From an uncultured Rhizobiaceae group bacterium (GTDB taxonomy: Bacteria > Pseudomonadota > Alphaproteobacteria > Rhizobiales > Rhizobiaceae), in contig CANMVS010000005.1 in assembly GCA_947501445.1 (NCBI GenBank), forward strand, positions 1 through 64,000: a stretch of DNA of 64,000 nt, read 5' to 3'. A program made the position numbers and the translations under genes. Position 1 is the stretch's first letter; the number at the start of each line of letters is the position of its first letter. Below, one piece after another: positions 1 to 64,000 of the stretch. The notes beneath the pieces are model-generated. The model was not told the DNA's origin, ran no database searches, and worked only from the letters and a program-made list of their open reading frames with translations.

Positions 1-3000
1 TCCACAATACGCACACAACCATCGCCGCCATCTTGAGCGAGTGCGTCCATATTCTCAGGCACCACATAGGCAATCAGTCTTGTATCACCGGTCTCGTCCT
101 TGCGTGCCTCGACAACAGCCTGCGCTATGCCATCACACGCCTGCAGTCCCGCTTCAATCTCGCCAAGCTCCACCCGCATGCCACGGATTTTTACCTGAAA
201 GTCCGAACGGCCCAGAAACTCTAACGTGCCATCAGAACGCCAGCGCGCAATATCGCCTGTGCAGTACAAACGGGCACCGGGTTCATTCCCGAATGGATCA
301 GCAATGAACTTCTCACTCGTCAGACCAGATCGCCCCAGATAACCACGCCCAACCTGAACTCCGCCGATAAGCAATTCACCCGCAACACCAATAGGCTGCA
401 GCTTGAGTTGTTCATCCAATACATACGCCTGACAGTTAGCAACCGCACGCCCAATCGCAACACTGCCGCCTTCCAAAAGTGTTCCTTCGTCCACAAGGTG
501 TTCCACACAGGTCACAACTGTTTCAGTCGGGCCATAGGCGTTTATGAGCACGCAATGCTGTGACGCCAATCGTGCAAGACTGGCAGATAGCGCCTCACCG
601 GTCGCGACAACACGCATCAGGCCAGACAATACATCCGGTGCACTGGAAAGCAGTGCGGCTAGCAATGCGGGCGACGCAACACACACGCTCACATCAAAAG
701 CTTTTAGAAAGTTTCCAAGCGCCACACCATCCAACATGTTATCACGTGGCACGATCACCAGTCTGGCGCCGACGCTGAGTGTGGACAGCACTTCCTCGAA
801 GTAGGCATCAAAGCTGATAGAGGCAAGTTGGCCTACACGACTTGCGCTTGTAAGACCAAACGCACAGACCTGATGACGTGCTACATTGGCTAGACCTTCA
901 TGGCCAACCATCACACCCTTCGGTTTTCCAGTAGAACCGGAAGTATAGATCACATAGGCAAGGCTGTCAGACACCAGTGGTGCAAGGCGTTCTTCATCGC
1001 CAATGGCAGTTGCTGGCAGTGCATTAATTTGAGCAACACAATGCTTTTCATCTATTACAACGATCTGCCCTGCTCGTTGCGGCAACATTGCTTGTGATGC
1101 AACCACCACTTTGGCATTGGCATCTTCAAGCATGAAGGCAAGTCGCTCAGTCGGATATTCCGGATCAAGCGGCAGATACGCACCGCCTGCCTTCCAGATG
1201 CCAAGCAGCGTAACGATGAGTTCCTGGCTGCGCTCAAGACACACACCAACTACGCATTCAGGCCCGATATCAATTGCCATCAAGTGACGGGCAAGCCTGT
1301 TCGAAGCCGCATCAAGCTCAGCATAACTGAGTTGTCGGTCCCCGTCGATCACGGCAATCGCATTCGGCTTTTGTTTCACCTGCTCTTCGAACAGGTCAAT
1401 AAACGTCTGGTCCTTCGGATAGTCTATAGCGGTGTCGTTGAAGTTAGTGATCAGTTCATTCCGCTCTACTGCAGATAGAATTGGCAGTTGCTCTATTGTT
1501 GTCTGCGGCGCCTCTGCGATTGTTTCAAGTATTCGACCATACATCCCTGCTATTCTGTCCGCAGTCCTTGCATCAAACAGTTGGGTTGCATAACTCAGCA
1601 ATCCACTGAGACCTCCACCCTTCAACTCGGTCATCAGGAGTGAGAGCTCAAACTGCTCATAGTTGTGGGTATCATTGCCAAAAGCCTCGGTCTCAATGCC
1701 CTCAAAAGCAGCTGCCAGGTCCCTACCGCCAGTATCTGCGGTGTTCTGCAAAATGAATAATACCTGTACAAGTGGCTGATGGCTGAGCGAACGCGCGGGC
1801 TGCACCAACTCCACAACTGCCTCAAATGGAACATTTTGATGCGCAAAACCGTCCAATATCATTCGCTTGTTTGATTTCAGTACATCTCGAAACGGCTCAT
1901 CACCTTCAAACCGGTGCCGTAGCGCAATCATATTGACAAAGATGCCAATCAACGGCTCAAGCTCCACACGGGGGCGCCCGCCAACAGCTGTGCCAATGAC
2001 AAGGTCGTCATCGCCACCGATCCGGTGCAACAGAACTGCAAAGGCTGTCTCAAGCACCATAAAAAGAGTTGCATCATGCGAACGAGCAACACTTTTAAGC
2101 TTATCGACTACATCTGCAGGAATATCGAAGGTGACATGACTCCCTCTGAAATTGGCCTTCTTTGACCGCGGTCTGTCGAATGGAAGGCTGATTGCGTCCG
2201 AAACACCGGCAAGTTGGTCTTTCCAGTAATTCGCTTTCTCACTCAGATCACCTAAGTTCAACACTTCACGCTGCCAGACGGCGTAATCGCCATACTGGAC
2301 CGCAAGGGAAGCACACGGAGCTTGCTCTCCCTTTATAAAAGCGCTGTAATGCGCAGCAACCTCGCCCTTCAGAATATCGATTGACCAGCCATCCAACACC
2401 GTATGATGGCCGCCAACAACAAGAATATGATCGTCCTCTGCCACTTTCAACAGTGTCGCACGGAACAGCGGGCCTTTTGAGAGATCAAACCGACGACTAA
2501 GTAACACTTTCACACGTGAGGAAATATTCTCTTCGTCAAGCCCGGATACATCCTCCTCGTCGACATCGAAAGAACCGACTGGCGAAATTACCTGCACGGG
2601 TCGTCCATCAAGTTGTTCAAAATGGGTGCGTAGTCCCTCATGGCGGTTCACGACACAGGCAAGTGCCTTCTTCAGCGCCTCCCTGTCCAGCGTACCTCGC
2701 AACCGCGATGATCCCTCAATGTGATAGGCAGCGCCGGCTGATGCATCAAGTCGATCCAGAAACCATAACCGCTCCTGCTGCAAAGACAGAGGCAGAGGCT
2801 TCTTGCGGTCAGCAACAGGAATGGTTTTCACAACCCCAGTATCTAACTCGCCAAGCGCCTTTGCCAGCGCTTCAATTGTGCTGTGTTCGAACACCATCCG
2901 CACCGACACTTCGTTGCCCGTTGTCTCAGCAAGTTGCGCGACAAGCCGCACAGCCATCAGCGAATCCATGCCCAGATCAAGGAGGGCGGCATTGGGTGAA

Positions 3001-6000
3001 GGTACCGTGGCCAACCCCAATATGGATTGCAATTCGTCCTGCAAATACGATACCAAAACCGCCTCGCGCCCCGAAGCCGGCGTTGATTGGAGCCTTTTGA
3101 GCAATGAATTATTACCGGGCAAGGCAGGATTGCGCAGCAGGTTTGACAGTATCGGTGGTCTATAGTTTCCAAGCGCATTGCCCATGCGCGCCCAGTTCGC
3201 ATCAACAACAACACCATTGGCAATGCTGCTGTTGAGCAGGCCTTTCATCGCATGATGACCGGCCTCGGGCTTCAAACCGCGCAGTCCCTGCCGTGCCAAA
3301 TTGGTTTTAATCGCATCATCACCGGTCATGCCAGTAACGCCGGTGTCCCATGGACCCCAGGCAATACTGGTGGCAGGCAGGCCCTGTGACCTTCGCAATG
3401 CCGCCAATCCATCAAGATATCCATTGGCCGCTGCATAATTGCTCTGTGCGGGCGATCCCAATGTGGCGGCGATCGACGAATACAGAACAAACAAATCAAT
3501 CGTATCGATGTCTTTGGTCGCCTCATGCAAATACCAGGCACCAAGAGCCTTTGGAGCAAGCACTTTGCTGAACCGTTCCGGCGTCTGTTCACTGACAACA
3601 CCATCATCCAGAACACCGGCTGCATGAACAATGCCGCCAAGGGCGAGCCAATCCGCTTTCGCACCAAAGCGATTAATCAAGTCCGAGACTTGGGTTGCAT
3701 CACCAATGTCTGCCTGTGCAATTTGTATCACACAGCCCGTTTCATCCATGATAGATTTGATCGTATCAGTGGCTACTTCATTGGGCTTTGTGCGTCCTGT
3801 CAGTACGATATACTGTGCACCCTCTCCGGCAAGCCAGCGGGCAGCCTCAAGGCCAAGTGCACCCAGGCCACCGGTGATTAGATATCTGCGGTCGGCGCGA
3901 ATGTGGGTGCGATCAACCGTCAGCACAATCTTACCGATATGACCGGCACGGCTCATCAGCTTCATCGCCTGTGATGATTCGCTGAGCGGGTAAAGATGAC
4001 AGCGCAGTGGAAACAGTTCTTCTACCTCAAACCGGGAAACCAGCCCGCCAAGCAGCTCAACCACCCGCCCTGGATCATCAACCATCCAGTTATCAATGGC
4101 CAGGATAGTGTAATCGACATCCGGACGAGCCTGTGCCATTACTTCACATGTCCAGATGTCCCGCTTGCCAATCTCTATGAAACGTCCAGCCTCGCCAAGG
4201 CACAAAAGACTTGCCTCAATAAAGCCCTCACTGGTCAGTGAGTTCAAGACAACATCAACACCCTTCCCATCAGTGGCCTGTAATATCTCTTCACCAAAAT
4301 CTGTTGTGCGGCTGTCAAACACATGGTCAACACCCAAAGAGCGCAGGTAAGCCTGTTTGCCTTTGCTGGCCGTTGTATAGACCTGTGCCCCTATGGCCTT
4401 TGCCATTTGAATGGCAGCAAGGCCAACACCACCGGCACCGGCATGGATCAAAACCTGTTCACCTGCTTTCAATCCGGCCAGTTCAAAAGCCGCTGCAACT
4501 GTGCAGAACACCGTGGGTACAGTGGCAGCTTGCGCAAAGCTCATATCCCGCGGCATCGGCAACAGCATGGTGGCCGATGTCGTCACATGGCTTGCAAAAC
4601 TACCTTCAACAAAGCCGAACACATGATCACCCAAACTCAGATGATCAACACCGTCGCCCACTGCTGTGACAATACCTGCAAGTTCACCGCCCAATTGTCC
4701 GGCATCCCCGGGATAAGCACCAAGCACGTTGAGGACATCACGGAAGTTCAGTCCCGCTGCATGAACGTCAACACATATCTCACCGGATTCAGGTTGCCGG
4801 TCATCGACAGGCACTATTCTCAATCCGTTGAATGAACCGCGTTCGCTGATCTCAAGGCGACCGCCGTCTGGCGATACCTGAATGGGCTGCGAGGGCCGCA
4901 CGAGACGCGGAACCAGCATCTGATTGTGGCGCAGTGCCAGTTGTGGTTCTGCACCGTCTGCCGCAATTACAACCGCGACATCAACGGTATCGACCTCCGC
5001 TGCCACATCGATCAACCGCAGCCCAAGGCCCGGTTGTTCACTTTGCACCGATCGGCCAAAGCCCCAAATGGCACTTTGACCGGGATTGGCTGCCTCTCCC
5101 GGTTCGACTGCAACACCATTGCGTGTCACCACGCTTACCCCGAGCGGCAGGTTCAGTTCTCTCGACAAAAGCTTTTGAACCAGTGCGAGAACCTGAGTAA
5201 GCGGCCCATCAGTTGGAGATGCAGTACCCTGTTCATTGACCGCGAAGACAACACCAGCAAGATCACTGCCGAGTGAGGTCGCCTGTTCTGCCGCATCATC
5301 AAGAAGGTTCGCCACATCGCGGCCTGTACCGCTCAGGACATTAAAACCCTGCGCCTCAAACGATGATCGCAGGTCAGACAGTGCTGCACCACTGCCATCG
5401 GAAACGAGCAGTACGATCGCACCTTCGGGGGGCACGCCAGTCTTTGACCCTGCAATCTTTGCAACGCGCCAGTCGACAACATAGGTCAACGAATCTGCTG
5501 TATCGCGTCCAAGGGCACGCAGAAACGCCTCCTTCGGTGCGCGGCGCAGGGTAAAGCCCTCAATCAGACCAAAACGCACACCCTCTTCGTCCAGAAGGTG
5601 AATGTCGTAACGCAGGCTTTGATCATCGCTTGCCTGTTCAGCAGGACGATCCACATAGGCATGGAACCGTTGTGGTACACCATGCATCAGTGTGACGCTT
5701 TCCACATGCCAGGGTGCCCAGAACACACCAGCCTCATCCTGATTGAACGCTTCCATGCCTGCTGCAAGACGCGTACAGGCATCCAGAAGCACAGGATGGA
5801 CCGGTTCATTCCGTATCAATGGCAACAATACCTGTGGAACTTCAATCTCCAGCAAGGCTTCCTGCTTGCCCAACCGTGCCTGCCTGACCGCCTGCAGCAT
5901 CGGCCCATAGGCGACACCGATATCAGACCACAATTGTGTCAGGTCATCCACATCAAGCGCATCGGTGCGTTCGACAACACCGGCAATGTCGGTGTGGACT

Positions 6001-9000
6001 TCAGGCAAGGCTTCTGCCAAATGGTCTACCCGGCCAGTAACATGGCGATGCCAGTCACCACCCTCAGCAAGTCTGCTGAAGGCTTCAAAGGAAGAGGTCT
6101 CTGCTTCTACCGCCCTGTCCATTGCAAACTGCAGATCCCGTTTGACGCTTCCGTCGTGAAGAAACAAAGGTTCCAGGAAATCGATGTTTGATATCCTGCA
6201 CGGCACGCCTGCAGCCTGAATGGCCATGGCGATATAGCTGACACCGGGAATAACGGCCTCTTCGTAAACACGATGATCACCGATCCAGGGATGGGTGCCA
6301 AGGGTGCAACCCTGCTGATAGATACGCCTGCCCATTCCGGCCAGATCAACTGACAGGCCCAGCAACGGGTGATGATCCACGCCATTCAATGCCCGCTTGC
6401 CGCGCGCCGGTTCTTCAATCCAATAGCGCTGTCGCTGGAAAGGATAGGTGGGCAAGCTGATACGTCGGCGTTCCTCACCTGCGTAAAGGCCAGCAAAGGC
6501 GAGCTTTACCCCTTGCGCATACAAAGCAGCCAGCGAAGCAAAATAGTGATCTGTTGCTTTCTCACCACCACGCATCGCCGGAATGGCCAACGGTGGTGTG
6601 GCGTCCTGCTCATCTATCGCCTGTGGCCAAGCCTGCAGTATCATCGCGCTCAGAACCGGCTGCGGGCCGATCTCAATCACAATATCGATGTCCGCTTCAG
6701 CCAGTGCCGCAACACTATCTGCAAATTGAACCGGCTGCCTTGCATGTTGGCGCCAATATTGTGCATTCGGCACACTATCAGCATCAAATGCCTTGCCCGT
6801 CACATTGCTGATCAGACGGCGGGCTGGAGCCTGCATCTCAATTGTATTTGCGACTTTCTCAAGATCAGCCAGCACCGGATCAAGCAGGCTCGAATGAAAC
6901 GCATGGCTGGTCGTCAATCGATGACAACGAATGTCTTCAGCTTCAAAGCGCTCAATGGTTGCCTCAAGCAGATCAACAGGACCAGAGATTACCTGATGGG
7001 TACCATTGTAAGAGGCAATCTCAACCGGATGTTTGCCATCAGCATTAAGACCATCAAGAACAATTGTGATCGTCGCTGCATCGGCAAACACAGCTGCCAT
7101 AGACCCGGCATCAGGTCCTTCCGTTGGCAAGGCACCCATCAGTGCACCACGGGCTGCAATCAACCGCAGTCCATCTTCCAGTGCAAACACGCCCGCAGCA
7201 TGGGCCGCTGCATATTCACCGACGCTGTGGCCAAGCACAATGGATGCTTCAATGCCAATACTGCGATAGAGTTCAAGCAGGCCGACTTCCAACACATAGA
7301 GACAAGGCTGGGTCCAGACCGTATCGTCAACGTTCCCAGCGCTATTATTCCCCCCGAACATCACATCCAAAAGCGATGTTCCACGCAGTTCTTTGATCAC
7401 GCCATCACAGCGATCCAGCACATCCTTGAATACCGGCTCACTGTCATAGAGCGCTTTGCCCATGCCCACATACTGGCTGCCCTGACCCGTGAACACGAAA
7501 GCCACCTTCGGTGCGGCATTTGATGTTCCCGTCACAAGACCCGGTGCAGACCTGCCCTGTTTGAGTGCCTTGAGCTGTGCCTTCAGATCATCAGCTGTCT
7601 CAAATACCAATCCTGCACGATGGGTAAAGTGCGAGCGTGCTGTGCCAGCGGTAAACGCCATGTCGGCAAGTGTTACCGCATTGATATCCGGGCGTGCATC
7701 AAGCCACTGCTCATATCCACTCGCAACATCCACAAGGGCCTCATCAACCTTGCCAGACAAAGGCAGAATGTGGTGAGTTCGCGTGGGAGCCACTGCTGCA
7801 GCTTCAGTGCCACTAGCTGCTGTCTTATAGCCCTCAACAATCACATGCGCATTGGTGCCGGAGAAGCCGAAGGAGCTGACGCCGGCAATGCGCCTGCCAT
7901 CATCATTCGTTGGCCACGCACGTTTATGGGCGACAACTTCAACCGGCAGTACATCCCAGTCGATATGCGGATTGGGGGTCTCAAAATACAATTGGCCCGG
8001 AATAAAGCCTGTGTTGAGCGACTGCACCGTCTTGATCAGACCGGCAATACCGGCAGCAGCTTCCAGATGACCGATATTGGCCTTTACCGTGCCCAACAGC
8101 AGCGGGCTGTCATCGTTTCTGCCCGGTCCATAGGCCGCAGCTGCCGCACGCACTTCCACCGGATCGCCAAGCTCTGTACCCGTGCCATGACATTCAAGAT
8201 ATTGTACGTCCGCTGGCTTGATACCCGCTGATGCCAGTGCATCGCCAATCACCTGCTGTTGCGCTGGACCATTTGGAACAGTCAGACCGGAACTGGCTCC
8301 ATCCTGATTAACTGCACTGCCACGAATAACAGCAAGGATGTTGTCTCCCGCTTCCTGCGCATCGCTCAGCCGCTTGAGCACAACAACACCGCAGCCCTCG
8401 CCGCGCACATAACCATCCGCGCGTGCATCAAACGTCTTGCAATGTCCACCAGGCGACAACATGCGCGCCCGGCTTGTTGCAATCATGCCCTGCGGGCTCA
8501 GCAATGTGTTTACACCACCTGCAAGCGCCAGATTGCAATCTCCCAACCGCAATGCCTGACAGGCCTGATGCAGCGCCACAAGCGAAGACGAACAGGCCGT
8601 ATCAATTGCCATGGCCGGTCCCTGAAGACCAAGCGCATAGGATACACGCCCTGCAATCACACTCAGTGAGCCACCTGTTGCGCTATGGGCATCAATCTCA
8701 TTGCCGTCGGACAAACCGCCAAGGTTGCCATATTCATTGGGGCCAACACCCACAAACACACCGGTGCGAGAGGCACGAAGGCCATCAATGGCGATACCAC
8801 CCTGTTCCAGTGCCTGACAGGAGGTCTCAAGCAGCAGCCTTTGTTGCGGATCCATGCCAATGGCTTCTCTGGGACTGATGCCAAAGAACTGTGGGTCAAA
8901 CTGATCAATGCCATCAATGAACCCGCCCATGCGGGTATAGATTTTTCCAGCAACATCCGGATCAGGATCGTAGTACGCATCAATATCAAACCGGTCCTTT

Positions 9001-12000
9001 GGAACCTCACTGATACCATCACCACCATCCATCAGCAGTGACCAGAAACGATCCGCATCCGCCCCCGATGGAACCCGGCAGCCAAGACCAATAATGGCAA
9101 TTGGATCATCGGATGAGAAGGCTCTGTTGTTTGATACGACGATGGCTGCAGATGAGGCATTGCCCGCCCAATCACCAGCCATGGCATCGGTCAGATATTC
9201 CGCCACCCGCTCGATATCTGGATAGTCGATTGCCATGGTGGCTGGCAGCGATTGACCAAAGGCCTGTTCCAGCTGATTGCGCAGTTCAACCGCCATCAGT
9301 GAATCCATGCCCAGATCAAAAAAGCCCACATCTGCAGCAGGACATTCATTCATGCCAAGGATCGATTGAAGTAGATCCTGAATATGGGTGATGATCAGCG
9401 CTTTGCGCTCACCTGCAGGCGCTGCTTCAATGCGTTCGATCAACGCCGTTTTACCAGCTTTGGACAGATCACTTATCACTGGGCGGACAGCGTCAAAGAA
9501 CGGACGTGAACGCCGCGCTTCCACGACGGCAATAAATCGTTCCCAGTCGTTATGGGTGATAATCGTCTGTATTGTGTTTGAACCAAGTGCATACCCGAGA
9601 CCAGCGGTGACCTGCCGGTTCGAGATCGTCTGCACACCAATGCGCGCCAGTGTATCTTCTGCCTGCCGGGTGACCATTCCACTGGCACGAACCGGTCCGA
9701 GGTTCAGTACTGTTGCTGGAAGACCTGATTGATGGCGCATGGCAGCAAGGCCATCCAGAAAGCCATTGGCGGCGGCATAATGGGCCTGACCCTGACTGCC
9801 CCAGACCGAGGCAATCGAGGATACCATGACAAACAGATCAACAGAGCCCATCGCCTTTGTGGCTTCATGCAGATGCCAGGCACCATGCGCCTTGCCGGAT
9901 AGTTCTCCTGCAAGAGCATCATCCGTCATATCTGTCAGTGGTTCGATTGATGCCTGTCCTGCCGCATGGATCACACCACCCAGATGAGACCAGGCCGTTT
10001 CTTCTTCATCTTTTGATGCGCCAAAGCGTGCAACAAGAGCCTTGACCGCATCAGCATTGCCGATATCAGCCTGAACCGTTGCGATCACACACGTTGCTGA
10101 CGTCGGGCTGGCTCCCTGTGCCATTGCATCAATGCGAGCAGCAACCTCATCATTGGGTGAACGGCGCCCGGCAAGCACTATGTGATTTGCCCCCTGATCT
10201 ACCAGCCATTGGGCCATGGCCAGTCCAAGGCTGCCAAGACCACCGGTAATCAGATAGCTTGCCTCAGCATTGATGTTGACAGGCCTGATAGCAGCGCCTG
10301 TCTCAACAGGCTTCAGTCTGGGCACAAAGATGCCATCTTCACGCAATGCCAACTGATCTTCATGGCTATCGCCCAGCAATACATCTGCAAGTGCTTCACC
10401 CAAACCGTCATAACCCTGCGCCGGCAGATCGATCAGCTGGCCCGCAACATCCGGGTGTTCCAGTCCCAGAACACGGCCAAAACTCCACAGGGCTGTTTGT
10501 TCAGGTGAGATCTTCACATCGCTATCAATGCGATGCGCCGCCTGTGAGACAATCGATATTGGTACTACAGCTTGTGAATACAGCACCGCCTGTATCAAAG
10601 TCAGAAGTCGCATCAACTGTTGTTCGGCAATCGCTGCCTGATCAGCACCATCATCTGCACCACAAAGCAGCACGATATGGCCTGATTGCCCCTCAGCCTT
10701 ATTTAACCAGTCAACAAACGCAGCAACGGCATCCGGACTTTCATCCAGCGATACCACATCACACTTATGGCCTTTCTCCGTGAGCTGCTCCATGAGTGTC
10801 TCGGCTAATCCAAAAGCACCGTCGCCAACAGCCAGCCGCACGAACAACCATGATCCGCCTGCATCACCTCCCTTATCACCCACGTCAACAGGACCGTTTG
10901 ACAACTCGTCCCTATGCCACACAACGTGATGGACGAAACCGTTCAACGCTTCATGGGATTGTTCAGCTTCATATCGATGGCGTATCTGAGCCAGGAATTG
11001 TTTGATCGATCCATGCTCTTCATCCACACCGAACAAACGCATCAGGTCACCCGGATCATCATTCAACAGTTGACTGAATAGTGCGCTGTCCAAGGTCGAT
11101 TTATCAGTTGTTGGAGATGATGTATCGACCCAATAGCGTTGTCTCTGGAACGGATAGGTCGGCAAGCTGAGCCGCCCACGGTCTTCCCCCGTGTAAAGAC
11201 CTGCAAAGTCCAGCTTCGCACCATGGGCATAGAGTGAGGCAACAGAAGCCACGTAGTGACCAGATGCATCACCCTCTCGGCGCAGCGATGGAACTGTTGC
11301 CGGTGGTGCAACCACCTCTTCTTCACCAGCATCATCAGGCCAGGCCTGCAGCACCATTGCACTCAATACAGACTGTGGGCCAATCTCGATCACCACATCA
11401 ACATCAGCCTCTGCCAGAGCAGCAACACTGTGCGCAAAACGAACCGGCTTGCGTGCATGATCCCGCCAGTAATGTGCATTGGGCACTTCATCAGCATCAA
11501 AGGCCTTGCCAGTCACATTGCTGATCAGACGACGAACAGGTGCCTGCATCTCGATGGAACCGGCGACCGTTTCCAATTCACTCAGCATCGGATCAATCAG
11601 GCCGGAGTGGAACGCATGGCTGGTGGTCAATCGATGACAACGAACATTGTCTACTTCAAAGCGTTCAATGGCTGCTTCAATCAGATCAACAGGACCTGAT
11701 ATTACCTGATGCGCACCATTGTATGAGGCAATCTCAACCGGTGGCTGGCTATCAGTATTGAGAGCATCCAGAACAGTTGTAATTACTTCCCCACCGGCAA
11801 ACACCGCCGCCATGGAACCTGCATCAGGCCCCGCAGTTGGCAGAGCATCCATGAGTGAACCGCGCGCTGCTATCAGTCGCAGCCCATCCTCCAGCGAGAA
11901 TACACCTGCTGCATAGGCAGCTGCATATTCTCCAACGCTGTGGCCAAGTACAACAGAGGCCTCAACGCCCACATTGCGATAGAGTTCGAGCAGGCCGACT

Positions 12001-15000
12001 TCAAGCGCGTAAAGGCATGGCTGTGTCCATGCCGTCTCATCTATGGACCAGGCATTACCATCCATCCCGAACATGACACTCAACAGTGATATGCCACGTA
12101 GTTCCATGATCATACTATCACAGCGGTCCAGCACATCTCGGAATACGGGCTCTGTGTCATAGAGCCCCTTGCCCATACCAACATACTGACTGCCTTGACC
12201 GGTGAACACGAAGGCAATTTTTAGTGCTGCCTTTGAAGTTCCCGTTACCAATCCCGCTATAGTCTTGCCCTGCTTGAGCGCCTTGAGCTGTGCCTTCAGA
12301 TCTTCAACTGTCCCAAACACCAATCCGGCACGATACTCAAAATGCGAACGGCCAATACCTGCCGTATAGGCCGTATCCGAAAGTGTCGTAGCGGTAATGT
12401 CCGGACGTGCAGCAAGCCATTGTTCGTAGCCTGCAACAAGATCAACCAATGCGTCACCCGTCTTGCCGGACAAGGGCAAAAGATAGCGCGGGCGAAGCGG
12501 CGCCGTATTTGTCTCTTCATTGTTATCGGGCTTTTCATAGCCCTCAACAATCACATGCGCATTGGTGCCGGAAAAACCGAAGGAACTGATAGCTGCAACA
12601 CGCCTGCCATCATTGGTATCAGGCCATGTGCGCTGCTCGCCAACAACCTCCACCGGCAATGTATCCCACTCGATATGCGGATTGGGGGTCTCAAGATGCA
12701 ATTGGCCCGGAATAATGCCTGTGTTGAGCGACTGCACCGTCTTGATCAGACCGGCAATACCAGCGGCGGCTTCCAAATGACCGATATTGGTTTTGACTGC
12801 GCCCAACAGCAGCGGGCTGTCATCGTTTCTGCCCGGTCCATAGGCCGCAGCTGCCGCACGTACTTCCACCGGATCGCCAAGCTCTGTACCCGTGCCATGG
12901 CATTCAAGATAGTGTACGTCCGCCGGCTTGATGCCCGCTGATGCAAGCGCATCGCTGATCAATCGTGTCTGTGAAGGCCCACTTGGCGCGGTCAGCCCGT
13001 TGCTCGCTCCATCATGATTGACCGCACTGCCCCTGATGGTGGCAAGAATGTTGTCCCCATCCGACTGCGCAACACTAAGCCGCTTGAGCACCACAACGCC
13101 GCAACCTTCACCACGAACATAACCATCTGCCCCCGCATCAAAGGTCTTGCAGCGCCCGTCCGGCGACAGCATGCTTGCATTAGCAAAGGCAGCAGTAAGG
13201 TCTGGTGCCAGGATTGCATTCACACCGCCAGCAAAGGCAAGACTGACTTGTCCGCTTTTGAGCGCATCGCATGCATCGTGCAAAGCAACCAGCGAAGATG
13301 AACAAGCTGTGTCAATGGCTTTGGCTGGCCCCTCAAGGCCAAGCACATAAGATAAACGCCCGGCTGCAACACTGCTCGCATTGCCCGTGCCCGTATAAAG
13401 ATTGTTTGAAGGTTCCTGCATGGAAGTTCTTTGGGAAGCTTCACGCAGCAATGTCTCATAATCATGCGTGCTGATGCCGAAAAAGACACCGGTACGGCTG
13501 CCCTGCAGTCCAGTGGCTTCAATACCCGCGTCCTCCAGCGCATGCCAGCTTGTCTCAAGTAAGAGCCGCTGTTGCGGGTCCATGGAGATTGCCTCAACCG
13601 GCGCTATGCGGAAGAAATCCGCATCAAACCAATCAATGCCGTCGAGATAGCCACCCCGCCAGTGGCCGACGCCATTGGTTCCTGCCATGCGCCGGTCCGA
13701 CGGCAATTCAATGACCCCGTCACCGCCGTCCAGGAGAAAATCAGCAAAACCCTGCCCCTTTTGCGACGCGCCGGGAAAACGATGCGCAAGGCCAACAATG
13801 GCAATCGGTTCGGCTTCGTTTTTACTATGACCATTCCTCATGCCAGTATCGGACGAACCGTTGACAGCAGGCCCGTCCTCAATTTCGCTGCCGCTGGCTG
13901 TGCGGACATAGACTGCCAGAGCCGTTATGGTCGGATAATCATACAGTTGGCTTGCATCGAGGCTGAGCCCATAGACCTCGCTGATCTGTCCGGTTAACTG
14001 GGCAGCCAGAAATGAATCAATGCCAAGATCCATCAGCGCCATATCGGGTTGAATGTCTTGTGGTGTAACCCCCAAAAGTGTTGCTACCGTGCGCTGCAAA
14101 TCCCATTCGAGCGACAAAGACCCGTGTGCGTCATCGCGATGGGACGCCATGACTGCAACAGTGTCCTGTTCTGCCGGGCGCTGCCAGCGTCCAATCTCGG
14201 TCAGTTCGTTGCCCAGAAACAGGTCGCGGGCCTTGCCATGCTGAATCTTGCCCGACGTCGCCTTGGGAAGACTTGCAGGTCTGATCAGCACAATTGCATG
14301 CGGATCTATCTCATGATTATCGACTACAGCCCTGCGGATCGCAGCACATACTTCATCCGCATCAAGGCCGCGTAACGCCGTGCGGCCAATTTCCATGACC
14401 ACGACAAGGCGCTCTTCAATACCGTCGCCTGGCGCAACAGTCTCACCATTTGCATCCACATCAACAGCAAAGGCTGCTGCACTGTCGCGCCTGAGAACAT
14501 CATGGGCATCACAGGCCGTTGCACAGATATCCTGGGCATAGTGATTACCACCCCGGATGACGATCAACTCCTTGAGCCGCCCAAGCACGAATAGCTCGCC
14601 ATCCATTACCGCACCAAGGTCACCCGTGCGCAGCCAGGCACGGCTGCGGCCACGCCGACCCTTCAACTTTGCGCTAAATGTCTCCGCACTCAGTTCGAGC
14701 CGACCCCAATAGCCCTTTGCAACACAAGGACCATTTAGCCAGATCTCGCCAATTGCTCCCTCCCCAATCTCCCGGCAGGTTTTCGGATCTACTATGAGAA
14801 GATGATGATCCGGGATAGCTGGCCCGCAAGACACCGACAGCGGCCCGTATGTTTCGCAAATATCTGAGAGATCAGAATCAACAGAGCTCGCAATAACATC
14901 CATTCTGCCTTGGGCCATGGCTGCCTTGTCAAGAGCAACAACCAGGGGACCATTGGAGATGGCACACCCAGTCGACAGAAGGACTGTTTCGGCCATGCCG

Positions 15001-16016
15001 AAGCCAGTGGCGAAGTAATCATATTTGAACCCTGTTCCAGCCATTCGTTTTGCAAATGCATTCAGCGTGGCCGGGCGAACTGCCTCCGCACCACATACTG
15101 CCAGTTGCAGGTTGGAAAGATCGATATCCCCAGTGTCGCTGTCGGCCAGCATGTCCACACAAAGCTGGTAGGCAAAGTTCGGCGCTGCCGTATAGGTCGC
15201 ACGATATCTACCCAAGGTCTCTAACCATGAGCGCGGGCGCTGTAGGAAACTCGCAGGGGTCATGAGTACGCTGGTATACCCCATGGCAATAGGCCCCAAC
15301 ACACCATTGATTAAACCCATGTCATGATAGGGTGGCAGCCAGAAACACCCGATATCATCGCGACTTAGGCCGGTGACCGCTTGCACTCGTGCCAAATTAT
15401 CCAGAACATGGCGATGACTGACCATAACACCCTTGGGTGATCCGGTAGTGCCGGAAGTATATTGCAGAAACGAGAGATCATCTGGATTGACATTGGGGGC
15501 TGTCCAGTCCAATGTCATCGCCACATCGATAGAATCCACGGCAAGAACTTCAAAGAGTATTCTGCCTTCGTTCCACTCGTCCAGACGCGATACAAGATCC
15601 GTGGTAGCCAGCGCCATCCTCGCCCCTGCATCGGCAACTATCGCCTCAAGACGCGACATGTGCTTTCTGTTGCGCGGTGGGTAAGCAGGCACTGCAATCA
15701 CACCAGCCAACTGGCAGGCAAAGAAAGCGGCAATATAATCAGGCCCTGGCGGACACAGAATTAAAACACGATCTCCGACCACACATTGCCGCTGCAGGGA
15801 TGCAGCAATTGCCCTGGCTCGGTCAAACAAACCGCCATAGGTCAGATGTTCTTCTTCAGGCTTTTTGCTGCCACGAAATTGAAGAAAGGTATAGCCAATA
15901 CGATCCGGATCAGTTGCAGCACGAGTCGCAAGCAGTTTTGCCAATGTCCTGGCAGATGTTGACAGTACTCCAGGCCGACGTGGTGGACCATATTTCCCAT
16001 CAACATTAACATTCAT
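1..16016 (-). CDS. Giant hybrid PKS-NRPS with FAAL loading module (3' end beyond window)
   Basis: One uninterrupted frame of 5338 codons runs from ATG at 16016 off the left edge. Domains (approximate residues): FAAL 1-600 (YTSGTTGSPKGV near 185, followed by the FAAL-like WLPPYHDMGL); ACP1 630-700 (GIDSF, Ser ~667); KS1 727-1160 (DTACSSSL, Cys ~904); AT1 1265-1600 (GHSVGE, HAFH); KR1 1915-2130; ACP2 2205-2275 (GMDSL); KS2 2303-2730 (Cys ~2472); AT2 2837-3180 (GHSVGE, HAFH); DH 3210-3480; ER 3720-4030 (AGLNFRDVL, GAGGVG); KR2 4040-4270; ACP3 4320-4390; condensation domain 4400-4820 (HHTVLDG ~4533); adenylation domain from 4868 (YTSGSTGKPKG ~5022). HAFH is the malonyl-CoA signature. Family knowledge: FAAL adenylates a free fatty acid and loads it on ACP1. 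Inference: two malonyl extensions follow, then an amino acid. The start is supported by GGAG 12 nt upstream. The remaining modules and any release domain lie outside the window. Confidence 0.95.
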   Translation of the reverse strand, partial: MNVNVDGKYGPPRRPGVLSTSARTLAKLLATRAATDPDRIGYTFLQFRGSKKPEEEHLTYGGLFDRARAIAASLQRQCVVGDRVLILCPPGPDYIAAFFACQLAGVIAVPAYPPRNRKHMSRLEAIVADAGARMALATTDLVSRLDEWNEGRILFEVLAVDSIDVAMTLDWTAPNVNPDDLSFLQYTSGTTGSPKGVMVSHRHVLDNLARVQAVTGLSRDDIGCFWLPPYHDMGLINGVLGPIAMGYTSVLMTPASFLQRPRSWLETLGRYRATYTAAPNFAYQLCVDMLADSDTGDIDLSNLQLAVCGAEAVRPATLNAFAKRMAGTGFKYDYFATGFGMAETVLLSTGCAISNGPLVVALDKAAMAQGRMDVIASSVDSDLSDICETYGPLSVSCGPAIPDHHLLIVDPKTCREIGEGAIGEIWLNGPCVAKGYWGRLELSAETFSAKLKGRRGRSRAWLRTGDLGAVMDGELFVLGRLKELIVIRGGNHYAQDICATACDAHDVLRRDSAAAFAVDVDANGETVAPGDGIEERLVVVMEIGRTALRGLDADEVCAAIRRAVVDNHEIDPHAIVLIRPASLPKATSGKIQHGKARDLFLGNELTEIGRWQRPAEQDTVAVMASHRDDAHGSLSLEWDLQRTVATLLGVTPQDIQPDMALMDLGIDSFLAAQLTGQISEVYGLSLDASQLYDYPTITALAVYVRTASGSEIEDGPAVNGSSDTGMRNGHSKNEAEPIAIVGLAHRFPGASQKGQGFADFLLDGGDGVIELPSDRRMAGTNGVGHWRGGYLDGIDWFDADFFRIAPVEAISMDPQQRLLLETSWHALEDAGIEATGLQGSRTGVFFGISTHDYETLLREASQRTSMQEPSNNLYTGTGNASSVAAGRLSYVLGLEGPAKAIDTACSSSLVALHDACDALKSGQVSLAFAGGVNAILAPDLTAAFANASMLSPDGRCKTFDAGADGYVRGEGCGVVVLKRLSVAQSDGDNILATIRGSAVNHDGASNGLTAPSGPSQTRLISDALASAGIKPADVHYLECHGTGTELGDPVEVRAAAAAYGPGRNDDSPLLLGAVKTNIGHLEAAAGIAGLIKTVQSLNTGIIPGQLHLETPNPHIEWDTLPVEVVGEQRTWPDTNDGRRVAAISSFGFSGTNAHVIVEGYEKPDNNEETNTAPLRPRYLLPLSGKTGDALVDLVAGYEQWLAARPDITATTLSDTAYTAGIGRSHFEYRAGLVFGTVEDLKAQLKALKQGKTIAGLVTGTSKAALKIAFVFTGQGSQYVGMGKGLYDTEPVFRDVLDRCDSMIMELRGISLLSVMFGMDGNAWSIDETAWTQPCLYALEVGLLELYRNVGVEASVVLGHSVGEYAAAYAAGVFSLEDGLRLIAARGSLMDALPTAGPDAGSMAAVFAGGEVITTVLDALNTDSQPPVEIASYNGAHQVISGPVDLIEAAIERFEVDNVRCHRLTTSHAFHSGLIDPMLSELETVAGSIEMQAPVRRLISNVTGKAFDADEVPNAHYWRDHARKPVRFAHSVAALAEADVDVVIEIGPQSVLSAMVLQAWPDDAGEEEVVAPPATVPSLRREGDASGHYVASVASLYAHGAKLDFAGLYTGEDRGRLSLPTYPFQRQRYWVDTSSPTTDKSTLDSALFSQLLNDDPGDLMRLFGVDEEHGSIKQFLAQIRHRYEAEQSHEALNGFVHHVVWHRDELSNGPVDVGDKGGDAGGSWLFVRLAVGDGAFGLAETLMEQLTEKGHKCDVVSLDESPDAVAAFVDWLNKAEGQSGHIVLLCGADDGADQAAIAEQQLMRLLTLIQAVLYSQAVVPISIVSQAAHRIDSDVKISPEQTALWSFGRVLGLEHPDVAGQLIDLPAQGYDGLGEALADVLLGDSHEDQLALREDGIFVPRLKPVETGAAIRPVNINAEASYLITGGLGSLGLAMAQWLVDQGANHIVLAGRRSPNDEVAARIDAMAQGASPTSATCVIATVQADIGNADAVKALVARFGASKDEEETAWSHLGGVIHAAGQASIEPLTDMTDDALAGELSGKAHGAWHLHEATKAMGSVDLFVMVSSIASVWGSQGQAHYAAANGFLDGLAAMRHQSGLPATVLNLGPVRASGMVTRQAEDTLARIGVQTISNRQVTAGLGYALGSNTIQTIITHNDWERFIAVVEARRSRPFFDAVRPVISDLSKAGKTALIERIEAAPAGERKALIITHIQDLLQSILGMNECPAADVGFFDLGMDSLMAVELRNQLEQAFGQSLPATMAIDYPDIERVAEYLTDAMAGDWAGNASSAAIVVSNNRAFSSDDPIAIIGLGCRVPSGADADRFWSLLMDGGDGISEVPKDRFDIDAYYDPDPDVAGKIYTRMGGFIDGIDQFDPQFFGISPREAIGMDPQQRLLLETSCQALEQGGIAIDGLRASRTGVFVGVGPNEYGNLGGLSDGNEIDAHSATGGSLSVIAGRVSYALGLQGPAMAIDTACSSSLVALHQACQALRLGDCNLALAGGVNTLLSPQGMIATSRARMLSPGGHCKTFDARADGYVRGEGCGVVVLKRLSDAQEAGDNILAVIRGSAVNQDGASSGLTVPNGPAQQQVIGDALASAGIKPADVQYLECHGTGTELGDPVEVRAAAAAYGPGRNDDSPLLLGTVKANIGHLEAAAGIAGLIKTVQSLNTGFIPGQLYFETPNPHIDWDVLPVEVVAHKRAWPTNDDGRRIAGVSSFGFSGTNAHVIVEGYKTAASGTEAAAVAPTRTHHILPLSGKVDEALVDVASGYEQWLDARPDINAVTLADMAFTAGTARSHFTHRAGLVFETADDLKAQLKALKQGRSAPGLVTGTSNAAPKVAFVFTGQGSQYVGMGKALYDSEPVFKDVLDRCDGVIKELRGTSLLDVMFGGNNSAGNVDDTVWTQPCLYVLEVGLLELYRSIGIEASIVLGHSVGEYAAAHAAGVFALEDGLRLIAARGALMGALPTEGPDAGSMAAVFADAATITIVLDGLNADGKHPVEIASYNGTHQVISGPVDLLEATIERFEAEDIRCHRLTTSHAFHSSLLDPVLADLEKVANTIEMQAPARRLISNVTGKAFDADSVPNAQYWRQHARQPVQFADSVAALAEADIDIVIEIGPQPVLSAMILQAWPQAIDEQDATPPLAIPAMRGGEKATDHYFASLAALYAQGVKLAFAGLYAGEERRRISLPTYPFQRQRYWIEEPARGKRALNGVDHHPLLGLSVDLAGMGRRIYQQGCTLGTHPWIGDHRVYEEAVIPGVSYIAMAIQAAGVPCRISNIDFLEPLFLHDGSVKRDLQFAMDRAVEAETSSFEAFSRLAEGGDWHRHVTGRVDHLAEALPEVHTDIAGVVERTDALDVDDLTQLWSDIGVAYGPMLQAVRQARLGKQEALLEIEVPQVLLPLIRNEPVHPVLLDACTRLAAGMEAFNQDEAGVFWAPWHVESVTLMHGVPQRFHAYVDRPAEQASDDQSLRYDIHLLDEEGVRFGLIEGFTLRRAPKEAFLRALGRDTADSLTYVVDWRVAKIAGSKTGVPPEGAIVLLVSDGSGAALSDLRSSFEAQGFNVLSGTGRDVANLLDDAAEQATSLGSDLAGVVFAVNEQGTASPTDGPLTQVLALVQKLLSRELNLPLGVSVVTRNGVAVEPGEAANPGQSAIWGFGRSVQSEQPGLGLRLIDVAAEVDTVDVAVVIAADGAEPQLALRHNQMLVPRLVRPSQPIQVSPDGGRLEISERGSFNGLRIVPVDDRQPESGEICVDVHAAGLNFRDVLNVLGAYPGDAGQLGGELAGIVTAVGDGVDHLSLGDHVFGFVEGSFASHVTTSATMLLPMPRDMSFAQAATVPTVFCTVAAAFELAGLKAGEQVLIHAGAGGVGLAAIQMAKAIGAQVYTTASKGKQAYLRSLGVDHVFDSRTTDFGEEILQATDGKGVDVVLNSLTSEGFIEASLLCLGEAGRFIEIGKRDIWTCEVMAQARPDVDYTILAIDNWMVDDPGRVVELLGGLVSRFEVEELFPLRCHLYPLSESSQAMKLMSRAGHIGKIVLTVDRTHIRADRRYLITGGLGALGLEAARWLAGEGAQYIVLTGRTKPNEVATDTIKSIMDETGCVIQIAQADIGDATQVSDLINRFGAKADWLALGGIVHAAGVLDDGVVSEQTPERFSKVLAPKALGAWYLHEATKDIDTIDLFVLYSSIAATLGSPAQSNYAAANGYLDGLAALRRSQGLPATSIAWGPWDTGVTGMTGDDAIKTNLARQGLRGLKPEAGHHAMKGLLNSSIANGVVVDANWARMGNALGNYRPPILSNLLRNPALPGNNSLLKRLQSTPASGREAVLVSYLQDELQSILGLATVPSPNAALLDLGMDSLMAVRLVAQLAETTGNEVSVRMVFEHSTIEALAKALGELDTGVVKTIPVADRKKPLPLSLQQERLWFLDRLDASAGAAYHIEGSSRLRGTLDREALKKALACVVNRHEGLRTHFEQLDGRPVQVISPVGSFDVDEEDVSGLDEENISSRVKVLLSRRFDLSKGPLFRATLLKVAEDDHILVVGGHHTVLDGWSIDILKGEVAAHYSAFIKGEQAPCASLAVQYGDYAVWQREVLNLGDLSEKANYWKDQLAGVSDAISLPFDRPRSKKANFRGSHVTFDIPADVVDKLKSVARSHDATLFMVLETAFAVLLHRIGGDDDLVIGTAVGGRPRVELEPLIGIFVNMIALRHRFEGDEPFRDVLKSNKRMILDGFAHQNVPFEAVVELVQPARSLSHQPLVQVLFILQNTADTGGRDLAAAFEGIETEAFGNDTHNYEQFELSLLMTELKGGGLSGLLSYATQLFDARTADRIAGMYGRILETIAEAPQTTIEQLPILSAVERNELITNFNDTAIDYPKDQTFIDLFEEQVKQKPNAIAVIDGDRQLSYAELDAASNRLARHLMAIDIGPECVVGVCLERSQELIVTLLGIWKAGGAYLPLDPEYPTERLAFMLEDANAKVVVASQAMLPQRAGQIVVIDEKHCVAQINALPATAIGDEERLAPLVSDSLAYVIYTSGSTGKPKGVMVGHEGLANVARHQVCAFGLTSASRVGQLASISFDAYFEEVLSTLSVGARLVIVPRDNMLDGVALGNFLKAFDVSVCVASPALLAALLSSAPDVLSGLMRVVATGEALSASLARLASQHCVLINAYGPTETVVTCVEHLVDEGTLLEGGSVAIGRAVANCQAYVLDEQLKLQPIGVAGELLIGGVQVGRGYLGRSGLTSEKFIADPFGNEPGARLYCTGDIARWRSDGTLEFLGRSDFQVKIRGMRVELGEIEAGLQACDGIAQAVVEARKDETGDTRLIAYVVPENMDALAQDGGDGCVRIV

Positions 16017-16269
16017 TTGATTAACCCACTCCAACCAAAGAACCGATTGCACGCAATGGACCGAAAAAATACGCAAATATTTAAATGCAATACAATACTA
16101 TTAAAAGTTTATTTTCAATGCTTATTACTCCCATTATAATTATTTCTAAGCTTACTTATTTCACAAAAATATAATTTACTTTCGGACACATTCGTAGCCC
16201 GATTAGACCGCGCTTCAAAACAATATCGGGCATCTGTATTTTTGCGAGTATGCAATCCGTGCAAACGTC
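16017..16269 (-). promoter_or_regulatory. AT-rich upstream region of the synthase gene
   Basis: This gap between the synthase start and the IS remnant is much richer in A and T than its surroundings, most strongly at about 16070-16190. It is the only place where a promoter for the giant gene can lie, unless transcription enters from further right. No clear -35/-10 pair or operator was recognised, so the regulatory role is inferred from position and composition. Confidence 0.4.
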
Positions 16270-16909
16270 GGCTCTGTCGCAAATATTTTGGTTCCGTTAA
16301 GTCGTTTACCGGTAGGCGTGGCTGTCAGTAACTTTACGTGACAGTTGTATTTATAGAACGAGCTATTCCAAAGACTGCTGCTACCGGTAATCTGCGGCGC
16401 CTTTGCGGTGACATTCTTCCAACGATACTCAGTGTATTATCGCGATCTTGAAAAATTAATGAGCAAGCGCATTGTGGATGTCGATTACTCCATGCTGATC
16501 CGTTGGTTCGTCAAATTCACGCTTCGGCTTGAGGAACAGGCAAGCTTGACAAGCTACCTGCTGGTTAAATCTGGCCCATGGATGGTTCTGTACCGGGTAG
16601 GATGGACCAACGTGATATCAAAGTTCGTACAACTCAACCGTTTGATCAATATCCTGCAGATTAAACACCTCAACAACCAATCGAACAAAACAAGCGATCC
16701 ATCGAGCAGATCATTAGGCCAATGCTGATGTTCATAGCCTTTCATTCTGCCAGCGCCATGCTCGAATGAATTAAAATTGCTCGCATAAACCGAAAAGGCC
16801 ATATCAGCTCAAGCGGACAAACCGTTTTCCAGCTCATCGCCAACCTAGCAGAATAGTTGTATCTACCGCACCGATACCGTTCACCTAACGAGAAATTTGC
16901 GATACAACC
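16270..16909 (+). mobile_element. Degenerate IS6-family insertion sequence remnant
   Basis: The left end GGCTCTGTCGCAAAT (16270-16284) matches the terminal inverted repeat style of IS6/IS26-type elements. The right end at 16895-16909 reads ATTTGCGATACAACC and pairs with the left end at 12 of 15 positions. Between them lies a broken transposase reading frame. The 640-bp length is shorter than usual for the family (about 700-900 bp), and the frame is interrupted, so the element is dead. Target duplications were not identified. It sits directly behind the promoter region of the giant synthase gene. Confidence 0.7.
16408..16728 (+). pseudogene. IS6-family transposase fragment
   Basis: The 106-residue open stretch contains YRDLEKLMSKRIVDVDY followed by MLIRWFVKF. 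This matches the conserved N-terminal block of IS6-family transposases (YRDVEELMAERG-V-VDY-TI-RWV-KF). The DDE region that should follow is not recognisable: the segment after SLTSYLLVKSGPWMVLYRV keeps only traces of the usual GRW-YLYRAVD block, and the frame ends early. It therefore cannot encode an active transposase. It lies between the two terminal repeats of the element, in the expected orientation. Confidence 0.65.
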
Positions 16910-17110
16910 AAGTTCTCGCACCGACCGTTAATCCGATAGCCGAAGCAAAAGTTGGGAATCCCAACGGCTGGCACACGGAAAATAGTCAAAAAACGCGCTT
17001 CACCAAAATGGCTACCAGTGGCGACGCATGGCTGCCAATAGAAAATTCTTTGATATCAACTACTTGTGAGAATTTCGATCAATCGTGCGAAAGCCGGTTC
17101 CATTGCCAAT

Positions 17111-18673
17111 CTACTCCCACTCAATCGTTCCAGGAGGTTTGGATGTCACATCGTAGACAACACGGTTGATGCCACGCACTTCGTTGATGATGCGGGTGGC
17201 GGCACGGCCGAGGAATTCCATGTCGTAGTGGTAGAAATCAGCGGTCATACCGTCAACGGAAGTAACCGCACGCAGGGCACAGACGAATTCATAGGTTCGC
17301 CCGTCGCCCATCACGCCAACCGTTTGAACCGGCAGCAAAACTGCAAAGGCCTGCCAGATGGTGTCGTAAAGACCGGCATTGCGGATTTCATCCAGGTAGA
17401 TGGCGTCAGCTTCGCGCAGGATCTCCAGCTTGTCACGGGTGATACCGCCGGGACAACGGATCGCCAGACCGGGTCCGGGAAACGGATGACGGCCGATGAA
17501 ACTGTCAGGCAGGCCCAGTTCCCGTCCCAGATTGCGCACCTCATCCTTGAACAATTCACGCAAGGGCTCCACCAGCTGCATGTTCATGCGCTCCGGCAAA
17601 CCGCCAACATTGTGGTGCGATTTGATTGTGGCTGAAGGTCCGCCGGTAAAGGAAACACTCTCGATAACGTCCGGATAAAGCGTTCCCTGCGCAAGAAACT
17701 CTGCGCCACCTATTTTTTCTGCTTCGGCCTCAAACACGTCGATGAAAAGACGACCGATGGTCTTGCGTTTGGCTTCAGGGTCGCTCTCACCCTCCAAGGC
17801 ATTGATGAACGTGTCCGATGCATCCACCAGCGTCAGCGGAATATTGTAATTTTCCCGGAACATCGCCAGGACTTCCGTCGCTTCATTTTTACGCATCAAA
17901 CCATGATCAACCAGAATACAGCTGAGCTGATCACCAATCGCCTCATGGATTAACAAGGCGGCAACGGACGAATCCACCCCCCCAGACAGGGCGCAGATAA
18001 CCTTCTTGTCACCGACCTGTTCGCGAATGGCATCAATTGCCTTTTGGCGATAGGCTGCCATTGTCCAGCCGCCATCAAGACCGGCTATTTTTTGCACAAA
18101 ATTGCTAAGAAGCCGGGCGCCGTCTGGTGTGTGTACCACTTCCGGATGGAACTGAACCGCATAGAATTTGCGCTTCTCATCGGCAATGGCCGCATAGGGT
18201 GCGCCGCTTGATGTACCAACGACTTCAAACCCTTGTGGCAGATTGGTGACACGATCACCATGGCTCATCCAAACCTGGTGGCGGGTGCCGACAGCCCATA
18301 CACCGTCAAACAGGGCGCAATCTTTTTCAACTTCAAGGAATGCACGACCAAACTCGCGGTGATGCCCGCCCTCGACACTTCCGCCCAGTTGTTCACAGAT
18401 GGTCTGTTCGCCATAACAAATGCCCAATACCGGGATACCCGCCTCGAAAATCATCTGTGGCGCGCGCGGCGAGCCAATATCCGTGGTCGAAGCAGGACCG
18501 CCGGAAAGAATGACCGCCCTGGGCTTCATTCTCAAAAAACCGGCTTCAGCCAGCTGAAAAGGAATGATCTCGCAATAAACGCCGGTTTCGCGAACGCGCC
18601 GCGCGATCAGCTGTGTGACCTGCGAGCCGAAATCAATGATGAGGATGCTGTCGGATTGTGCTGTCGTGTTCAT
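17111..18673 (-). CDS. guaA: GMP synthase (glutamine-hydrolysing)
   Basis: 520 residues, the normal length for GuaA. The enzyme aminates XMP to GMP in the cytosol using glutamine and ATP, the last step of guanine nucleotide synthesis. The N-terminal class I glutamine amidotransferase domain (about 1-205) starts [20 protein letters not shown] and has the nucleophile region GICYGEQ and the [10 protein letters not shown] His/Glu motif. The ATP-pyrophosphatase domain carries the P-loop [12 protein letters not shown]. The dimerisation domain ends in the typical [13 protein letters not shown]. guaB, the preceding step, lies about 6 kb away on the same strand and is not co-transcribed. Variation seen: the usual GICYG-Q motif reads GICYGEQ, with the cysteine intact. 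Confidence 0.98.
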
Positions 18674-18756
18674 GACAGGGCTTTAGTGATTCCTTTGGAT
18701 TTGTGCAAGCGCGCAGGGCCATCAACGCAATCTTTATTGTTCAAATGCGCCAGCAG

Positions 18757-18831
18757 GACCGTTCCATGTTTTGTCAGAAACGGGACAACGGTGTCGGTCT
18801 TAGATTGTGTTGATGCATTCAGGTTTTGCAG
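18757..18831 (-). repeat. Dispersed 75-bp intergenic repeat, copy C
   Basis: Read on the minus strand, this stretch matches two other intergenic segments (23412-23486 and 31271-31345). The shared core includes CTGAATGCATCAA, then CCGACACCGTTGTCCCG, then TTTCTGACAAAAC, and ends in AACGGTC. The last part can fold as CCGTTTC / GGAACGG around an 11-nt loop. It lies between guaA and the divergent ndh gene. Confidence 0.8.
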
Positions 18832-18963
18832 GATCCATCAGACGGATGCAATTTGCCTGCGAAAGGTTTTGTCAGTGATAACCCTATAATGTGTACAGTA
18901 AATGCCTATCTTTCTGACGGTCACAATGACCCGTGATCGCTCCATGAACCCGAAAGCGTCATC

Positions 18964-20262
18964 ATGTCTCAGCCAATCAGGAATGTGGTCATTGTCGGTG
19001 CTGGATTTGGCGGCCTGTCTGCAACCAGGGAACTTGCAAACGCGCCGGTATCCATCACACTCATTGACCAGCAGAATCATCATCTGTTTCAGCCGTTGCT
19101 TTATCAGGTTGCAACTGCCGCGCTTACACCGGCCGAAATCGGCGTTCCCATCCGCCAGATATTGCGCAGGCAAAAAAATGCCAAGGTTCTGATGGACCGT
19201 GTTGTTGGCGTGGATACCCAAAATCAACAGGTTTTGACCCAGGATGGCCGCCATGTGCCCTATGATGCACTGATCATTGCAACCGGCGCACGGCACAGTT
19301 ATTTCGGCAAGGATCAGTGGTCGGAATTTGCACCCGGCATCAAAACCTTGAATGATGCTTTCGGCCTGCGGGAAAAGATACTGACTGCACTGGAAAATGC
19401 CGAAATCATTGCTGAAGACGATCCGATTTCAGCCAGACGGTTTCAGACCTTCGTCGTGGTGGGCGGCGGTCCTACCGGTGTTGAAATGGCAGGGGCCATT
19501 GCAGAACTGTCGCACTCGGTTGTACGCGATTTTCGCTGTATTGATGGCTCGCAAAATCGAATATTGCTACTTGAGGGTGGACCACGTGTGCTGCCGAGCT
19601 TTGCAGAAGATCTGTCTGCCCGCGCGCAGCGGGATCTGGCTGATCTGGGCGTTGAAGTCCATACGGATACGATGGTGACGGATATCACTGCCAGTTCAGT
19701 GATAACGTCCCATGAGGAAATCATGACCGAAACTGTTGTCTGGGCTGCCGGTGTCGAAGCGTCGGCTGCGGGCAAATGGCTTGATGTGCCGGTTCGTGAC
19801 AACGGCCATGTCGTGGTCGATGAAACACTCAGGCCCGAGGGGCTCGGCAATGTCTATGTCATCGGAGACACTGCCCACCATGAGGTTGATGGCGCCGCAT
19901 TGCCGGGCATTGCACCGGTGGCAAAGCAGATGGGTATTTTTGTAGGCAAACGGCTGGCGCAACTTGCCGCCGGCGGGCAATGTTCGAAGGCGTTTCACTA
20001 TTCAGATGCCGGTTCGCTGGCAACAATTGGCAGAAACCGTGCTGTTGCCGATATCTATGGAATGAAGATCACCGGGCGCGCCGGATGGCTCCTGTGGGGG
20101 GCCGCGCATGTCTTCTTTCTTATCGGTTTCAAAAATCGAATTTTCGTTCTGTTACACTGGCTTTGGCTGTATCTGACGTGGCAACGCGGTGTCCGGCTTA
20201 TCATCCACCGTAAGATCAGTGAGGATGCGCCCTCGCCTAAGGATCCAGCAAACCCTGCTTAA
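18964..20262 (+). CDS. ndh: Type II NADH dehydrogenase (NDH-2), FAD-dependent
   Basis: 432 residues. NDH-2 oxidises NADH and reduces quinone at the inner membrane without pumping protons. The first dinucleotide-binding motif VVIVGAGFGGLSA (residues 8-20) binds FAD. HHLFQPLLYQVATAAL is the conserved NDH-2 block. The second Rossmann motif VVVGGGPTGVEMAGAIAEL binds NADH. NVYVIGDTAH is the FAD-contacting GD motif. The C-terminal hydrophobic and amphipathic stretch (GWLLWGAAHVFFLIGFKNR) fits membrane attachment. Start ATG at 18964. The last 26 bp overlap the convergent nucleosidase gene. Confidence 0.95.
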   Translation: MSQPIRNVVIVGAGFGGLSATRELANAPVSITLIDQQNHHLFQPLLYQVATAALTPAEIGVPIRQILRRQKNAKVLMDRVVGVDTQNQQVLTQDGRHVPYDALIIATGARHSYFGKDQWSEFAPGIKTLNDAFGLREKILTALENAEIIAEDDPISARRFQTFVVVGGGPTGVEMAGAIAELSHSVVRDFRCIDGSQNRILLLEGGPRVLPSFAEDLSARAQRDLADLGVEVHTDTMVTDITASSVITSHEEIMTETVVWAAGVEASAAGKWLDVPVRDNGHVVVDETLRPEGLGNVYVIGDTAHHEVDGAALPGIAPVAKQMGIFVGKRLAQLAAGGQCSKAFHYSDAGSLATIGRNRAVADIYGMKITGRAGWLLWGAAHVFFLIGFKNRIFVLLHWLWLYLTWQRGVRLIIHRKISEDAPSPKDPANPA

Positions 20263-20875
20263 CCGCATCTTCAAGCCTGTCGACCGCAGCGGCAAGTCTG
20301 TCATCGATGATATGCAGGTATTCCGTCCAGTCATCAATATGATGCAATGTGCTTTTTCCATCAGATATTCCACGCAGCCCGACAAGCGGCACATCATGGT
20401 GCTGACAGCTGCGCAGCAGTGCATATGTTTCCATATCCACCATATCTGCGTCGATTGCATCGTAAGCGTCACCGGAAACAATATTGGCACCGGTAGACAG
20501 GGAAGCTGAGGGCAGTTGCGCGATAATATGATCCAGCATCATCACAACCGGCAGATCCAGAAATGGCGTTGCGCCCTTTTCAAACCCAAGGGGTGAGGCA
20601 TCCATGTCGCGGTAGGAAACGCTGGATACCTGGTAGATTTGCGTCTGCTCCAATGTTGCAGAGCCTGCTGATCCCAGGGAAACAACCAGATCCGGTTTGC
20701 TGCCGACGGCGACCAGAAGATCCAGTGCTGCCGTGGTTTTAACCGCGGCTTCCACAGGGCCGACGCCGGTCATCAGGGGTGAGATACGGCTTTTGAGATG
20801 CGGACCGAATTCCTGCTGTGCTGCCATGACATAAAGCAGTTTTTTGGAACCCACCTGTTTCAATTCAGAGTTCAT
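20237..20875 (-). CDS. 5'-methylthioadenosine / S-adenosylhomocysteine nucleosidase-like phosphorylase
   Basis: 212 residues of the PNP/UDP-phosphorylase superfamily. Visible features are the N-terminal LLYVMAAQQEFGPHL, the base-site region VVSLGSAGSA, the segment VSSVSYRDMDASPLGFEKG, and VDMETYALLRSC with GLRGISDGK, the ribose/base-contacting end of MTA/SAH nucleosidases. Family knowledge: the enzyme splits MTA or SAH to adenine plus the thioribose, recycling methylation and polyamine by-products. The Met-Glu of VDMET is the canonical ribose-binding pair. The start overlaps the upstream thioesterase stop by 4 bp (20872-20875), so the two are translationally coupled. The exact substrate is inferred from family. 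Confidence 0.85.
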   Translation of the reverse strand: MNSELKQVGSKKLLYVMAAQQEFGPHLKSRISPLMTGVGPVEAAVKTTAALDLLVAVGSKPDLVVSLGSAGSATLEQTQIYQVSSVSYRDMDASPLGFEKGATPFLDLPVVMMLDHIIAQLPSASLSTGANIVSGDAYDAIDADMVDMETYALLRSCQHHDVPLVGLRGISDGKSTLHHIDDWTEYLHIIDDRLAAAVDRLEDAVKQGLLDP

Positions 20876-21330
20876 CCTTCAATGCCATCCCTGCCGGTTA
20901 CGGCCATCATTGTTCCTGTCATTGTTGCAATCAGTTTTTCCGCGCCATCCTCACCGATCGCAAAAGCCTGACCATCTGCAACCGTGATTGTGCGTCCGGG
21001 CTTGGTGACAGCGCCGCGAAAGATGAACCGTTGCCCACGCGCTGGCGACAGGAGGTTAATCTTGAATTCAATGGTCAATACCGCAGCATCAGCCGACATC
21101 AGTGTAAAGGCTGCATAACCACAGGCCGAATCCAGCACCGTGGACACGATACCGGCATGCAGGAAACCATGTTGCTGGGTAAAGGCCGCATCATAGGGCA
21201 TTTCCAGTTCAACGGTGCCGGGCTCAATAGTGTTAAGCGTGATGCCAAGGGTGCGCATGACCTGCTGGCGATCAAAACTGTTGCGTGCGCGGTCTGCGAA
21301 GTCCGGATTTCGAGGTATAAATTGCACCAT
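20872..21330 (-). CDS. PaaI-type hotdog thioesterase
   Basis: 152 residues with one hotdog fold. The motif HGFLHAGIVSTVLDSACGYAA corresponds to the PaaI/YdiI-type helix with its HGG-like entry (here HAG) and the conserved Asp. The following TIEFKINLLSPARGQRF strand is typical. Such enzymes hydrolyse acyl-CoA thioesters in the cytosol; the acyl group cannot be told from sequence. It is the first gene of a pair with the nucleosidase (4-bp overlap) and lies 11 bp after the end of rsmB, so rsmB, thioesterase and nucleosidase may form one transcript. Confidence 0.85.
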   Translation of the reverse strand: MVQFIPRNPDFADRARNSFDRQQVMRTLGITLNTIEPGTVELEMPYDAAFTQQHGFLHAGIVSTVLDSACGYAAFTLMSADAAVLTIEFKINLLSPARGQRFIFRGAVTKPGRTITVADGQAFAIGEDGAEKLIATMTGTMMAVTGRDGIEG

Positions 21331-21341
21331 GGCAGCTTCCG

Positions 21342-22631
21342 TCAGGTTTTTCTTTGCATCACAGCAATAAAGAAACCATCCGTATTCGTCGAGGCCGGGG
21401 TAAGCGTTATTGATTTCATATCAGCGGACCAGGGTTGCAAGGGGCTTTCACCAAAGAGATCCTGCCAAACCTCGCCGACCGACACCAGTTCAAAATCCGA
21501 GTTATCCTCGCAGAAACCATAGACCTGTGCTTCGTTTTCCTGCGGCAGAACCGAGCACGTGATGTAAATCAGGAACCCGCCGGGGCGCACATAGGGTGCT
21601 GCAGAGGCCAGCACCTCCTGTTGTTGCAACACGCGCTCTTCGAGCGTTTTCAGCGTCAGCTTCCATTTGGTTTCAGGCCTGCGCCGCCAGGTCCCTGTCC
21701 CGGTGCATGGCGCATCAATCACCACCCGGTCCATACGGCCCGCCAATTCGGCAAGATCACTGCCTGCGTCGTGAACCTGAACATTGCGGGTTCCGGCCCG
21801 TTTGATGCGCTCAAAAATCGGGGCAAGTCGTGACTTGTCAACATCCCAGCTGTGAATCTGGCCCTTGTTGTCCATGGCAGCTGAAAGCGCCAATGTCTTG
21901 CCGCCGCCACCGGCACAATAGTCCAATATCTGTTCGCCAGCCTGCGCAAAGATAAGATCCGAGACAATCTGGCTGCCTTCGTCCTGAACTTCAAACCAGC
22001 CCTTTTGATAGCCAGCCTCAGCCGTCACATTGGGAAGCCGCGACGGCCCCTCCCCGGCGGCGACCCTTACACCAAACCGCGACAGGGCTGTTTCCTCCGC
22101 ACCAATCTTTGAAAGTGCCTTGAGTGTTTTTGGCACAGTTGATTTGAGCGTGTTAACCCGTAAATCCAGTGGCGGGCGTGCGCTGAAGGCGCTGGCCTCG
22201 GCAATCCACTCATCGGCAAAATTCTCTTCAAAGGCAAATTGTATCCATTCAGGAATATCAGCCTGAACGTGTTGCGGTGCATCAGCCAGATTTCGCGTCG
22301 CAAAGGCATCCGCATTTGTCTGTGGCAGCGCTTCAGGTGCAAACCGGTCGTCCTGCAATTGCGCGACAAGCTGCTCGGGGTTGATGCCCCATTGACGATA
22401 AAGGACGGCATGGACCAGTGCCTGCGAACTGTCGTTATCCATCAAATAGCCATGGGACAGTTTTTGCCGCAGGGCGTCATAGACGATATTGCCAATGGCA
22501 GCACGATCACCGGATCCGGCAAATCTGTGTGCAAGGCCCCAGTCTTTGAGCGCGTCGCCGACAGGGCGTTTACGTTTTTCGATATCGCTGAGGATTTCGA
22601 TGGCTGCTGCCATCCGACCACCAAGCCGCAT
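21342..22631 (-). CDS. rsmB: 16S rRNA m5C methyltransferase, RsmB/NOL1 family
   Basis: About 429 residues from ATG 22631, chosen because AAGGA lies 8 nt upstream; an in-frame ATG sits two codons earlier at 22637. The SAM domain has ILDYCAGGGGKTLALSA (motif I), VVIDAPCTGTGTWRRRPE (motif IV with a Cys) and IYITCSVLPQENEAQV (motif VI with the catalytic Cys). PCTGTG and TCSVLPQEN are diagnostic of RsmB-like RNA (cytosine-5) methyltransferases. The N-terminal ~150 residues are helical and NusB-like only in a loose way. Family role: methylates a cytosine of 16S rRNA. The neighbourhood guaB-MAPEG-rsmB-guaA is common in Rhizobiales. Confidence 0.92.
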   Translation of the reverse strand: MRLGGRMAAAIEILSDIEKRKRPVGDALKDWGLAHRFAGSGDRAAIGNIVYDALRQKLSHGYLMDNDSSQALVHAVLYRQWGINPEQLVAQLQDDRFAPEALPQTNADAFATRNLADAPQHVQADIPEWIQFAFEENFADEWIAEASAFSARPPLDLRVNTLKSTVPKTLKALSKIGAEETALSRFGVRVAAGEGPSRLPNVTAEAGYQKGWFEVQDEGSQIVSDLIFAQAGEQILDYCAGGGGKTLALSAAMDNKGQIHSWDVDKSRLAPIFERIKRAGTRNVQVHDAGSDLAELAGRMDRVVIDAPCTGTGTWRRRPETKWKLTLKTLEERVLQQQEVLASAAPYVRPGGFLIYITCSVLPQENEAQVYGFCEDNSDFELVSVGEVWQDLFGESPLQPWSADMKSITLTPASTNTDGFFIAVMQRKT

Positions 22632-22895
22632 GTTCATGATCCTTCGTCTAAATGATGAGCGGTGGCTGGTTGTATAAACCCACAACGTTTGACGCACTCG
22701 CGCGGACCATTAGAGCAGTTTCAGGCAAAAGAAAACCGGCGCTTTGATAAAGCTCCGGCAAGACATGCAGATTGAAGCGCCCTGATTGGCGGCCAGGCGC
22801 AATAATTGATGGTTAAAATACGGCAATTGCAATTGTAGCAATCCAGCCGAAGCATAAAACTGCATTCATATATCCGGACGACCGGCCGATTGGAA

Positions 22896-23312
22896 TCAGG
22901 CCCGCAGCAGAACCCATACAAGCCATAGCCACAGGATGGCATTGACGCCAAACCCGACGATGAAAAGCGGTCTGCGCTTTCGCAAGGCATTGGTTGTGAT
23001 GTGGACCCATGAGTGTGCAATACGACTGCCAACAAAGATCCAGGCCAGCATAAGCACCGGATAATTGACACCATTGACCATATAGAGAATGACGCAAACG
23101 ACATAAAACAGGAACGGCAATTCAAACTGATTGATAAGATTGCGTATGGCCGTAGCACTGGCTTCGGGCTCATCTGTCGGAATCCTGAATTGTGACGCTC
23201 GGGCCTTGCCGCTGAGTACAGCTGATTTGCGTCGTTTGGACGCCACCACATAGATGGCATAGATGAGGACCGTCTGGGCGATCAGTGGCCAGAATATCGC
23301 TGTATTACTCAT
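22896..23312 (-). CDS. MAPEG family membrane protein
   Basis: 138 residues with about four hydrophobic helices (residues about 5-25, 65-85, 85-105, 115-135). The conserved MAPEG signature is visible as NQFELPFLFYVVCVILY and WIFVGSRIAHSWVHITTN (ENxxE/FELP block plus R-x-x-H). Eukaryotic MAPEG proteins act in glutathione and eicosanoid metabolism; the role of the alphaproteobacterial member next to guaB/rsmB is unknown. The start is preceded by GGAAACGG. Inner-membrane location is inferred from hydrophobicity. Confidence 0.88.
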   Translation of the reverse strand: MSNTAIFWPLIAQTVLIYAIYVVASKRRKSAVLSGKARASQFRIPTDEPEASATAIRNLINQFELPFLFYVVCVILYMVNGVNYPVLMLAWIFVGSRIAHSWVHITTNALRKRRPLFIVGFGVNAILWLWLVWVLLRA

Positions 23313-23411
23313 GTCCGTTTCCCGATCAGAATCATTTTTCGAAACGCTAGCGTGTTTCCAGGCCTGTGTGAAACGGTTTTCAGACTATGGCAATTCAGGT
23401 TGTGACGGAAT

Positions 23412-23486
23412 CGGCAAAAACTGAATGCATCAACAATATCAAAGGCCGACACCGTTGTCCCGTCTCTGACAAAACGTGAAACGGTC
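23412..23486 (+). repeat. Dispersed 75-bp intergenic repeat, copy A
   Basis: This copy lies between the reductase and the MAPEG gene. It shares CTGAATGCATCAA, GGCCGACACCGTTGTCCCG and TGACAAAACGTGAAACGGTC with the copies at 18757-18831 and 31271-31345. The stem-forming arm is CCGTCTC against GAAACGG, with one mismatch compared with copy B. Confidence 0.8.
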
Positions 23487-23557
23487 TGGGAGGATGGAAT
23501 GCCCGGTTACCTCAGCAATTGTGGCAATCAGGCATTCACATCAAAGCAGGATCGCCC

Positions 23558-24088
23558 CTATTCCAGATCAAACTCCAGGTAGGTAACACCTGATTTACAC
23601 AGGGCGACAGATTTTGGTTGCAGTCTGATCGCATCTGCCGCTCCGGCAAAAAGTGCGACACCGGCTGAAAGAATGACCGGTGCCATTTTCAGCCGCAGAC
23701 AATCAATCAATCCGTTTGCGAGCAGCAGACCGGCAAACTGACCACCACCACACAGATAAATACTGCCGCCCTGAGTGTTTTTGAGATCCCGGACCACCTG
23801 AGGCCAGTCTTCCCGAATAATTTCCACATCGCAATCCTGCGGCAGTTGCAGTGTCCGGGAAAATATCAAATGGCGCATGTGGGGATAGGCGCGTTGGCCT
23901 GGTTTCAGTCCGAACCGAAAACCAAACTCGTAGGTTTTACGGCCCATGATGACAGTGTCGTAGCCGGCAAGCCGTTGCCCATAGGCTTCGACATGATCGC
24001 CCTCCATTGGAAAGGCAGAAATATCGTCATCAGGACCGGCAATATAGCCGTCAAGGGACGTCGCTACGTCATAGTAGATTTTTCGCAT
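23558..24088 (-). CDS. Dihydrofolate-reductase-like protein (RibD C-terminal domain family)
   Basis: About 176 residues from ATG 24088, chosen because GGAG stands 7 nt upstream. Sequence features of the RibD_C/DHFR-like fold: KIYYDVATSLDGYIAGPDDD at the N-terminus, YDTVIMGRKTYEFGF, HLIFSRTL, and GGSIYLCGGGQFAGLLLANGLIDCLRL with the Gly-rich NADPH-binding loop. Stand-alone members are called YyaP/YwjB-like reductases; their substrate is generally unknown. A perfect palindrome (24157-24172) lies in the upstream gap and may be an operator. Confidence 0.85.
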   Translation of the reverse strand: MRKIYYDVATSLDGYIAGPDDDISAFPMEGDHVEAYGQRLAGYDTVIMGRKTYEFGFRFGLKPGQRAYPHMRHLIFSRTLQLPQDCDVEIIREDWPQVVRDLKNTQGGSIYLCGGGQFAGLLLANGLIDCLRLKMAPVILSAGVALFAGAADAIRLQPKSVALCKSGVTYLEFDLE

Positions 24089-24156
24089 AATATGCTCCGA
24101 AAACAAGAATCATCGAAATGCCCCGGAAAACCGAAGCGATTTAGATCACATCATGT

Positions 24157-24172
24157 ACTGACAGATGTCAGT
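24157..24172. promoter_or_regulatory. Palindromic candidate operator upstream of the reductase gene
   Basis: ACTGACA-GA-TGTCAGT is a perfect 7+2+7 inverted repeat. It stands about 70 bp upstream of the reductase start and about 120 bp beyond the guaB stop. Size and spacing suit a TetR- or LuxR-type dimer site. No cognate regulator is visible nearby, so the function is inferred. Confidence 0.4.
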
Positions 24173-24292
24173 GACCCTTGTTCATGTCGGACATACTCCT
24201 GCGTTCAACGCTGTGTTCGACTATGCCACGCGCGCCTGCCTCTAAGCAAGTATCGCTGCGACGGCCCGCGCGCCGGTGGCACCGGCAGGCCG

Positions 24293-25864
<1,572 letters not shown>

Positions 25865-25971
25865 TTAGAAGTTGGCGATGGCTGGTACCATGGATATGCG
25901 GCGAAAGAAACAGAAAAAACATCCCGTTATTCCCCCGATTGCCCATGGGGCTGATAACCGCCTGTGCGAAT

Positions 25972-26679
25972 TCAGGTCTCGATACTTTTACGACCGCGAA
26001 ATCCCTTGGCCAACAGGTACATTTCCACCGATTCGGCCCTTGAAGACGGTGGCTTGATATGCAGCACCGTCTTGAAGTTCTTCTTCAGCATATTAAGCAG
26101 ATCCGTTTCCGTTCCACCCTGAAATGTCTTGGCCAGGAAATGTCCGCCCTCATTGAGCACATCAACTGCAAACCAGGCGGCCACTTCACACAAATGCATG
26201 GTGCGCAGATGATCGGTGCGCTTGTGGCCGGTTGTCGGTGAAGCCAGATCAGACACGACAAGATCCGGCGCCCCGCCGCAGGCCTCAATCAATTTGTCCG
26301 GTGCATCATCTTCTAGAAAGTCCATCATCAGGAACGTCACGCCGGGTATGGGATCCATATCGAGAAAATCGATCGCCGCCACCCTGGTGTTTGTATCCGT
26401 CGAGCCGGTTACCTTGGCAGCAATTTGCGACCAGCCGCCCGGCGCAGACCCCAGATCGACAATGCGATTGGCGTTGTCCAGAATGTGATGTTTCTCATCA
26501 ATTTCCAGCAGCTTGAATGCCGCGCGCGACCGATAGCCTTCCAGCTGCGCGCGCTGCACATAGGGATCGTTGATATGCCGCTCAATCCAGCGCCGTGAAG
26601 AGGCTTTCAGCTTGCCCTTCTTTTTAACCCTTTGACCCAGCTTTCGCCCGGTTCTGTTTCCCGCTGTCAATCGCGTCAC
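25972..26679 (-). CDS. rlmE: 23S rRNA 2'-O-ribose U2552 methyltransferase
   Basis: 235 residues, FtsJ/RlmE family. Landmarks: Lys in [16 protein letters not shown] motif [16 protein letters not shown], Asp in [18 protein letters not shown], Lys in [10 protein letters not shown], and Glu in [19 protein letters not shown]. These form the K-D-K-E catalytic set. The basic N-terminus ([20 protein letters not shown]) fits rRNA binding. Family role: methylates U2552 in the A-loop of 23S rRNA during late 50S assembly. Its start overlaps the ppx stop by 4 bp, as in many Rhizobiales. Confidence 0.95.
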
Positions 26680-28268
26680 CGACCAGCTCCCTTTGTTGCC
26701 GAATTGCTACCGGGTCTGTTGCCCGATTGCGCATTCTGCCTGTTATAAAAATTCCGCTTGCCGCGGCCACGACGCCAGATACCGTCGGCTGCCATCATTT
26801 CCGTCAACAGGCCTTCGCGCAGTCCGCGATCTGCCACGCGCAAACGTTCCGACGGCCAACGCAACCGGATTGCGTCAAGGATTGCGCAGCCCGCCAATAC
26901 CAGATCAGCGCGATCAGCACCGATACATGGATTGGAGGAGCGTTCGTGAAAGTCCCAGGACAGCAGTTTTTGTGTCATGAGGTCTACCTGCTGACTTGTC
27001 AACCAGAGACCATCAACACGGCGGCGATCATACCGTGGCAAATCAAGATGAACGCCGGCCAGCGTTGTCACGGTTCCGGATGTACCAAGCAGATGAAACA
27101 TGCCATCCGATGCGCCCTGACAGCCAGGGATTTCCGGACAAACGAAATCGGCCAGAAGATCTGCGACTTCAGAGACCATGTTGCCATAAATCTCCGACGT
27201 GACGTGTTGGCCACCGTGGCGCTCGGATAAAGTCACAACGCCCACCGGCAGGGATGTCCAAGCCTTGATGTGATTTGCCAGGCGATTTGATCGGCTGCCT
27301 GACAGGTCAATCGCCGCAATTTCCGACGAGCCGCCACCAATATCAAACAGTACAACGCCTTCGGTTTCCCGCCCGACCAGAGATGAGCAACCGGAAACAG
27401 CAAGACGCGCCTCTGTCTCGCGATTGACTATTTCAAGTTCAAGGCCGGTTTCAGCCGTCACGCGCTGCAAAAACTCTACGCCATTACCGGCAGCCCGGCA
27501 TGCTTCCGTAGCGATGAGACGATGGCGACGCACGGGACGGTTTTCAAGCTTGCTGGCGCATACTTTGAGCGCTTCAACTGCACGGTCCATGGCGGCCTGC
27601 GACAATTGCCCGGTTGCACCCAACCCCTCGCCCAGACGCACGATGCGCGAAAATGCATCGACCACGCGGAATTGTCCGGGCTTTGTCGGCAATGCGACCA
27701 ACAGCCGGCAGTTGTTGGTTCCCAGATCCAGCGCGGCATAAAGGGGCGTATTGCCGCGATCACGTCGCCACTGTCGCGGCTTTGTATTCTGGTCGCGCTT
27801 TGGTGCCGGCCGCTCAGCCTTGACATCTGGCGCCGGGTTATCGGGGTGCCCTTTGGGCTGGCCGCGCATTTTATGCGACAGGTCCGGCTCCTGATTAGCC
27901 GCAACACCGCCGGTACCAGCTCCATTGGCATTTTTGGATTTTCTGCGTCTCGAGCGACGCCGACGTCTCTTTTTGTCAGGTCCGGTTTTGTCATATCCGG
28001 GCCTGTCAGATTCAGGTCCGGTCCTGTCAGGCCCATGGGCAAAATTTTCGCGAGACTCTGCAGCTTCAGGTGCTGGCCTGGATGATTCGGGGCGCGAATC
28101 CCCGGCCTCACGGTGAGACCCGGATTGCTTGAAAGCCTGCGTATTGCGGGGTTTGTTCCCCGGTCCGGCTTCGGTGCGGCCGTTGCCGCCTGCCGAATTC
28201 CGATCCATGTCGCCAGCTCTCGGCGCCCCGCTTTTGAACGCATTTGCGCCGTCTGCGGGGTCTGTCAC
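26676..28268 (-). CDS. ppx: Ppx/GppA family exopolyphosphatase with long disordered N-terminal tail
   Basis: 530 residues. The Ppx/GppA core begins near residue 174 with [16 protein letters not shown] (first phosphate loop). [15 protein letters not shown] is the second phosphate loop, and [13 protein letters not shown] follows. The first ~170 residues are Gly/Pro/Arg/Lys/Asp-rich with no predicted fold, include the basic cluster [14 protein letters not shown] and an imperfect tandem repeat around [11 protein letters not shown]. Family members hydrolyse inorganic polyphosphate or pppGpp; which one applies here cannot be told. Co-transcribed with rlmE (4-bp overlap), an arrangement common in alphaproteobacteria. 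The tail may bind RNA or polyphosphate (inference from charge). Confidence 0.92.
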
Positions 28269-28589
28269 ACTGTTTCCTGCCGCGCCGCGCCATAATTGTT
28301 GGCTGCAGGCGCTCGTAAGTTCTTCGTTACCGGAACTCTAGCAGTGACACCCCCTGACGACAAACTGTTTTTCAAACGGATGCCATTGCCCGCGTCAATA
28401 ATTACAACGGCGGCGGGGAGAGCCGGAACGGGCAGGATCATTCGCCTTCTCAAAAGCCCAAACCATGGTTAAAGTTGCGTGGGCAGCAGGCAACATCATG
28501 GCGTTGTGTTCCCAATTCCCTCGTCATGGCGGCAGAAGCTGACCCTTCACATGTCGCAATAGCAGGGAACGAATTCAGGGTAGCCTTAT
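28269..28589. other. Divergent intergenic region between ppx and the M15-like peptidase gene
   Basis: 321 bp between two divergent genes, so it must hold promoters for both. No strong -35/-10 pair, palindrome or repeat was recognised. Short open frames here have no convincing start signals. Confidence 0.4.
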
Positions 28590-29429
28590 ATGCACAACGC
28601 GTTAATGAAGAAAATCAGCGTCGCTGAAAGGATGGGTCATTTTCCCGTGACGCTGTCAGTCATTTTTCTTTCATTTACCCTTGCCAACAGCGCCCGTGCA
28701 TCCGAGACCATGCCGCTCGGGCAATTTCTTTCTTCCATTGCACCACCGCCCGCAGATGAGGCACTGGACGAAATCCCCGATATCGGGCGAAAACTCCTGG
28801 CACTTCGAAGCTATGTTCGGGCTCGTTCCTATCTGGTCGAACGCTGGAGTTGGTCAGATGAGAAAATCAAGGATTTTCAAGGGTCTGCGGCACAACAGGC
28901 ACTTTTGGCAGAAGTCGCAGCGGTAGGTGCCTATTTTGCTCAGGCCAATCCAGGCTATGAAATTTACGCCAATACCAAAGTGCGCAGTCTTGATACGCAG
29001 ATAGTCAAATGGAACAGCAATGTCTCCGTTGGCATAGCGGCGGTTGAAATCTATTCCAAATGGAAAGAGCATTTCAACACCAATGAAATGAATGAGGGCA
29101 ATCCTGACCCTGAAAAACTGCGTCGCTGGCTATCGGGCTTTGTGAGCACCAAACGGGCCAATCTTGCTGCACCCGGACTGACATTGCACGGCAGAGCACT
29201 TGCAATCGATTTCCAGATAATGCGGAATGGTAAAATAATCGCCGGCGCAAATTCAAAACAGATCGACCCGGTCTGGCGCGCCCATGGATGGGACATCAAA
29301 CTCAAGGAAAGCATGGACGCCGCCGGACCATTGTTTGAAGGGCCGCTCACCTCCCCTGACGAACCCTGGCACTTCAACTACCATCCGGCAGCACACCCCG
29401 CCCAACAGAAGAGTGTTGCTGGTCGATGA
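28590..29429 (+). CDS. Exported M15-like peptidase (D,D-carboxypeptidase-like)
   Basis: 279 residues. A hydrophobic stretch (VTLSVIFLSFTLANSARASE, about residues 20-39) looks like a signal peptide ending at ARA-SE. The C-terminal half contains LTLHGRALAIDF, matching the M15 zinc motif HxxxxxxD, and EPWHFNYH, matching the final His ligand of VanY/M15 peptidases. Such enzymes trim peptidoglycan stem peptides in the periplasm. The middle part is not recognised. Start uncertain: ATG at 28590 is used; in-frame ATGs at 28605 and 28632 would also keep the signal peptide. Assignment rests on the two zinc-ligand motifs and export signal. Confidence 0.7.
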   Translation: MHNALMKKISVAERMGHFPVTLSVIFLSFTLANSARASETMPLGQFLSSIAPPPADEALDEIPDIGRKLLALRSYVRARSYLVERWSWSDEKIKDFQGSAAQQALLAEVAAVGAYFAQANPGYEIYANTKVRSLDTQIVKWNSNVSVGIAAVEIYSKWKEHFNTNEMNEGNPDPEKLRRWLSGFVSTKRANLAAPGLTLHGRALAIDFQIMRNGKIIAGANSKQIDPVWRAHGWDIKLKESMDAAGPLFEGPLTSPDEPWHFNYHPAAHPAQQKSVAGR

Positions 29430-29823
29430 CGTATGCGCGGTTCGCACAACTGCAAACCCAGGAATTCGCCCCGCAATGGTTGTCACCGCGACAGGCAAGC
29501 AATGACCGAACAGCCGCTTCCGGTCTCAACGCTGGTGAGATGCATTGTCCACAATTCTGCAATCCATCGCCCACGTCTTCGTCCTGTCGAAGAGCCTATG
29601 AATTAAGGTCACAACCCTGAGCGGATTAAGGATTATTCTTGGTCGGCAACCAGCTCCAGAACCGCCCGTTATTCTTCATCCGTAGATGTAAATTCGGGCT
29701 TGATTGATAGGGCGAATGTGCTACAAGGCGGCTCGAAACGTAAACAGAAGGCTTTCAGCCTATCTGACAAAAGTGCCTAACCTCACATTTTCGTTTCCAC
29801 GAGCATTTGATACCAAAGGCTTT
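29430..29823. other. Intergenic region before tRNA-Gln
   Basis: 394 bp without a supportable gene. Open frames present are short and lack ribosome binding sites. No repeat, hairpin with a T-run or known motif was seen. The tRNA promoter should lie in its right end. Confidence 0.4.
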
Positions 29824-29897
29824 TGGGGAATAGGTTAACGGTAGACCCACGGACTCTGACTCCGTTAGTCCTGGTTCGAATCCAGGTTCCCCAGCCA
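29824..29897 (+). tRNA. tRNA-Gln, anticodon CTG
   Basis: The cloverleaf can be drawn completely. The acceptor stem TGGGGAA pairs with TTCCCCA, the discriminator is G, and CCA is encoded. The D stem is GGT/ACC. The anticodon stem ACGGA/TCCGT encloses the loop CTCTGAC with anticodon CTG at positions 34-36 (reads CAG). The T arm contains GGTTCGAATCC. It closely resembles the usual alphaproteobacterial tRNA-Gln(CTG). Confidence 0.96.
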
Positions 29898-30200
29898 ATT
29901 CTCATTAGACAAAACCACACCTGATGAATTCGCGTGCAGGACAGTGCTCACGACAACGTGGTGCTCGAGGACGCTCCGGACACACTGCACGTAGTTAGGC
30001 GCAAAATTCTCGGTCACATCTGCGAAATCCTGAAACTGGCGACGAACCCATGGATTTCGCCCAGCCCTATGTACACTGCTGAAAAATCGAGTCACATGAG
30101 ATCGGCGTCCACGACAATTACAAAATACCGCACACACGATGAGCCCAAACTGGCTCGTTTATTCAAGATAACTGTTCATATTGGAGAGCTATGGAGGTAA

Positions 30201-30226
30201 CCCGGTGCAGGGGCGACTGCACCGGG
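30201..30226. repeat. Perfect 10-bp inverted repeat
   Basis: CCCGGTGCAG and CTGCACCGGG flank the 6-nt loop GGGCGA. The stem is GC-rich and would be very stable in RNA. No T-run follows on either strand, so it is not a typical intrinsic terminator. Confidence 0.6.
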
Positions 30227-30781
30227 TCCGGTATCGTTTCGTTGTTGGGAGGCCTACCGATACCTGAAAGCCCGATCCCGGCGTCAGCTTCGCAGGGAAA
30301 ACCGGAAGTTTCCCCATTAAAATCTGCCTTAGCCAGTCCCTACCCCCCGTGTATTTCACCGCCTTTCGCCATCGAATGTCAAGATGATGATGAAAATTAG
30401 TATGTGTACTTATTATTTGTTCCCAGATTTTTTGCATATTAGTTTTTTATGATGTTCCGCAATATTTCATATATCCTGCGTGCAGCGAAAAACGCCGGAA
30501 AAAAGCGCCCGTACAGAAAAAGATGGTTTGCCGAACCTTGGCGTTACTCCATTTGGCGTTTAACGTCAGAACAACCATCGACGGAAGTTTTTCAAAGCCG
30601 CACTTGGCGATAGCGGCCAGAACAGTGCAATAAAACTCGAAAAACCATGACGACGAGACAGCGTTGAACCAGCCGCAGATCCTGACTTCACGCACACAAT
30701 TATTCACAATTCAGACAGCCCCTATGGCCAGGTTCATGCAGCGCATCAGCAACCGGGGCGAGCTCCAAAGGCTGTTAAGCC

Positions 30782-30929
30782 GTTGACAAGCAACATGAGA
30801 TCACAAATTCGTGATGAGATGGACACAACCGGGAATGGCAAGTATTCTATTTACTCGGCCTGAAAACGGGTAAACGCGCCTTACCCCAGAGTCGGACTGG
30901 CCCTCGCCGGTGGCGGGGGTTTTTCAATC
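30782..30929 (+). ncRNA. Candidate small RNA ending in an intrinsic terminator
   Basis: A TTGACA box at about 30783 could be a -35 element. At 30900-30925 a GC-rich hairpin, CCCTCGCC against GGCGGGGG with loop GGT, is followed by a run of five T, the form of a Rho-independent terminator. No protein gene precedes it closely, so the terminator may belong to a short non-coding transcript. No known RNA family was recognised; the 5' end is a guess. Confidence 0.3.
30899..30929 (+). terminator. Intrinsic terminator
   Basis: The stem CCCTCGCC / GGCGGGGG with a 3-nt loop and a following TTTTT is a good Rho-independent terminator on the plus strand. What it terminates is unclear, because no plus-strand gene is recognised in the 900 bp before it. 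Confidence 0.65.
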
Positions 30930-31270
30930 TCATTTCATCGATACAAACAGGCACCTGCCAGCGCGCCTCTGGCGGGCACCTGCATGCAACAGCAACCTAA
31001 AGCAAGATCGCTGATACCATCCTAATGTATATATCAGGCACTCACTATTTCAAGTTGTTATTCATTACAATACATTAATGTTTGTGTATATGGAATAATT
31101 TATTTGGATTTTCTAATAATTATACTTATTTCAGCTTTATCACTCTTTGTAAATACGCTATAGAATTCCAATATTGTGATGAACATATAATATATTATTT
31201 ATATCAATGGAAATACGTTTCCTTGCGTCCGGATGCGCTTAAGCCAGAGCAAGTCAGCTTTTGGCGAAAT

Positions 31271-31345
31271 CGGTAAAACCTGAATGCATCAATTAAATCA
31301 AACGCCGACAACGCTGTCCCGTTTCTGGCAAAACGTGAAACGGTC
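31271..31345 (+). repeat. Dispersed 75-bp intergenic repeat, copy B
   Basis: Third copy of the repeat also found at 18757-18831 and 23412-23486. It has CTGAATGCATCAA, GCCGACAACGCTGTCCCG and GGCAAAACGTGAAACGGTC. In this copy the terminal stem CCGTTTC/GAAACGG is perfect. It lies at the edge of the gene-poor region, about 100 bp from the end of the kinase gene. Confidence 0.8.
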
Positions 31346-31448
31346 TATTGCTGTATCGTTGAAATTCAACACATCAGCTACGCAAATAATCACAGCAGCA
31401 GACCTTCAATGTCTGCATCTGTCTCCGATTTCGAAACGGAGTTGTGGA

Positions 31449-32348
31449 TCACGATACCAATGACGAACGCAGCAGATCGGTCATAACAGGCAACCCGGTT
31501 GCCCCACCATATCGACCAACCGCCACTGCACCACAGGCATTGCCTGTCTCCAGGCAGGAAGTCAGATCACAGCCAGCCAGCCATGCATGTAAAAAACCGG
31601 CATTGAAAGCATCACCTGCACCGGTTGTGTCAACCACATCGGCACGATGGGCGGGCGCATTACAGATCCCATCAACTGTAATGGCCCGCGCACCGTTCGC
31701 CCCACCCTTGATGACAATCAAGGGCGCTTGTGGAGACCCGGGGGTCTCCATGCCGAGCAGCGATGCTTCGCGCTCGTTCGGGAGGAAGACATCAACCCTG
31801 TCGATTATCGCACGCGCCTGGCTGTCAGACAGTTTTTCCTCGTCCCAGGCACTGTCGAGTGAAACGGTCAAACCGCTGGCACGTGCGTTGTTCAATATTT
31901 CCGGGTGTTCGATCAGCGTTGCCAGTTCTCCGATGTGAAGATGACCTGTTTGCGTATTGGCAAAACCAGAACCATACCATTCAGGCAACGCGGGCCCGGA
32001 GCGATGGGTCAAAAAAGCCCGCTCGCCAGCAACGGACATGGCGGCAGTAACTTGCGCGACCTCTCCACAATCGTATTCACAGTGGGTCAGATCAACGCCG
32101 CTTTTGGACAGCTCGGACTGGATCGCCTTTCCAAAGGGCCCGCCTGGCATTCTGGCCAGAAGCGAAGCCGGACGTCCGAGCGCGGCCAGATAGGCGGCAG
32201 TGATGTAGCCTCCGCCGCCCGGGTGAATAGCAAGTCCGCCTGCATAGACCTCTTCGCCAAGCGTCGGCATTTTGGGCAATCCGGTGAAGATCAAATCACA
32301 ATAAAGGCGGCCCGCACACAAAACACCGGGTCTTGCATTCTTACTCAC
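31449..32348 (-). CDS. PfkB-family carbohydrate kinase
   Basis: 299 residues, ribokinase/PfkB fold. The N-terminal signature is seen as GGGGYITAAYLAALGRPASLLA. The C-terminal signature DVVDTTGAGDAFNAGFLHAWL contains the catalytic base Asp in GAGD and the anion hole. VFLPNEREA and IVIKGGANGA are the usual ATP-side motifs. The enzyme should phosphorylate a sugar or sugar-like compound in the cytosol. It is the last gene of an ABC transporter operon and overlaps the ATPase stop by 4 bp, so its substrate is probably what the transporter imports. The substrate cannot be read from sequence. Confidence 0.9.
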   Translation of the reverse strand: MSKNARPGVLCAGRLYCDLIFTGLPKMPTLGEEVYAGGLAIHPGGGGYITAAYLAALGRPASLLARMPGGPFGKAIQSELSKSGVDLTHCEYDCGEVAQVTAAMSVAGERAFLTHRSGPALPEWYGSGFANTQTGHLHIGELATLIEHPEILNNARASGLTVSLDSAWDEEKLSDSQARAIIDRVDVFLPNEREASLLGMETPGSPQAPLIVIKGGANGARAITVDGICNAPAHRADVVDTTGAGDAFNAGFLHAWLAGCDLTSCLETGNACGAVAVGRYGGATGLPVMTDLLRSSLVS

Positions 32349-33403
32349 AAAAGTGCCTCCCCTGTGTTCTTGTCAAACAGATGCAATGCATCGGGGCTTG
32401 CGGTCAGATGGACTGAAGAACCAAGTACCGGCGGATGTTTTCCGGCTGCCTTGGCAATGATCTCCTGACCGCCGGCGGATACATGAACCAGCGTCTCGCT
32501 TCCCAAAGGCTCTGTCACCTCAACGGTGCCTGTAAACAGCCCCGCCTCTTGCGTTACCCGCAGATCATCCGGGCGCAAGCCCAGCACAACGCTGGCTCCC
32601 TGCCTGATTTTGACACCAGTTGCGGGAACAAGTCCGCCTTTGTCGAGACTAACAGCGCCATTCGACCAGACGCCTGGCATCAGGTTCATTGAAGGCGCGC
32701 CGATGAATTGGGCCACAAACATATTTGCCGGATTGTAAAAAACGTCGAGGGGTGATCCCACCTGCTGGATGTGGCCATCCTTCATGATCACGATGCGGTC
32801 AGCCATGGTCATGGCCTCAACCTGATCATGGGTCACAAATACGATTGTATTGCCGACCCGTTGATGCAGCTTCTTTATTTCCAAACGCATTTGCGTGCGC
32901 AGTTGTGCATCAAGATTTGAAAGTGGTTCGTCAAACAGGAAAGCTGCCGGATTGCGCACCATGGCCCGGCCAATGGCAACGCGCTGGCGCTGCCCGCCGG
33001 AGAGCTGGCTGGGTTTGCGGTCCAATAGTTCACCAAGGCCAAGGATTTCAGCGACCTCCTCAAGCCGGCCCAATTTGTCTTTCGCAGATATTTTGGCCGT
33101 GCGAAGCCCAAATCCTATGTTCTTTCGCACACTCATATGCGGGTAGATGGCGTAGTTCTGAAAGACCATCGCAATATCGCGATCCTTGGGCTCAAGATTA
33201 TTGACCACCCGCCCTGCGATATGGACTTCACCGGCGGTGATCTCCTCCAATCCGGCGATCATCCTCAATGTTGTGGATTTGCCGCAGCCCGATGGTCCAA
33301 CAAGGACCACAAATTCCCCGGAACCAATCTCCAGATTTATACCGTGCAGAACCTGCGTATCGCCATAGGTCTTGACCAGGTTTCTCAGAGACAGTGTTGC
33401 CAT
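32345..33403 (-). CDS. ABC sugar transporter ATP-binding protein (UgpC/MalK family)
   Basis: 352 residues from ATG 33403, which lies one base after the upstream lyase stop and has AGGGG 8 nt before it; a longer in-frame extension overlaps the lyase gene and is rejected. Walker A GPSGCGKST, Q-loop FQNYAIYPHM, signature LSGGQRQRVAIGRA, Walker B AAFLFDEPLSNLD and the H-loop VTHDQVEAM are all present. The C-terminal ~110 residues form the TOBE-type regulatory domain (VVLGLRPDDLRVT) of the CUT1 class. It energises the two permeases encoded upstream. Confidence 0.95.
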   Translation of the reverse strand: MATLSLRNLVKTYGDTQVLHGINLEIGSGEFVVLVGPSGCGKSTTLRMIAGLEEITAGEVHIAGRVVNNLEPKDRDIAMVFQNYAIYPHMSVRKNIGFGLRTAKISAKDKLGRLEEVAEILGLGELLDRKPSQLSGGQRQRVAIGRAMVRNPAAFLFDEPLSNLDAQLRTQMRLEIKKLHQRVGNTIVFVTHDQVEAMTMADRIVIMKDGHIQQVGSPLDVFYNPANMFVAQFIGAPSMNLMPGVWSNGAVSLDKGGLVPATGVKIRQGASVVLGLRPDDLRVTQEAGLFTGTVEVTEPLGSETLVHVSAGGQEIIAKAAGKHPPVLGSSVHLTASPDALHLFDKNTGEALL

Positions 33404-33404
33404 C

Positions 33405-34895
33405 TTATGTCCCCTGAACCAAAGCTTGAAAAGCATCGTGACGCAATGTTGCGGCCTGCGCAGTCCGTGCTTTTGACTTCGCGCTGGCATTTTGCAGGGA
33501 CAGCAGATCGATGCGGTATCGCGAAAGCGCACCGTCCATTGCCGCGGGCGCCGGACCACCGGGTCGACCGCGAACCGCAACAAACCTTTGTGCACTTACT
33601 GCCTGTTGATAGGCATTGCCATCCAGCACGCTTGTTCGCCCGGTTGCATTGGCAAATGCCGCAACAAATGCCCCGTAGCCGTCCTGCAATGGCAGCCCCT
33701 GACTGATAACCGCACGGGCCGTTTCAGCGGCTACCTGATGTGCCTGACGAAAGGACAATCCATCCTTGCGCACAAGCGTGTCAGCCAACTCGGTTATGGT
33801 GATACAGGCAGCATCCATATTGGATGCGACCCGCTGATGATTTATCGTGCAATCAGAAATCAGTGCTGCCAGCAGATCGCTCACCCGGACTGCGCTCTCA
33901 AATGCCTCATAGCCTGCCTGCTGCACCTCGCCTTCGCTGTCATTCATGTCGGTAAACGGGGTATTGTGCATGGTGTTTACAATGGTGTCACAGCGACCAC
34001 AGGTAACAGACGCCAAAAGCCGTAAATGCTCAATGGGGACCGGATTGCGTTTTTGCGGCATGATGGAACTGATCTGCACAAGACTATCGGGTACGTGGAG
34101 CTGCCCAACCTCAAATGCGGTCCAGAACTGCATATCCTGAACCAGCCGTCCGATATGCAGAAATACCAACTTTATAGCTGAATAAAGCCCGGTTAAATAA
34201 TCCACCGCCGCAATGCAGCCATAGGCATTGAGCAGTGGCTCGGAGAAGCCCAAAAGTTGCGCCATGCGGTCACGGTCAATGGGAAAACCGGACGTCGTGA
34301 TGGCTGCGGCGCCCATCGGGCACAAATGCAGATTGGTGCGCGCTGCGCCAAGGCGCTGCAGATCACGCAGCAGGACCTCAACGGCGGCGGCCAGATAGTG
34401 GCCATAGGTGGTGGGCTGTGCCGGTTGGCCGTGGGTATAGGCCACGATCAGCGTATCGCGCTCATCTGTCGCCTTGGCAATCATGGTCTCACAAAGCATC
34501 AACAGCCGATCGGTGAGCAGTGCGACCCGCTGCTCCAGCGCCATTTTGAATATGGTGTGATCCATGTCGTTGCGCGAGCGTGCCGTATGCAACATGCCGG
34601 CAACATCCGCACCAAGCCGATCATTCAGTGCCGCTTCAATGAGAAAAAAATAATCCTCGAACTCACCGGTATAAACCAGGGCGTCAACATCAACACTCCT
34701 GTCAATATCAGCCAGTGCCCGGGCGATTTCCTGCGCCTTGTCCCGCCCGATGATCGCGCATTCGTCCAGCATGATCAGATGGGCCTGATTGATGGCCCTC
34801 AGCGCGTTGACATGATGGGTCCTGGCACCTTCAAACAGCGGCGCAAGCACCGTTTGTCTGTACACCGGATGGGGAAACCCTGAAGTATTGCTCAT
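33405..34895 (-). CDS. Argininosuccinate-lyase-like enzyme in an ABC transporter operon
   Basis: 496 residues from ATG 34895, whose ATG overlaps the permease stop (ATGA), so translation is coupled. Fumarase/aspartase superfamily landmarks: LHTARSRNDMDHT (ASL-specific), AYTHGQPAQPTTYGHYL (catalytic His region), and the signature SSIMPQKRNPVPIEHLR. Family chemistry is beta-elimination of fumarate from an N-succinyl amine, as in argininosuccinate, adenylosuccinate or EDDS. Its position between sugar-transporter genes, next to a kinase and far from arg genes, argues for a catabolic N-succinyl substrate. Actual arginine biosynthesis cannot be excluded. It is longer than ordinary ArgH (about 460). 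Confidence 0.85.
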   Translation of the reverse strand: MSNTSGFPHPVYRQTVLAPLFEGARTHHVNALRAINQAHLIMLDECAIIGRDKAQEIARALADIDRSVDVDALVYTGEFEDYFFLIEAALNDRLGADVAGMLHTARSRNDMDHTIFKMALEQRVALLTDRLLMLCETMIAKATDERDTLIVAYTHGQPAQPTTYGHYLAAAVEVLLRDLQRLGAARTNLHLCPMGAAAITTSGFPIDRDRMAQLLGFSEPLLNAYGCIAAVDYLTGLYSAIKLVFLHIGRLVQDMQFWTAFEVGQLHVPDSLVQISSIMPQKRNPVPIEHLRLLASVTCGRCDTIVNTMHNTPFTDMNDSEGEVQQAGYEAFESAVRVSDLLAALISDCTINHQRVASNMDAACITITELADTLVRKDGLSFRQAHQVAAETARAVISQGLPLQDGYGAFVAAFANATGRTSVLDGNAYQQAVSAQRFVAVRGRPGGPAPAAMDGALSRYRIDLLSLQNASAKSKARTAQAATLRHDAFQALVQGT

Positions 34896-35773
34896 CCCTT
34901 TAACCCCGCCATGACAACACCGCGAATAATAAAGCGCTGAAAAATCACAAAGACAATCAGTGTTGGAATTGTCGAAATTGCTGCGCCGGTCATAATCAGT
35001 TCCCACTCGACATCCACTTCATCGCTGAATGTGGTCAGCCCGACCGGCAATGTGTACATGTCCTGCGATGTCGTCACGATCAACGGCCAGATGAAAGCCG
35101 TCCAATTGCCCAGGAAAACAAAGATCGCCAGCGCCGCAAGCGCGGGTTTGACCAGCGGCATCGCCACGGTCCACCAAATCTGTAACTCGTTCAGGCCATC
35201 AATGCGCGCCGCTTCCAGAAAATCATCCGGTACAGTTTCAAAAAACTGTTTCATCAGAAAGGTTCCAAATGCAGTCATCAATCCCGGAAACATAATTCCC
35301 CAGGATGTGTCGAGCCAGCCCAGCGTGGAACTCATCAGATACCAGGGAATGACAAGCATTTCAGTTGGGATCATCAGGGTGGAAAGCACCGCGATAAAGA
35401 ATATGTAGCGGCCCGGAAACCTGAACTTGCACAGGGCGTAGCCAACCAGACTGTCAAACAGCACATTGGAAAGCGTGGTCACGGTGGCTATAAACAGTGA
35501 ATTGCCAAACCAGGTGTAAAATCGCCCGTCTTCCAGAACAAAAAGATAATTCTCCAGCGTTGGTTCCTGCGGGATCAGGCTGAGCGTATGCACCTCGAAG
35601 GAATATTTGAAAGAGGTCGCCAGCATGTAGGCGATCGGCATAACCATCACTATGCCGCCAAACATCAGCAGGACCCAGCGGATGTATTGACCGTGGCTGC
35701 GACGCGGACCTGTTGTCCGATCTGCCAGCAGGCTTTGGGTTGGTGCCTGAATGGGGGTGTCAGCCATACGCAT
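34892..35773 (-). CDS. ABC transporter permease (MalG/UgpE type)
   Basis: 293 residues, about six transmembrane helices, the first at about residues 31-51 (YIRWVLLMFGGIVMVMPIAY). The permease EAA loop reads EAARIDGLNELQIWWTVAMP, the contact site for the ATPase. It ends in the family-typical FIIRGVVMAGLKG. It belongs to the CUT1 sugar transporter class together with the neighbouring permease. The start lies 1 base after the upstream permease stop; a second in-frame ATG is at 35767. Confidence 0.94.
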   Translation of the reverse strand: MRMADTPIQAPTQSLLADRTTGPRRSHGQYIRWVLLMFGGIVMVMPIAYMLATSFKYSFEVHTLSLIPQEPTLENYLFVLEDGRFYTWFGNSLFIATVTTLSNVLFDSLVGYALCKFRFPGRYIFFIAVLSTLMIPTEMLVIPWYLMSSTLGWLDTSWGIMFPGLMTAFGTFLMKQFFETVPDDFLEAARIDGLNELQIWWTVAMPLVKPALAALAIFVFLGNWTAFIWPLIVTTSQDMYTLPVGLTTFSDEVDVEWELIMTGAAISTIPTLIVFVIFQRFIIRGVVMAGLKG

Positions 35774-35774
35774 C

Positions 35775-36671
35775 CTAGCGATCCCTCAGGATGCGAAGCT
35801 GCACAAGACTGACAATCAGCAAGACGGTGAACAATACAACCGTCTGTGCCGCCGCATACCCCATGTCAAATGCGTTGAATGCCGTATCATATATCATCAG
35901 GACGAGCGGTTTCGTTGAATTCAGCGGTCCACCCGGATCAAGCAGCGTCATATTGTAGACCTGATCGAATATCCGCAGAAACCCGATGGATGACAGGACA
36001 ACAAGAAAAACAATGGTCGGCTTTAACAATGGCAGGGTTATCTCGGTCAATATAGTCCAGCCTGACACCCCATCAATGCGCGCCGCCTCATAATAGGTTT
36101 GCGGGATTGCGCGTAACCCGGCCATGAAGATGATGATCTGAAATCCAAGACCAGCCCAAACGGCTGGCGCAAGAATGGATGGCAGGGCATTGGTGGTCGA
36201 ATTCAAAAAGGCAATCTGGGAAATGCCAAATGATGCCAGAAAATTGTTGAACAGACCGATTGGCACCGGCTGATAGAACCAGCGCCAGACCCAGGCCATG
36301 GCCACGGCACTGGTCATGAATGGCAGAAAATACAACGCCCTGATAAGACCATGCATAAAGCGCAATTTGTCCAGATGAAAGGCAATGGTAAATGAGATGA
36401 CCAGACTGACGGGTGTCCCAATCAACAGATAGACGAATGTATTGCGAAACACTTTCCAAAAGACCGGGTCATTCCACAGCTTGATGTAGTTTTCCATTCC
36501 CGCCCATGTGCGCGGACCGAGCAGGTTCCAGCTTTGAAAGGACAGAATGATCGCATTTGCGGTGGGGTAAAACCGGATGGTTACGTAAAATATCAGTGGC
36601 ACGGCCAAAAACACCCAGGCCCAAACGATCTGTTTGTGTGAAATCGACAGGTCCTGATAGAATTTTACCAC
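35775..36671 (-). CDS. ABC transporter permease (MalF/UgpA type)
   Basis: 298 residues, six predicted membrane helices beginning with IVWAWVFLAVPLIFYVTIRFY (about 15-35). The EAA loop reads EAARIDGVSGWTILTEITLPLLKP. Together with the MalG-type partner it forms the membrane channel of a CUT1 importer. About 80 bp separate it from the binding protein gene, which is transcribed first, and the following permease is almost overlapping. Confidence 0.94.
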   Translation of the reverse strand: MVKFYQDLSISHKQIVWAWVFLAVPLIFYVTIRFYPTANAIILSFQSWNLLGPRTWAGMENYIKLWNDPVFWKVFRNTFVYLLIGTPVSLVISFTIAFHLDKLRFMHGLIRALYFLPFMTSAVAMAWVWRWFYQPVPIGLFNNFLASFGISQIAFLNSTTNALPSILAPAVWAGLGFQIIIFMAGLRAIPQTYYEAARIDGVSGWTILTEITLPLLKPTIVFLVVLSSIGFLRIFDQVYNMTLLDPGGPLNSTKPLVLMIYDTAFNAFDMGYAAAQTVVLFTVLLIVSLVQLRILRDR

Positions 36672-36749
36672 TGTGTCAGACGACTTTCATACTTCATGAC
36701 TGCGGTTTCAACGGTAATTTGCGCACAGCACTCACAAGATGGCTCGGCT

Positions 36750-38006
36750 TTAATCGTAGTAGTCATCCAGAACTTTCTGCTCTTCAGCAGCAGCCTGCTC
36801 CAGACTATCGCGCAAGGCCTGTCCCTCAAGCGCGGTGCGTTGAACCATATCCATCATTGCCTGTCGCTGTGCACTCTCATTGGCAAATTTTGTTGTATGG
36901 GCATAACCAAGACCGCTGATGAAGGGTCCGTAGACCGGATCCTTGACGTTCTTGTCGGTCAGGGCCGCTGATGGTTTGGCAGGCAATTCACCGACCGTTT
37001 CCAGCCAGATCTGCATGGCTTCATCTGATGTCAGATACTGCATGAACTTGACGGCAGCATCGTATTTCTCACCCTGTGCCTTGGTGGTAATGCCGTTCAC
37101 CCAATAGGATGAATAATTGGATTTGGTACCCGTCGGGCCTTCGGGCAATTCCGCAACGCCCCATTTCAAACCACGGGTTTTGTCCAGGGAACCAATACGA
37201 AACGAACCATCGATATGCATGCCGGCCCGCCCCGCCTTGAACGCGGCCTGTGGCTCATCCATAAAACCCACCGCTGTGACGCCGTGTTCCTTTTCAAGCC
37301 CCGTATAGAATTTGAGCGCCGCAAGTCCGGCATCATTGGTGTAGTTCACTTTGGTATAATCATCGCTATAGGGATCGCCGCCAAACTGGCGCACCAGTAC
37401 CTCACGAAACCAGTGATGATCCTGGGCCGTCATACCGGTGGTGATGCCAACCTGCGTCAGATTACCCGCAGCATCTCTTTTTGTGAGTTTCTTGGCGATT
37501 TCCACCAGTTCATCCAGATTGGCCGGTGGATTTTCAATGCCCGCTTCCTTGAACAGACGCTCATTGTAGAAAAGCGCCAGAGAACGCACCGCCGTTGGCA
37601 AAGCCATATAGGCATCACCCTGCCGCATGGCAGCAACCATGGGGAAAAACTCAGTCTCAATTTGTTCCAGCGGAAAGACATCTGCCGGAAGCGGCTGAAT
37701 GAGCCGCGCCTCAACATAATCATTCAACCAGCCATAAAACAGCTGCACCACATCCGGCCCCTGCCCGGCCGGAATGGCTGCGGCCACCTTCGTGCGATAG
37801 TCCGCATAGGGAAAATGGGTTGTCTTTACAGTGATATCCGGATTGGCCGCTTCAAAATTTTCGATGAGCTTTTCCATGGCCTTTACCCGCGCATCATAAA
37901 AATACTGCCAGTATTCAATTTCGACAGCCAGGGCACTTCCAGCACCGCCAAACCCCAATGATCCGACCAGCGTTGCACCCAAAATCCATTTGCGCATTTT
38001 GTTCAT
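36750..38006 (-). CDS. Extracellular sugar-type substrate-binding protein of the ABC importer
   Basis: 418 residues from ATG 38006 (AAGGGG 9 nt upstream). A signal peptide is clear: basic MNKMRKW, hydrophobic ILGATLVGSLGFGGAGSA, cleavage near ALA-VE. The mature protein has the bacterial type 1 binding protein features IENFEAANPDITVKTTHF, AAIPAGQGPDVVQLFYGWL and MHIDGSFRIG. It captures the substrate in the periplasm. It is the first gene of the six-gene operon and faces the ROK regulator divergently. The ligand is unknown; family members bind mono- and oligosaccharides or polyols. Confidence 0.93.
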   Translation of the reverse strand: MNKMRKWILGATLVGSLGFGGAGSALAVEIEYWQYFYDARVKAMEKLIENFEAANPDITVKTTHFPYADYRTKVAAAIPAGQGPDVVQLFYGWLNDYVEARLIQPLPADVFPLEQIETEFFPMVAAMRQGDAYMALPTAVRSLALFYNERLFKEAGIENPPANLDELVEIAKKLTKRDAAGNLTQVGITTGMTAQDHHWFREVLVRQFGGDPYSDDYTKVNYTNDAGLAALKFYTGLEKEHGVTAVGFMDEPQAAFKAGRAGMHIDGSFRIGSLDKTRGLKWGVAELPEGPTGTKSNYSSYWVNGITTKAQGEKYDAAVKFMQYLTSDEAMQIWLETVGELPAKPSAALTDKNVKDPVYGPFISGLGYAHTTKFANESAQRQAMMDMVQRTALEGQALRDSLEQAAAEEQKVLDDYYD

Positions 38007-38175
38007 GGTTATGCCCCTTGCCAAAGAAACAGACGAAGCCGCCTGTTGATACCGATCTGATTGGGTAACAATCCTGGCTGTTTATGAGCCCCAAAAGAGC
38101 CCGAGCCAGGATCGCATTCTTGCTCCTTGCTATTAATTCAAATGAATTGAATATTCAAGTGTTTTGACTTAATAG
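38007..38175. promoter_or_regulatory. Divergent promoter region between ABC operon and ROK regulator, with palindrome
   Basis: 169 bp shared by two divergent units. AATTCA-AA-TGAATT (38135-38148) is an inverted repeat close to the regulator start. A TTGACT box follows near 38163. The likely ligand for the palindrome is the adjacent ROK repressor, which would control both arms. The regulator ATG has no clear ribosome binding site, so its message may be leaderless or start slightly elsewhere. Confidence 0.5.
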
Positions 38176-39381
38176 ATGTGTATGGAACGCAACACCACAC
38201 ATAAAATAGTCGGATCGAATGCCGAGCGGACACGGCTGCACAATCGCCAGGTGGTTCTGGGGCTGGTACGAACCCACCAACCGGTTGGTCGTGCGGAAAT
38301 TGCCCGTTATTCAGGCCTGACAACCCAGACCGTCAGCAATATTATCAGTGCACTGGAAAGTCAGGGGTATCTGGTCGACGTTGGTCGACAGGTGCGTGGC
38401 CGCGGGCTGCCGGCTTCACAATATGCGGTCAATGCCAATGGCGCTGTTGCCATGGGGATCGAAGTTAGGCCGAGTGCCATGTTTGCCGCGCTGGTGAATT
38501 TGTCTGGCGAAACCCTTTACGCGTCCCGTCATGCCCTTGAAAGCAATGTTCCGGACATTGTCATCCGCATGGCCTGTGCCATCATGAAGGAGGCAAAAGA
38601 TAGCGTCCCCATGGCGGCAGGCAAAATGCTGGGTGCCGGCGTTGTGATGCCGGGTCCATTTGGTGACGTCGGCCTTTCCGGCCTTGGGCAATCGGCCCTG
38701 CAGGGATGGGAAGGTGTCGATGCGGCGGCGCGACTGGAGGCAGCGCTGAACGTACCGGTCATACTGGAAAATGACGCGACCGCAGCGGCTGTCACAGAAC
38801 ACGTGTCGGGTGTTGCGACCGATCTTGGTTCCTATTGTTACATCTACTTCGGAACAGGTCTTGGACTTGGGGTTGTCACCGACGGTAAAATCATGCGCGG
38901 TGCATTCGGCAACGCCGGCGAGCTGGGCCACGTGGTGGTCAAACCCGGCGGCAATCTGTGCGCCTGCGGCAATCGCGGTTGCCTGGAAACCTATACCAGC
39001 AGGCTTGCCGTACAACAGCACATGGGCAAATTTGGCGTTACCATCGACGGCGTTGATGATCTTGAAAATCTGTTTGCTGCCAAAAATCCGCACCTGGAAA
39101 CGTGGATCGAACAGGCTGTCATCCCGCTTTCACAAACGATTGGCATGATCGAAAATCTGTTCGATCCACAAGCTGTGATTCTTGGTGGCGCGATGCCGGA
39201 TGCCATTCTGGATGACATGATTGAACGGCTGATATTGCCTGAGGGTTCCGTTTCAAACCGTTTGGGCCGCACACTGCCGCGTGTATTGCGCGGCGCATCA
39301 GGACGTATGACCGCGGCTCTTGGTGGTGCGGCCCTTGTCATTCACGATACAATCACCCCGCGCATAGTCGCCCGCAGCTGA
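38176..39381 (+). CDS. ROK-family transcriptional regulator
   Basis: 401 residues. The N-terminal winged helix-turn-helix covers about residues 25-80 (GRAEIARYSGLTTQTVSNII, then ALESQGYLVDVG). The ROK sugar-kinase-like domain follows, with the phosphate-type loop YIYFGTGLGLGVV, the GELGHVVV motif, and the zinc site CACGNRGCLE (CxCGxxGCxE). In NagC/XylR-type members the domain senses a sugar or sugar phosphate and releases DNA. It is divergent from the ABC operon and 11 bp before the deacetylase gene, so it most likely controls both in response to the imported compound. Confidence 0.92.
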   Translation: MCMERNTTHKIVGSNAERTRLHNRQVVLGLVRTHQPVGRAEIARYSGLTTQTVSNIISALESQGYLVDVGRQVRGRGLPASQYAVNANGAVAMGIEVRPSAMFAALVNLSGETLYASRHALESNVPDIVIRMACAIMKEAKDSVPMAAGKMLGAGVVMPGPFGDVGLSGLGQSALQGWEGVDAAARLEAALNVPVILENDATAAAVTEHVSGVATDLGSYCYIYFGTGLGLGVVTDGKIMRGAFGNAGELGHVVVKPGGNLCACGNRGCLETYTSRLAVQQHMGKFGVTIDGVDDLENLFAAKNPHLETWIEQAVIPLSQTIGMIENLFDPQAVILGGAMPDAILDDMIERLILPEGSVSNRLGRTLPRVLRGASGRMTAALGGAALVIHDTITPRIVARS

Positions 39382-39392
39382 CAGAGACCTGA

Positions 39393-41747
39393 ATGCCCCT
39401 TAGCGATCCCGAACGGCTGTTTGCCAAAGCCAATAACCCGCGCATCGTTTGCCTGTGGCGCGCGCTGCAACCCTTACGATCGGTCGTATCATTCATGAAC
39501 ACCGGCGCGCACCCGGATGATGAGACATCTTCGATGCTCGCGGCATTGTCACTACGCGACGGGCTATCTGTTTCCTATGCCTGCGCCAACAGAGGCGAAG
39601 GCGGCCAGAACGAAATCGGCCTGGAGACAGCGCAGGACCTTGGTGTTCTGCGCACGGCGGAAATGGAACGCGCCGCCGATGTTCTTAATCTGCGTCTATA
39701 CTGGCTCTCAGAATCTCCGCAAGACCCGGTCCATGATTTCGGCTTCTCCAAAAGCGGCCAGGAAACCCTGGCACGCTGGGGTCATGATCGTACCCTTGAG
39801 CGGCTCGTCGATATCATACGTATCGAGCGGCCGGATATTATATGCCCAACCTTTCTGGATATGCCCGGACAGCACGGCCACCACTGCGCAATGACACAGA
39901 TCGCGCAGATTGCATTTGATGCAGCCGCAGACCCGGGTTTTGTAAACAGCGCGCGCCCGCCATGGCAGGTCAAAAAGCTATATCTGCCTGCCTGGTCGGG
40001 TGCTGGCGATGCCTATGATGATGATTTGCCGCCGCCCGCAGAGACCCTGCGCATTGATGCCAACGGCGATGATCCCATATCCGGCATGAGCTGGGCGCAG
40101 ATTGGCCAGTTATCACGCGCCTTCCATCGCACCCAGGGGATGGGGCGCTGGGTGCCTTACGGCGCATCCAATACGTGGCCGCTGCATCTGGCAAGAACCG
40201 TTGTGGATAGCGCCGGCAATGGTTTGACGGATGGGCTTTGCGCAACCATGGCAGATCTTGCCGTCGTGGTTGCAGACCACAAGGTGGCCGCGCTGCTCAA
40301 AAAGGCACAATCTGCCTGTGACGAGGCCATAGCCACGTTCCCTGATTTTGACCGGGTGCTGGAGACGGCGCTGCGCGCCATTACAGCCATCCGCACGGCA
40401 ACCGATCTGTGCCCGGCTTCGGCCAGAGAGGACATCATTCATCGGTTGGATTTGAAACAGCAGCAACTATCGCACGTCATTCGTCTTGCTGCCGGTGCCG
40501 ATGCTCAGGCAAGTCTTGCGCGGGACATGGTGCGTCCTGGCGAAACAACACAAATTTCCATCGAAACCAGAGGTGAAAAAGCAACCGCGCAACTGGTTGC
40601 ACCGCACGGCTGGTCAGGCTCAAAAGGCAGCGTAACAATCGGTGCCGGTTCAGCAATCAGCAATCCCTACCCTACCAGCTACATCCCAGGAGTTCCGGCG
40701 GCTCCGGCAATCCGTCTGAGCGTTGAAATCGACGGTGTTGCAACCGCAACCGGATTACCCTTGAGTGTTCCACCACTGGTGGTTCCGCAAAACACTGCGG
40801 CAATTACACCGCACAAGGTACTGCTCAACACCCGGTCGCAAGGGCGTACGTTTGATGTAACAATTACCGATATTCATCCAGCCGGCGCAATGGCAGAGTT
40901 GATTGTGCCGGTGGGCTGGACTGCCGTTCAATCAGCAAACAATATACGTGTAACGGCACCGGCAGTTCTGCCAACTGGCCTTTATGAATTGCCATTGACG
41001 GTCAATGGCCAGAAAGCCTCCACGGTTAAACGCATAGTCTACCCTCACATCGCGCCAAGGGTGCGCTGCAGCACCGCCTGCGTTCGTATTCTGGCGGTTG
41101 ATGTGGCCTTGCCCAAGGCAAAAATCGGTTATTTTGGCGGTGGCAGTGATCGGGTGGGTGACTGGCTGAATGCAGCTGGAATGTGCGTGACGGCTCTGGA
41201 TGATGCCGCGCTCAATGTCGATGAACTTGCCACGTTCGATACGATTGTCATTGGCATATTTGCCCTGCGCACCCGTCCAACCTTGAGGCGTTGCATCGCA
41301 CTGCTGCATCAATGGGTTGAAAAGGGCGGCAATCTTGTCACCCTTTATCACCGGCCATGGGATGCATGGGATCCGGTGGTTGTGCCACCGCGCAGGTTGA
41401 CCATAGGCAAACCATCGCTGCGTTGGCGCGTTACGGATCAAAATGCTTGGGTGACCCATCTTGATCCGCAAAATGAATTGCTGAACCGGCCAAATGTCAT
41501 CCAGCAGTCTGACTGGCAGGGATGGCACAAGGAACGCGGTCTGTATTTTGCCATGGATTGGGACCCGGCCTATACGCCGCTCCTGTCGATGGCTGATCCT
41601 GGCGAAAAACCGCATGGGGGTGCCCTTTTGACGGCACGAATAGGCAAGGGACGCCACACACATACATCCCTCATCCTGCATCACCAGATGGACATGCTGG
41701 TTCCGGGTGCATTCCGGATCATGGCCAATCTGGTTGCCAATGAATAG
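39393..41747 (+). CDS. PIG-L family deacetylase with large C-terminal extension
   Basis: 784 residues. The N-terminal domain carries GAHPDDETSSML, the metal-binding HPDD motif of PIG-L/LmbE N-acetylglucosaminyl deacetylases, and the later ligand region GQHGHHCAMTQIA (about 160-172). Beyond about residue 370 come beta-rich, NEW3-like segments and then a glutamine-amidotransferase-like alpha/beta part (IGYFGGGSDRVGDWLNAAG, ...WVEKGGNLVTLYHRP). Typical LmbE proteins are about 230-300 residues, so this is a multidomain form. No signal peptide is seen. It follows the ROK gene by 11 bp. It may remove an acetyl group from the amino sugar-like compound imported by the divergent ABC system (inference). 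Confidence 0.85.
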   Translation: MPLSDPERLFAKANNPRIVCLWRALQPLRSVVSFMNTGAHPDDETSSMLAALSLRDGLSVSYACANRGEGGQNEIGLETAQDLGVLRTAEMERAADVLNLRLYWLSESPQDPVHDFGFSKSGQETLARWGHDRTLERLVDIIRIERPDIICPTFLDMPGQHGHHCAMTQIAQIAFDAAADPGFVNSARPPWQVKKLYLPAWSGAGDAYDDDLPPPAETLRIDANGDDPISGMSWAQIGQLSRAFHRTQGMGRWVPYGASNTWPLHLARTVVDSAGNGLTDGLCATMADLAVVVADHKVAALLKKAQSACDEAIATFPDFDRVLETALRAITAIRTATDLCPASAREDIIHRLDLKQQQLSHVIRLAAGADAQASLARDMVRPGETTQISIETRGEKATAQLVAPHGWSGSKGSVTIGAGSAISNPYPTSYIPGVPAAPAIRLSVEIDGVATATGLPLSVPPLVVPQNTAAITPHKVLLNTRSQGRTFDVTITDIHPAGAMAELIVPVGWTAVQSANNIRVTAPAVLPTGLYELPLTVNGQKASTVKRIVYPHIAPRVRCSTACVRILAVDVALPKAKIGYFGGGSDRVGDWLNAAGMCVTALDDAALNVDELATFDTIVIGIFALRTRPTLRRCIALLHQWVEKGGNLVTLYHRPWDAWDPVVVPPRRLTIGKPSLRWRVTDQNAWVTHLDPQNELLNRPNVIQQSDWQGWHKERGLYFAMDWDPAYTPLLSMADPGEKPHGGALLTARIGKGRHTHTSLILHHQMDMLVPGAFRIMANLVANE

Positions 41748-41980
41748 GCATCCTCATTGACAACCGGCAGCAATAAATTGAGATAATGAGACATAGATCC
41801 CGGCGGTAAAATCAATAGAATGGGGCCTGAAGATTTTAACTGGAAACATTTGACTACGTAGCGGAATGCTGTTGATTACCCAAGCCGGTCAAGGCAGTGT
41901 CCCCCACATGCCGATTTATTCAAATTGAACCGTTCAGGTTCGACCCGCGATTTGTGCGGCCCCATGAACAGGAATGAAAT

Positions 41981-42826
41981 ATGAAACTATTACGCTTCGG
42001 TGACGCCGGACAGGAAAAACCCGGCCTGTTGGACAGCAATGGCCAGCTTCGTGATTTGTCAGGCCACGTAACAGATATTACCGGTGCAACGCTCGGTGAT
42101 GGTGAGTTGAAAAGGCTCGCCAATATTGACCCGGCACAATTGCCTTTAGTTGAAGGTTCTCCGCGCCTTGGGCCCTGTGTCAACGGTGTCGGCAAATTCA
42201 TCTGCATCGGACTGAATTATTCTGACCATGCCGCTGAGGCCGGCATGGATGTGCCGCCTGAACCGGTTGTGTTTTTCAAGGCGACATCAGCCATTTGTGG
42301 ACCTAATGACAATGTCGAGATTCCGCGTGGATCAACGGCGACAGACTGGGAAGTTGAACTTGGTGTCGTTATCGGCAAGACAGCCAAATATATCAGCGAA
42401 GAAGACGCTCTCGACCATGTCGCCGGCTATTGCGTTATCAACGATGTTTCCGAACGCGATTTTCAGATCAAACGGTCCGGGCAATGGGTCAAGGGCAAGT
42501 CAGCCGATACATTCGGACCCATTGGTCCCTGGCTGGTCACCCGCGACGAAGTCCCTGATCCACAGGCGCTTTCAATGCAGCTTGATGTAAACGGCAAGCG
42601 GTTCCAGGACGGCTCGACCAGCACAATGGTCTATGGCGTTGCGCATGTGGTTGCCTATCTGTCGCAATTCATGAGCCTGCAGCCAGGGGACATCATTTCG
42701 ACCGGCACACCGCCCGGTGTTGGCATGGGCCAAAAACCCGATCCGATTTACCTCAAGGCAGGTGACCGTATCGAATTGAGTGTCGAGGGGCTGGGTACGC
42801 AGGTTCAAACGACCGTTCAGGCATAG
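41981..42826 (+). CDS. Fumarylacetoacetate hydrolase family enzyme
   Basis: 281 residues. The FAH domain fills the C-terminal 210 residues: FICIGLNYSDHAAEAGMDVP, VVFFKATSAI, the metal-binding block DWEVELGVVIGKTA (acidic ligands), VSERDFQIK, and DIISTGTPPGVGMGQKP. The N-terminal cap starts MKLLRFGDAGQEKPGLLD, as in 2,4-diketo-3-deoxy-sugar-acid hydrolases and 'ureidoglycolate lyase'-annotated proteins. Reaction class: Mg-dependent C-C cleavage or decarboxylation of a 2-oxo acid. RBS AGGA 7-8 nt upstream. It stands alone, about 230 bp after the deacetylase gene and 175 bp before the acyl-CoA synthetase. Confidence 0.88.
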   Translation: MKLLRFGDAGQEKPGLLDSNGQLRDLSGHVTDITGATLGDGELKRLANIDPAQLPLVEGSPRLGPCVNGVGKFICIGLNYSDHAAEAGMDVPPEPVVFFKATSAICGPNDNVEIPRGSTATDWEVELGVVIGKTAKYISEEDALDHVAGYCVINDVSERDFQIKRSGQWVKGKSADTFGPIGPWLVTRDEVPDPQALSMQLDVNGKRFQDGSTSTMVYGVAHVVAYLSQFMSLQPGDIISTGTPPGVGMGQKPDPIYLKAGDRIELSVEGLGTQVQTTVQA

Positions 42827-42920
42827 TCCAACATCTGCACTGAAAATAAGGTTACGGCTCTGCTGAATCGGCGCCGTAACGCTGCTCTCGGACGGGCTTA
42901 CAATCGATTAAATCCAACGC

Positions 42921-42938
42921 ATCCGCACTACTGCGGAT
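42921..42938. promoter_or_regulatory. Short perfect inverted repeat before the acyl-CoA synthetase gene
   Basis: ATCCGCA-CTAC-TGCGGAT, a 7-bp stem with a 4-nt loop, 64 bp upstream of the synthetase ATG. It could be an operator or an mRNA hairpin; position and symmetry are the only evidence. Confidence 0.3.
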
Positions 42939-43001
42939 AGGCAATTGAATTGGGCACGTTAAGAATGTGCCGCAAACGGGATCAACTGTCCGGAGAACGG
43001 T

Positions 43002-44636
43002 ATGCTGCCTGCTGCGAAGACCTATGAGGAACTGCTTGAAAAATTTCGTTGGGATGTCCCCGAATTTTTCAACATTGGTGTCAGTGTATGTGACCGATGG
43101 GCAAAGCGGGAGCCGGATCGAACCGCGCTGATATTCATTGATCAATCCGGCACCACCTCACACATTTCGTTTTCGCAGCTCATGGCTCAGTCGAACCGCA
43201 TGGCCAATCTGTTTGCTGGTATGGGTATTCAGCGCGGTGATCGCATTGGTATCCTGCTGCCGCAGGCTCCCGAGACTGCCTTTGCCCATATTGCTGCCTA
43301 TAAAATCGGTGCAATTGCGGTGCCGCTGTTTACGCTGTTTGGTGCGGAGGCGCTGGAATATCGGCTGGGCAATGCGGGGGTGGCGATGCTTGTTACCGAT
43401 TGCGAAGGTGCCGGGAAGATTGCCGCCATTCGCTCGCAATTGCCCGCACTGAAGAACATCGCGACCATTGACGGTCCCTGTGCCGGATCAACGGACCTTC
43501 ACGCCGCGCTGGAGGATCAGTCAGAGACATTTGAACCGGTCATGACCCGCGCCGATGATCCGGCGCTGATCATCTATACGTCAGGCACCACCGGGCAACC
43601 CAAGGGCGCTTTACATGCCCATCGCACTCTGCTTGGTCATCTGCCGGGCATGGAAATGAGCCATGATCTGTTCCCCCACCCCGGTGACCGTATCTGGACA
43701 CCGGCGGACTGGGCATGGATTGGTGGTCTGCTGGATGTGCTGCTTCCGGCTTTGCATCACGGTGTACCGGTTGTCGCGCACCGGTTTGCCAAATTTACCG
43801 GCGAGGCTGCTTTTCAACTGATCCAGGATTACAATATCCGCAATGCCTTTATTCCACCCACAGCCCTGAAGGTCATGCGTTCTGTCACCAATCCGGGCCA
43901 ACGCTGGAAACTTGATATGCGCAGTATTTTCAGCGGCGGTGAAACCCTCGGCAGTGAATTGCTCGAATGGGGCCGCGACACATTCGGTATCACCATCAAT
44001 GAAGCCTACGGCCAGACAGAATGCAATCTGGTTGTATCATCCTGTGGATCGCTGATGCCATCGCGGCCGGGCATTATGGGCAGGCCTGTCCCCGGACATA
44101 ACGTCAGCATCATCGATGATGTCGGCCTGGAAGTGCAGCCCGGTGTGCTTGGCAATATTGCGGTTCGCAGCCCTGATCCGGTGATGTTTCTGGGATACTG
44201 GCAAAACCCCCGGGCAACTGAAGCCAAGTTCATCAATGACTGGCTGTTGACCGGCGATCAGGGTGTTATGGAAGATGATGGCTGGATCCGCTTTGTCGGG
44301 CGCGATGATGATGTCATCACCTCATCGGGTTATCGCATAGGGCCGGGGGAAATTGAAGACTGCCTTATTGCCCATCGGGCCATTCGCATGTGCGGTGTTG
44401 TGGGCAAGCCGGACACCAAACGCACGGAGATTGTCAAAGCCTATATTCTGCTTGAGAAAGGCGTTGATGGCACCGACGCCCTGGCGCGTGAAATTCAGGA
44501 TTGGGTCAAACAACGTCTCGCCGCCCACGAATACCCACGGGAGGTGACCTTTGTCGACGCTCTGCCCATGACAACAACCGGCAAAATCATCCGCAAATCC
44601 CTGCGGGCACAAGCTATTGGGGAGATTGACACCTGA
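43002..44636 (+). CDS. AMP-forming acyl-CoA synthetase (acetyl/medium-chain type)
   Basis: 544 residues, ANL superfamily. P-loop LIIYTSGTTGQPKGALHAHR, A5 motif NEAYGQTECN, the A7 region WLLTGDQGVMEDDGWIRFVGR, hinge DDDVITSSGYRIGPGEIED, and the catalytic Lys near the end in PMTTTGKIIRKSLR. The enzyme activates a carboxylic acid to acyl-CoA through an acyl-adenylate. Overall form resembles AcsM/medium-chain or acetyl-CoA synthetase-like enzymes; the acid is unknown. GGAG stands just before the ATG. It is not FAAL-like, and no link with the synthase at the left end is implied. Confidence 0.92.
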   Translation: MLPAAKTYEELLEKFRWDVPEFFNIGVSVCDRWAKREPDRTALIFIDQSGTTSHISFSQLMAQSNRMANLFAGMGIQRGDRIGILLPQAPETAFAHIAAYKIGAIAVPLFTLFGAEALEYRLGNAGVAMLVTDCEGAGKIAAIRSQLPALKNIATIDGPCAGSTDLHAALEDQSETFEPVMTRADDPALIIYTSGTTGQPKGALHAHRTLLGHLPGMEMSHDLFPHPGDRIWTPADWAWIGGLLDVLLPALHHGVPVVAHRFAKFTGEAAFQLIQDYNIRNAFIPPTALKVMRSVTNPGQRWKLDMRSIFSGGETLGSELLEWGRDTFGITINEAYGQTECNLVVSSCGSLMPSRPGIMGRPVPGHNVSIIDDVGLEVQPGVLGNIAVRSPDPVMFLGYWQNPRATEAKFINDWLLTGDQGVMEDDGWIRFVGRDDDVITSSGYRIGPGEIEDCLIAHRAIRMCGVVGKPDTKRTEIVKAYILLEKGVDGTDALAREIQDWVKQRLAAHEYPREVTFVDALPMTTTGKIIRKSLRAQAIGEIDT

Positions 44637-44806
44637 TGATGGGAAGTCTCTCAACCCGCTTTTGTTTCCGGCGCACTGGCAAGTGAGCATCGCTGCGCTA
44701 CTTGATCCGATGAAATCACGGCACTTTTTGATTTTGCTGTTTCAGCAGAAACGAAAAGCCCCATAATGTTTGAGATACATTTGAACCACAAAAGACGGAT
44801 TTTTAA

Positions 44807-45439
44807 ATGATTGATCTTTATACTTGGACAACACCCAACGGTCGCAAGGTTTCAATCTTGCTGGAGGAACTGGGTGTCGACTACACTGTCCACTCAATTG
44901 ATATCACCACTGGAGAACAGAACGCGCCTGCGTTCCTTGACGTCAGTCCCAACAACAAAATTCCGGCAATTGTGGACCGTGATAATGGCCTGAAACTGTT
45001 TGAATCAGGGGCTATCATGCTCTATCTGGCTGATAAATACGGCCGTTTCATACCCACGGACCCTGAAGCACGAGCGCGGGTTACCGAGTGGCTGATGTGG
45101 CAGATGGGTGGTCTTGGTCCCATTCTCGGACAGGTCCACCATTTCGTCAAATACAACCCTGGCAAATCGGCCTATGCAGAAGAGCGCTTTTCTGCTGAAG
45201 CGCACCGGCTCTATCGTGTGCTTGATGAACGGCTGAGCGGACGCGATTTCATTGTTGATGACTATTCAATCGCCGACATGGCCTGCTGGCCCTGGGTATC
45301 GCGCCATGACTGGCAGGGGATCGCCCTGTCACAATACCCCAATGTTCAGGCGTGGTACAAACGCCTGGCCGCGCGTGATGCCGTGCAGCGCGGATATGAT
45401 GTGCCCAAAAAGGTCAATGAAATACCATCGGGCGATTAA
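44807..45439 (+). CDS. Glutathione S-transferase, YfcG/Ure2p-like
   Basis: 210 residues. The thioredoxin-like N-terminal domain reads MIDLYTWTTPNGRKVSILLEE, with Thr/Asn in place of the Cys or Ser of other classes, typical of YfcG/Nu-class GSTs. The cis-Pro and gamma-glutamyl contacts are NNKIPAIVD and LFESGAIMLYLADKYG. The helical C-terminal domain ends with DYSIADMACWPW, the conserved N-capping box. Nu-class enzymes act as disulfide-bond reductases. The gene is preceded by a 170-bp gap. Confidence 0.92.
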   Translation: MIDLYTWTTPNGRKVSILLEELGVDYTVHSIDITTGEQNAPAFLDVSPNNKIPAIVDRDNGLKLFESGAIMLYLADKYGRFIPTDPEARARVTEWLMWQMGGLGPILGQVHHFVKYNPGKSAYAEERFSAEAHRLYRVLDERLSGRDFIVDDYSIADMACWPWVSRHDWQGIALSQYPNVQAWYKRLAARDAVQRGYDVPKKVNEIPSGD

Positions 45440-45440
45440 C

Positions 45441-45468
45441 CTGCGGCACAATTCTTGTGCAACCGCAG
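45441..45468 (+). terminator. Hairpin after the GST gene
   Basis: Directly after the stop codon, CTGCGG-CACAA-TTC-TTGTG-CAA-CCGCAG forms a two-part stem. No T-run follows, so it may stabilise the 3' end or act as a weak terminator. It is supported only by the symmetry and position. Confidence 0.4.
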
Positions 45469-45575
45469 AATCATTGTCTGCGCTTGAAGCGGTATGGGAT
45501 TGGTGCAATGTTTGTGCACCGTCGCAATAGACACGACTGCAAGCCGGACCAGCTGACCAAAAAAGGGAAATGAAT

Positions 45576-45884
45576 ATGTCTGTTTCACTACAGGTACTTT
45601 ATCCAACCGACAATGGTACGACGTTCGACCATGCCTATTACGGATCCAAACATATGGAAATTGTCGGCCAGTGCATGGGGCCACACATCGAGAAAACCGT
45701 CGTGACAAAAGGGCTCGCCGGGGGGCCGGATACGCCAGCGGGTTACCATGCAATCGCGACAATCCTGTTTGCGGACCAGGCGGCAATGGATGCCGCTATG
45801 GCTGCAGGTGGCCCCGCAATGCAGGACATTCCCAATTTCTACAGCGGCCAACCGCAATTGCTCATTGGTGAAGTAACAGGCTGA
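45576..45884 (+). CDS. EthD family protein
   Basis: 102-104 residues, dimeric ferredoxin-like fold. Typical EthD features are VSLQVLYPTDNGTTFDHAYY, with HMEIV, followed by the conserved middle GYHAIATILFADQAAMDAAMA. The ATG at 45576 has GGGAA 8-9 nt upstream; another in-frame ATG is at 45570. Founding members are needed for ether degradation in actinobacteria, but most homologues have no known function. Soluble and monocistronic by position. Confidence 0.85.
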   Translation: MSVSLQVLYPTDNGTTFDHAYYGSKHMEIVGQCMGPHIEKTVVTKGLAGGPDTPAGYHAIATILFADQAAMDAAMAAGGPAMQDIPNFYSGQPQLLIGEVTG

Positions 45885-45900
45885 TCTTTCAGCCCGTGTT

Positions 45901-46821
45901 TCAACTGTCGGCCGGCATGATGGCGCCGCGATAACCGATCACGCGCACTGCACGGTGATGCCCTGCCAGAAGGGCATCACGCAGCGTTTCTCCGCTCAGC
46001 AGAGCAGCCAGAAATGCGCCATTGAAACTGTCACCTGCAGCAGTTGTGTCAACGACACTCATGGCCGGGGTGAACCCGGGCATGGGTTCAATCGTCTGAT
46101 TGATAGGTAGCGGGCCGGATGCACCGCGCTTCAGGGCGCCGGTTTTTATGCCATAATCGTTGAGCCGGGCCAGCGCCGCCATTTCGTCGGCATCACCAAA
46201 CAGGGCCATTTCATCGTCTACCGACGGCATGCCGATATCGCAAAGACGCCATGCCTGCGCCAGGGTTTCGCGGGCAACCTCGACATTTTCCCATAGCCGG
46301 GGCCTGTAATTGGAATCAAAGGCAAACCGCCCGCCCGTTGCACGAAAAGTTTCAATCCATTGCAGCAAAGCTGCGCGTATTTCAGGCGGCAGTATGGCCA
46401 GTGTTATGGCCGAGAGATAAACCACATCAAAGCTGTCAAGACAGGAAAAATCTGCCTCGCCGTTGGTCTGAAACAGGGTCCTTGCCGCTGAGGACTCCCG
46501 CCAATAGGCAAAGGACCGCTCACCGGCATCATCAGTGGTTATCGTATAAAGCCCCGGCAAACGATCTTCGATACGGGATAACTGCGTGGTCGACACCGAC
46601 TGCGCCTGGATGAAATCCACCATGCGTGACGACATCAAATCAGTTCCAATGACCGATACAAAGGCAACATCATCCTCAGTCGGCAAATCCCGTTTGAGAT
46701 AGATCGCTGTGTTCAATGTATCCCCGGCAAAACCAATATTCGCATTGCTGCCATCGGCATTGAGCACAAGCTCAATCATGGCTTCGCCGACACAGGCAAT
46801 GCGGTGGTGTGAATTGTTCAT
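45901..46821 (-). CDS. kdgK: 2-dehydro-3-deoxygluconate kinase, PfkB family
   Basis: 306 residues. N-terminal ACVGEAMIELVL and GFAGDTLNTAIYL (substrate-binding), FDSNYRPRLW (typical of KDG kinases), and the C-terminal signature DTTAAGDSFNGAFL with the catalytic Asp. KDG kinase makes 2-keto-3-deoxy-6-phosphogluconate from KDG in uronate catabolism. The GAGD of most PfkB proteins is AAGD here, also usual for KDG kinases. A diverged fragment of the same gene's 5' part lies at 54505-54600 on the other side of the CRISPR island, so this locus was the site of the island's insertion. Confidence 0.9.
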   Translation of the reverse strand: MNNSHHRIACVGEAMIELVLNADGSNANIGFAGDTLNTAIYLKRDLPTEDDVAFVSVIGTDLMSSRMVDFIQAQSVSTTQLSRIEDRLPGLYTITTDDAGERSFAYWRESSAARTLFQTNGEADFSCLDSFDVVYLSAITLAILPPEIRAALLQWIETFRATGGRFAFDSNYRPRLWENVEVARETLAQAWRLCDIGMPSVDDEMALFGDADEMAALARLNDYGIKTGALKRGASGPLPINQTIEPMPGFTPAMSVVDTTAAGDSFNGAFLAALLSGETLRDALLAGHHRAVRVIGYRGAIMPADS

Positions 46822-46914
46822 GTATATTATCCCCGAGTATGACGTAAAAGCTTAATAGCGTTTGTGCGGGGTTGACTGCAAGGGTATTGAAATGACGGTC
46901 TCACGAGGGACAGT

Positions 46915-46996
46915 TCAAAAATTGTCCCAGTGGCCAGGTGTTTGCAATTCCAGCACATTGCCATCGGGGTCATTGAAATAAAGCGCCCGCCCGGCG
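46915..46996 (-). pseudogene. 3' fragment of VOC (glyoxalase-like) gene
   Basis: This stretch encodes GRALYFNDPDGNVLELQTPG followed by HWDNF-stop. It is the same as the C-terminus of the intact VOC protein at 54604-55026, with only about three base differences in some 80 bp. The match stops abruptly at about 46996; upstream sequence is unrelated. The fragment has no start. It marks the left border of the CRISPR-Cas island. Confidence 0.85.
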
Positions 46997-47383
46997 CAAT
47001 CTGCAGCGGATATGTCAAAAGCCCATTGGGTCGGTTCCGTTGAGTTTAGCCCGAAAATCATATTGAAACTGTCGGATCCACCCGCTTCATATCATCCGGA
47101 CAATGCACAATCAGAACCCGTGGTGTCCGCTCTCCAGGAGCATCACTCCCGATCCGTTATGTGCCAGATGCAACCCTGAAATCCACGAAAAAGCGTCTGT
47201 TTATTGATCCGATTGACACTTCGCAGGGCGATCCCGGAGAATTCGTGAAAACCGGTTTTTCTCGCCATCGGGGTGTTGCTTTTTTCGGAAAACTCCTGGG
47301 AAAACAGGAAATCGTTTTTGAAATCAATCGCCAGTACAGCCAAATTTTTCAAACACACAATACGCCCAGCATACTTTTGCGCA
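46997..47383. other. Left flank of the CRISPR island, no recognisable gene
   Basis: About 390 bp between the VOC fragment and the relic array. An open frame on the plus strand (from 47161) runs through into the relic repeats and has no family resemblance, so it is treated as chance. A short minus-strand frame adjoining the VOC fragment also has no recognised match. Nothing else was seen. Confidence 0.4.
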
Positions 47384-47485
47384 GACAAAATTTGCCTACA
47401 TTTTCTGAACTGCTACAACGGACAGGCAGAACAACAAGTGCGCGCTCACGTTGCGGTTGGCCTACATTTTCAGAATTGCTGCGAT
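47384..47485 (+). CRISPR. Relic array: two degenerate repeats and one 30-nt spacer
   Basis: Repeat at 47384-47419 keeps GCCTACATTTTCTGAAC and TGCTACAAC but is degenerate over its first 12 bases. Repeat at 47450-47485 keeps GTTGCGGTTGGCC and TACATTTTC but has decayed at its end (CAGAATTGCTGCGAT). The spacer 47420-47449 is exactly 30 nt, as in the main array. It is about 600 bp left of array 1, in the same orientation, followed by a cas9 remnant. Probably inactive. Confidence 0.85.
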
Positions 47486-47533
47486 TTATGCGCCACAATG
47501 AAGGATTGTCGTTACTGCACGAATGACCGGTGA

Positions 47534-47800
47534 TCAGACGCCTACATCAAACAATGGGCGATCACACAGTTCAATAAGCTGTGTGATCGCATCACAGTCG
47601 TTCAGAATGCAGGCTAACCGCAACTCTACATTAAGCTCCTTTAAGAGCCCGTGATAGACCAGCCGGATATGGGTGGCGTCAAATCCGGGCTTCCCTGGAA
47701 ATTCGCTTACGTTCCGGTATACGACCAGGCTCCATACCGTAGCTAGGACCTCAGATGATTTTTTGGATTTAGTATCTGATGCCCAACACAAACATAGCAT
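47534..47800 (-). CDS. Unrecognised small open reading frame
   Basis: 88 codons between the relic array and the cas9 remnant. No domain, signal or homology was recognised. Its 3' part contains a perfect 12-bp inverted repeat (47558-47590). It could be a chance frame in decaying DNA. It is listed only because no other feature explains the region. Confidence 0.15.
   Translation of the reverse strand: MLCLCWASDTKSKKSSEVLATVWSLVVYRNVSEFPGKPGFDATHIRLVYHGLLKELNVELRLACILNDCDAITQLIELCDRPLFDVGV
47558..47590. repeat. Perfect 12-bp inverted repeat
   Basis: GCGATCACACAG and CTGTGTGATCGC flank a 9-nt loop. This is the strongest inverted repeat in the decayed part of the CRISPR island. There is no T-run. 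It might be a terminator stem, an operator or an end of a former mobile element. Confidence 0.6.
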
Positions 47801-47914
47801 TCAAGCAATGCATGTCAATCCCTCTACATTAAGTATATGACTTAGATTGCATCATCACAGTTCGATAGGTTGAAATTAGGGGGTATTTCGCATTAAAAAA
47901 TGCTTACGAAATTC

Positions 47915-48080
47915 ACGGTACTTGGCATGGAACTTAGTTCAAATTCACTGGCGAAGTGCCTGATTGTATCGGCCAGAGAACCCTGAAACGGCAATAAAGT
48001 GAGAGTCAATTCATCTGGTTCACGAATTTTTCCGATGGCAGGTCCCCAAATTTATTACTTCGCCGGCAGAGGAATGGAGC
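47915..48080 (+). pseudogene. Degenerate 5' end of a second cas9 gene
   Basis: Translation in the best frame gives SNSLAKCLIVSAREP, a stop codon, NGNKV..., then GSRIF. The intact Cas9 has SNSLGWCLIETAGEP, CSGNV..., GSRIF at the same spacing, and the DNA aligns over about 130 bp (for example TGCCTGATTG and AGAACCCTG identical). This is the RuvC-I region. The copy has an in-frame stop and ends a few bases before repeat 1 of array 1, so everything downstream of the first ~50 codons is gone. It shows that an older type II locus once stood here. Confidence 0.85.
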
Positions 48081-48087
48081 GTGACCG

Positions 48088-49046
48088 GTTGGGGTTGGCC
48101 TACATTTTCTGAACTGCTACAACCATCGCTCAGTGGTTCAAACGGGTTGCCGTGTTGCGGTTGGCCTACATTTTCTGAACTGCTAAAACCGGACTGGATA
48201 TTCATGCAGCCAGCCCCCGGTTGCGGTTGGCCTACATTTTCTGAACTGCTACAACCGTTCCACGGCTGGTATACCGGCGCCTACAGTTGCGGTTGGCCTA
48301 CATTTTCTGAACTGCTACAACCTCGTCTTTGACGGCGACAACAAGAGCAAGTTGCGGTTGGCCTACATTTTCTGAACTGCTACAACCAATAACCAGAATG
48401 CACGCTGCGCCTGTGTGTTGCGGTTGGCCTACATTTTCTGAACTGCTACAACCGGTCCCCGGCATTACTAAAGGGCTGGCATGTTGCGGTTGGCCTACAT
48501 TTTCTGAATTGCTACAACTGGCGCTGCATCCTCAAACATCTTCCTCACGTTGCGGTTGGCCTACATTTTCTGAACTGCTACAACGCACAAAGCAACCGGT
48601 ATTATGATCTTGTAGTTGCGGTTGGCCTGCATTTTCTGAACTGCTACAACGACAAGCGAAAAGTCAATTGGCTTTATGCTGTTGCGGTTGGCCTGCATTT
48701 TCTGAACTGCTACAACATCAAGAATACCATCGCCACCGCCTGTTGTGTTGCGGTTGGCCTGCATTTTCTGAACTGCTACAACCGGCTTCTGGCATGAGTT
48801 CTGGACCAACCCGTTGCGGTTGGCCTGCATTTTCTGAACTGCTACAACTATCAAATCGAAACCGTCAAGACCCATGCCGTTGCGGTTGGCCTGCATTTTC
48901 TGAACTGCTACAACTAAGCGCCTTGGCGCCCGCATCATCGTTTGGTTGCGGTTGGCCTGCATTTTCTGAACTGCTACAACTCGTCGTTTACTGGTGATTG
49001 CACGTCGGGAGTTGCGGTTGGCCTGCATTTTCTGAACTGCTACAAC
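48088..49046 (+). CRISPR. CRISPR array 1 (15 repeats, 14 spacers), type II-C
   Basis: The 36-bp repeats begin GTTGCGGTTGGCC and end CTGAACTGCTACAAC. Repeat starts: 48088, 48154, 48220, 48286, 48351, 48417, 48483, 48549, 48615, 48681, 48747, 48813, 48879, 48945, 49011. Spacers are 30 nt (one of 29). The first repeat (GTTGGGG) and second (CTAAAAC) are mutated, and repeat 7 has one change, so the old end is on the left. Repeats 1-8 read CCTACATTTT and repeats 9-15 CCTGCATTTT. The tracrRNA anti-repeat shows that crRNAs are read on the plus strand. TGCTACAAC at each repeat end resembles the extended -10 promoter known in Neisseria II-C repeats. Confidence 0.98.
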
Positions 49047-49092
49047 TGATATCGTCCAAAGAGTTGAAAAAAATCATCTTTTTGGCGATATC
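49047..49092 (+). promoter_or_regulatory. Array 1 leader-like hairpin
   Basis: Starting one base after the last repeat, GATATCG-T-CCAAA and TTTGG-CGATATC form an inverted repeat around an A-rich loop. The element TCGTCCAAAG..TGAAAA..AAT is repeated, inverted, at array 2, at the same 5-bp distance from its cas-facing repeat. It lies at the end with the best-conserved repeats, so it is probably the spacer-acquisition leader; a role as transcript terminator is also possible. Confidence 0.7.
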
Positions 49093-49182
49093 GTTGAGAA
49101 AAACGGTCTAATTCTGTGGAATTTACCCTCATTTTCATGCATTTTTTTCAGGTTGGGATCCAGCAGATGTGATCAATTTGTT

Positions 49183-49215
49183 AAAAAAGCAAAAAGCAGC
49201 CGCCGTAGCGACTGC
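49183..49215 (-). terminator. Intrinsic terminator of the tracrRNA
   Basis: An 8-bp stem GCAGTCGC / GCGGCTGC (one T-G pair) with loop TACG, followed on the minus strand by TTTTT-GC-TTTTTT. Confidence 0.85.
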
Positions 49216-49275
49216 CTTATTTGGTGCTATTCCAGCTTGTTAACGGCTGGCCTACATTTTCTGAACAATTCAAGG
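49183..49275 (-). ncRNA. tracrRNA
   Basis: On the minus strand, the anti-repeat (49274 to 49239) contains GTTCAGAAAATGTAGGCC and pairs with about 27 of the 36 repeat bases, with one G-U pair and a small bulge near the spacer side. It is followed by a short hairpin GCT-GGAAT-AGC, a nexus-like AAATAAGGC, and a perfect-length terminator stem GCAGTCGC-TACG-GCGGCTGC with TTTTTGCTTTTTT (49215 to 49183). A TTGACA box on the same strand at 49301-49296 would place transcription start near the beginning of the pairing segment. It is transcribed away from cas9. Confidence 0.88.
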
Positions 49276-49295
49276 TTGGCATATCTCCGGTACTG

Positions 49296-49301
49296 TGTCA
49301 A
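49296..49301 (-). promoter_or_regulatory. Candidate -35 box of the tracrRNA promoter
   Basis: TTGACA on the minus strand, about 30 bp upstream of the pairing part of the tracrRNA. A convincing -10 box was not identified, as is often the case in alphaproteobacteria. It overlaps the leader of the divergent cas9 gene, so the two promoters are close together. Confidence 0.4.
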
Positions 49302-49327
49302 ATTCTGCAACCTGTACGGGGAGACAC

Positions 49328-52300
49328 ATGAAAAAACAACCTGAATTGACAACGCTCGGTATTGACCTCGGGTCAAATTCGCTGGGATGGTGCCTGATTG
49401 AAACAGCTGGAGAACCCTGCAGCGGCAACGTAGGACGGATTATTGCGCTTGGTTCGCGGATTTTTTCCGATGGCCGGGATCCAAAATCAAAAGCTTCGCT
49501 GGCCGTCGACAGGCGGCAGGCCCGGGCAGCGCGGCGGCGACGGGAGCGTTATGTACGAAGGCGCACAGCGCTCCTCGCCCTTTTGACAAAATCCGGCCTG
49601 ATGCCCGCTGATGATCAGGCACGTAAACAACTGCTGCGTGATACCGGCGATGCCAAAGGCGGTGATGTGTCAATGGATGTCTACGCGCTGCGGGCAAAAG
49701 CGCTCGATCATAGGCTGCATCCGCATCAAATTGGCCGCATTCTGTTTCAACTCGACCAGCGTCGTGGCTTCAAATCCAATCGGCGCACTGACCGCGGCGA
49801 CAATGATGCAGGCAAAATCGCCACGGGTGTCGCGCGGCTTGATATGGCAATGGCGGACCAAAAGGCACGCACCTATGGTGAATTTTTGCATCAACGGCGT
49901 TTAAACGGTCAATCCGTACGCACCCGCCTTCGGCCTGAAGCGGCCGAGGGCACCAGTGGTGATGGTTATGATTTTTACCCGTCACGCGATCTTCTGGAAG
50001 CAGAATTTGATGCCATTTGCGCAGCACAGCGCACTCATCACCCGGATCAGCTTGATGAAGAAACGATCGCCAAACTACGTGACATTACTTTTTTCCAACG
50101 ACCGTTAAAGACACCTCAACCAGGCAAATGCAGCTATAATAACGATGAATTGCGACTGGCAAAGGCACATCCCCTGTTCCAGACATTTCGCCTGTATAAG
50201 GAAGTCAATGAACTTGCCCTGATTGGCGAAGACCAGACACCGGTCAAATTGACGGTAGCGCAAAGGGATGCGCTGATTCTCAAACTACGCACATCCAAAT
50301 CAGCAAGCTTTGCGGCATTGCGAAAGTTCCTCAAGATTGGCAGCGAATACAGGTTCAACAAGGAAACCGAAACACGCAGCAAGCTGCTTGGTGATGAGGT
50401 TTGTGCTGATTTGTCCAATAGGACGCGCTTTGGCAATGGCTGGGCCAGCTTGTCCACGGCACGCCAATGGGAGATCATCCAACGGCTGCGTGATACCGAG
50501 GACCCGCAATCCCTGGTGTACTGGCTGCAGAATAATGCGGGACTGACGCAAGAACAGGCTGAAGCTACGGCCCGATTAAACATGCCCATCGGTTATGGCC
50601 GTATTGGCCACACCGCCCTGTGCAATCTGCTTGATGCCTTGAAAAACGAAGTGGATGAAGAGGGCCGTGTCATAACAGAAGCCGAGGCGGCAAAACGCTG
50701 TGGCTATCATCATTCGGACAAATCCGATCCGGATTTTGAGGGTTATGACTGTCTGCCACCCTATCAGGAAGTGCTTGAGCAGCACATTCCGCCGGGCACT
50801 GGCAACCCGAAGGATATCTATGATATCTACAGGGGTCGCATAACCAATCCATCCGTGCATATTGCCCTCAACCAGCTGCGCAGATTGATCAATGAAATCA
50901 TTGGCCAATACGGAAAACCCGATAAAATAGCAGTGGAACTGGTCCGCGATCTGAAACTCAGCGACAGGGAAAAGGAAGAAATACGTCGAACTCAGGCGCG
51001 CAATACCCAGGCAGCAGAAATGCGCTCTGCCAAGCTTGCTGAACTTGGTCTGCCTGACACCGGTTACAATCGGCTCAGGCTGCACTTGTGGGAAGAACTT
51101 AATGAAAAGAGCCCTGAAAACAGGTTGTGTGTCTATTCAGGCGAACCCATCAGTATTTCAACTGTCTTCACCCCGGACGTGGATGTCGATCATATTTTGC
51201 CCTATTCTCGTACGCTGGATGACAGTCGGAGCAACAAGATATTGTGCAAAGCGCATTCAAACCGGCAAAAACGCAACCGCGCTCCGTCGGAAGTTACCGA
51301 ATGGCAGGCGGGTTACGAGAATATTCTGGCACGTGCACGCGCGTTGCCGCGCGGCAAACAGTGGCGTTTTGCAAATACTGCCATGGATCGTTCGAGTGAG
51401 GAAAACGGCTTTCTTGCGAGGCAATTAACAGACACACAATATATGACCCGGCTCGCACTTTCCTATCTGGCGGCACTATATCCAACAGAAGAGGCTGATG
51501 AGACAGGTCTTTTGAGGCGACACAAGCGTGTTCGGGCGCTTCCCGGGCGCACGACGGAAATGGTTCGTCGTCATTGGGGCCTCAATGATTTGCTTCAGGA
51601 CCACAATTACAGCGAAACAACGCAGGAGAAAAACCGCTCCGATCACCGCCATCACGCCATCGATGCGCTGGTTATAGCCTGCACAAGTGAATCCATGATC
51701 CAGAATATTGCCCGCGCCTCTGCGCAACGCGAAGCGGAAGGCGCGGAACGGGTCGTGGCAAGATCACAGCCAGCCTGGCCGAGTTTGCGTGAAGAATTGC
51801 GTGGTTTCCTGCGGGATGCCATTGTCAGTCACAAGGCTGACCACGGACGCCCCAACAATACCACCGGCGGAGGCGCCAAACGGCAGACAACCGGCAAATT
51901 GCACAATGACACGGCCTATGGCCCAACACAATTGACCGACAGCAAGGGCGCACCCATCGTTGTGCGCCGAAAAGCCATTGCCGAGTTCAGTAAATATGCC
52001 GACCTCGCTGCCATAAGAGACGAACACCTCAAGACAGCATTGCAGGCGGCAACTGCTGGCCTTGGCGGAAAGGATTTTGAACAGGCAGTGCTGGCTTTTT
52101 CAAAGAGGCCGGGTATTTATCGCAATATGCGCCGTATACGCATATTGGAAACCCTCAAGACAATTGGCATACGGGACAGGAACGGCATTGTTTACAAGAG
52201 TTACAAGGGAGATTCTAATGACCGGTTTGAGGTCTGGCAAATGCCTGACGGCAAATGGATAGCCGGTGCAGTGACGACTTTTGAAGCCAATCAACTCCAG

Positions 52301-52603
52301 GAGAATTGTCACAATGATCGGCCGCATCCAGCTGCAAAAAAAGTCTTGAAACTGAGGCAGCACGATATGTTGGCGATTGATCTTGATGGCACAACCAGTA
52401 TTTGCAGAGTGGTCAAATTCGGTCAATCTCAAATCGTTCTGGCACCACACCATGAAGCAGGCGCGCTGAAAAAGAGAGATGCCGAATTGGCGGATCCGTT
52501 TCGCTATATCAACCGATCGGCAGGTAGCCTGAAAAGGGATAATGCAAGACAGGTGCGCATTGACCTTCTTGGCCGTATTTTTGATCCTGGACCACTTCGT
52601 TAA
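49328..52603 (+). CDS. cas9: CRISPR-associated endonuclease Cas9, type II-C
   Basis: 1091 residues from ATG 49328, chosen for GGGGAG 5 nt upstream; the 11 codons before it are not family-like. Cas9 cuts both strands of target DNA guided by crRNA:tracrRNA. RuvC-I LGIDLGSNSLGW (Asp13); Arg-rich bridge helix at about 64-82 (RRQARAARRRRERYVRRR); RuvC-II KIAVELVRDLKL (Glu ~537); HNH DVDHILPYS (His ~622) with SNKILC (Asn ~636) and NRQKRNR; RuvC-III SDHRHHAIDALVIA (about 773-785). All catalytic residues are present. Length and the absence of csn2 or cas4 place it in subtype II-C. The C-terminal ~250 residues should form the PAM-interacting part. cas1 follows 53 bp downstream. Confidence 0.98.
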   Translation: MKKQPELTTLGIDLGSNSLGWCLIETAGEPCSGNVGRIIALGSRIFSDGRDPKSKASLAVDRRQARAARRRRERYVRRRTALLALLTKSGLMPADDQARKQLLRDTGDAKGGDVSMDVYALRAKALDHRLHPHQIGRILFQLDQRRGFKSNRRTDRGDNDAGKIATGVARLDMAMADQKARTYGEFLHQRRLNGQSVRTRLRPEAAEGTSGDGYDFYPSRDLLEAEFDAICAAQRTHHPDQLDEETIAKLRDITFFQRPLKTPQPGKCSYNNDELRLAKAHPLFQTFRLYKEVNELALIGEDQTPVKLTVAQRDALILKLRTSKSASFAALRKFLKIGSEYRFNKETETRSKLLGDEVCADLSNRTRFGNGWASLSTARQWEIIQRLRDTEDPQSLVYWLQNNAGLTQEQAEATARLNMPIGYGRIGHTALCNLLDALKNEVDEEGRVITEAEAAKRCGYHHSDKSDPDFEGYDCLPPYQEVLEQHIPPGTGNPKDIYDIYRGRITNPSVHIALNQLRRLINEIIGQYGKPDKIAVELVRDLKLSDREKEEIRRTQARNTQAAEMRSAKLAELGLPDTGYNRLRLHLWEELNEKSPENRLCVYSGEPISISTVFTPDVDVDHILPYSRTLDDSRSNKILCKAHSNRQKRNRAPSEVTEWQAGYENILARARALPRGKQWRFANTAMDRSSEENGFLARQLTDTQYMTRLALSYLAALYPTEEADETGLLRRHKRVRALPGRTTEMVRRHWGLNDLLQDHNYSETTQEKNRSDHRHHAIDALVIACTSESMIQNIARASAQREAEGAERVVARSQPAWPSLREELRGFLRDAIVSHKADHGRPNNTTGGGAKRQTTGKLHNDTAYGPTQLTDSKGAPIVVRRKAIAEFSKYADLAAIRDEHLKTALQAATAGLGGKDFEQAVLAFSKRPGIYRNMRRIRILETLKTIGIRDRNGIVYKSYKGDSNDRFEVWQMPDGKWIAGAVTTFEANQLQENCHNDRPHPAAKKVLKLRQHDMLAIDLDGTTSICRVVKFGQSQIVLAPHHEAGALKKRDAELADPFRYINRSAGSLKRDNARQVRIDLLGRIFDPGPLR

Positions 52604-52656
52604 CCAAATATTAAGACCCTACACCCATAAGCCGCAAACAATGATACAAATCAATC

Positions 52657-53580
52657 ATGGATCGTATTGTTGACATATCAAGTGAGGGGCTGCACTTGTC
52701 CGTCTATCGCGGTTTCCTCAAAGTATCTCGTGACGAGGCAGAGATCGGCAGGATACCACTGGACGATATCGGTGCAATAATCACTCATGCGCACGGATTG
52801 ATTTGGTCCAACAATTTGATTGTCAAGTTGTCCACAAAAAACATTCCGGTTGTAATCTGTGCCGCCAACCATGTCCCTGTCTCATGTCTATGGCCAATTG
52901 TTGGCCATCACCAGCAGGGCGCACGCATGCAGGCTCAGGCAGGGGCGACAAAGCCACTGCGCAAGCGACTGTGGCGTCAGGTTGTTCAGAGCAAAATCGA
53001 TATGCAACACGCCGTACTCAAATCCATTGGCAGTCAAGAAGTTTCGCTGGCTCAAATGGCACTGCGTGTGCGATCAGGAGACCCTGAAAATCTGGAGGCC
53101 CAGGCGGCGAGGCGTTACTGGCCGGCCCTCATGGGCCCGGAATTCAGACGCAACTCGGAGGGTACCGGCGCGAATGCCCTATTGAACTATGGGTACACAA
53201 TATTGCGGGCAATTGTCTCGCGAGCAATTTGTGGCGCTGGCCTCCATCCGTCATTTTCGCTTCACCATTCCAGTCGTATCAATGCATTTGCACTTGCTGA
53301 TGACTTGATGGAACCCTATCGGCCATTGATTGATTGTGCTGTCAGGTCAATGATCAAAGGAGGTATGTGTGATCTTGATACATCCGCCAAGACGATATTG
53401 TCTTCAATTGGCACACTCGACCTCATGAATGAAGATGGTATCGGCCCATTGACCACACATATCGGCCGCCTGTTGCAGTCTCTTGTTGCTATCTACGAGG
53501 GTTCAAAAGCAGGCCTGCAGCTCCCCTCTCCTCCGCCGCCGCTTGTTTTGGCCGGTATTGGACGTGGTGCAGACGATTGA
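52657..53580 (+). CDS. cas1: CRISPR-associated integrase Cas1, type II-C
   Basis: 307 residues. Metal ligands are recognisable: Glu in DPENLEAQAARRYWPAL (about 149), His in LHPSFSLHH (about 205), and Asp in NAFALADDLMEPYRPLID (about 220). The N-terminal beta domain begins MDRIVDISSEGLHLSVYRGF. With Cas2 it inserts new spacers at the leader end of an array. The stop codon overlaps the TTG start of cas2. Full length and intact, so acquisition is probably still possible. Confidence 0.97.
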   Translation: MDRIVDISSEGLHLSVYRGFLKVSRDEAEIGRIPLDDIGAIITHAHGLIWSNNLIVKLSTKNIPVVICAANHVPVSCLWPIVGHHQQGARMQAQAGATKPLRKRLWRQVVQSKIDMQHAVLKSIGSQEVSLAQMALRVRSGDPENLEAQAARRYWPALMGPEFRRNSEGTGANALLNYGYTILRAIVSRAICGAGLHPSFSLHHSSRINAFALADDLMEPYRPLIDCAVRSMIKGGMCDLDTSAKTILSSIGTLDLMNEDGIGPLTTHIGRLLQSLVAIYEGSKAGLQLPSPPPPLVLAGIGRGADD

Positions 53581-53951
53581 CCACACTTTATACACAACAT
53601 TCAAAAGGGCAGGAGGGGCCAACATGGCTTTCTTCCTATCGACTCATGTGGATATTGGTAACATTCGACCTACCCGTTGAAACACGGAAACAACGCAAGG
53701 CAGCCGCTGATTTCAGACTGTTTTTGCTGGACCAGGGGTATGAAATGAGTCAGCTGTCAAATTATATGCGTTTTTGCAACGGACAGGAACAATTCAACGC
53801 ACACACCCGGCGAATCGAATCCAATCTGCCCGAACGCGGTGATATTTACATCTTTCAATTTACTGACAGACAATATGAAAATATAACCAGATTTTCAGAT
53901 CAGTCGCGACGAAAACGCAAGAAAAACCCGTCTCAATTGGCGTTGTTTTAA
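53577..53951 (+). CDS. cas2: CRISPR-associated protein Cas2, type II-C
   Basis: Up to 124 residues. Core: LMWILVTFDLPVETRKQRKA (first strand with the conserved Asp), DFRLFLLDQGYEMSQLSNYM, and a C-terminal RGDIYIFQFTDRQYENI. The start used is TTG 53577, which overlaps the cas1 stop, because the segment WLSSYRLMW before the first internal Met is conserved in II-C Cas2 proteins; ATG 53646 would remove it. Cas2 dimerises and bridges two Cas1 dimers in the spacer integrase. Confidence 0.93.
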   Translation: MTTLYTQHSKGQEGPTWLSSYRLMWILVTFDLPVETRKQRKAAADFRLFLLDQGYEMSQLSNYMRFCNGQEQFNAHTRRIESNLPERGDIYIFQFTDRQYENITRFSDQSRRKRKKNPSQLALF

Positions 53952-53970
53952 CACGCCATGGCGTTTTTTT
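53952..53970 (+). terminator. Terminator of the cas operon
   Basis: Directly after the cas2 stop, ACGC-CATG-GCGT is followed by a T-run (TTTTTTT). The stem is short but placement and T-run fit an intrinsic terminator separating cas2 from array 2. Confidence 0.55.
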
Positions 53971-53980
53971 CTGCGCAAAA

Positions 53981-54022
53981 TCGTCCAAAATACCATTCTT
54001 TTCAGTACTTTGGACGACAGCT
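53981..54022 (-). promoter_or_regulatory. Array 2 leader-like hairpin
   Basis: TCGTCCAAA (53981-53989) and TTTGGACGA (54009-54017) are a perfect 9-bp inverted repeat. Read on the minus strand, TCGTCCAAAG..CTGAAAAGAAT..TTTTGG matches the element beside array 1, and both lie 5 bp from the nearest repeat. This is the cas-facing end of array 2. Confidence 0.7.
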
Positions 54023-54452
54023 GTTGTAGCAGTTCAGAAATTGTGGGCCAACCGCAACTATTCCAGCCCGTGAACGGACTCCAGATAGGTTGTAGCAGTT
54101 CAGAAATTGTAGGCCAACCGCAACTGGCACGTGCTCAAATGGCCGTCAAACAAGTTGTAGCAGTTCAGAAATTGTAGGCCAACCGCAACTTGCCATTGCG
54201 CATGGGTATAACCTTCGCAGTTGTAGCAGTTCAGAAATTGTAGGCCAACCGCAACTGTAAGGGAACCAGTAAGTCAACCAGTAAGGTTGTAGCAGTTCAG
54301 AAATTGTAGGCCAACCGCAACCATGACCTTCACACGCGAACAAATCAAAGAGTTGTAGCAGTTCAGAATTTGTAGGCCAACCGCAACGCTGAGTTTCTTT
54401 TGTCCCTCCATATGGGGTTGTAGCAGTTCAGAAATTGTAGGCCAACAGCAAC
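54023..54452 (-). CRISPR. CRISPR array 2 (7 repeats, 6 spacers), inverted relative to array 1
   Basis: On the plus strand the repeats begin GTTGTAGCAGTTCAGAAATTG and end GGCCAACCGCAAC; this is the reverse complement of the array 1 type. Starts: 54023, 54089, 54154, 54220, 54286, 54352, 54417. Spacers are 29-30 nt. Repeat 1 has one change (GTGGGCC), repeat 6 reads CAGAATTTG and repeat 7 CCAACAGCAAC, so the far right end is the old end. By the tracrRNA, crRNAs are read on the minus strand, towards cas2. All repeats differ from array 1 at one fixed position (CAATTTC instead of CATTTTC in crRNA sense). Confidence 0.97.
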
Positions 54453-54504
54453 ACCAGCTTCATACATTTTGAAGATGGACCATGGGGCACATCACGGATC
54501 GAAT

Positions 54505-54600
54505 TCGCCGTGATCGATGTGTCACCGGCAAAACCAGTATTCGCATTACGGCCATCGGCTTTGATTTCAATGCTGAATCAATGGCGATATCTCCGCCGAC
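54505..54600 (-). pseudogene. Fragment of the 5' part of a kdgK gene
   Basis: On the minus strand one frame reads FSIEIKADGRNANTGFAGDT. The intact KDG kinase at 45901-46821 has IELVLNADGSNANIGFAGDT. The DNA is alignable (for example CGGCAAAACCA-TATTCGCATT) but clearly diverged, more than the VOC pieces. Both ends are broken: it stops at the last repeat of array 2 on one side and joins the VOC 3' end directly on the other. It marks the right border of the CRISPR island. Confidence 0.8.
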
Positions 54601-54603
54601 AGT

Positions 54604-55026
54604 TCAAAAATTGTCCCAGTGGCCAGGTGTTTGCAGTTCCAGCACATTGCCATCAGGGTCATTGAAGTAAAGCGCCCGCCCGCCCCTCGGCCAGACAACC
54701 TCGCTGACAATGGGTATATTTTCTTCCTCAAAGGCGGCCTTCCACCCATCGTAGTCAGCAACAGAGATGTGAAACGCCATATGGGCAGGGCCCTTTGCCG
54801 TGTGCCCGGGAATAAAACTGTTGTTGAACGGTTTATCCGTTTCACACCATCCGCGCAGAAAAACGATAAGGACCTGCGCCGTACCGGCTTCAAAAACCAA
54901 CATTCCCGGGCCATCACGCGTCAGACGCAAATCAAGAAAACCTTCAAAAAATGTTTGGCTTTTAGCCAGATCATCGCTGTAGAGAACCGTCTCGCATATG
55001 CCACGGATAGTCGGTTTTTGCGTCAT
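54604..55026 (-). CDS. VOC / glyoxalase-bleomycin resistance family protein
   Basis: About 140 residues from ATG 55026 (GGAGAT 5-6 nt upstream). Two beta-alpha-beta-beta-beta modules: ICETVLYSDDLAKSQTFFEG with LDLRLTRDGPGMLVFEAG, and GPAHMAFHISVADYDGWKAA with GRALYFNDPDGNVLELQTPG. The second-half Glu and the His of HMAFHI suit a metal site. VOC proteins include glyoxalases and dioxygenases; the substrate is unknown. Its 3' end is duplicated at 46915-46996, on the far side of the CRISPR island, beside kdgK, which should have been its original downstream neighbour. Confidence 0.9.
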   Translation of the reverse strand: MTQKPTIRGICETVLYSDDLAKSQTFFEGFLDLRLTRDGPGMLVFEAGTAQVLIVFLRGWCETDKPFNNSFIPGHTAKGPAHMAFHISVADYDGWKAAFEEENIPIVSEVVWPRGGRALYFNDPDGNVLELQTPGHWDNF

Positions 55027-55188
55027 GGGTATCTCCATCAATAGCGCAAGCATTCTTTTGAAAAACAGAAAATCGCCATAGACGTTAACTGTCAATATAG
55101 CCAGCGAAGCGATTTCCACTGGCGTTTTACAAATAAAGGCTCATTATTGAACATTATCTGACAAGCGATTACTGATTGGATACACGAT

Positions 55189-56556
55189 ATGCTCCTTCGC
55201 CTGACCATCGTCGCCGCGCTCTGCGGGTTTTTGTTTGGTTTTGACGAGGGCGTGATTTCAGGGGCTTATCCGTTTCTCGAACATGTGTTTACATTCTCAC
55301 CCTTCTGGCAGGGGATCATGACATCTGCCGTGCCTTTGGGGGCCGCTGCTGGCGCATTGTTTGGCGCACTGATGAGTGATCGGTTTGGCCGCCGTCTGCT
55401 TATCATGGGCAGTGCCGGCCTGTTTGTGCTGGGTGCTGTGCTCAGCAGTTTATCTGTCAGCATTGGCATGTTGACCTTTGCCCGGCTGTTGCTTGGCGCG
55501 GCCATCGGTTGCTCAACGCTGGTGGCACCGCAATATCTGTCCGAATTGTCTCCGGCCAATATACGCGGCAGGGTTCTGACAACGTTTCAGTTGATGATCA
55601 ATTTCGGCATCCTGTTTGCCTATCTGTCCGATCTGGCAATCGGTTCCATTCATCTTGGAGACTGGCCCACTGACAACATGCGCTGGAGGCTGATGTTTCT
55701 TGTCGGTGTCATCCCCTCCGTATTGCTGCTGATTGGCATCAGGGATGCACCGGAGAGCCCGCGATGGCTGGTGATGAAGGGCAAGGCCAATACAGCGGTC
55801 AGTGTGCTGAGAATGATTGAGCCCAAGACACCGAAAAGTGAAATAGACGCGTCCGTTGCCGAAATGGTTGCAGACGATCGCACCTGGGAACAGGAGGTTG
55901 GCTGGTCGCATCTTTTTGCACCGGGCATTCGTCACATCACCCAGTTTGCCATGATAGCGTTCTTTTTCCAGCAGATCAGCGGCATCAATGTCGTCATCTA
56001 TTACGCACCGCAAATCATGAAGGAATTGAATTTCGGGGCAGTCACTGCCCAGCTCTCGGCAACGGTCGGCATAGGAATAATTCTGGTTTGTTCCACGGCA
56101 TTCAGCATGCTGTTGATTGACAAATATGGCCGGCGCCCCCTGCTGCTGGTCGGCTTTGTTGGCGCTGCCTGCACGCTCGCCACCGTTGCCATTGTCATGG
56201 CAACCACCACAAAAGCGGATGATATATTTGCGCTTTATGCGCTTTGCGGGTTCATATTCTTTTTCTCCATAAGCCTTGGTCCGCTGCCCTGGGTCTATAT
56301 GTCCGAACTGTTTCCAACGGAATTGCGCAGCCGCGGCATGGCCCTGGCGACACTCAGCAACTGGGCAATGACATTTATCGTCGTCTTTTCCTTTCCCGTT
56401 TTAAACAGCTCGCTGGGCACGGTCGGAACCTTCGCAATCTTTGCCGGGTTTTGCACTCTTGGCTTTGTTTATGCATTGAAATTTGCTCCGGAAACCAAAG
56501 GTATTCCGCTGGAAGAACTGCAACAGCGTCTGGGTGTTGATATGACACGCGTATGA
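55189..56556 (+). CDS. Sugar porter family MFS transporter
   Basis: 455 residues with 12 predicted membrane helices. Sugar porter signatures: GFLFGFDEGVISGAYPFL, DRFGRRLLIM after helix 2, PQYLSELSPANIRGRV (PESPR-type region follows as DAPESPRWLVMKG), QQISGINVVIYYAPQI in helix 7, DKYGRRPLLLVG after helix 8, and PETKGIPLEELQQRL at the C-terminus. These mark proton-sugar symporters such as XylE/AraE/GalP. The exact sugar cannot be told; KDG kinase nearby suits a uronate or hexose route. Confidence 0.95.
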   Translation: MLLRLTIVAALCGFLFGFDEGVISGAYPFLEHVFTFSPFWQGIMTSAVPLGAAAGALFGALMSDRFGRRLLIMGSAGLFVLGAVLSSLSVSIGMLTFARLLLGAAIGCSTLVAPQYLSELSPANIRGRVLTTFQLMINFGILFAYLSDLAIGSIHLGDWPTDNMRWRLMFLVGVIPSVLLLIGIRDAPESPRWLVMKGKANTAVSVLRMIEPKTPKSEIDASVAEMVADDRTWEQEVGWSHLFAPGIRHITQFAMIAFFFQQISGINVVIYYAPQIMKELNFGAVTAQLSATVGIGIILVCSTAFSMLLIDKYGRRPLLLVGFVGAACTLATVAIVMATTTKADDIFALYALCGFIFFFSISLGPLPWVYMSELFPTELRSRGMALATLSNWAMTFIVVFSFPVLNSSLGTVGTFAIFAGFCTLGFVYALKFAPETKGIPLEELQQRLGVDMTRV

Positions 56557-56739
56557 GCGTGCGTTTACAGACACCGGTGATTGACAAGTACCTGAATGCA
56601 CGATCAAGATAGCGCTCCTTCCACAGCGCATGGATTTATCTGCATCACAGAATAAGACTGCGCCGATAACGTTGACCGTGACTTGACGCATTTTCTTTAC
56701 GGAGGATATGCAGAAAGCCACACAAATACAGGCTCCATT

Positions 56740-57909
56740 ATGCATCCAACCAACAACCGAATTGCAGATATTGTACCGGAAGTGCGTGAATGGCGCCGCT
56801 GGTTGCACCAAAATCCGGAACTGCTTTTTGAGCTACCGAAAACGTCGGCATTTGTGGCGGACAAATTGCGCGACATCGGTGTTGATGAAATCCACGAGAA
56901 TATCGCCGAAACCGGCATTGTTGCTATTATCAAAGGCAATGGGGATGGACCAACCATCGCCCTGCGTGCCGACATGGACGCCTTGCCGATTGACGAACTT
57001 TCAAGTGACGACCATGCTTCACAGAGCCCCGGAAAAATGCACGCCTGCGGCCATGATGGTCACAGTGCCATGCTGCTGGGCGCGGCAAAATATCTGACCG
57101 AAACCAGGAATTTTGCCGGTACAGCGGTGCTGATTTTTCAACCGGCCGAAGAAGGTGGCAGTGGCGCCAAAGCGATGATCGAGACTGGTTTCTTTGACCG
57201 TTTCGACGTCAGCGAAGTCTATGGCATGCACAATATGCCCAATATGCCAATTGGACAATTTGGGCTGCGCAACGGGCCGATCATGGCAGCAACCGATTTC
57301 TTCTATGTCGAGATAGAAGGGGTTGGTGGTCACGCCTCACAGCCGCACCGCTGCGTGGATCCACTGGTGGCAGCCAATGCCATATATAGTGGTTTTCAAT
57401 CCATCATCACCCGGAATACCAATCCGGTTAAAAACGGCCTGATATCCATCACCGCGATGCAATCGGGTGAAGCCAATAATGTTATTCCGCAGACGGCAAC
57501 GATCAAGGGAACGGTGCGCAATCTGCACGAAGAGACCCGTGATCTGATCGAGCGCCGGATGAATGAGATTGTCGAAGGCGTAGCCAAAACCTATGGGGTA
57601 AAGGCCGAACTGAAATTTGATCGACTTTGCCCGGTCACCATCAATCACGACGCGCAATTTACCCATGCTGCAGATGCGGCAGCACAAATTGTCGGCGCTG
57701 ACAACGTTGACAAAGTGCAACCTGTGCGGCTTGGCGGCGAAGATTTTTCCTACATGCTGCAGGAAAAACCCGGCGCAATCATATTTGTCGGCAATGGCCC
57801 GACAGCCGGCCTGCATCACCCGGAATATGATTTCAATGACGAGGCCCTGCCCTACGGCATCGGCTATTGGACCCGGATCATTGAGGACCGGTTACCACTG
57901 ACAAAATAG
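56740..57909 (+). CDS. M20 family amidohydrolase (hippurate hydrolase / IAA-amino acid hydrolase type)
   Basis: About 389 residues from ATG 56740. Metal-site motifs: ALRADMDALPIDE, MHACGHDGHSAMLLGAA, FQPAEEGGSGAKAMIE, GMHNMPNMPIG, and a late LGGEDFSYML. The dimerisation domain includes GVGGHASQPHRCVDPL. Such enzymes split N-acyl amino acids in the cytosol. Start uncertain: a strong GGAGG at about 56701 is followed by an ATG (56708) in another frame, while an in-frame TTG lies at 56683. ATG 56740 matches the family N-terminus (NRIADIVPEVREWRRWLHQNP) but has a weak binding site. Confidence 0.92.
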   Translation: MHPTNNRIADIVPEVREWRRWLHQNPELLFELPKTSAFVADKLRDIGVDEIHENIAETGIVAIIKGNGDGPTIALRADMDALPIDELSSDDHASQSPGKMHACGHDGHSAMLLGAAKYLTETRNFAGTAVLIFQPAEEGGSGAKAMIETGFFDRFDVSEVYGMHNMPNMPIGQFGLRNGPIMAATDFFYVEIEGVGGHASQPHRCVDPLVAANAIYSGFQSIITRNTNPVKNGLISITAMQSGEANNVIPQTATIKGTVRNLHEETRDLIERRMNEIVEGVAKTYGVKAELKFDRLCPVTINHDAQFTHAADAAAQIVGADNVDKVQPVRLGGEDFSYMLQEKPGAIIFVGNGPTAGLHHPEYDFNDEALPYGIGYWTRIIEDRLPLTK

Positions 57910-57918
57910 TAAAGTTGC

Positions 57919-58863
57919 CTATTTTGAGTGAAGGCCCCTGCGATAAGCGCCGGGGCCTGACCCAAAGACTGCTTTGAACCGCCTTGTGAAGGACGATAGC
58001 GAGCGGTAGCCACACCGATGGGCAATCTCGTCGGTTGAAAGATTGGTATCGGCCAGCATGACGCGGGCTCTGATCAGACGCCAGTGTGTGACATAGGCCA
58101 TTGGGGCTTGCCCTACCATGGCGGTAAACCGGATTGAAAACCGTGTTCGGGACATGCCCGCGCGCCGGGCAAGCAGCGCCGATGTCCAGGCAAATGCCGG
58201 CTGCTGATGGATAGATTGCAGCGCCTTTGACAGATGGGCATCGGCAAGAGCATGCAGAAACTGCGGTTGCGATGTTGCAGAATTTTCCATGATCCGCCGG
58301 AGCGCCTGCATGAATATAATTTCAAGTGACCGGCTGAGAATACCGCGTGTCCCGGCAGCGGCCAATTCCGCTTCCTCACCCAAAAGCCTGATGGCCGTTC
58401 CCATAGACGGGCTTGATTGTGTCTTCCCCGCACACAGCACCATCCGGTCAGCAATATTGTCAAACAGCGGATGGCGAATATCCTCGTCAAATGTACAAAA
58501 TCCGCACAGGACAATGGTTTTTGGTTCGCCGGCACCGACGGCCAGAATACCCGATTGCAGCGCTTTTGTCTGTGATGACATGATTTGCGGCAATGGCACC
58601 GGTGTTATCTGCACGTTATCGGTCAGCACATGCCCGACACCATTGGGAACGATGGCCAAATCGCCGGGACGAAGCCGCACCGGTTCACTTCCATCCTCAT
58701 TCGACACATAACATTCACCACGCCGAACCAGATGGAAGCGGATGCAGCGTCCCTGAGGTGGGATGGCGACAGAGTATTGTTCGCCAAATTGTGCGGTGAA
58801 ATACAGATCACTGCGTAAACGCAGCGTTTGAAAAAGCTCGCTCAGTACGTCGGCTGGAGCCAT
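57919..58863 (-). CDS. AraC family transcriptional regulator (cupin N-terminal domain)
   Basis: 314 residues from ATG 58863; ATG 58902 is an alternative, and neither has a strong ribosome binding site. The N-terminal AraC-binding (cupin_6-type) domain starts VLSELFQTLRLRSDLYFTAQ and contains FHLVRRGECYVSNEDG and LRPGDLAIVPNGVGH. The C-terminal HTH_18 domain has ALLARRAGMSRTRFSIRF and STDEIAHRCGYRSLSSFTRR, then FKAVFGSGPGAYR. It is divergent from the LysE-type exporter and may control it. Confidence 0.92.
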   Translation of the reverse strand: MAPADVLSELFQTLRLRSDLYFTAQFGEQYSVAIPPQGRCIRFHLVRRGECYVSNEDGSEPVRLRPGDLAIVPNGVGHVLTDNVQITPVPLPQIMSSQTKALQSGILAVGAGEPKTIVLCGFCTFDEDIRHPLFDNIADRMVLCAGKTQSSPSMGTAIRLLGEEAELAAAGTRGILSRSLEIIFMQALRRIMENSATSQPQFLHALADAHLSKALQSIHQQPAFAWTSALLARRAGMSRTRFSIRFTAMVGQAPMAYVTHWRLIRARVMLADTNLSTDEIAHRCGYRSLSSFTRRFKAVFGSGPGAYRRGLHSK

Positions 58864-58962
58864 CTGGTCACTTATTGGAACGATCTGCACAATTTTCGGC
58901 ATGAAACAGCAAATACATTCAATGACGCATTTGTCAAAACACGTTTCCAAACGGGAAACGCA

Positions 58963-59577
58963 ATGACTTTTGAAAATTTTACCAGCCTTGTCGGCTTTGC
59001 ATTCGTCATGTCCATATCACCTGGACCGGGCAATTTTTTGCTGCTTGCTTCGGGTGCAAACTTCGGCGTCGCCCGTACACTTCCATTGATCTTCGGCATA
59101 TGTTTCGGATTTCTGTCAATGGTACTGGCCATCGGTCTGGGTTTTGGTCAGGTCTTCAGGGCCTATCCGTCGATATATATGGGATTGCAGATCCTTTGCA
59201 TCACCTATGTTTGTTGGATGGCGTGGAAGATTGCCCACATACGGTCTTTGGGCAACGCAATGGCAGCTCACACATCAAAGCCAATCGGATTTGTCCAGGC
59301 TGCAGTATTGCAACTGGTTAATCCGAAAGCCTGGGCGGTGGCACTGGTAGTCACCGTCAGCTTTACAGACCAGGGCAATTACCTTGCCAGTCTGGCCACC
59401 ATGATCACGGTCTTCGCATTGGTCAATCTGCCATCCATTTCAATCTGGGCTCTGTTTGGCAGGACCCTGCAGACATGGCTTGACACTCAGCGCAGAGCAA
59501 GGCTGTTCAATATCGCCATGGCGCTGCTTCTGGTGAGCACCATGATACCCGTGTTGCTGGGGACCTTCGGTTCCTAA
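58963..59577 (+). CDS. LysE/RhtB family amino acid exporter
   Basis: 204 residues from ATG 58963 (GGGAAACGC upstream); the longer open frame overlaps the divergent regulator gene and is rejected. The family signature SISPGPGNFLLLASGANFGV follows helix 1, and QLVNPKAWAVALVV is the second conserved block (NPK). Six predicted membrane helices. It probably exports an amino acid or derivative from the cytosol. Next to a divergent AraC regulator, a common arrangement for LysE-type exporters. Confidence 0.92.
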   Translation: MTFENFTSLVGFAFVMSISPGPGNFLLLASGANFGVARTLPLIFGICFGFLSMVLAIGLGFGQVFRAYPSIYMGLQILCITYVCWMAWKIAHIRSLGNAMAAHTSKPIGFVQAAVLQLVNPKAWAVALVVTVSFTDQGNYLASLATMITVFALVNLPSISIWALFGRTLQTWLDTQRRARLFNIAMALLLVSTMIPVLLGTFGS

Positions 59578-59731
59578 AGATGCAACGGCTGCAACATGCG
59601 CAGTGCGGCACCGCACCTGCTCCGGTCGCCTGTCCAGATCAACAGATGTGCGGCATTTACCACACAATTGTTGCCGATGATGCGATAGTATGGTGTCCTT
59701 CGACATAGGCAATTTGGATAGGGGTACCAAA

Positions 59732-60499
59732 ATGCGTATTGGATTGTTGGCCGTATCAATGCTTATGGCAGGGATGATCGGATCCGGTAATGCCAGCGAT
59801 AATCCACTGGATTTTTGTTATCCACCACCGGATAATCTCACATCCGGCAAGTCCATGCGGCTTTGGGGAACCTTCTATCATACCAAACTTGCGGAAAATG
59901 CCCCAGATGGATTTGCACTGATCGGGCCTGACAACAAGCCCATAGGCCCGAAACTCGGTCATAGGGATTGGTGTAAAGCAGCGCTTGAGGGGGCAGCGTC
60001 GATAAAAATGCCCGATGGCAGCCATGTGGTTGTTAATGTGCGCGATGCGCGTGGCCCCTCGCAGGTCAATTGTGACAAATACTACCCGCGACTACGGGCG
60101 CGATCACGCATTGGCTTGCGCCATACGCGTTTTTTTGAAGTCAAATCCCCAAAAGTCAAATTTGGGTATGGCGTTAACGACATGCCATTGGCCGGTTTCC
60201 GCACCATTGCGGTCGACCGTCGCCAGAAGCCAATTGCCTACAATACACTGCTTTTTGTGCCCGATTTGCGTGGCCGGGCGCTGGTTTCAAGTGACGGCAG
60301 CAAATTCACCCATGACGGCTATGTTTTTGCCGCTGACACGGGCAGCAGCATCAAGGGCAATCACGTTGATTTTTTCACAGGCTTCGTCAACGTCAACCCG
60401 TTTCCGGACCTCGCTGGAGGTCCGTCAAAACCGTTCACGGCCTATCGTATCAGCGACAAGAACATCCGCCAGCAGCTTTTGGATCTCCACACGAAGTAA
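59732..60499 (+). CDS. Exported 3D-domain protein (lytic transglycosylase-like C-terminal domain)
   Basis: About 255 residues from ATG 59732 (AGGGG 8 nt upstream). N-terminal signal peptide MRIGLLAVSMLMAGMIGS with cleavage near GNA-SD. The C-terminal part contains VFAADTGSSIKGNHVDFFTG, the 3D (three-aspartate) domain also found at the end of MltA-type lytic transglycosylases. The beta-rich middle domain is not recognised. It probably acts in the periplasm on peptidoglycan; enzymatic activity is not proven by the sequence. Confidence 0.75.
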   Translation: MRIGLLAVSMLMAGMIGSGNASDNPLDFCYPPPDNLTSGKSMRLWGTFYHTKLAENAPDGFALIGPDNKPIGPKLGHRDWCKAALEGAASIKMPDGSHVVVNVRDARGPSQVNCDKYYPRLRARSRIGLRHTRFFEVKSPKVKFGYGVNDMPLAGFRTIAVDRRQKPIAYNTLLFVPDLRGRALVSSDGSKFTHDGYVFAADTGSSIKGNHVDFFTGFVNVNPFPDLAGGPSKPFTAYRISDKNIRQQLLDLHTK

Positions 60500-60548
60500 T
60501 GCGTCCCGGCGCGTCACAACCGACACAACATTCGCAACAGTATACGCA

Positions 60549-62093
60549 TCAAAAATTGGATAATCGGTCTTTGTGATAAAGCCAGCCTACACGTGTCAGC
60601 ACGATCATGGTCACGGTTCCCCACATGACATACGCATATTGGTTGGGGATAATGCGAACCGGAGTGAACACCACATAGGCTGTCAGTAAAACGCCCCAGA
60701 AAAGTGAGATTTGCATATAGAGATCATCGAACAGAACATTGAGGTGGCGTTGAACCAATGTGTCGCGCAACAATCCTCCTCCGGTTGCTGTGAGGACGCC
60801 CACAAACGGCGCCCAAAACACTGAATGCTGATGTGGATCAGAAATTGTGACTGCAATACCGGTAACAGTGAAACTGCCAAGTCCGACTGCGTCGAATACG
60901 TTGAAGAGCCTGGCAAACAAAGGTGTGACTTTGAATTCCTGATTGTTGCGACTTTGAATCCGGAACCCAAGATAACCAATGGAAGAGACGGCCAGGATCG
61001 CAACCACATATTGGACGCTATACAGCGCCGATACGTCGCGATCCAGCAGCACATCACGCATGATGCCACCACCTATTGCCGGCAGTGCTGAAAGTACAAA
61101 AAAACCGGCAATGTTTGTGCGAATTCGGCAACCCAGAATGACACCGGAGGCGGCAAATGCAATCGTGCCTATCATGTCCACAAGCCAGTACCAGGCAGAT
61201 CCCGTTGTTTGATTAAAGTACAATGGAACGAGGAATCTCTTTTGAATCTCGCTGATCACTCCTTCTGATTTCATCCCGGCGATTGCAGCATTAACCTCCT
61301 CAATTGTCTCTTCCGGAATATTCGCCCTGCTGAACATCAGGGATATATCGCTGCTCCCACCTACCGGGACTTCAAAAACATCATGAAAGGCACTGTTCTT
61401 TGCCATAATGTCGACCGCGGTCAGTCGATCCACCAAAAATCCATCGATCTCGCCGTCCCGAAGGTTCCAAAGGCTGATTGTGTTATTTTCAACCGGGACG
61501 ACCAGATCGGTGCCCGCCTGCCCCGTCACATAGGCATCCAGATCCGGCATTCCATAAAGAACCCCCTCGACAATACCCAGCCGCAATTGATTGGAACTGA
61601 AATATGTCACGATCTGTTTGGTAGAAAACCCGGATAGAGATTGCTGCAATTCCTGTGATGTCAAAAGAACAATTTCTTCTGTGCGATACGGAATTGAGAA
61701 ATGTGCAAATTCCCTGCGCGATTGACTGGGTGAAGCTGCGGCGGTGAAGTCCAATGTGCCCTCACGTACACCTTTGACCTGGTTTGCCCAGCTCAGGTAT
61801 TCATAGTCAACAAACAGCCCCATACGATTGGCAATTTCCCGAACGACCATAATGTCAATTCCGGTCAGCCCGCCACTAAACTCATTTGAGATGAATTCAT
61901 AGGGTTCATTAATATACCAGCCACTGACGAGGACTGGTAACTCCCGGCCATCACGGGCGAAAGATAAACGATCAACCTGCTCACTTGCCTGTACTGCATT
62001 GAACACAGCGAAAAGAGCCATCGAAATTGTCAGTAAATAACGGGCAATATTAATATTTAATAACAATAGACTAAGCCTGTTTTTACGGACCAC
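60549..62093 (-). CDS. Fusion of periplasmic binding domain (SBP_bac_3) with UPF0126/TRIC-like membrane domain
   Basis: 514 residues from GTG 62093. An N-terminal hydrophobic segment (YLLTISMALFAVFNAVQASE, about 19-38) should export the next domain. Residues about 50-290 are an amino-acid-type binding protein (GLTGIDIMVVREIANRMGLF, LDFTAAASPSQSRREFAHFS, DGFLVDRLTAVDIMA). Residues about 305-505 hold two copies of the UPF0126 unit: LVDMIGTIAFAASGVILGCR with ALPAIGGGIMRDVLLDRD, and VFDAVGLGSFTVTGIAVTIS with GVLTATGGGLLRDTLVQR. Stand-alone UPF0126 proteins include glycine transporters and TRIC-like channels. The fusion suggests a ligand-gated or ligand-loaded small-molecule or ion channel (inference). 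The TGA-to-neighbour gap is small; monocistronic. Confidence 0.88.
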   Translation of the reverse strand: MVRKNRLSLLLLNINIARYLLTISMALFAVFNAVQASEQVDRLSFARDGRELPVLVSGWYINEPYEFISNEFSGGLTGIDIMVVREIANRMGLFVDYEYLSWANQVKGVREGTLDFTAAASPSQSRREFAHFSIPYRTEEIVLLTSQELQQSLSGFSTKQIVTYFSSNQLRLGIVEGVLYGMPDLDAYVTGQAGTDLVVPVENNTISLWNLRDGEIDGFLVDRLTAVDIMAKNSAFHDVFEVPVGGSSDISLMFSRANIPEETIEEVNAAIAGMKSEGVISEIQKRFLVPLYFNQTTGSAWYWLVDMIGTIAFAASGVILGCRIRTNIAGFFVLSALPAIGGGIMRDVLLDRDVSALYSVQYVVAILAVSSIGYLGFRIQSRNNQEFKVTPLFARLFNVFDAVGLGSFTVTGIAVTISDPHQHSVFWAPFVGVLTATGGGLLRDTLVQRHLNVLFDDLYMQISLFWGVLLTAYVVFTPVRIIPNQYAYVMWGTVTMIVLTRVGWLYHKDRLSNF

Positions 62094-62445
62094 TTACATG
62101 CAGAATACTGAACACATGCGCAGCTGGTCAACACAAATCCAACAGCCGTTGCAAACGTTACCGGTGTCCACCTCGAAGCACCTGTGGTCGCACGCCCCAT
62201 CGCGCCAACTTGAACATTATCGGCCCTCATTCAGAAACGGGATCGCACAGCGGGCACATGCGCTTTCTGGCATCGCAGGCGATGCCAGTGCAATTGCACT
62301 GGCGTATATGTTTTGAATTGGCAACTGTTCACCATTGTTCCGGACAACTGACTACGCCGGCAACCTTGCATGCCGTCGCGTCTTCACTATTATGCCCGCG
62401 ACGCTCGAGACTCAAACTGATCTCAATACATTGTGGAGAACATTT
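62094..62445. other. Divergent intergenic region before the lactate dehydrogenase gene
   Basis: About 350 bp between divergent genes. A 72-codon open frame (62098-62316) has no ribosome binding site or recognisable features and is not taken as a gene. Promoters for both neighbours should lie here; no motif was recognised. Confidence 0.4.
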
Positions 62446-63612
62446 ATGGCGCCGATTCTGGAAATCGAGGACCTCAAGAAACTGGCTCGCCGACGTGTGC
62501 CAAAAATGTTTTTTGACTATGCCGATTCCGGATCCTGGACTGAAAGCACCTATCAGGCCAATGAGGATGATTTTGCCGATATCAAGCTGCGACAGCGGGT
62601 TGCGGTTGATATGACAAACCGGACACTGTCAACCAGGATGATCGGTCAGGATGTGTCCATGCCCGTTGCGCTGGCACCAACCGGACTATGCGGCATGCAG
62701 CGTGCTGATGGTGAGATACTGGCAGCCCAATCGGCTGAAGCCTTTGGCGTACCCTTCACCCTGTCAACCATGAGCATCTGCTCCATTGAGGATGTCGCCG
62801 AGAAGACGACAAAGCCCTTCTGGTTTCAGCTTTATGTTTTGCGAGACAAGGAATTTGTCGGCGACCTGATAGATCGTGCAAAAGCGGCAGGCTGCTCGGC
62901 CCTGGTTCTGACGCTGGACCTGCAGATACTTGGGCAACGACACAAGGACTTGCGCAACGGCCTGTCAGCGCCGCCAAAATTCACACCAAAACACATCTGG
63001 CAGATGGCCACATCACCCATCTGGTGTGCAAAGATGGCGCAAACCAAACGCCGCACATTCCGCAATATCGTCGGACATGCCAAGGGCGTGGCGGATCTGT
63101 CATCCCTTTCATCATGGACAGCGGAACAATTCGATCCGCAGCTATCCTGGAATGATGTTGCCTGGATCAAGGAACGCTGGGGGGGACCGCTGATCCTGAA
63201 GGGAATATTGGACAAGGCTGATGCGATAAAATCACTCGAGTGCGGTGCGGATGCGATCATCGTTTCAAATCACGGCGGACGGCAGTTGGACGGCGCATCT
63301 TCGGCAATCGGCATGCTGCCGGAAATTATCGATGCGGTAGGTGACAAGATAGAAGTTCACATTGATGGTGGCATTCGATCCGGGCAGGACATCCTGAAGG
63401 CCATTTGTCTGGGTGCTAAAGGGACTTATGTCGGACGCCCCTATCTATACGCGCTCGGTGCCATGGGACGCGAAGGTGTCGACAGGATGTTTGAGATCCT
63501 GCGCAATGAATTCGATATCACCATGGCCCTGTGCGGCGAGCGTGATGTTACCAATCTGGATCGCTCAAACCTCTATTCGGTTTTCGGCGAAAAACTGCAA
63601 CACGACGGATAG
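62446..63612 (+). CDS. lldD: FMN-dependent L-lactate dehydrogenase / alpha-hydroxy acid dehydrogenase
   Basis: 388 residues from ATG 62446, chosen for GGAG 7 nt upstream. FMN barrel: DYADSGSWTESTY, VALAPTGLCGMQRADGE, FTLSTMSICSIEDVAE, WFQLYVLRDKEF, LVLTLDLQILGQRHKDLRNG, LILKGILDKADA with the flavin-contacting Lys, and the active-site signature SNHGGRQLDGA (catalytic His, Arg), then VHIDGGIRSGQDILKA. It oxidises L-lactate or a related 2-hydroxy acid at the membrane side, passing electrons to quinone or cytochrome. Substrate among lactate, mandelate and glycolate is inferred from overall likeness. Confidence 0.92.
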   Translation: MAPILEIEDLKKLARRRVPKMFFDYADSGSWTESTYQANEDDFADIKLRQRVAVDMTNRTLSTRMIGQDVSMPVALAPTGLCGMQRADGEILAAQSAEAFGVPFTLSTMSICSIEDVAEKTTKPFWFQLYVLRDKEFVGDLIDRAKAAGCSALVLTLDLQILGQRHKDLRNGLSAPPKFTPKHIWQMATSPIWCAKMAQTKRRTFRNIVGHAKGVADLSSLSSWTAEQFDPQLSWNDVAWIKERWGGPLILKGILDKADAIKSLECGADAIIVSNHGGRQLDGASSAIGMLPEIIDAVGDKIEVHIDGGIRSGQDILKAICLGAKGTYVGRPYLYALGAMGREGVDRMFEILRNEFDITMALCGERDVTNLDRSNLYSVFGEKLQHDG

Positions 63613-63618
63613 GGCAAT

Positions 63619-64000
63619 TCAGGGCAGCCTGGATGGACCAATCATCTTCCCGGGCTGAACAACGCTGTCAAATTCTTCAGCGCTGACAAAACCAAGACGC
63701 AACGCCTCCTCGCGAAGCGTTGTGCCGTTTTTATGTGCAGCCTTGGCAATCTGAGTTGCCCTGTCGTAGCCGATGGTCGGGGCAAGGGCCGTGACCAACA
63801 TCAAAGAGCGTTCCAGCAGAGCACTGATATTGTCCTCATTGGCTTTTATGCCAACAACACATCGATCTGCAAAACTTACCGATGCATCCGCAAGCAACTG
63901 CACGGACTGTAACAAATTATAGGCAAGAACCGGGCGGTAGACATTCAGCTCAAAATGGCCCTGACTGCCTGCAAAACCGACGGTCGTCTGATTGCCCATC
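63619..64000 (-). CDS. fumC: Class II fumarate hydratase, C-terminal part (gene continues beyond window)
   Basis: The 126 residues visible read [80 protein letters not shown] and end KMIGPSRLP. This is the C-terminal domain of FumC (fumarase C), which interconverts fumarate and malate in the TCA cycle. The active-site parts lie outside the window. The gene is convergent with lldD, with only 6 bp between the stops. Confidence 0.93.

Follow-up and report, generated by a model that had tools for sequence, protein, structure and literature searches.

The two CRISPR arrays in the window, the stretch of 64,000 nucleotides analysed here, end in a leader hairpin that is kept by matched mutations in this bacterium and in many of its relatives. 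By its sequence, the locus is a type II-C CRISPR-Cas9 system. The gene order is cas9, cas1, cas2, and a putative tracrRNA with an anti-repeat was found. The cas operon contains neither csn2 (II-A) nor cas4 (II-B), and leaves no room for them, since only 53 bp separate cas9 from cas1, cas1 and cas2 overlap and 71 bp separate cas2 from array 2. The three flanking genes (PfkB kinase, glyoxalase-like, sugar transporter) gave no match in the defence library. The locus consists of the following parts:

47384..47485, + strand: two decayed repeats past the far end of array 1 (starts 47384 and 47450; 7 and 5 mismatches)
48088..49046, + strand (crRNA strand): CRISPR array 1, 15 repeats of 36 nt with spacers of about 30 nt
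49011-49046: last repeat of array 1
49018..49046, + strand: candidate promoter in this last repeat (TTGGCC, 17 bp, TACAAC), proposed from the conserved -10-like bases of relatives
49047..49051, + strand: 5-bp gap up to the common 10-mer at array 1; its bases 2-5 are already paired in the hairpin
49048..49092, + strand: leader 1 hairpin, 18 pairs, one bulge, one mismatch (-21.6 kcal/mol, z -6.0)
49180..49275, - strand: putative tracrRNA gene (ends approximate), with anti-repeat 49240-49275 and terminator hairpin 49218-49193 with T-tract
49328..52603, + strand: cas9 (TIGR01865, E 5.9e-169); reading frame open from GTG 49295, likely start ATG 49328
52657..53580, + strand: type II cas1 (TIGR03639, E 5.7e-69)
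53577..53951, + strand: cas2 (TIGR01573; Cas2_II)
53980..54018, - strand: core of leader 2 hairpin, 15 uninterrupted pairs (3 G-U); with flanking pairs -21.3 kcal/mol, z -5.3
54018..54022, - strand: 5-bp gap from the first repeat of array 2 to the common 10-mer
54023..54452, - strand (crRNA strand): CRISPR array 2, 7 repeats, far end 54452
54023-54058: first repeat of array 2

The order cas9-cas1-cas2 with an array downstream of cas2 is shared with the type II-C loci of Campylobacter jejuni, Neisseria and Riemerella (PMC3656092, PMC12080349, PMC6008519); compared with these loci as there described, the second array upstream of cas9 is a feature of the window.

The sequence-only reading had placed a common hairpin leader at the cas-facing end of both arrays, and positions and folds support this. 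The 10-mer TCGTCCAAAG starts at 49052, five bases past the last repeat of array 1, and is found inverted at 54008-54017, five bases ahead of the first repeat of array 2. The two leaders are identical at 35 of 52 positions without gaps, and the stretches of repeat plus leader (94 nt) are 79% complementary. Stems were confirmed at both: of the 18 pairs at array 1, 17 are Watson-Crick and one is G-U, while the stem at array 2 contains 12 Watson-Crick pairs, including the claimed 9-bp core, and three G-U pairs. Folded as 53 and 59 nt, neither leader was equalled in stability by any of 200 dinucleotide shuffles; with more flank (74 and 83 nt) the z-scores were -3.9 and -3.1, and 2 and 4 of 200 shuffles were as stable. 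Array 1 bears the hairpin although it is not adjacent to cas2. Both hairpins form the stable stem-loop of an intrinsic terminator; a T-tract right after the stem is absent at both, and neither was called a terminator. Around array 1, the plus strand contains further terminator-like matches, located within two repeats and within the tracrRNA region. A search of positions 46500-55200 against Rfam 15 matched no family at E up to 1, and our covariance model R2 (see below) detects neither window leader.

The crRNAs are predicted to be read towards the hairpin. Within the window this is deduced from their complementarity to the tracrRNA, whose anti-repeat and then terminator lie on the minus strand; in relatives it is deduced from repeat orientation. 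The tracrRNA gene is thus convergent with array 1. As had been proposed, spacers appear to be added at the leader end: of 70 arrays of relatives that have at least 4 repeats and whose far end is intact, 36 carry a mutated far-end repeat and one a mutated leader-proximal repeat. The gradient of repeat conservation claimed for the window itself holds for array 1, where the seven leader-proximal repeats have one substitution in common (repeat position 15) and the decayed copies sit past the far end. It is weak in array 2, where one substitution relative to the array consensus is found in each of three repeats, the two at the far end and the leader-proximal one. Common spacers gave no second measure of the growing end, as no exact 20-mer was shared among 1922 spacers of 95 arrays. 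The downstream position of the leader is borne out as well; this order of array and leader is already known and not novel. Type II-C arrays are described as growing at the leader end with crRNAs read towards the leader (PMC12080349, PMC8092290, PMC6008519), and acquisition at the last-transcribed repeat is common to the window and published systems (PMC3656092, PMC12080349, PMC6008519), for example at the leader end in Riemerella (PMC6008519).

In the relatives, pairing outlasts sequence. Mean ungapped identity over leader positions 1-48 is 0.39 (77 leaders). When the arms of all 83 distinct leaders were swapped, the mean fell from 10.66 of 15 Watson-Crick pairs for own arms to 6.81, and the highest of 5000 permutations reached 7.41. 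Fewer than 10 of 15 pairs in a single register are formed by 26 of the 83 leaders, window leader 1 among them. An alignment of 12 leaders picked for equal register shows two-sided change at 14 of 16 pairs (mean of shuffles 10.1; 4 of 500 shuffles reach 14) and in 66 cells (mean of shuffles 19.9; 0 of 500 reach 66); picking by register favours pairing in this alignment (A3) and in model R2, while the arm swap on all 83 is free of it. No consensus pair emerged when 66 leaders were aligned with MAFFT and folded with RNAalifold, we guess because the 3' arms differ in register, and model R1 from the MAFFT alignment contained no pairs and was discarded. A hairpin score of 20 picks 77 of the 83 leaders and is a weak cut-off, since 12 of 40 shuffled leaders also reach it; the case therefore rests on the arm-swap test and on the comparison of z-scores with controls.

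A fold with z below -3 was found for 74 of 83 distinct alphaproteobacterial leaders and for 9 of 11 from other classes, compared with one of 62 far flanks and one of 81 cas2 interiors; 8 of the 83 fall short of z -2. The set of 83 includes one locus titled Planctomycetaceae (L121) and two titled only Proteobacteria (L097, L144). Of 80 named loci, 66 yielded a repeat unit of full length and 11 yielded none; the 3 with a partial unit were left out. Arrays were obtained in 11 of 16 fetched loci of other classes. A plasmid sample aimed beyond Pseudomonadota (8 of 17 hits fetched, some themselves Pseudomonadota) yielded z below -4 in five of eight loci (Azospirillum, Limnohabitans, Phocaeicola, Pigmentibacter, Pasteurella), while Ilyobacter (z -1.1) and Persicobacter and Tistrella (near 0) showed no strong fold. 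The hairpin occupies the same site in diverged relatives with unlike stems. One genome, G282, has four such leaders, three of them away from its cas1; these three belong to arrays on a contig that has no Cas1 match and show the same hairpin with a T-tract. Five of 18 pairs vary on both sides among the four leaders (reached by 3 of 500 shuffles), all five stemming from one leader.

Of 32 leader loci, 8 are matched by the covariance model R2 on both strands; at four loci (L061, L101, L112, L131) the best match, or the sole one, falls on the strand opposite the crRNA. A set of 20 loci gave three matches, two at the leader (L205, L224) and one near a contig end at which no array was found (L217). 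In a search of genomes 7 of 14 were matched, that of the window not among them. R2 also catches ordinary hairpins: of 8 matches away from the cas locus 7 were inspected, and three (G282) lie beside repeats while four (G005:C20, G179:C8, G254:C30, G018:C6) do not.

The imperfect pairs carry a strand signal. Under symmetric scoring, 77 leaders contain 103 G-U and 40 A-C pairs (54.5% expected from arm composition), all 83 contain 117 and 46, and one leader from each of 28 similarity clusters gives about 36 and 12 (p 0.005); shuffled leaders give 172 and 164. The bias is unclear in the 11 other-class leaders (13 and 9) and at alphaproteobacterial leader positions 12-17 (27 and 20). The G-U excess is best read as that expected for RNA of the crRNA strand; strand-biased C-to-T mutation could be another source. 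By our own scoring rule, which shuffles satisfy in 0 to 5 of 83, classical terminators occur on the crRNA strand in 9 of 11 other-class leaders and on the opposite strand in 3 of 11; in the alphaproteobacteria the counts are 13 (among them L082, where a hairpin other than that of the leader scores) and 3 of 83, and 70 of 83 have none on the crRNA strand. Covariation and G-U excess speak for a hairpin that forms in the transcribed RNA, and the T-tracts seen in some relatives suggest that transcription stops at it.

On balance, we think that the leader doubles as the 3' boundary of the array, the hairpin ending the transcript or fixing and protecting its 3' end. This reading builds on the position, conservation and covariation of the hairpin and on the array polarity of relatives. 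Promoters are described within type II-C repeats (PMC3656092, PMC12080349), and the repeats of relatives end in a -10-like TAnnnT (T31 and A32 in 81 of 81 units, T36 in 86%) which stops exactly at the repeat end, 17 bp past a -35-like element. In the repeats of the window a consensus promoter scan scored no promoter; from the candidate promoter in the last repeat of array 1, transcription is predicted to start near 49053, within the foot of the hairpin. Array transcripts would begin at such promoters and proceed towards the leader, and right past the last repeat the RNA would fold as a hairpin that terminates the transcript or sets and shields its 3' end. At array 1 this would keep polymerase from entering the convergent tracrRNA gene, at array 2 from entering cas2, and at both from reaching the junction used by Cas1-Cas2 for spacer insertion. 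Since new spacers enter between hairpin and last repeat, the boundary would stay put as the array grows. Most sampled relatives of other classes have a classical intrinsic terminator at the leader site. Most alphaproteobacteria, including the window bacterium, have a longer stem and no clear T-tract, so termination there would require Rho, or else 3' trimming up to the hairpin; the window's own hairpins, which lack the T-tract, would presumably act in one of these ways.

Less probable, and still of some weight, is that the hairpin works as DNA in acquisition, as an inverted repeat beside the insertion junction; Cas1-Cas2 or a bending protein would recognise it, and it might be extruded to form a cruciform. 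It lies at the end where Riemerella, too, acquires spacers (PMC6008519), GAT 2-4, A13 and TG 20-21 are conserved at constant distance from the repeat, many leaders have an A-rich stretch near 55-59, R2 finds matches on either strand in part of the loci, and the G282 arrays away from cas1 retain the hairpin. These fixed bases, together with a TTG inside the stem of some other-class leaders, suggest DNA contacts as well. However, a protein site in duplex DNA would keep its sequence, whereas here the letters change and pairing persists; the preference for G-U over A-C in alphaproteobacteria and that of T-tracts for the crRNA strand also count against it. It is doubtful that the hairpin instead forms the 5' end of a leader RNA, or a site at which such an RNA is processed; the RNA would start from the last-repeat promoter at about leader base 7, and the stem of 15-18 bp could be cut by RNase III or stabilise it. 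The spacing of the promoter-like elements would fit, as would the suitability of such stems for RNase III, but the window repeats fail promoter scoring, the terminators of relatives do not need such an RNA, and stem bases 1-6 would lie untranscribed from the last promoter.

We rejected the view that the hairpin is merely the terminator of the cas operon, next to the array by chance, as very unlikely. It usually lies between cas2 and the array, and the terminator rule is satisfied on either strand by some copies (the cas strand also scores in 3 of 11 other-class leaders), but array 1 is not downstream of cas2, the three G282 arrays keep hairpin and T-tract on a separate contig, and T-tracts prefer the crRNA strand. 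Recent duplication as the only cause of the likeness, with an incidental hairpin, is scarcely credible and was likewise rejected: since leaders 1 and 2 are near copies of each other, their resemblance is in itself little evidence, but the same site carries a hairpin in diverged relatives, and the arm-swap and z-score results contradict it. More speculatively, and with little confidence, one may ask whether the hairpin couples expression to memory, with termination where Cas1-Cas2 bind, so that crRNA production and acquisition share one element; the folded leader, as RNA or extruded DNA, might then help to mark or expose the insertion site.

In the parts of the type II-C literature compared (PMC3656092, PMC12080349, PMC6008519), a conserved leader hairpin is not described, and we found no account of its generality. 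A palindrome is reported for the CRISPR1 leader of Riemerella anatipestifer, in one species and in an upstream leader with predicted promoters; we found neither covariation nor a terminator reading in the description consulted (PMC5006608). Upstream of II-C arrays, Rho-independent terminators and ecrRNA hairpins also form array boundaries (PMC12080349), but are described as blocking entry at the far end with the oldest spacers, while the window hairpin is at the leader end. The leader-repeat hairpins of type II-A and type VI likewise place structured leader RNA beside the newest repeat (PMC13187072, PMC12080349); as described there, base pairing joins an upstream leader to the first repeat, whereas the window leader is downstream and pairs with itself.

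Bidirectional intrinsic terminators consist of an A-run, a stem and a T-run. Several other-class relatives have the same layout at the leader site, while most alphaproteobacterial copies, including those of the window, differ by the missing T-run and a longer stem.

In type II-C systems the array transcripts arrive at the leader, and the literature compared, in the parts consulted, offered no explanation of what stops the repeat promoters from firing into the tracrRNA gene, the cas genes and the acquisition site. A covarying hairpin, present also at arrays away from cas genes, is a simple candidate answer, and the leader hairpin could serve to mark the growing end and the strand of type II-C arrays.

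The CRISPR-Cas9 locus of the window is of type II-C and comprises the following features:

plus strand, cas9, cas1 and cas2
48088-49046, crRNA strand plus, array 1, upstream of cas9
54023-54452, crRNA strand minus, array 2, downstream of cas2
minus strand, tracrRNA gene between array 1 and cas9, with the anti-repeat at 49240-49275 and the terminator at 49218-49193

The crRNA strand is set by the tracrRNA, and therefore the reading direction in either array is towards the cas genes and into the cas-facing flank, here called the leader. This confirms the direction proposed in the sequence-only reading, and the layout has already been published, as far as the available parts of two reports tell (PMC12080349, PMC8092290). 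The same reading had placed one hairpin at both arrays, 5 bp from the repeat, which holds for the position of a shared 10-mer (5 bases from the nearest repeat at array 1 and array 2 alike) and for the folds. The leader 1 hairpin has 18 pairs, interrupted by a single bulge and a single mismatch (z of -6.0 for the fold energy against dinucleotide shuffles), and that of leader 2 runs without interruption for 15 pairs, of which 3 are G-U (z of -5.3). None of 200 shuffles was as good in either case. Longer flanks weaken the folds to z of -3.9 and -3.1, respectively. Rfam gave no match across window positions 46500-55200.

The surroundings of the locus were also inspected. Direct copies of a chromosomal segment (46704-46993 and 54505-54682, the end of a PfkB kinase gene and of a glyoxalase-like gene, in blocks 81-96% alike) flank the whole locus, which resembles the outcome of an entry by recombination that duplicated the site. 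Past the far end of array 1, the region 47384-48067 contains two decayed repeats, an inverted repeat fragment near 47600-47626 and, at 47921-48067, a cas9 5' fragment with 69% identity to 49355-49503. Array 1 may therefore be part of a tandem copy of the locus that has decayed.

The growing end was assessed from repeat degeneration. In array 1, a substitution is common to the 7 leader-proximal repeats, a pattern that copying of new repeats at this end would produce, and past the far end the repeats are decayed. The proposed polarity of mutated repeats thus stands for array 1; array 2 says little, with one substitution each in its two far-end repeats and in its leader-proximal repeat. Relatives supplied 70 arrays of 4 or more repeats whose far end is intact. 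Mutations affect the far-end repeat in 36 of them and the repeat next to the leader in 1, which bears out growth at the leader end. Among the 80 named loci listed, all 66 with a full-length unit have the array oriented relative to cas1 as in array 2. According to the accessible sections of the literature, new spacers of II-C arrays enter via the last repeat, each repeat has its own promoter (PMC12080349), and expression runs towards the variable end (PMC8092290; likewise PMC13187072). Promoters were shown in Campylobacter repeats, again in the part available (PMC3656092). Direction and growing end were right as first noted, yet known.

For the analysis of conservation, a Cas1 search gave at least 80 named loci, and further loci from genome searches were fetched in part. 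The 89 alphaproteobacterial leaders, including both of the window, comprise 83 distinct ones, of which 74 have z below -3 (median -5.7). Leaders from other classes of the phylum reach this in 9 of 11 cases, and the controls in 1 case among 62 far flanks and 1 among 81 cas2 interiors. Sequence conservation is poor, with a mean ungapped identity of 0.39 over leader positions 1-48 in the 77 leaders whose hairpin score is at least 20. The pairing persists: over all 83, own arms in their best register form 10.66 Watson-Crick pairs out of 15, against a mean of 6.81 for swapped arms (maximum 7.41 in 5000 permutations). Both sides changed in 14 of 16 pairs among 12 leaders picked for having the same register (shuffle mean 10.1, reached by 4 of 500), and the changes fill 66 cells (shuffle mean 19.9, reached by none of 500). 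Run against 70 other sources (888 kb), a covariance model built from these 12 gave 41 matches. By coordinate comparison, 40 are at leaders (32 different loci) and one is elsewhere (L074:2200-2236). The model matched both strands at 8 loci; at four (L061, L101, L112, L131) the top-scoring or sole match falls on the strand opposite the crRNA. It misses both window leaders. The leader hairpin is conserved widely, and its arms covary.

Two loci show particular arrangements. In Pseudaminobacter arsenicus (L073, the same locus as L053, about 6873-6913), the array begins about 40 bases past the cas1 match, and therefore the locus apparently lacks both cas2 and the leader hairpin. In Azospirillum thermophilum (L225, 1251-4495), the annotation splits cas9 into two overlapping pieces, next to an array of 31 repeats with an intact leader hairpin.

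In the genome of one relative, G282, one copy of the hairpin is at the cas locus and three are on another contig, where each adjoins repeats of the same kind (4, 2 and 21 in a row). In a search for Cas1 only, the sole match was at the cas locus. The hairpin therefore belongs to array and leader, not to the end of the cas operon, and array 1 of the window suggests the same. Five of 18 pairs change on both sides among the four leaders, all in one leader (reached by 3 of 500 shuffles), and each hairpin is followed by seven or eight T. On that other contig (contig 2; L233, L234), repeats and leader are as in the cas-linked array, and the largest array has decayed far-end repeats.

Terminators were sought by a rule of our own (stem, short loop, T-tail). 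In the other classes, 9 of 11 leaders score on the crRNA strand versus 3 of 11 on the opposite strand; with four alphaproteobacterial loci added (15 in all) the counts are 10 versus 4, with 0 to 1 in shuffles. The 83 alphaproteobacterial leaders gave 13 versus 3 (shuffles 0 to 5), one of the 13, L082, being another hairpin. For most leaders of the other classes and for G282, anatomy gives good grounds to expect that transcription ends at the hairpin. The window hairpins have no T-tract and neither was called in the terminator scan, so that termination there would need Rho, or trimming to the hairpin. On the plus strand near array 1 there are three other terminator-like matches, placed within two repeats and the tracrRNA region. 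A -10-like element with a 17-bp spacer was found in the repeats (T31 and A32 in all 81 units, T36 in 86%). A putative promoter in the last repeat would start near leader base 7, and its transcript would begin at the hairpin foot. Window repeats received no score in the promoter scan.

Imperfect stem pairs, scored on the crRNA strand with G-T and A-C treated alike, bear on whether the hairpin acts as RNA. G-U exceeds A-C by 103 to 40 cells in 77 alphaproteobacterial leaders (117 to 46 in all 83); per leader, 44 of the 77 have more G-U, 13 more A-C and 20 neither. With one leader per cluster (28 clusters) the counts are about 36 and 12 (p 0.005), and shuffled leaders gave 172 and 164. This excess fits an RNA of the crRNA strand, and strand-biased mutation could also be its source. 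Positions 12-17 alone show no bias in the 77 leaders (27 to 20), and the 11 leaders of other classes gave 13 to 9. At fixed distance from the repeat, GAT at 2-4, A13, T20 and G21 are conserved in alphaproteobacterial leaders, and an A-rich stretch lies near positions 55-59; these look like DNA contacts. Since they stand beside an RNA-like hairpin, one leader may hold two kinds of signal. A short A/T run (A4, T4, AAAT or ATTT) within positions 50-66, past the hairpin, occurs in 62 of 83 leaders as a raw count without chance control and is a candidate acquisition contact site.

A palindrome was mentioned for the Riemerella II-C leader, which was taken as upstream in the part of that paper available (PMC5006608). 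In the portions of the open-access literature searched, no description of the II-C leader hairpin as a conserved element turned up, which does not establish its absence from print. The position, conservation and covariation of the hairpin were observed, as was the polarity of arrays in relatives. The best reading is that it forms the 3' boundary of array transcripts: transcription would run into the leader and terminate there, and the neighbours of the array would be protected.
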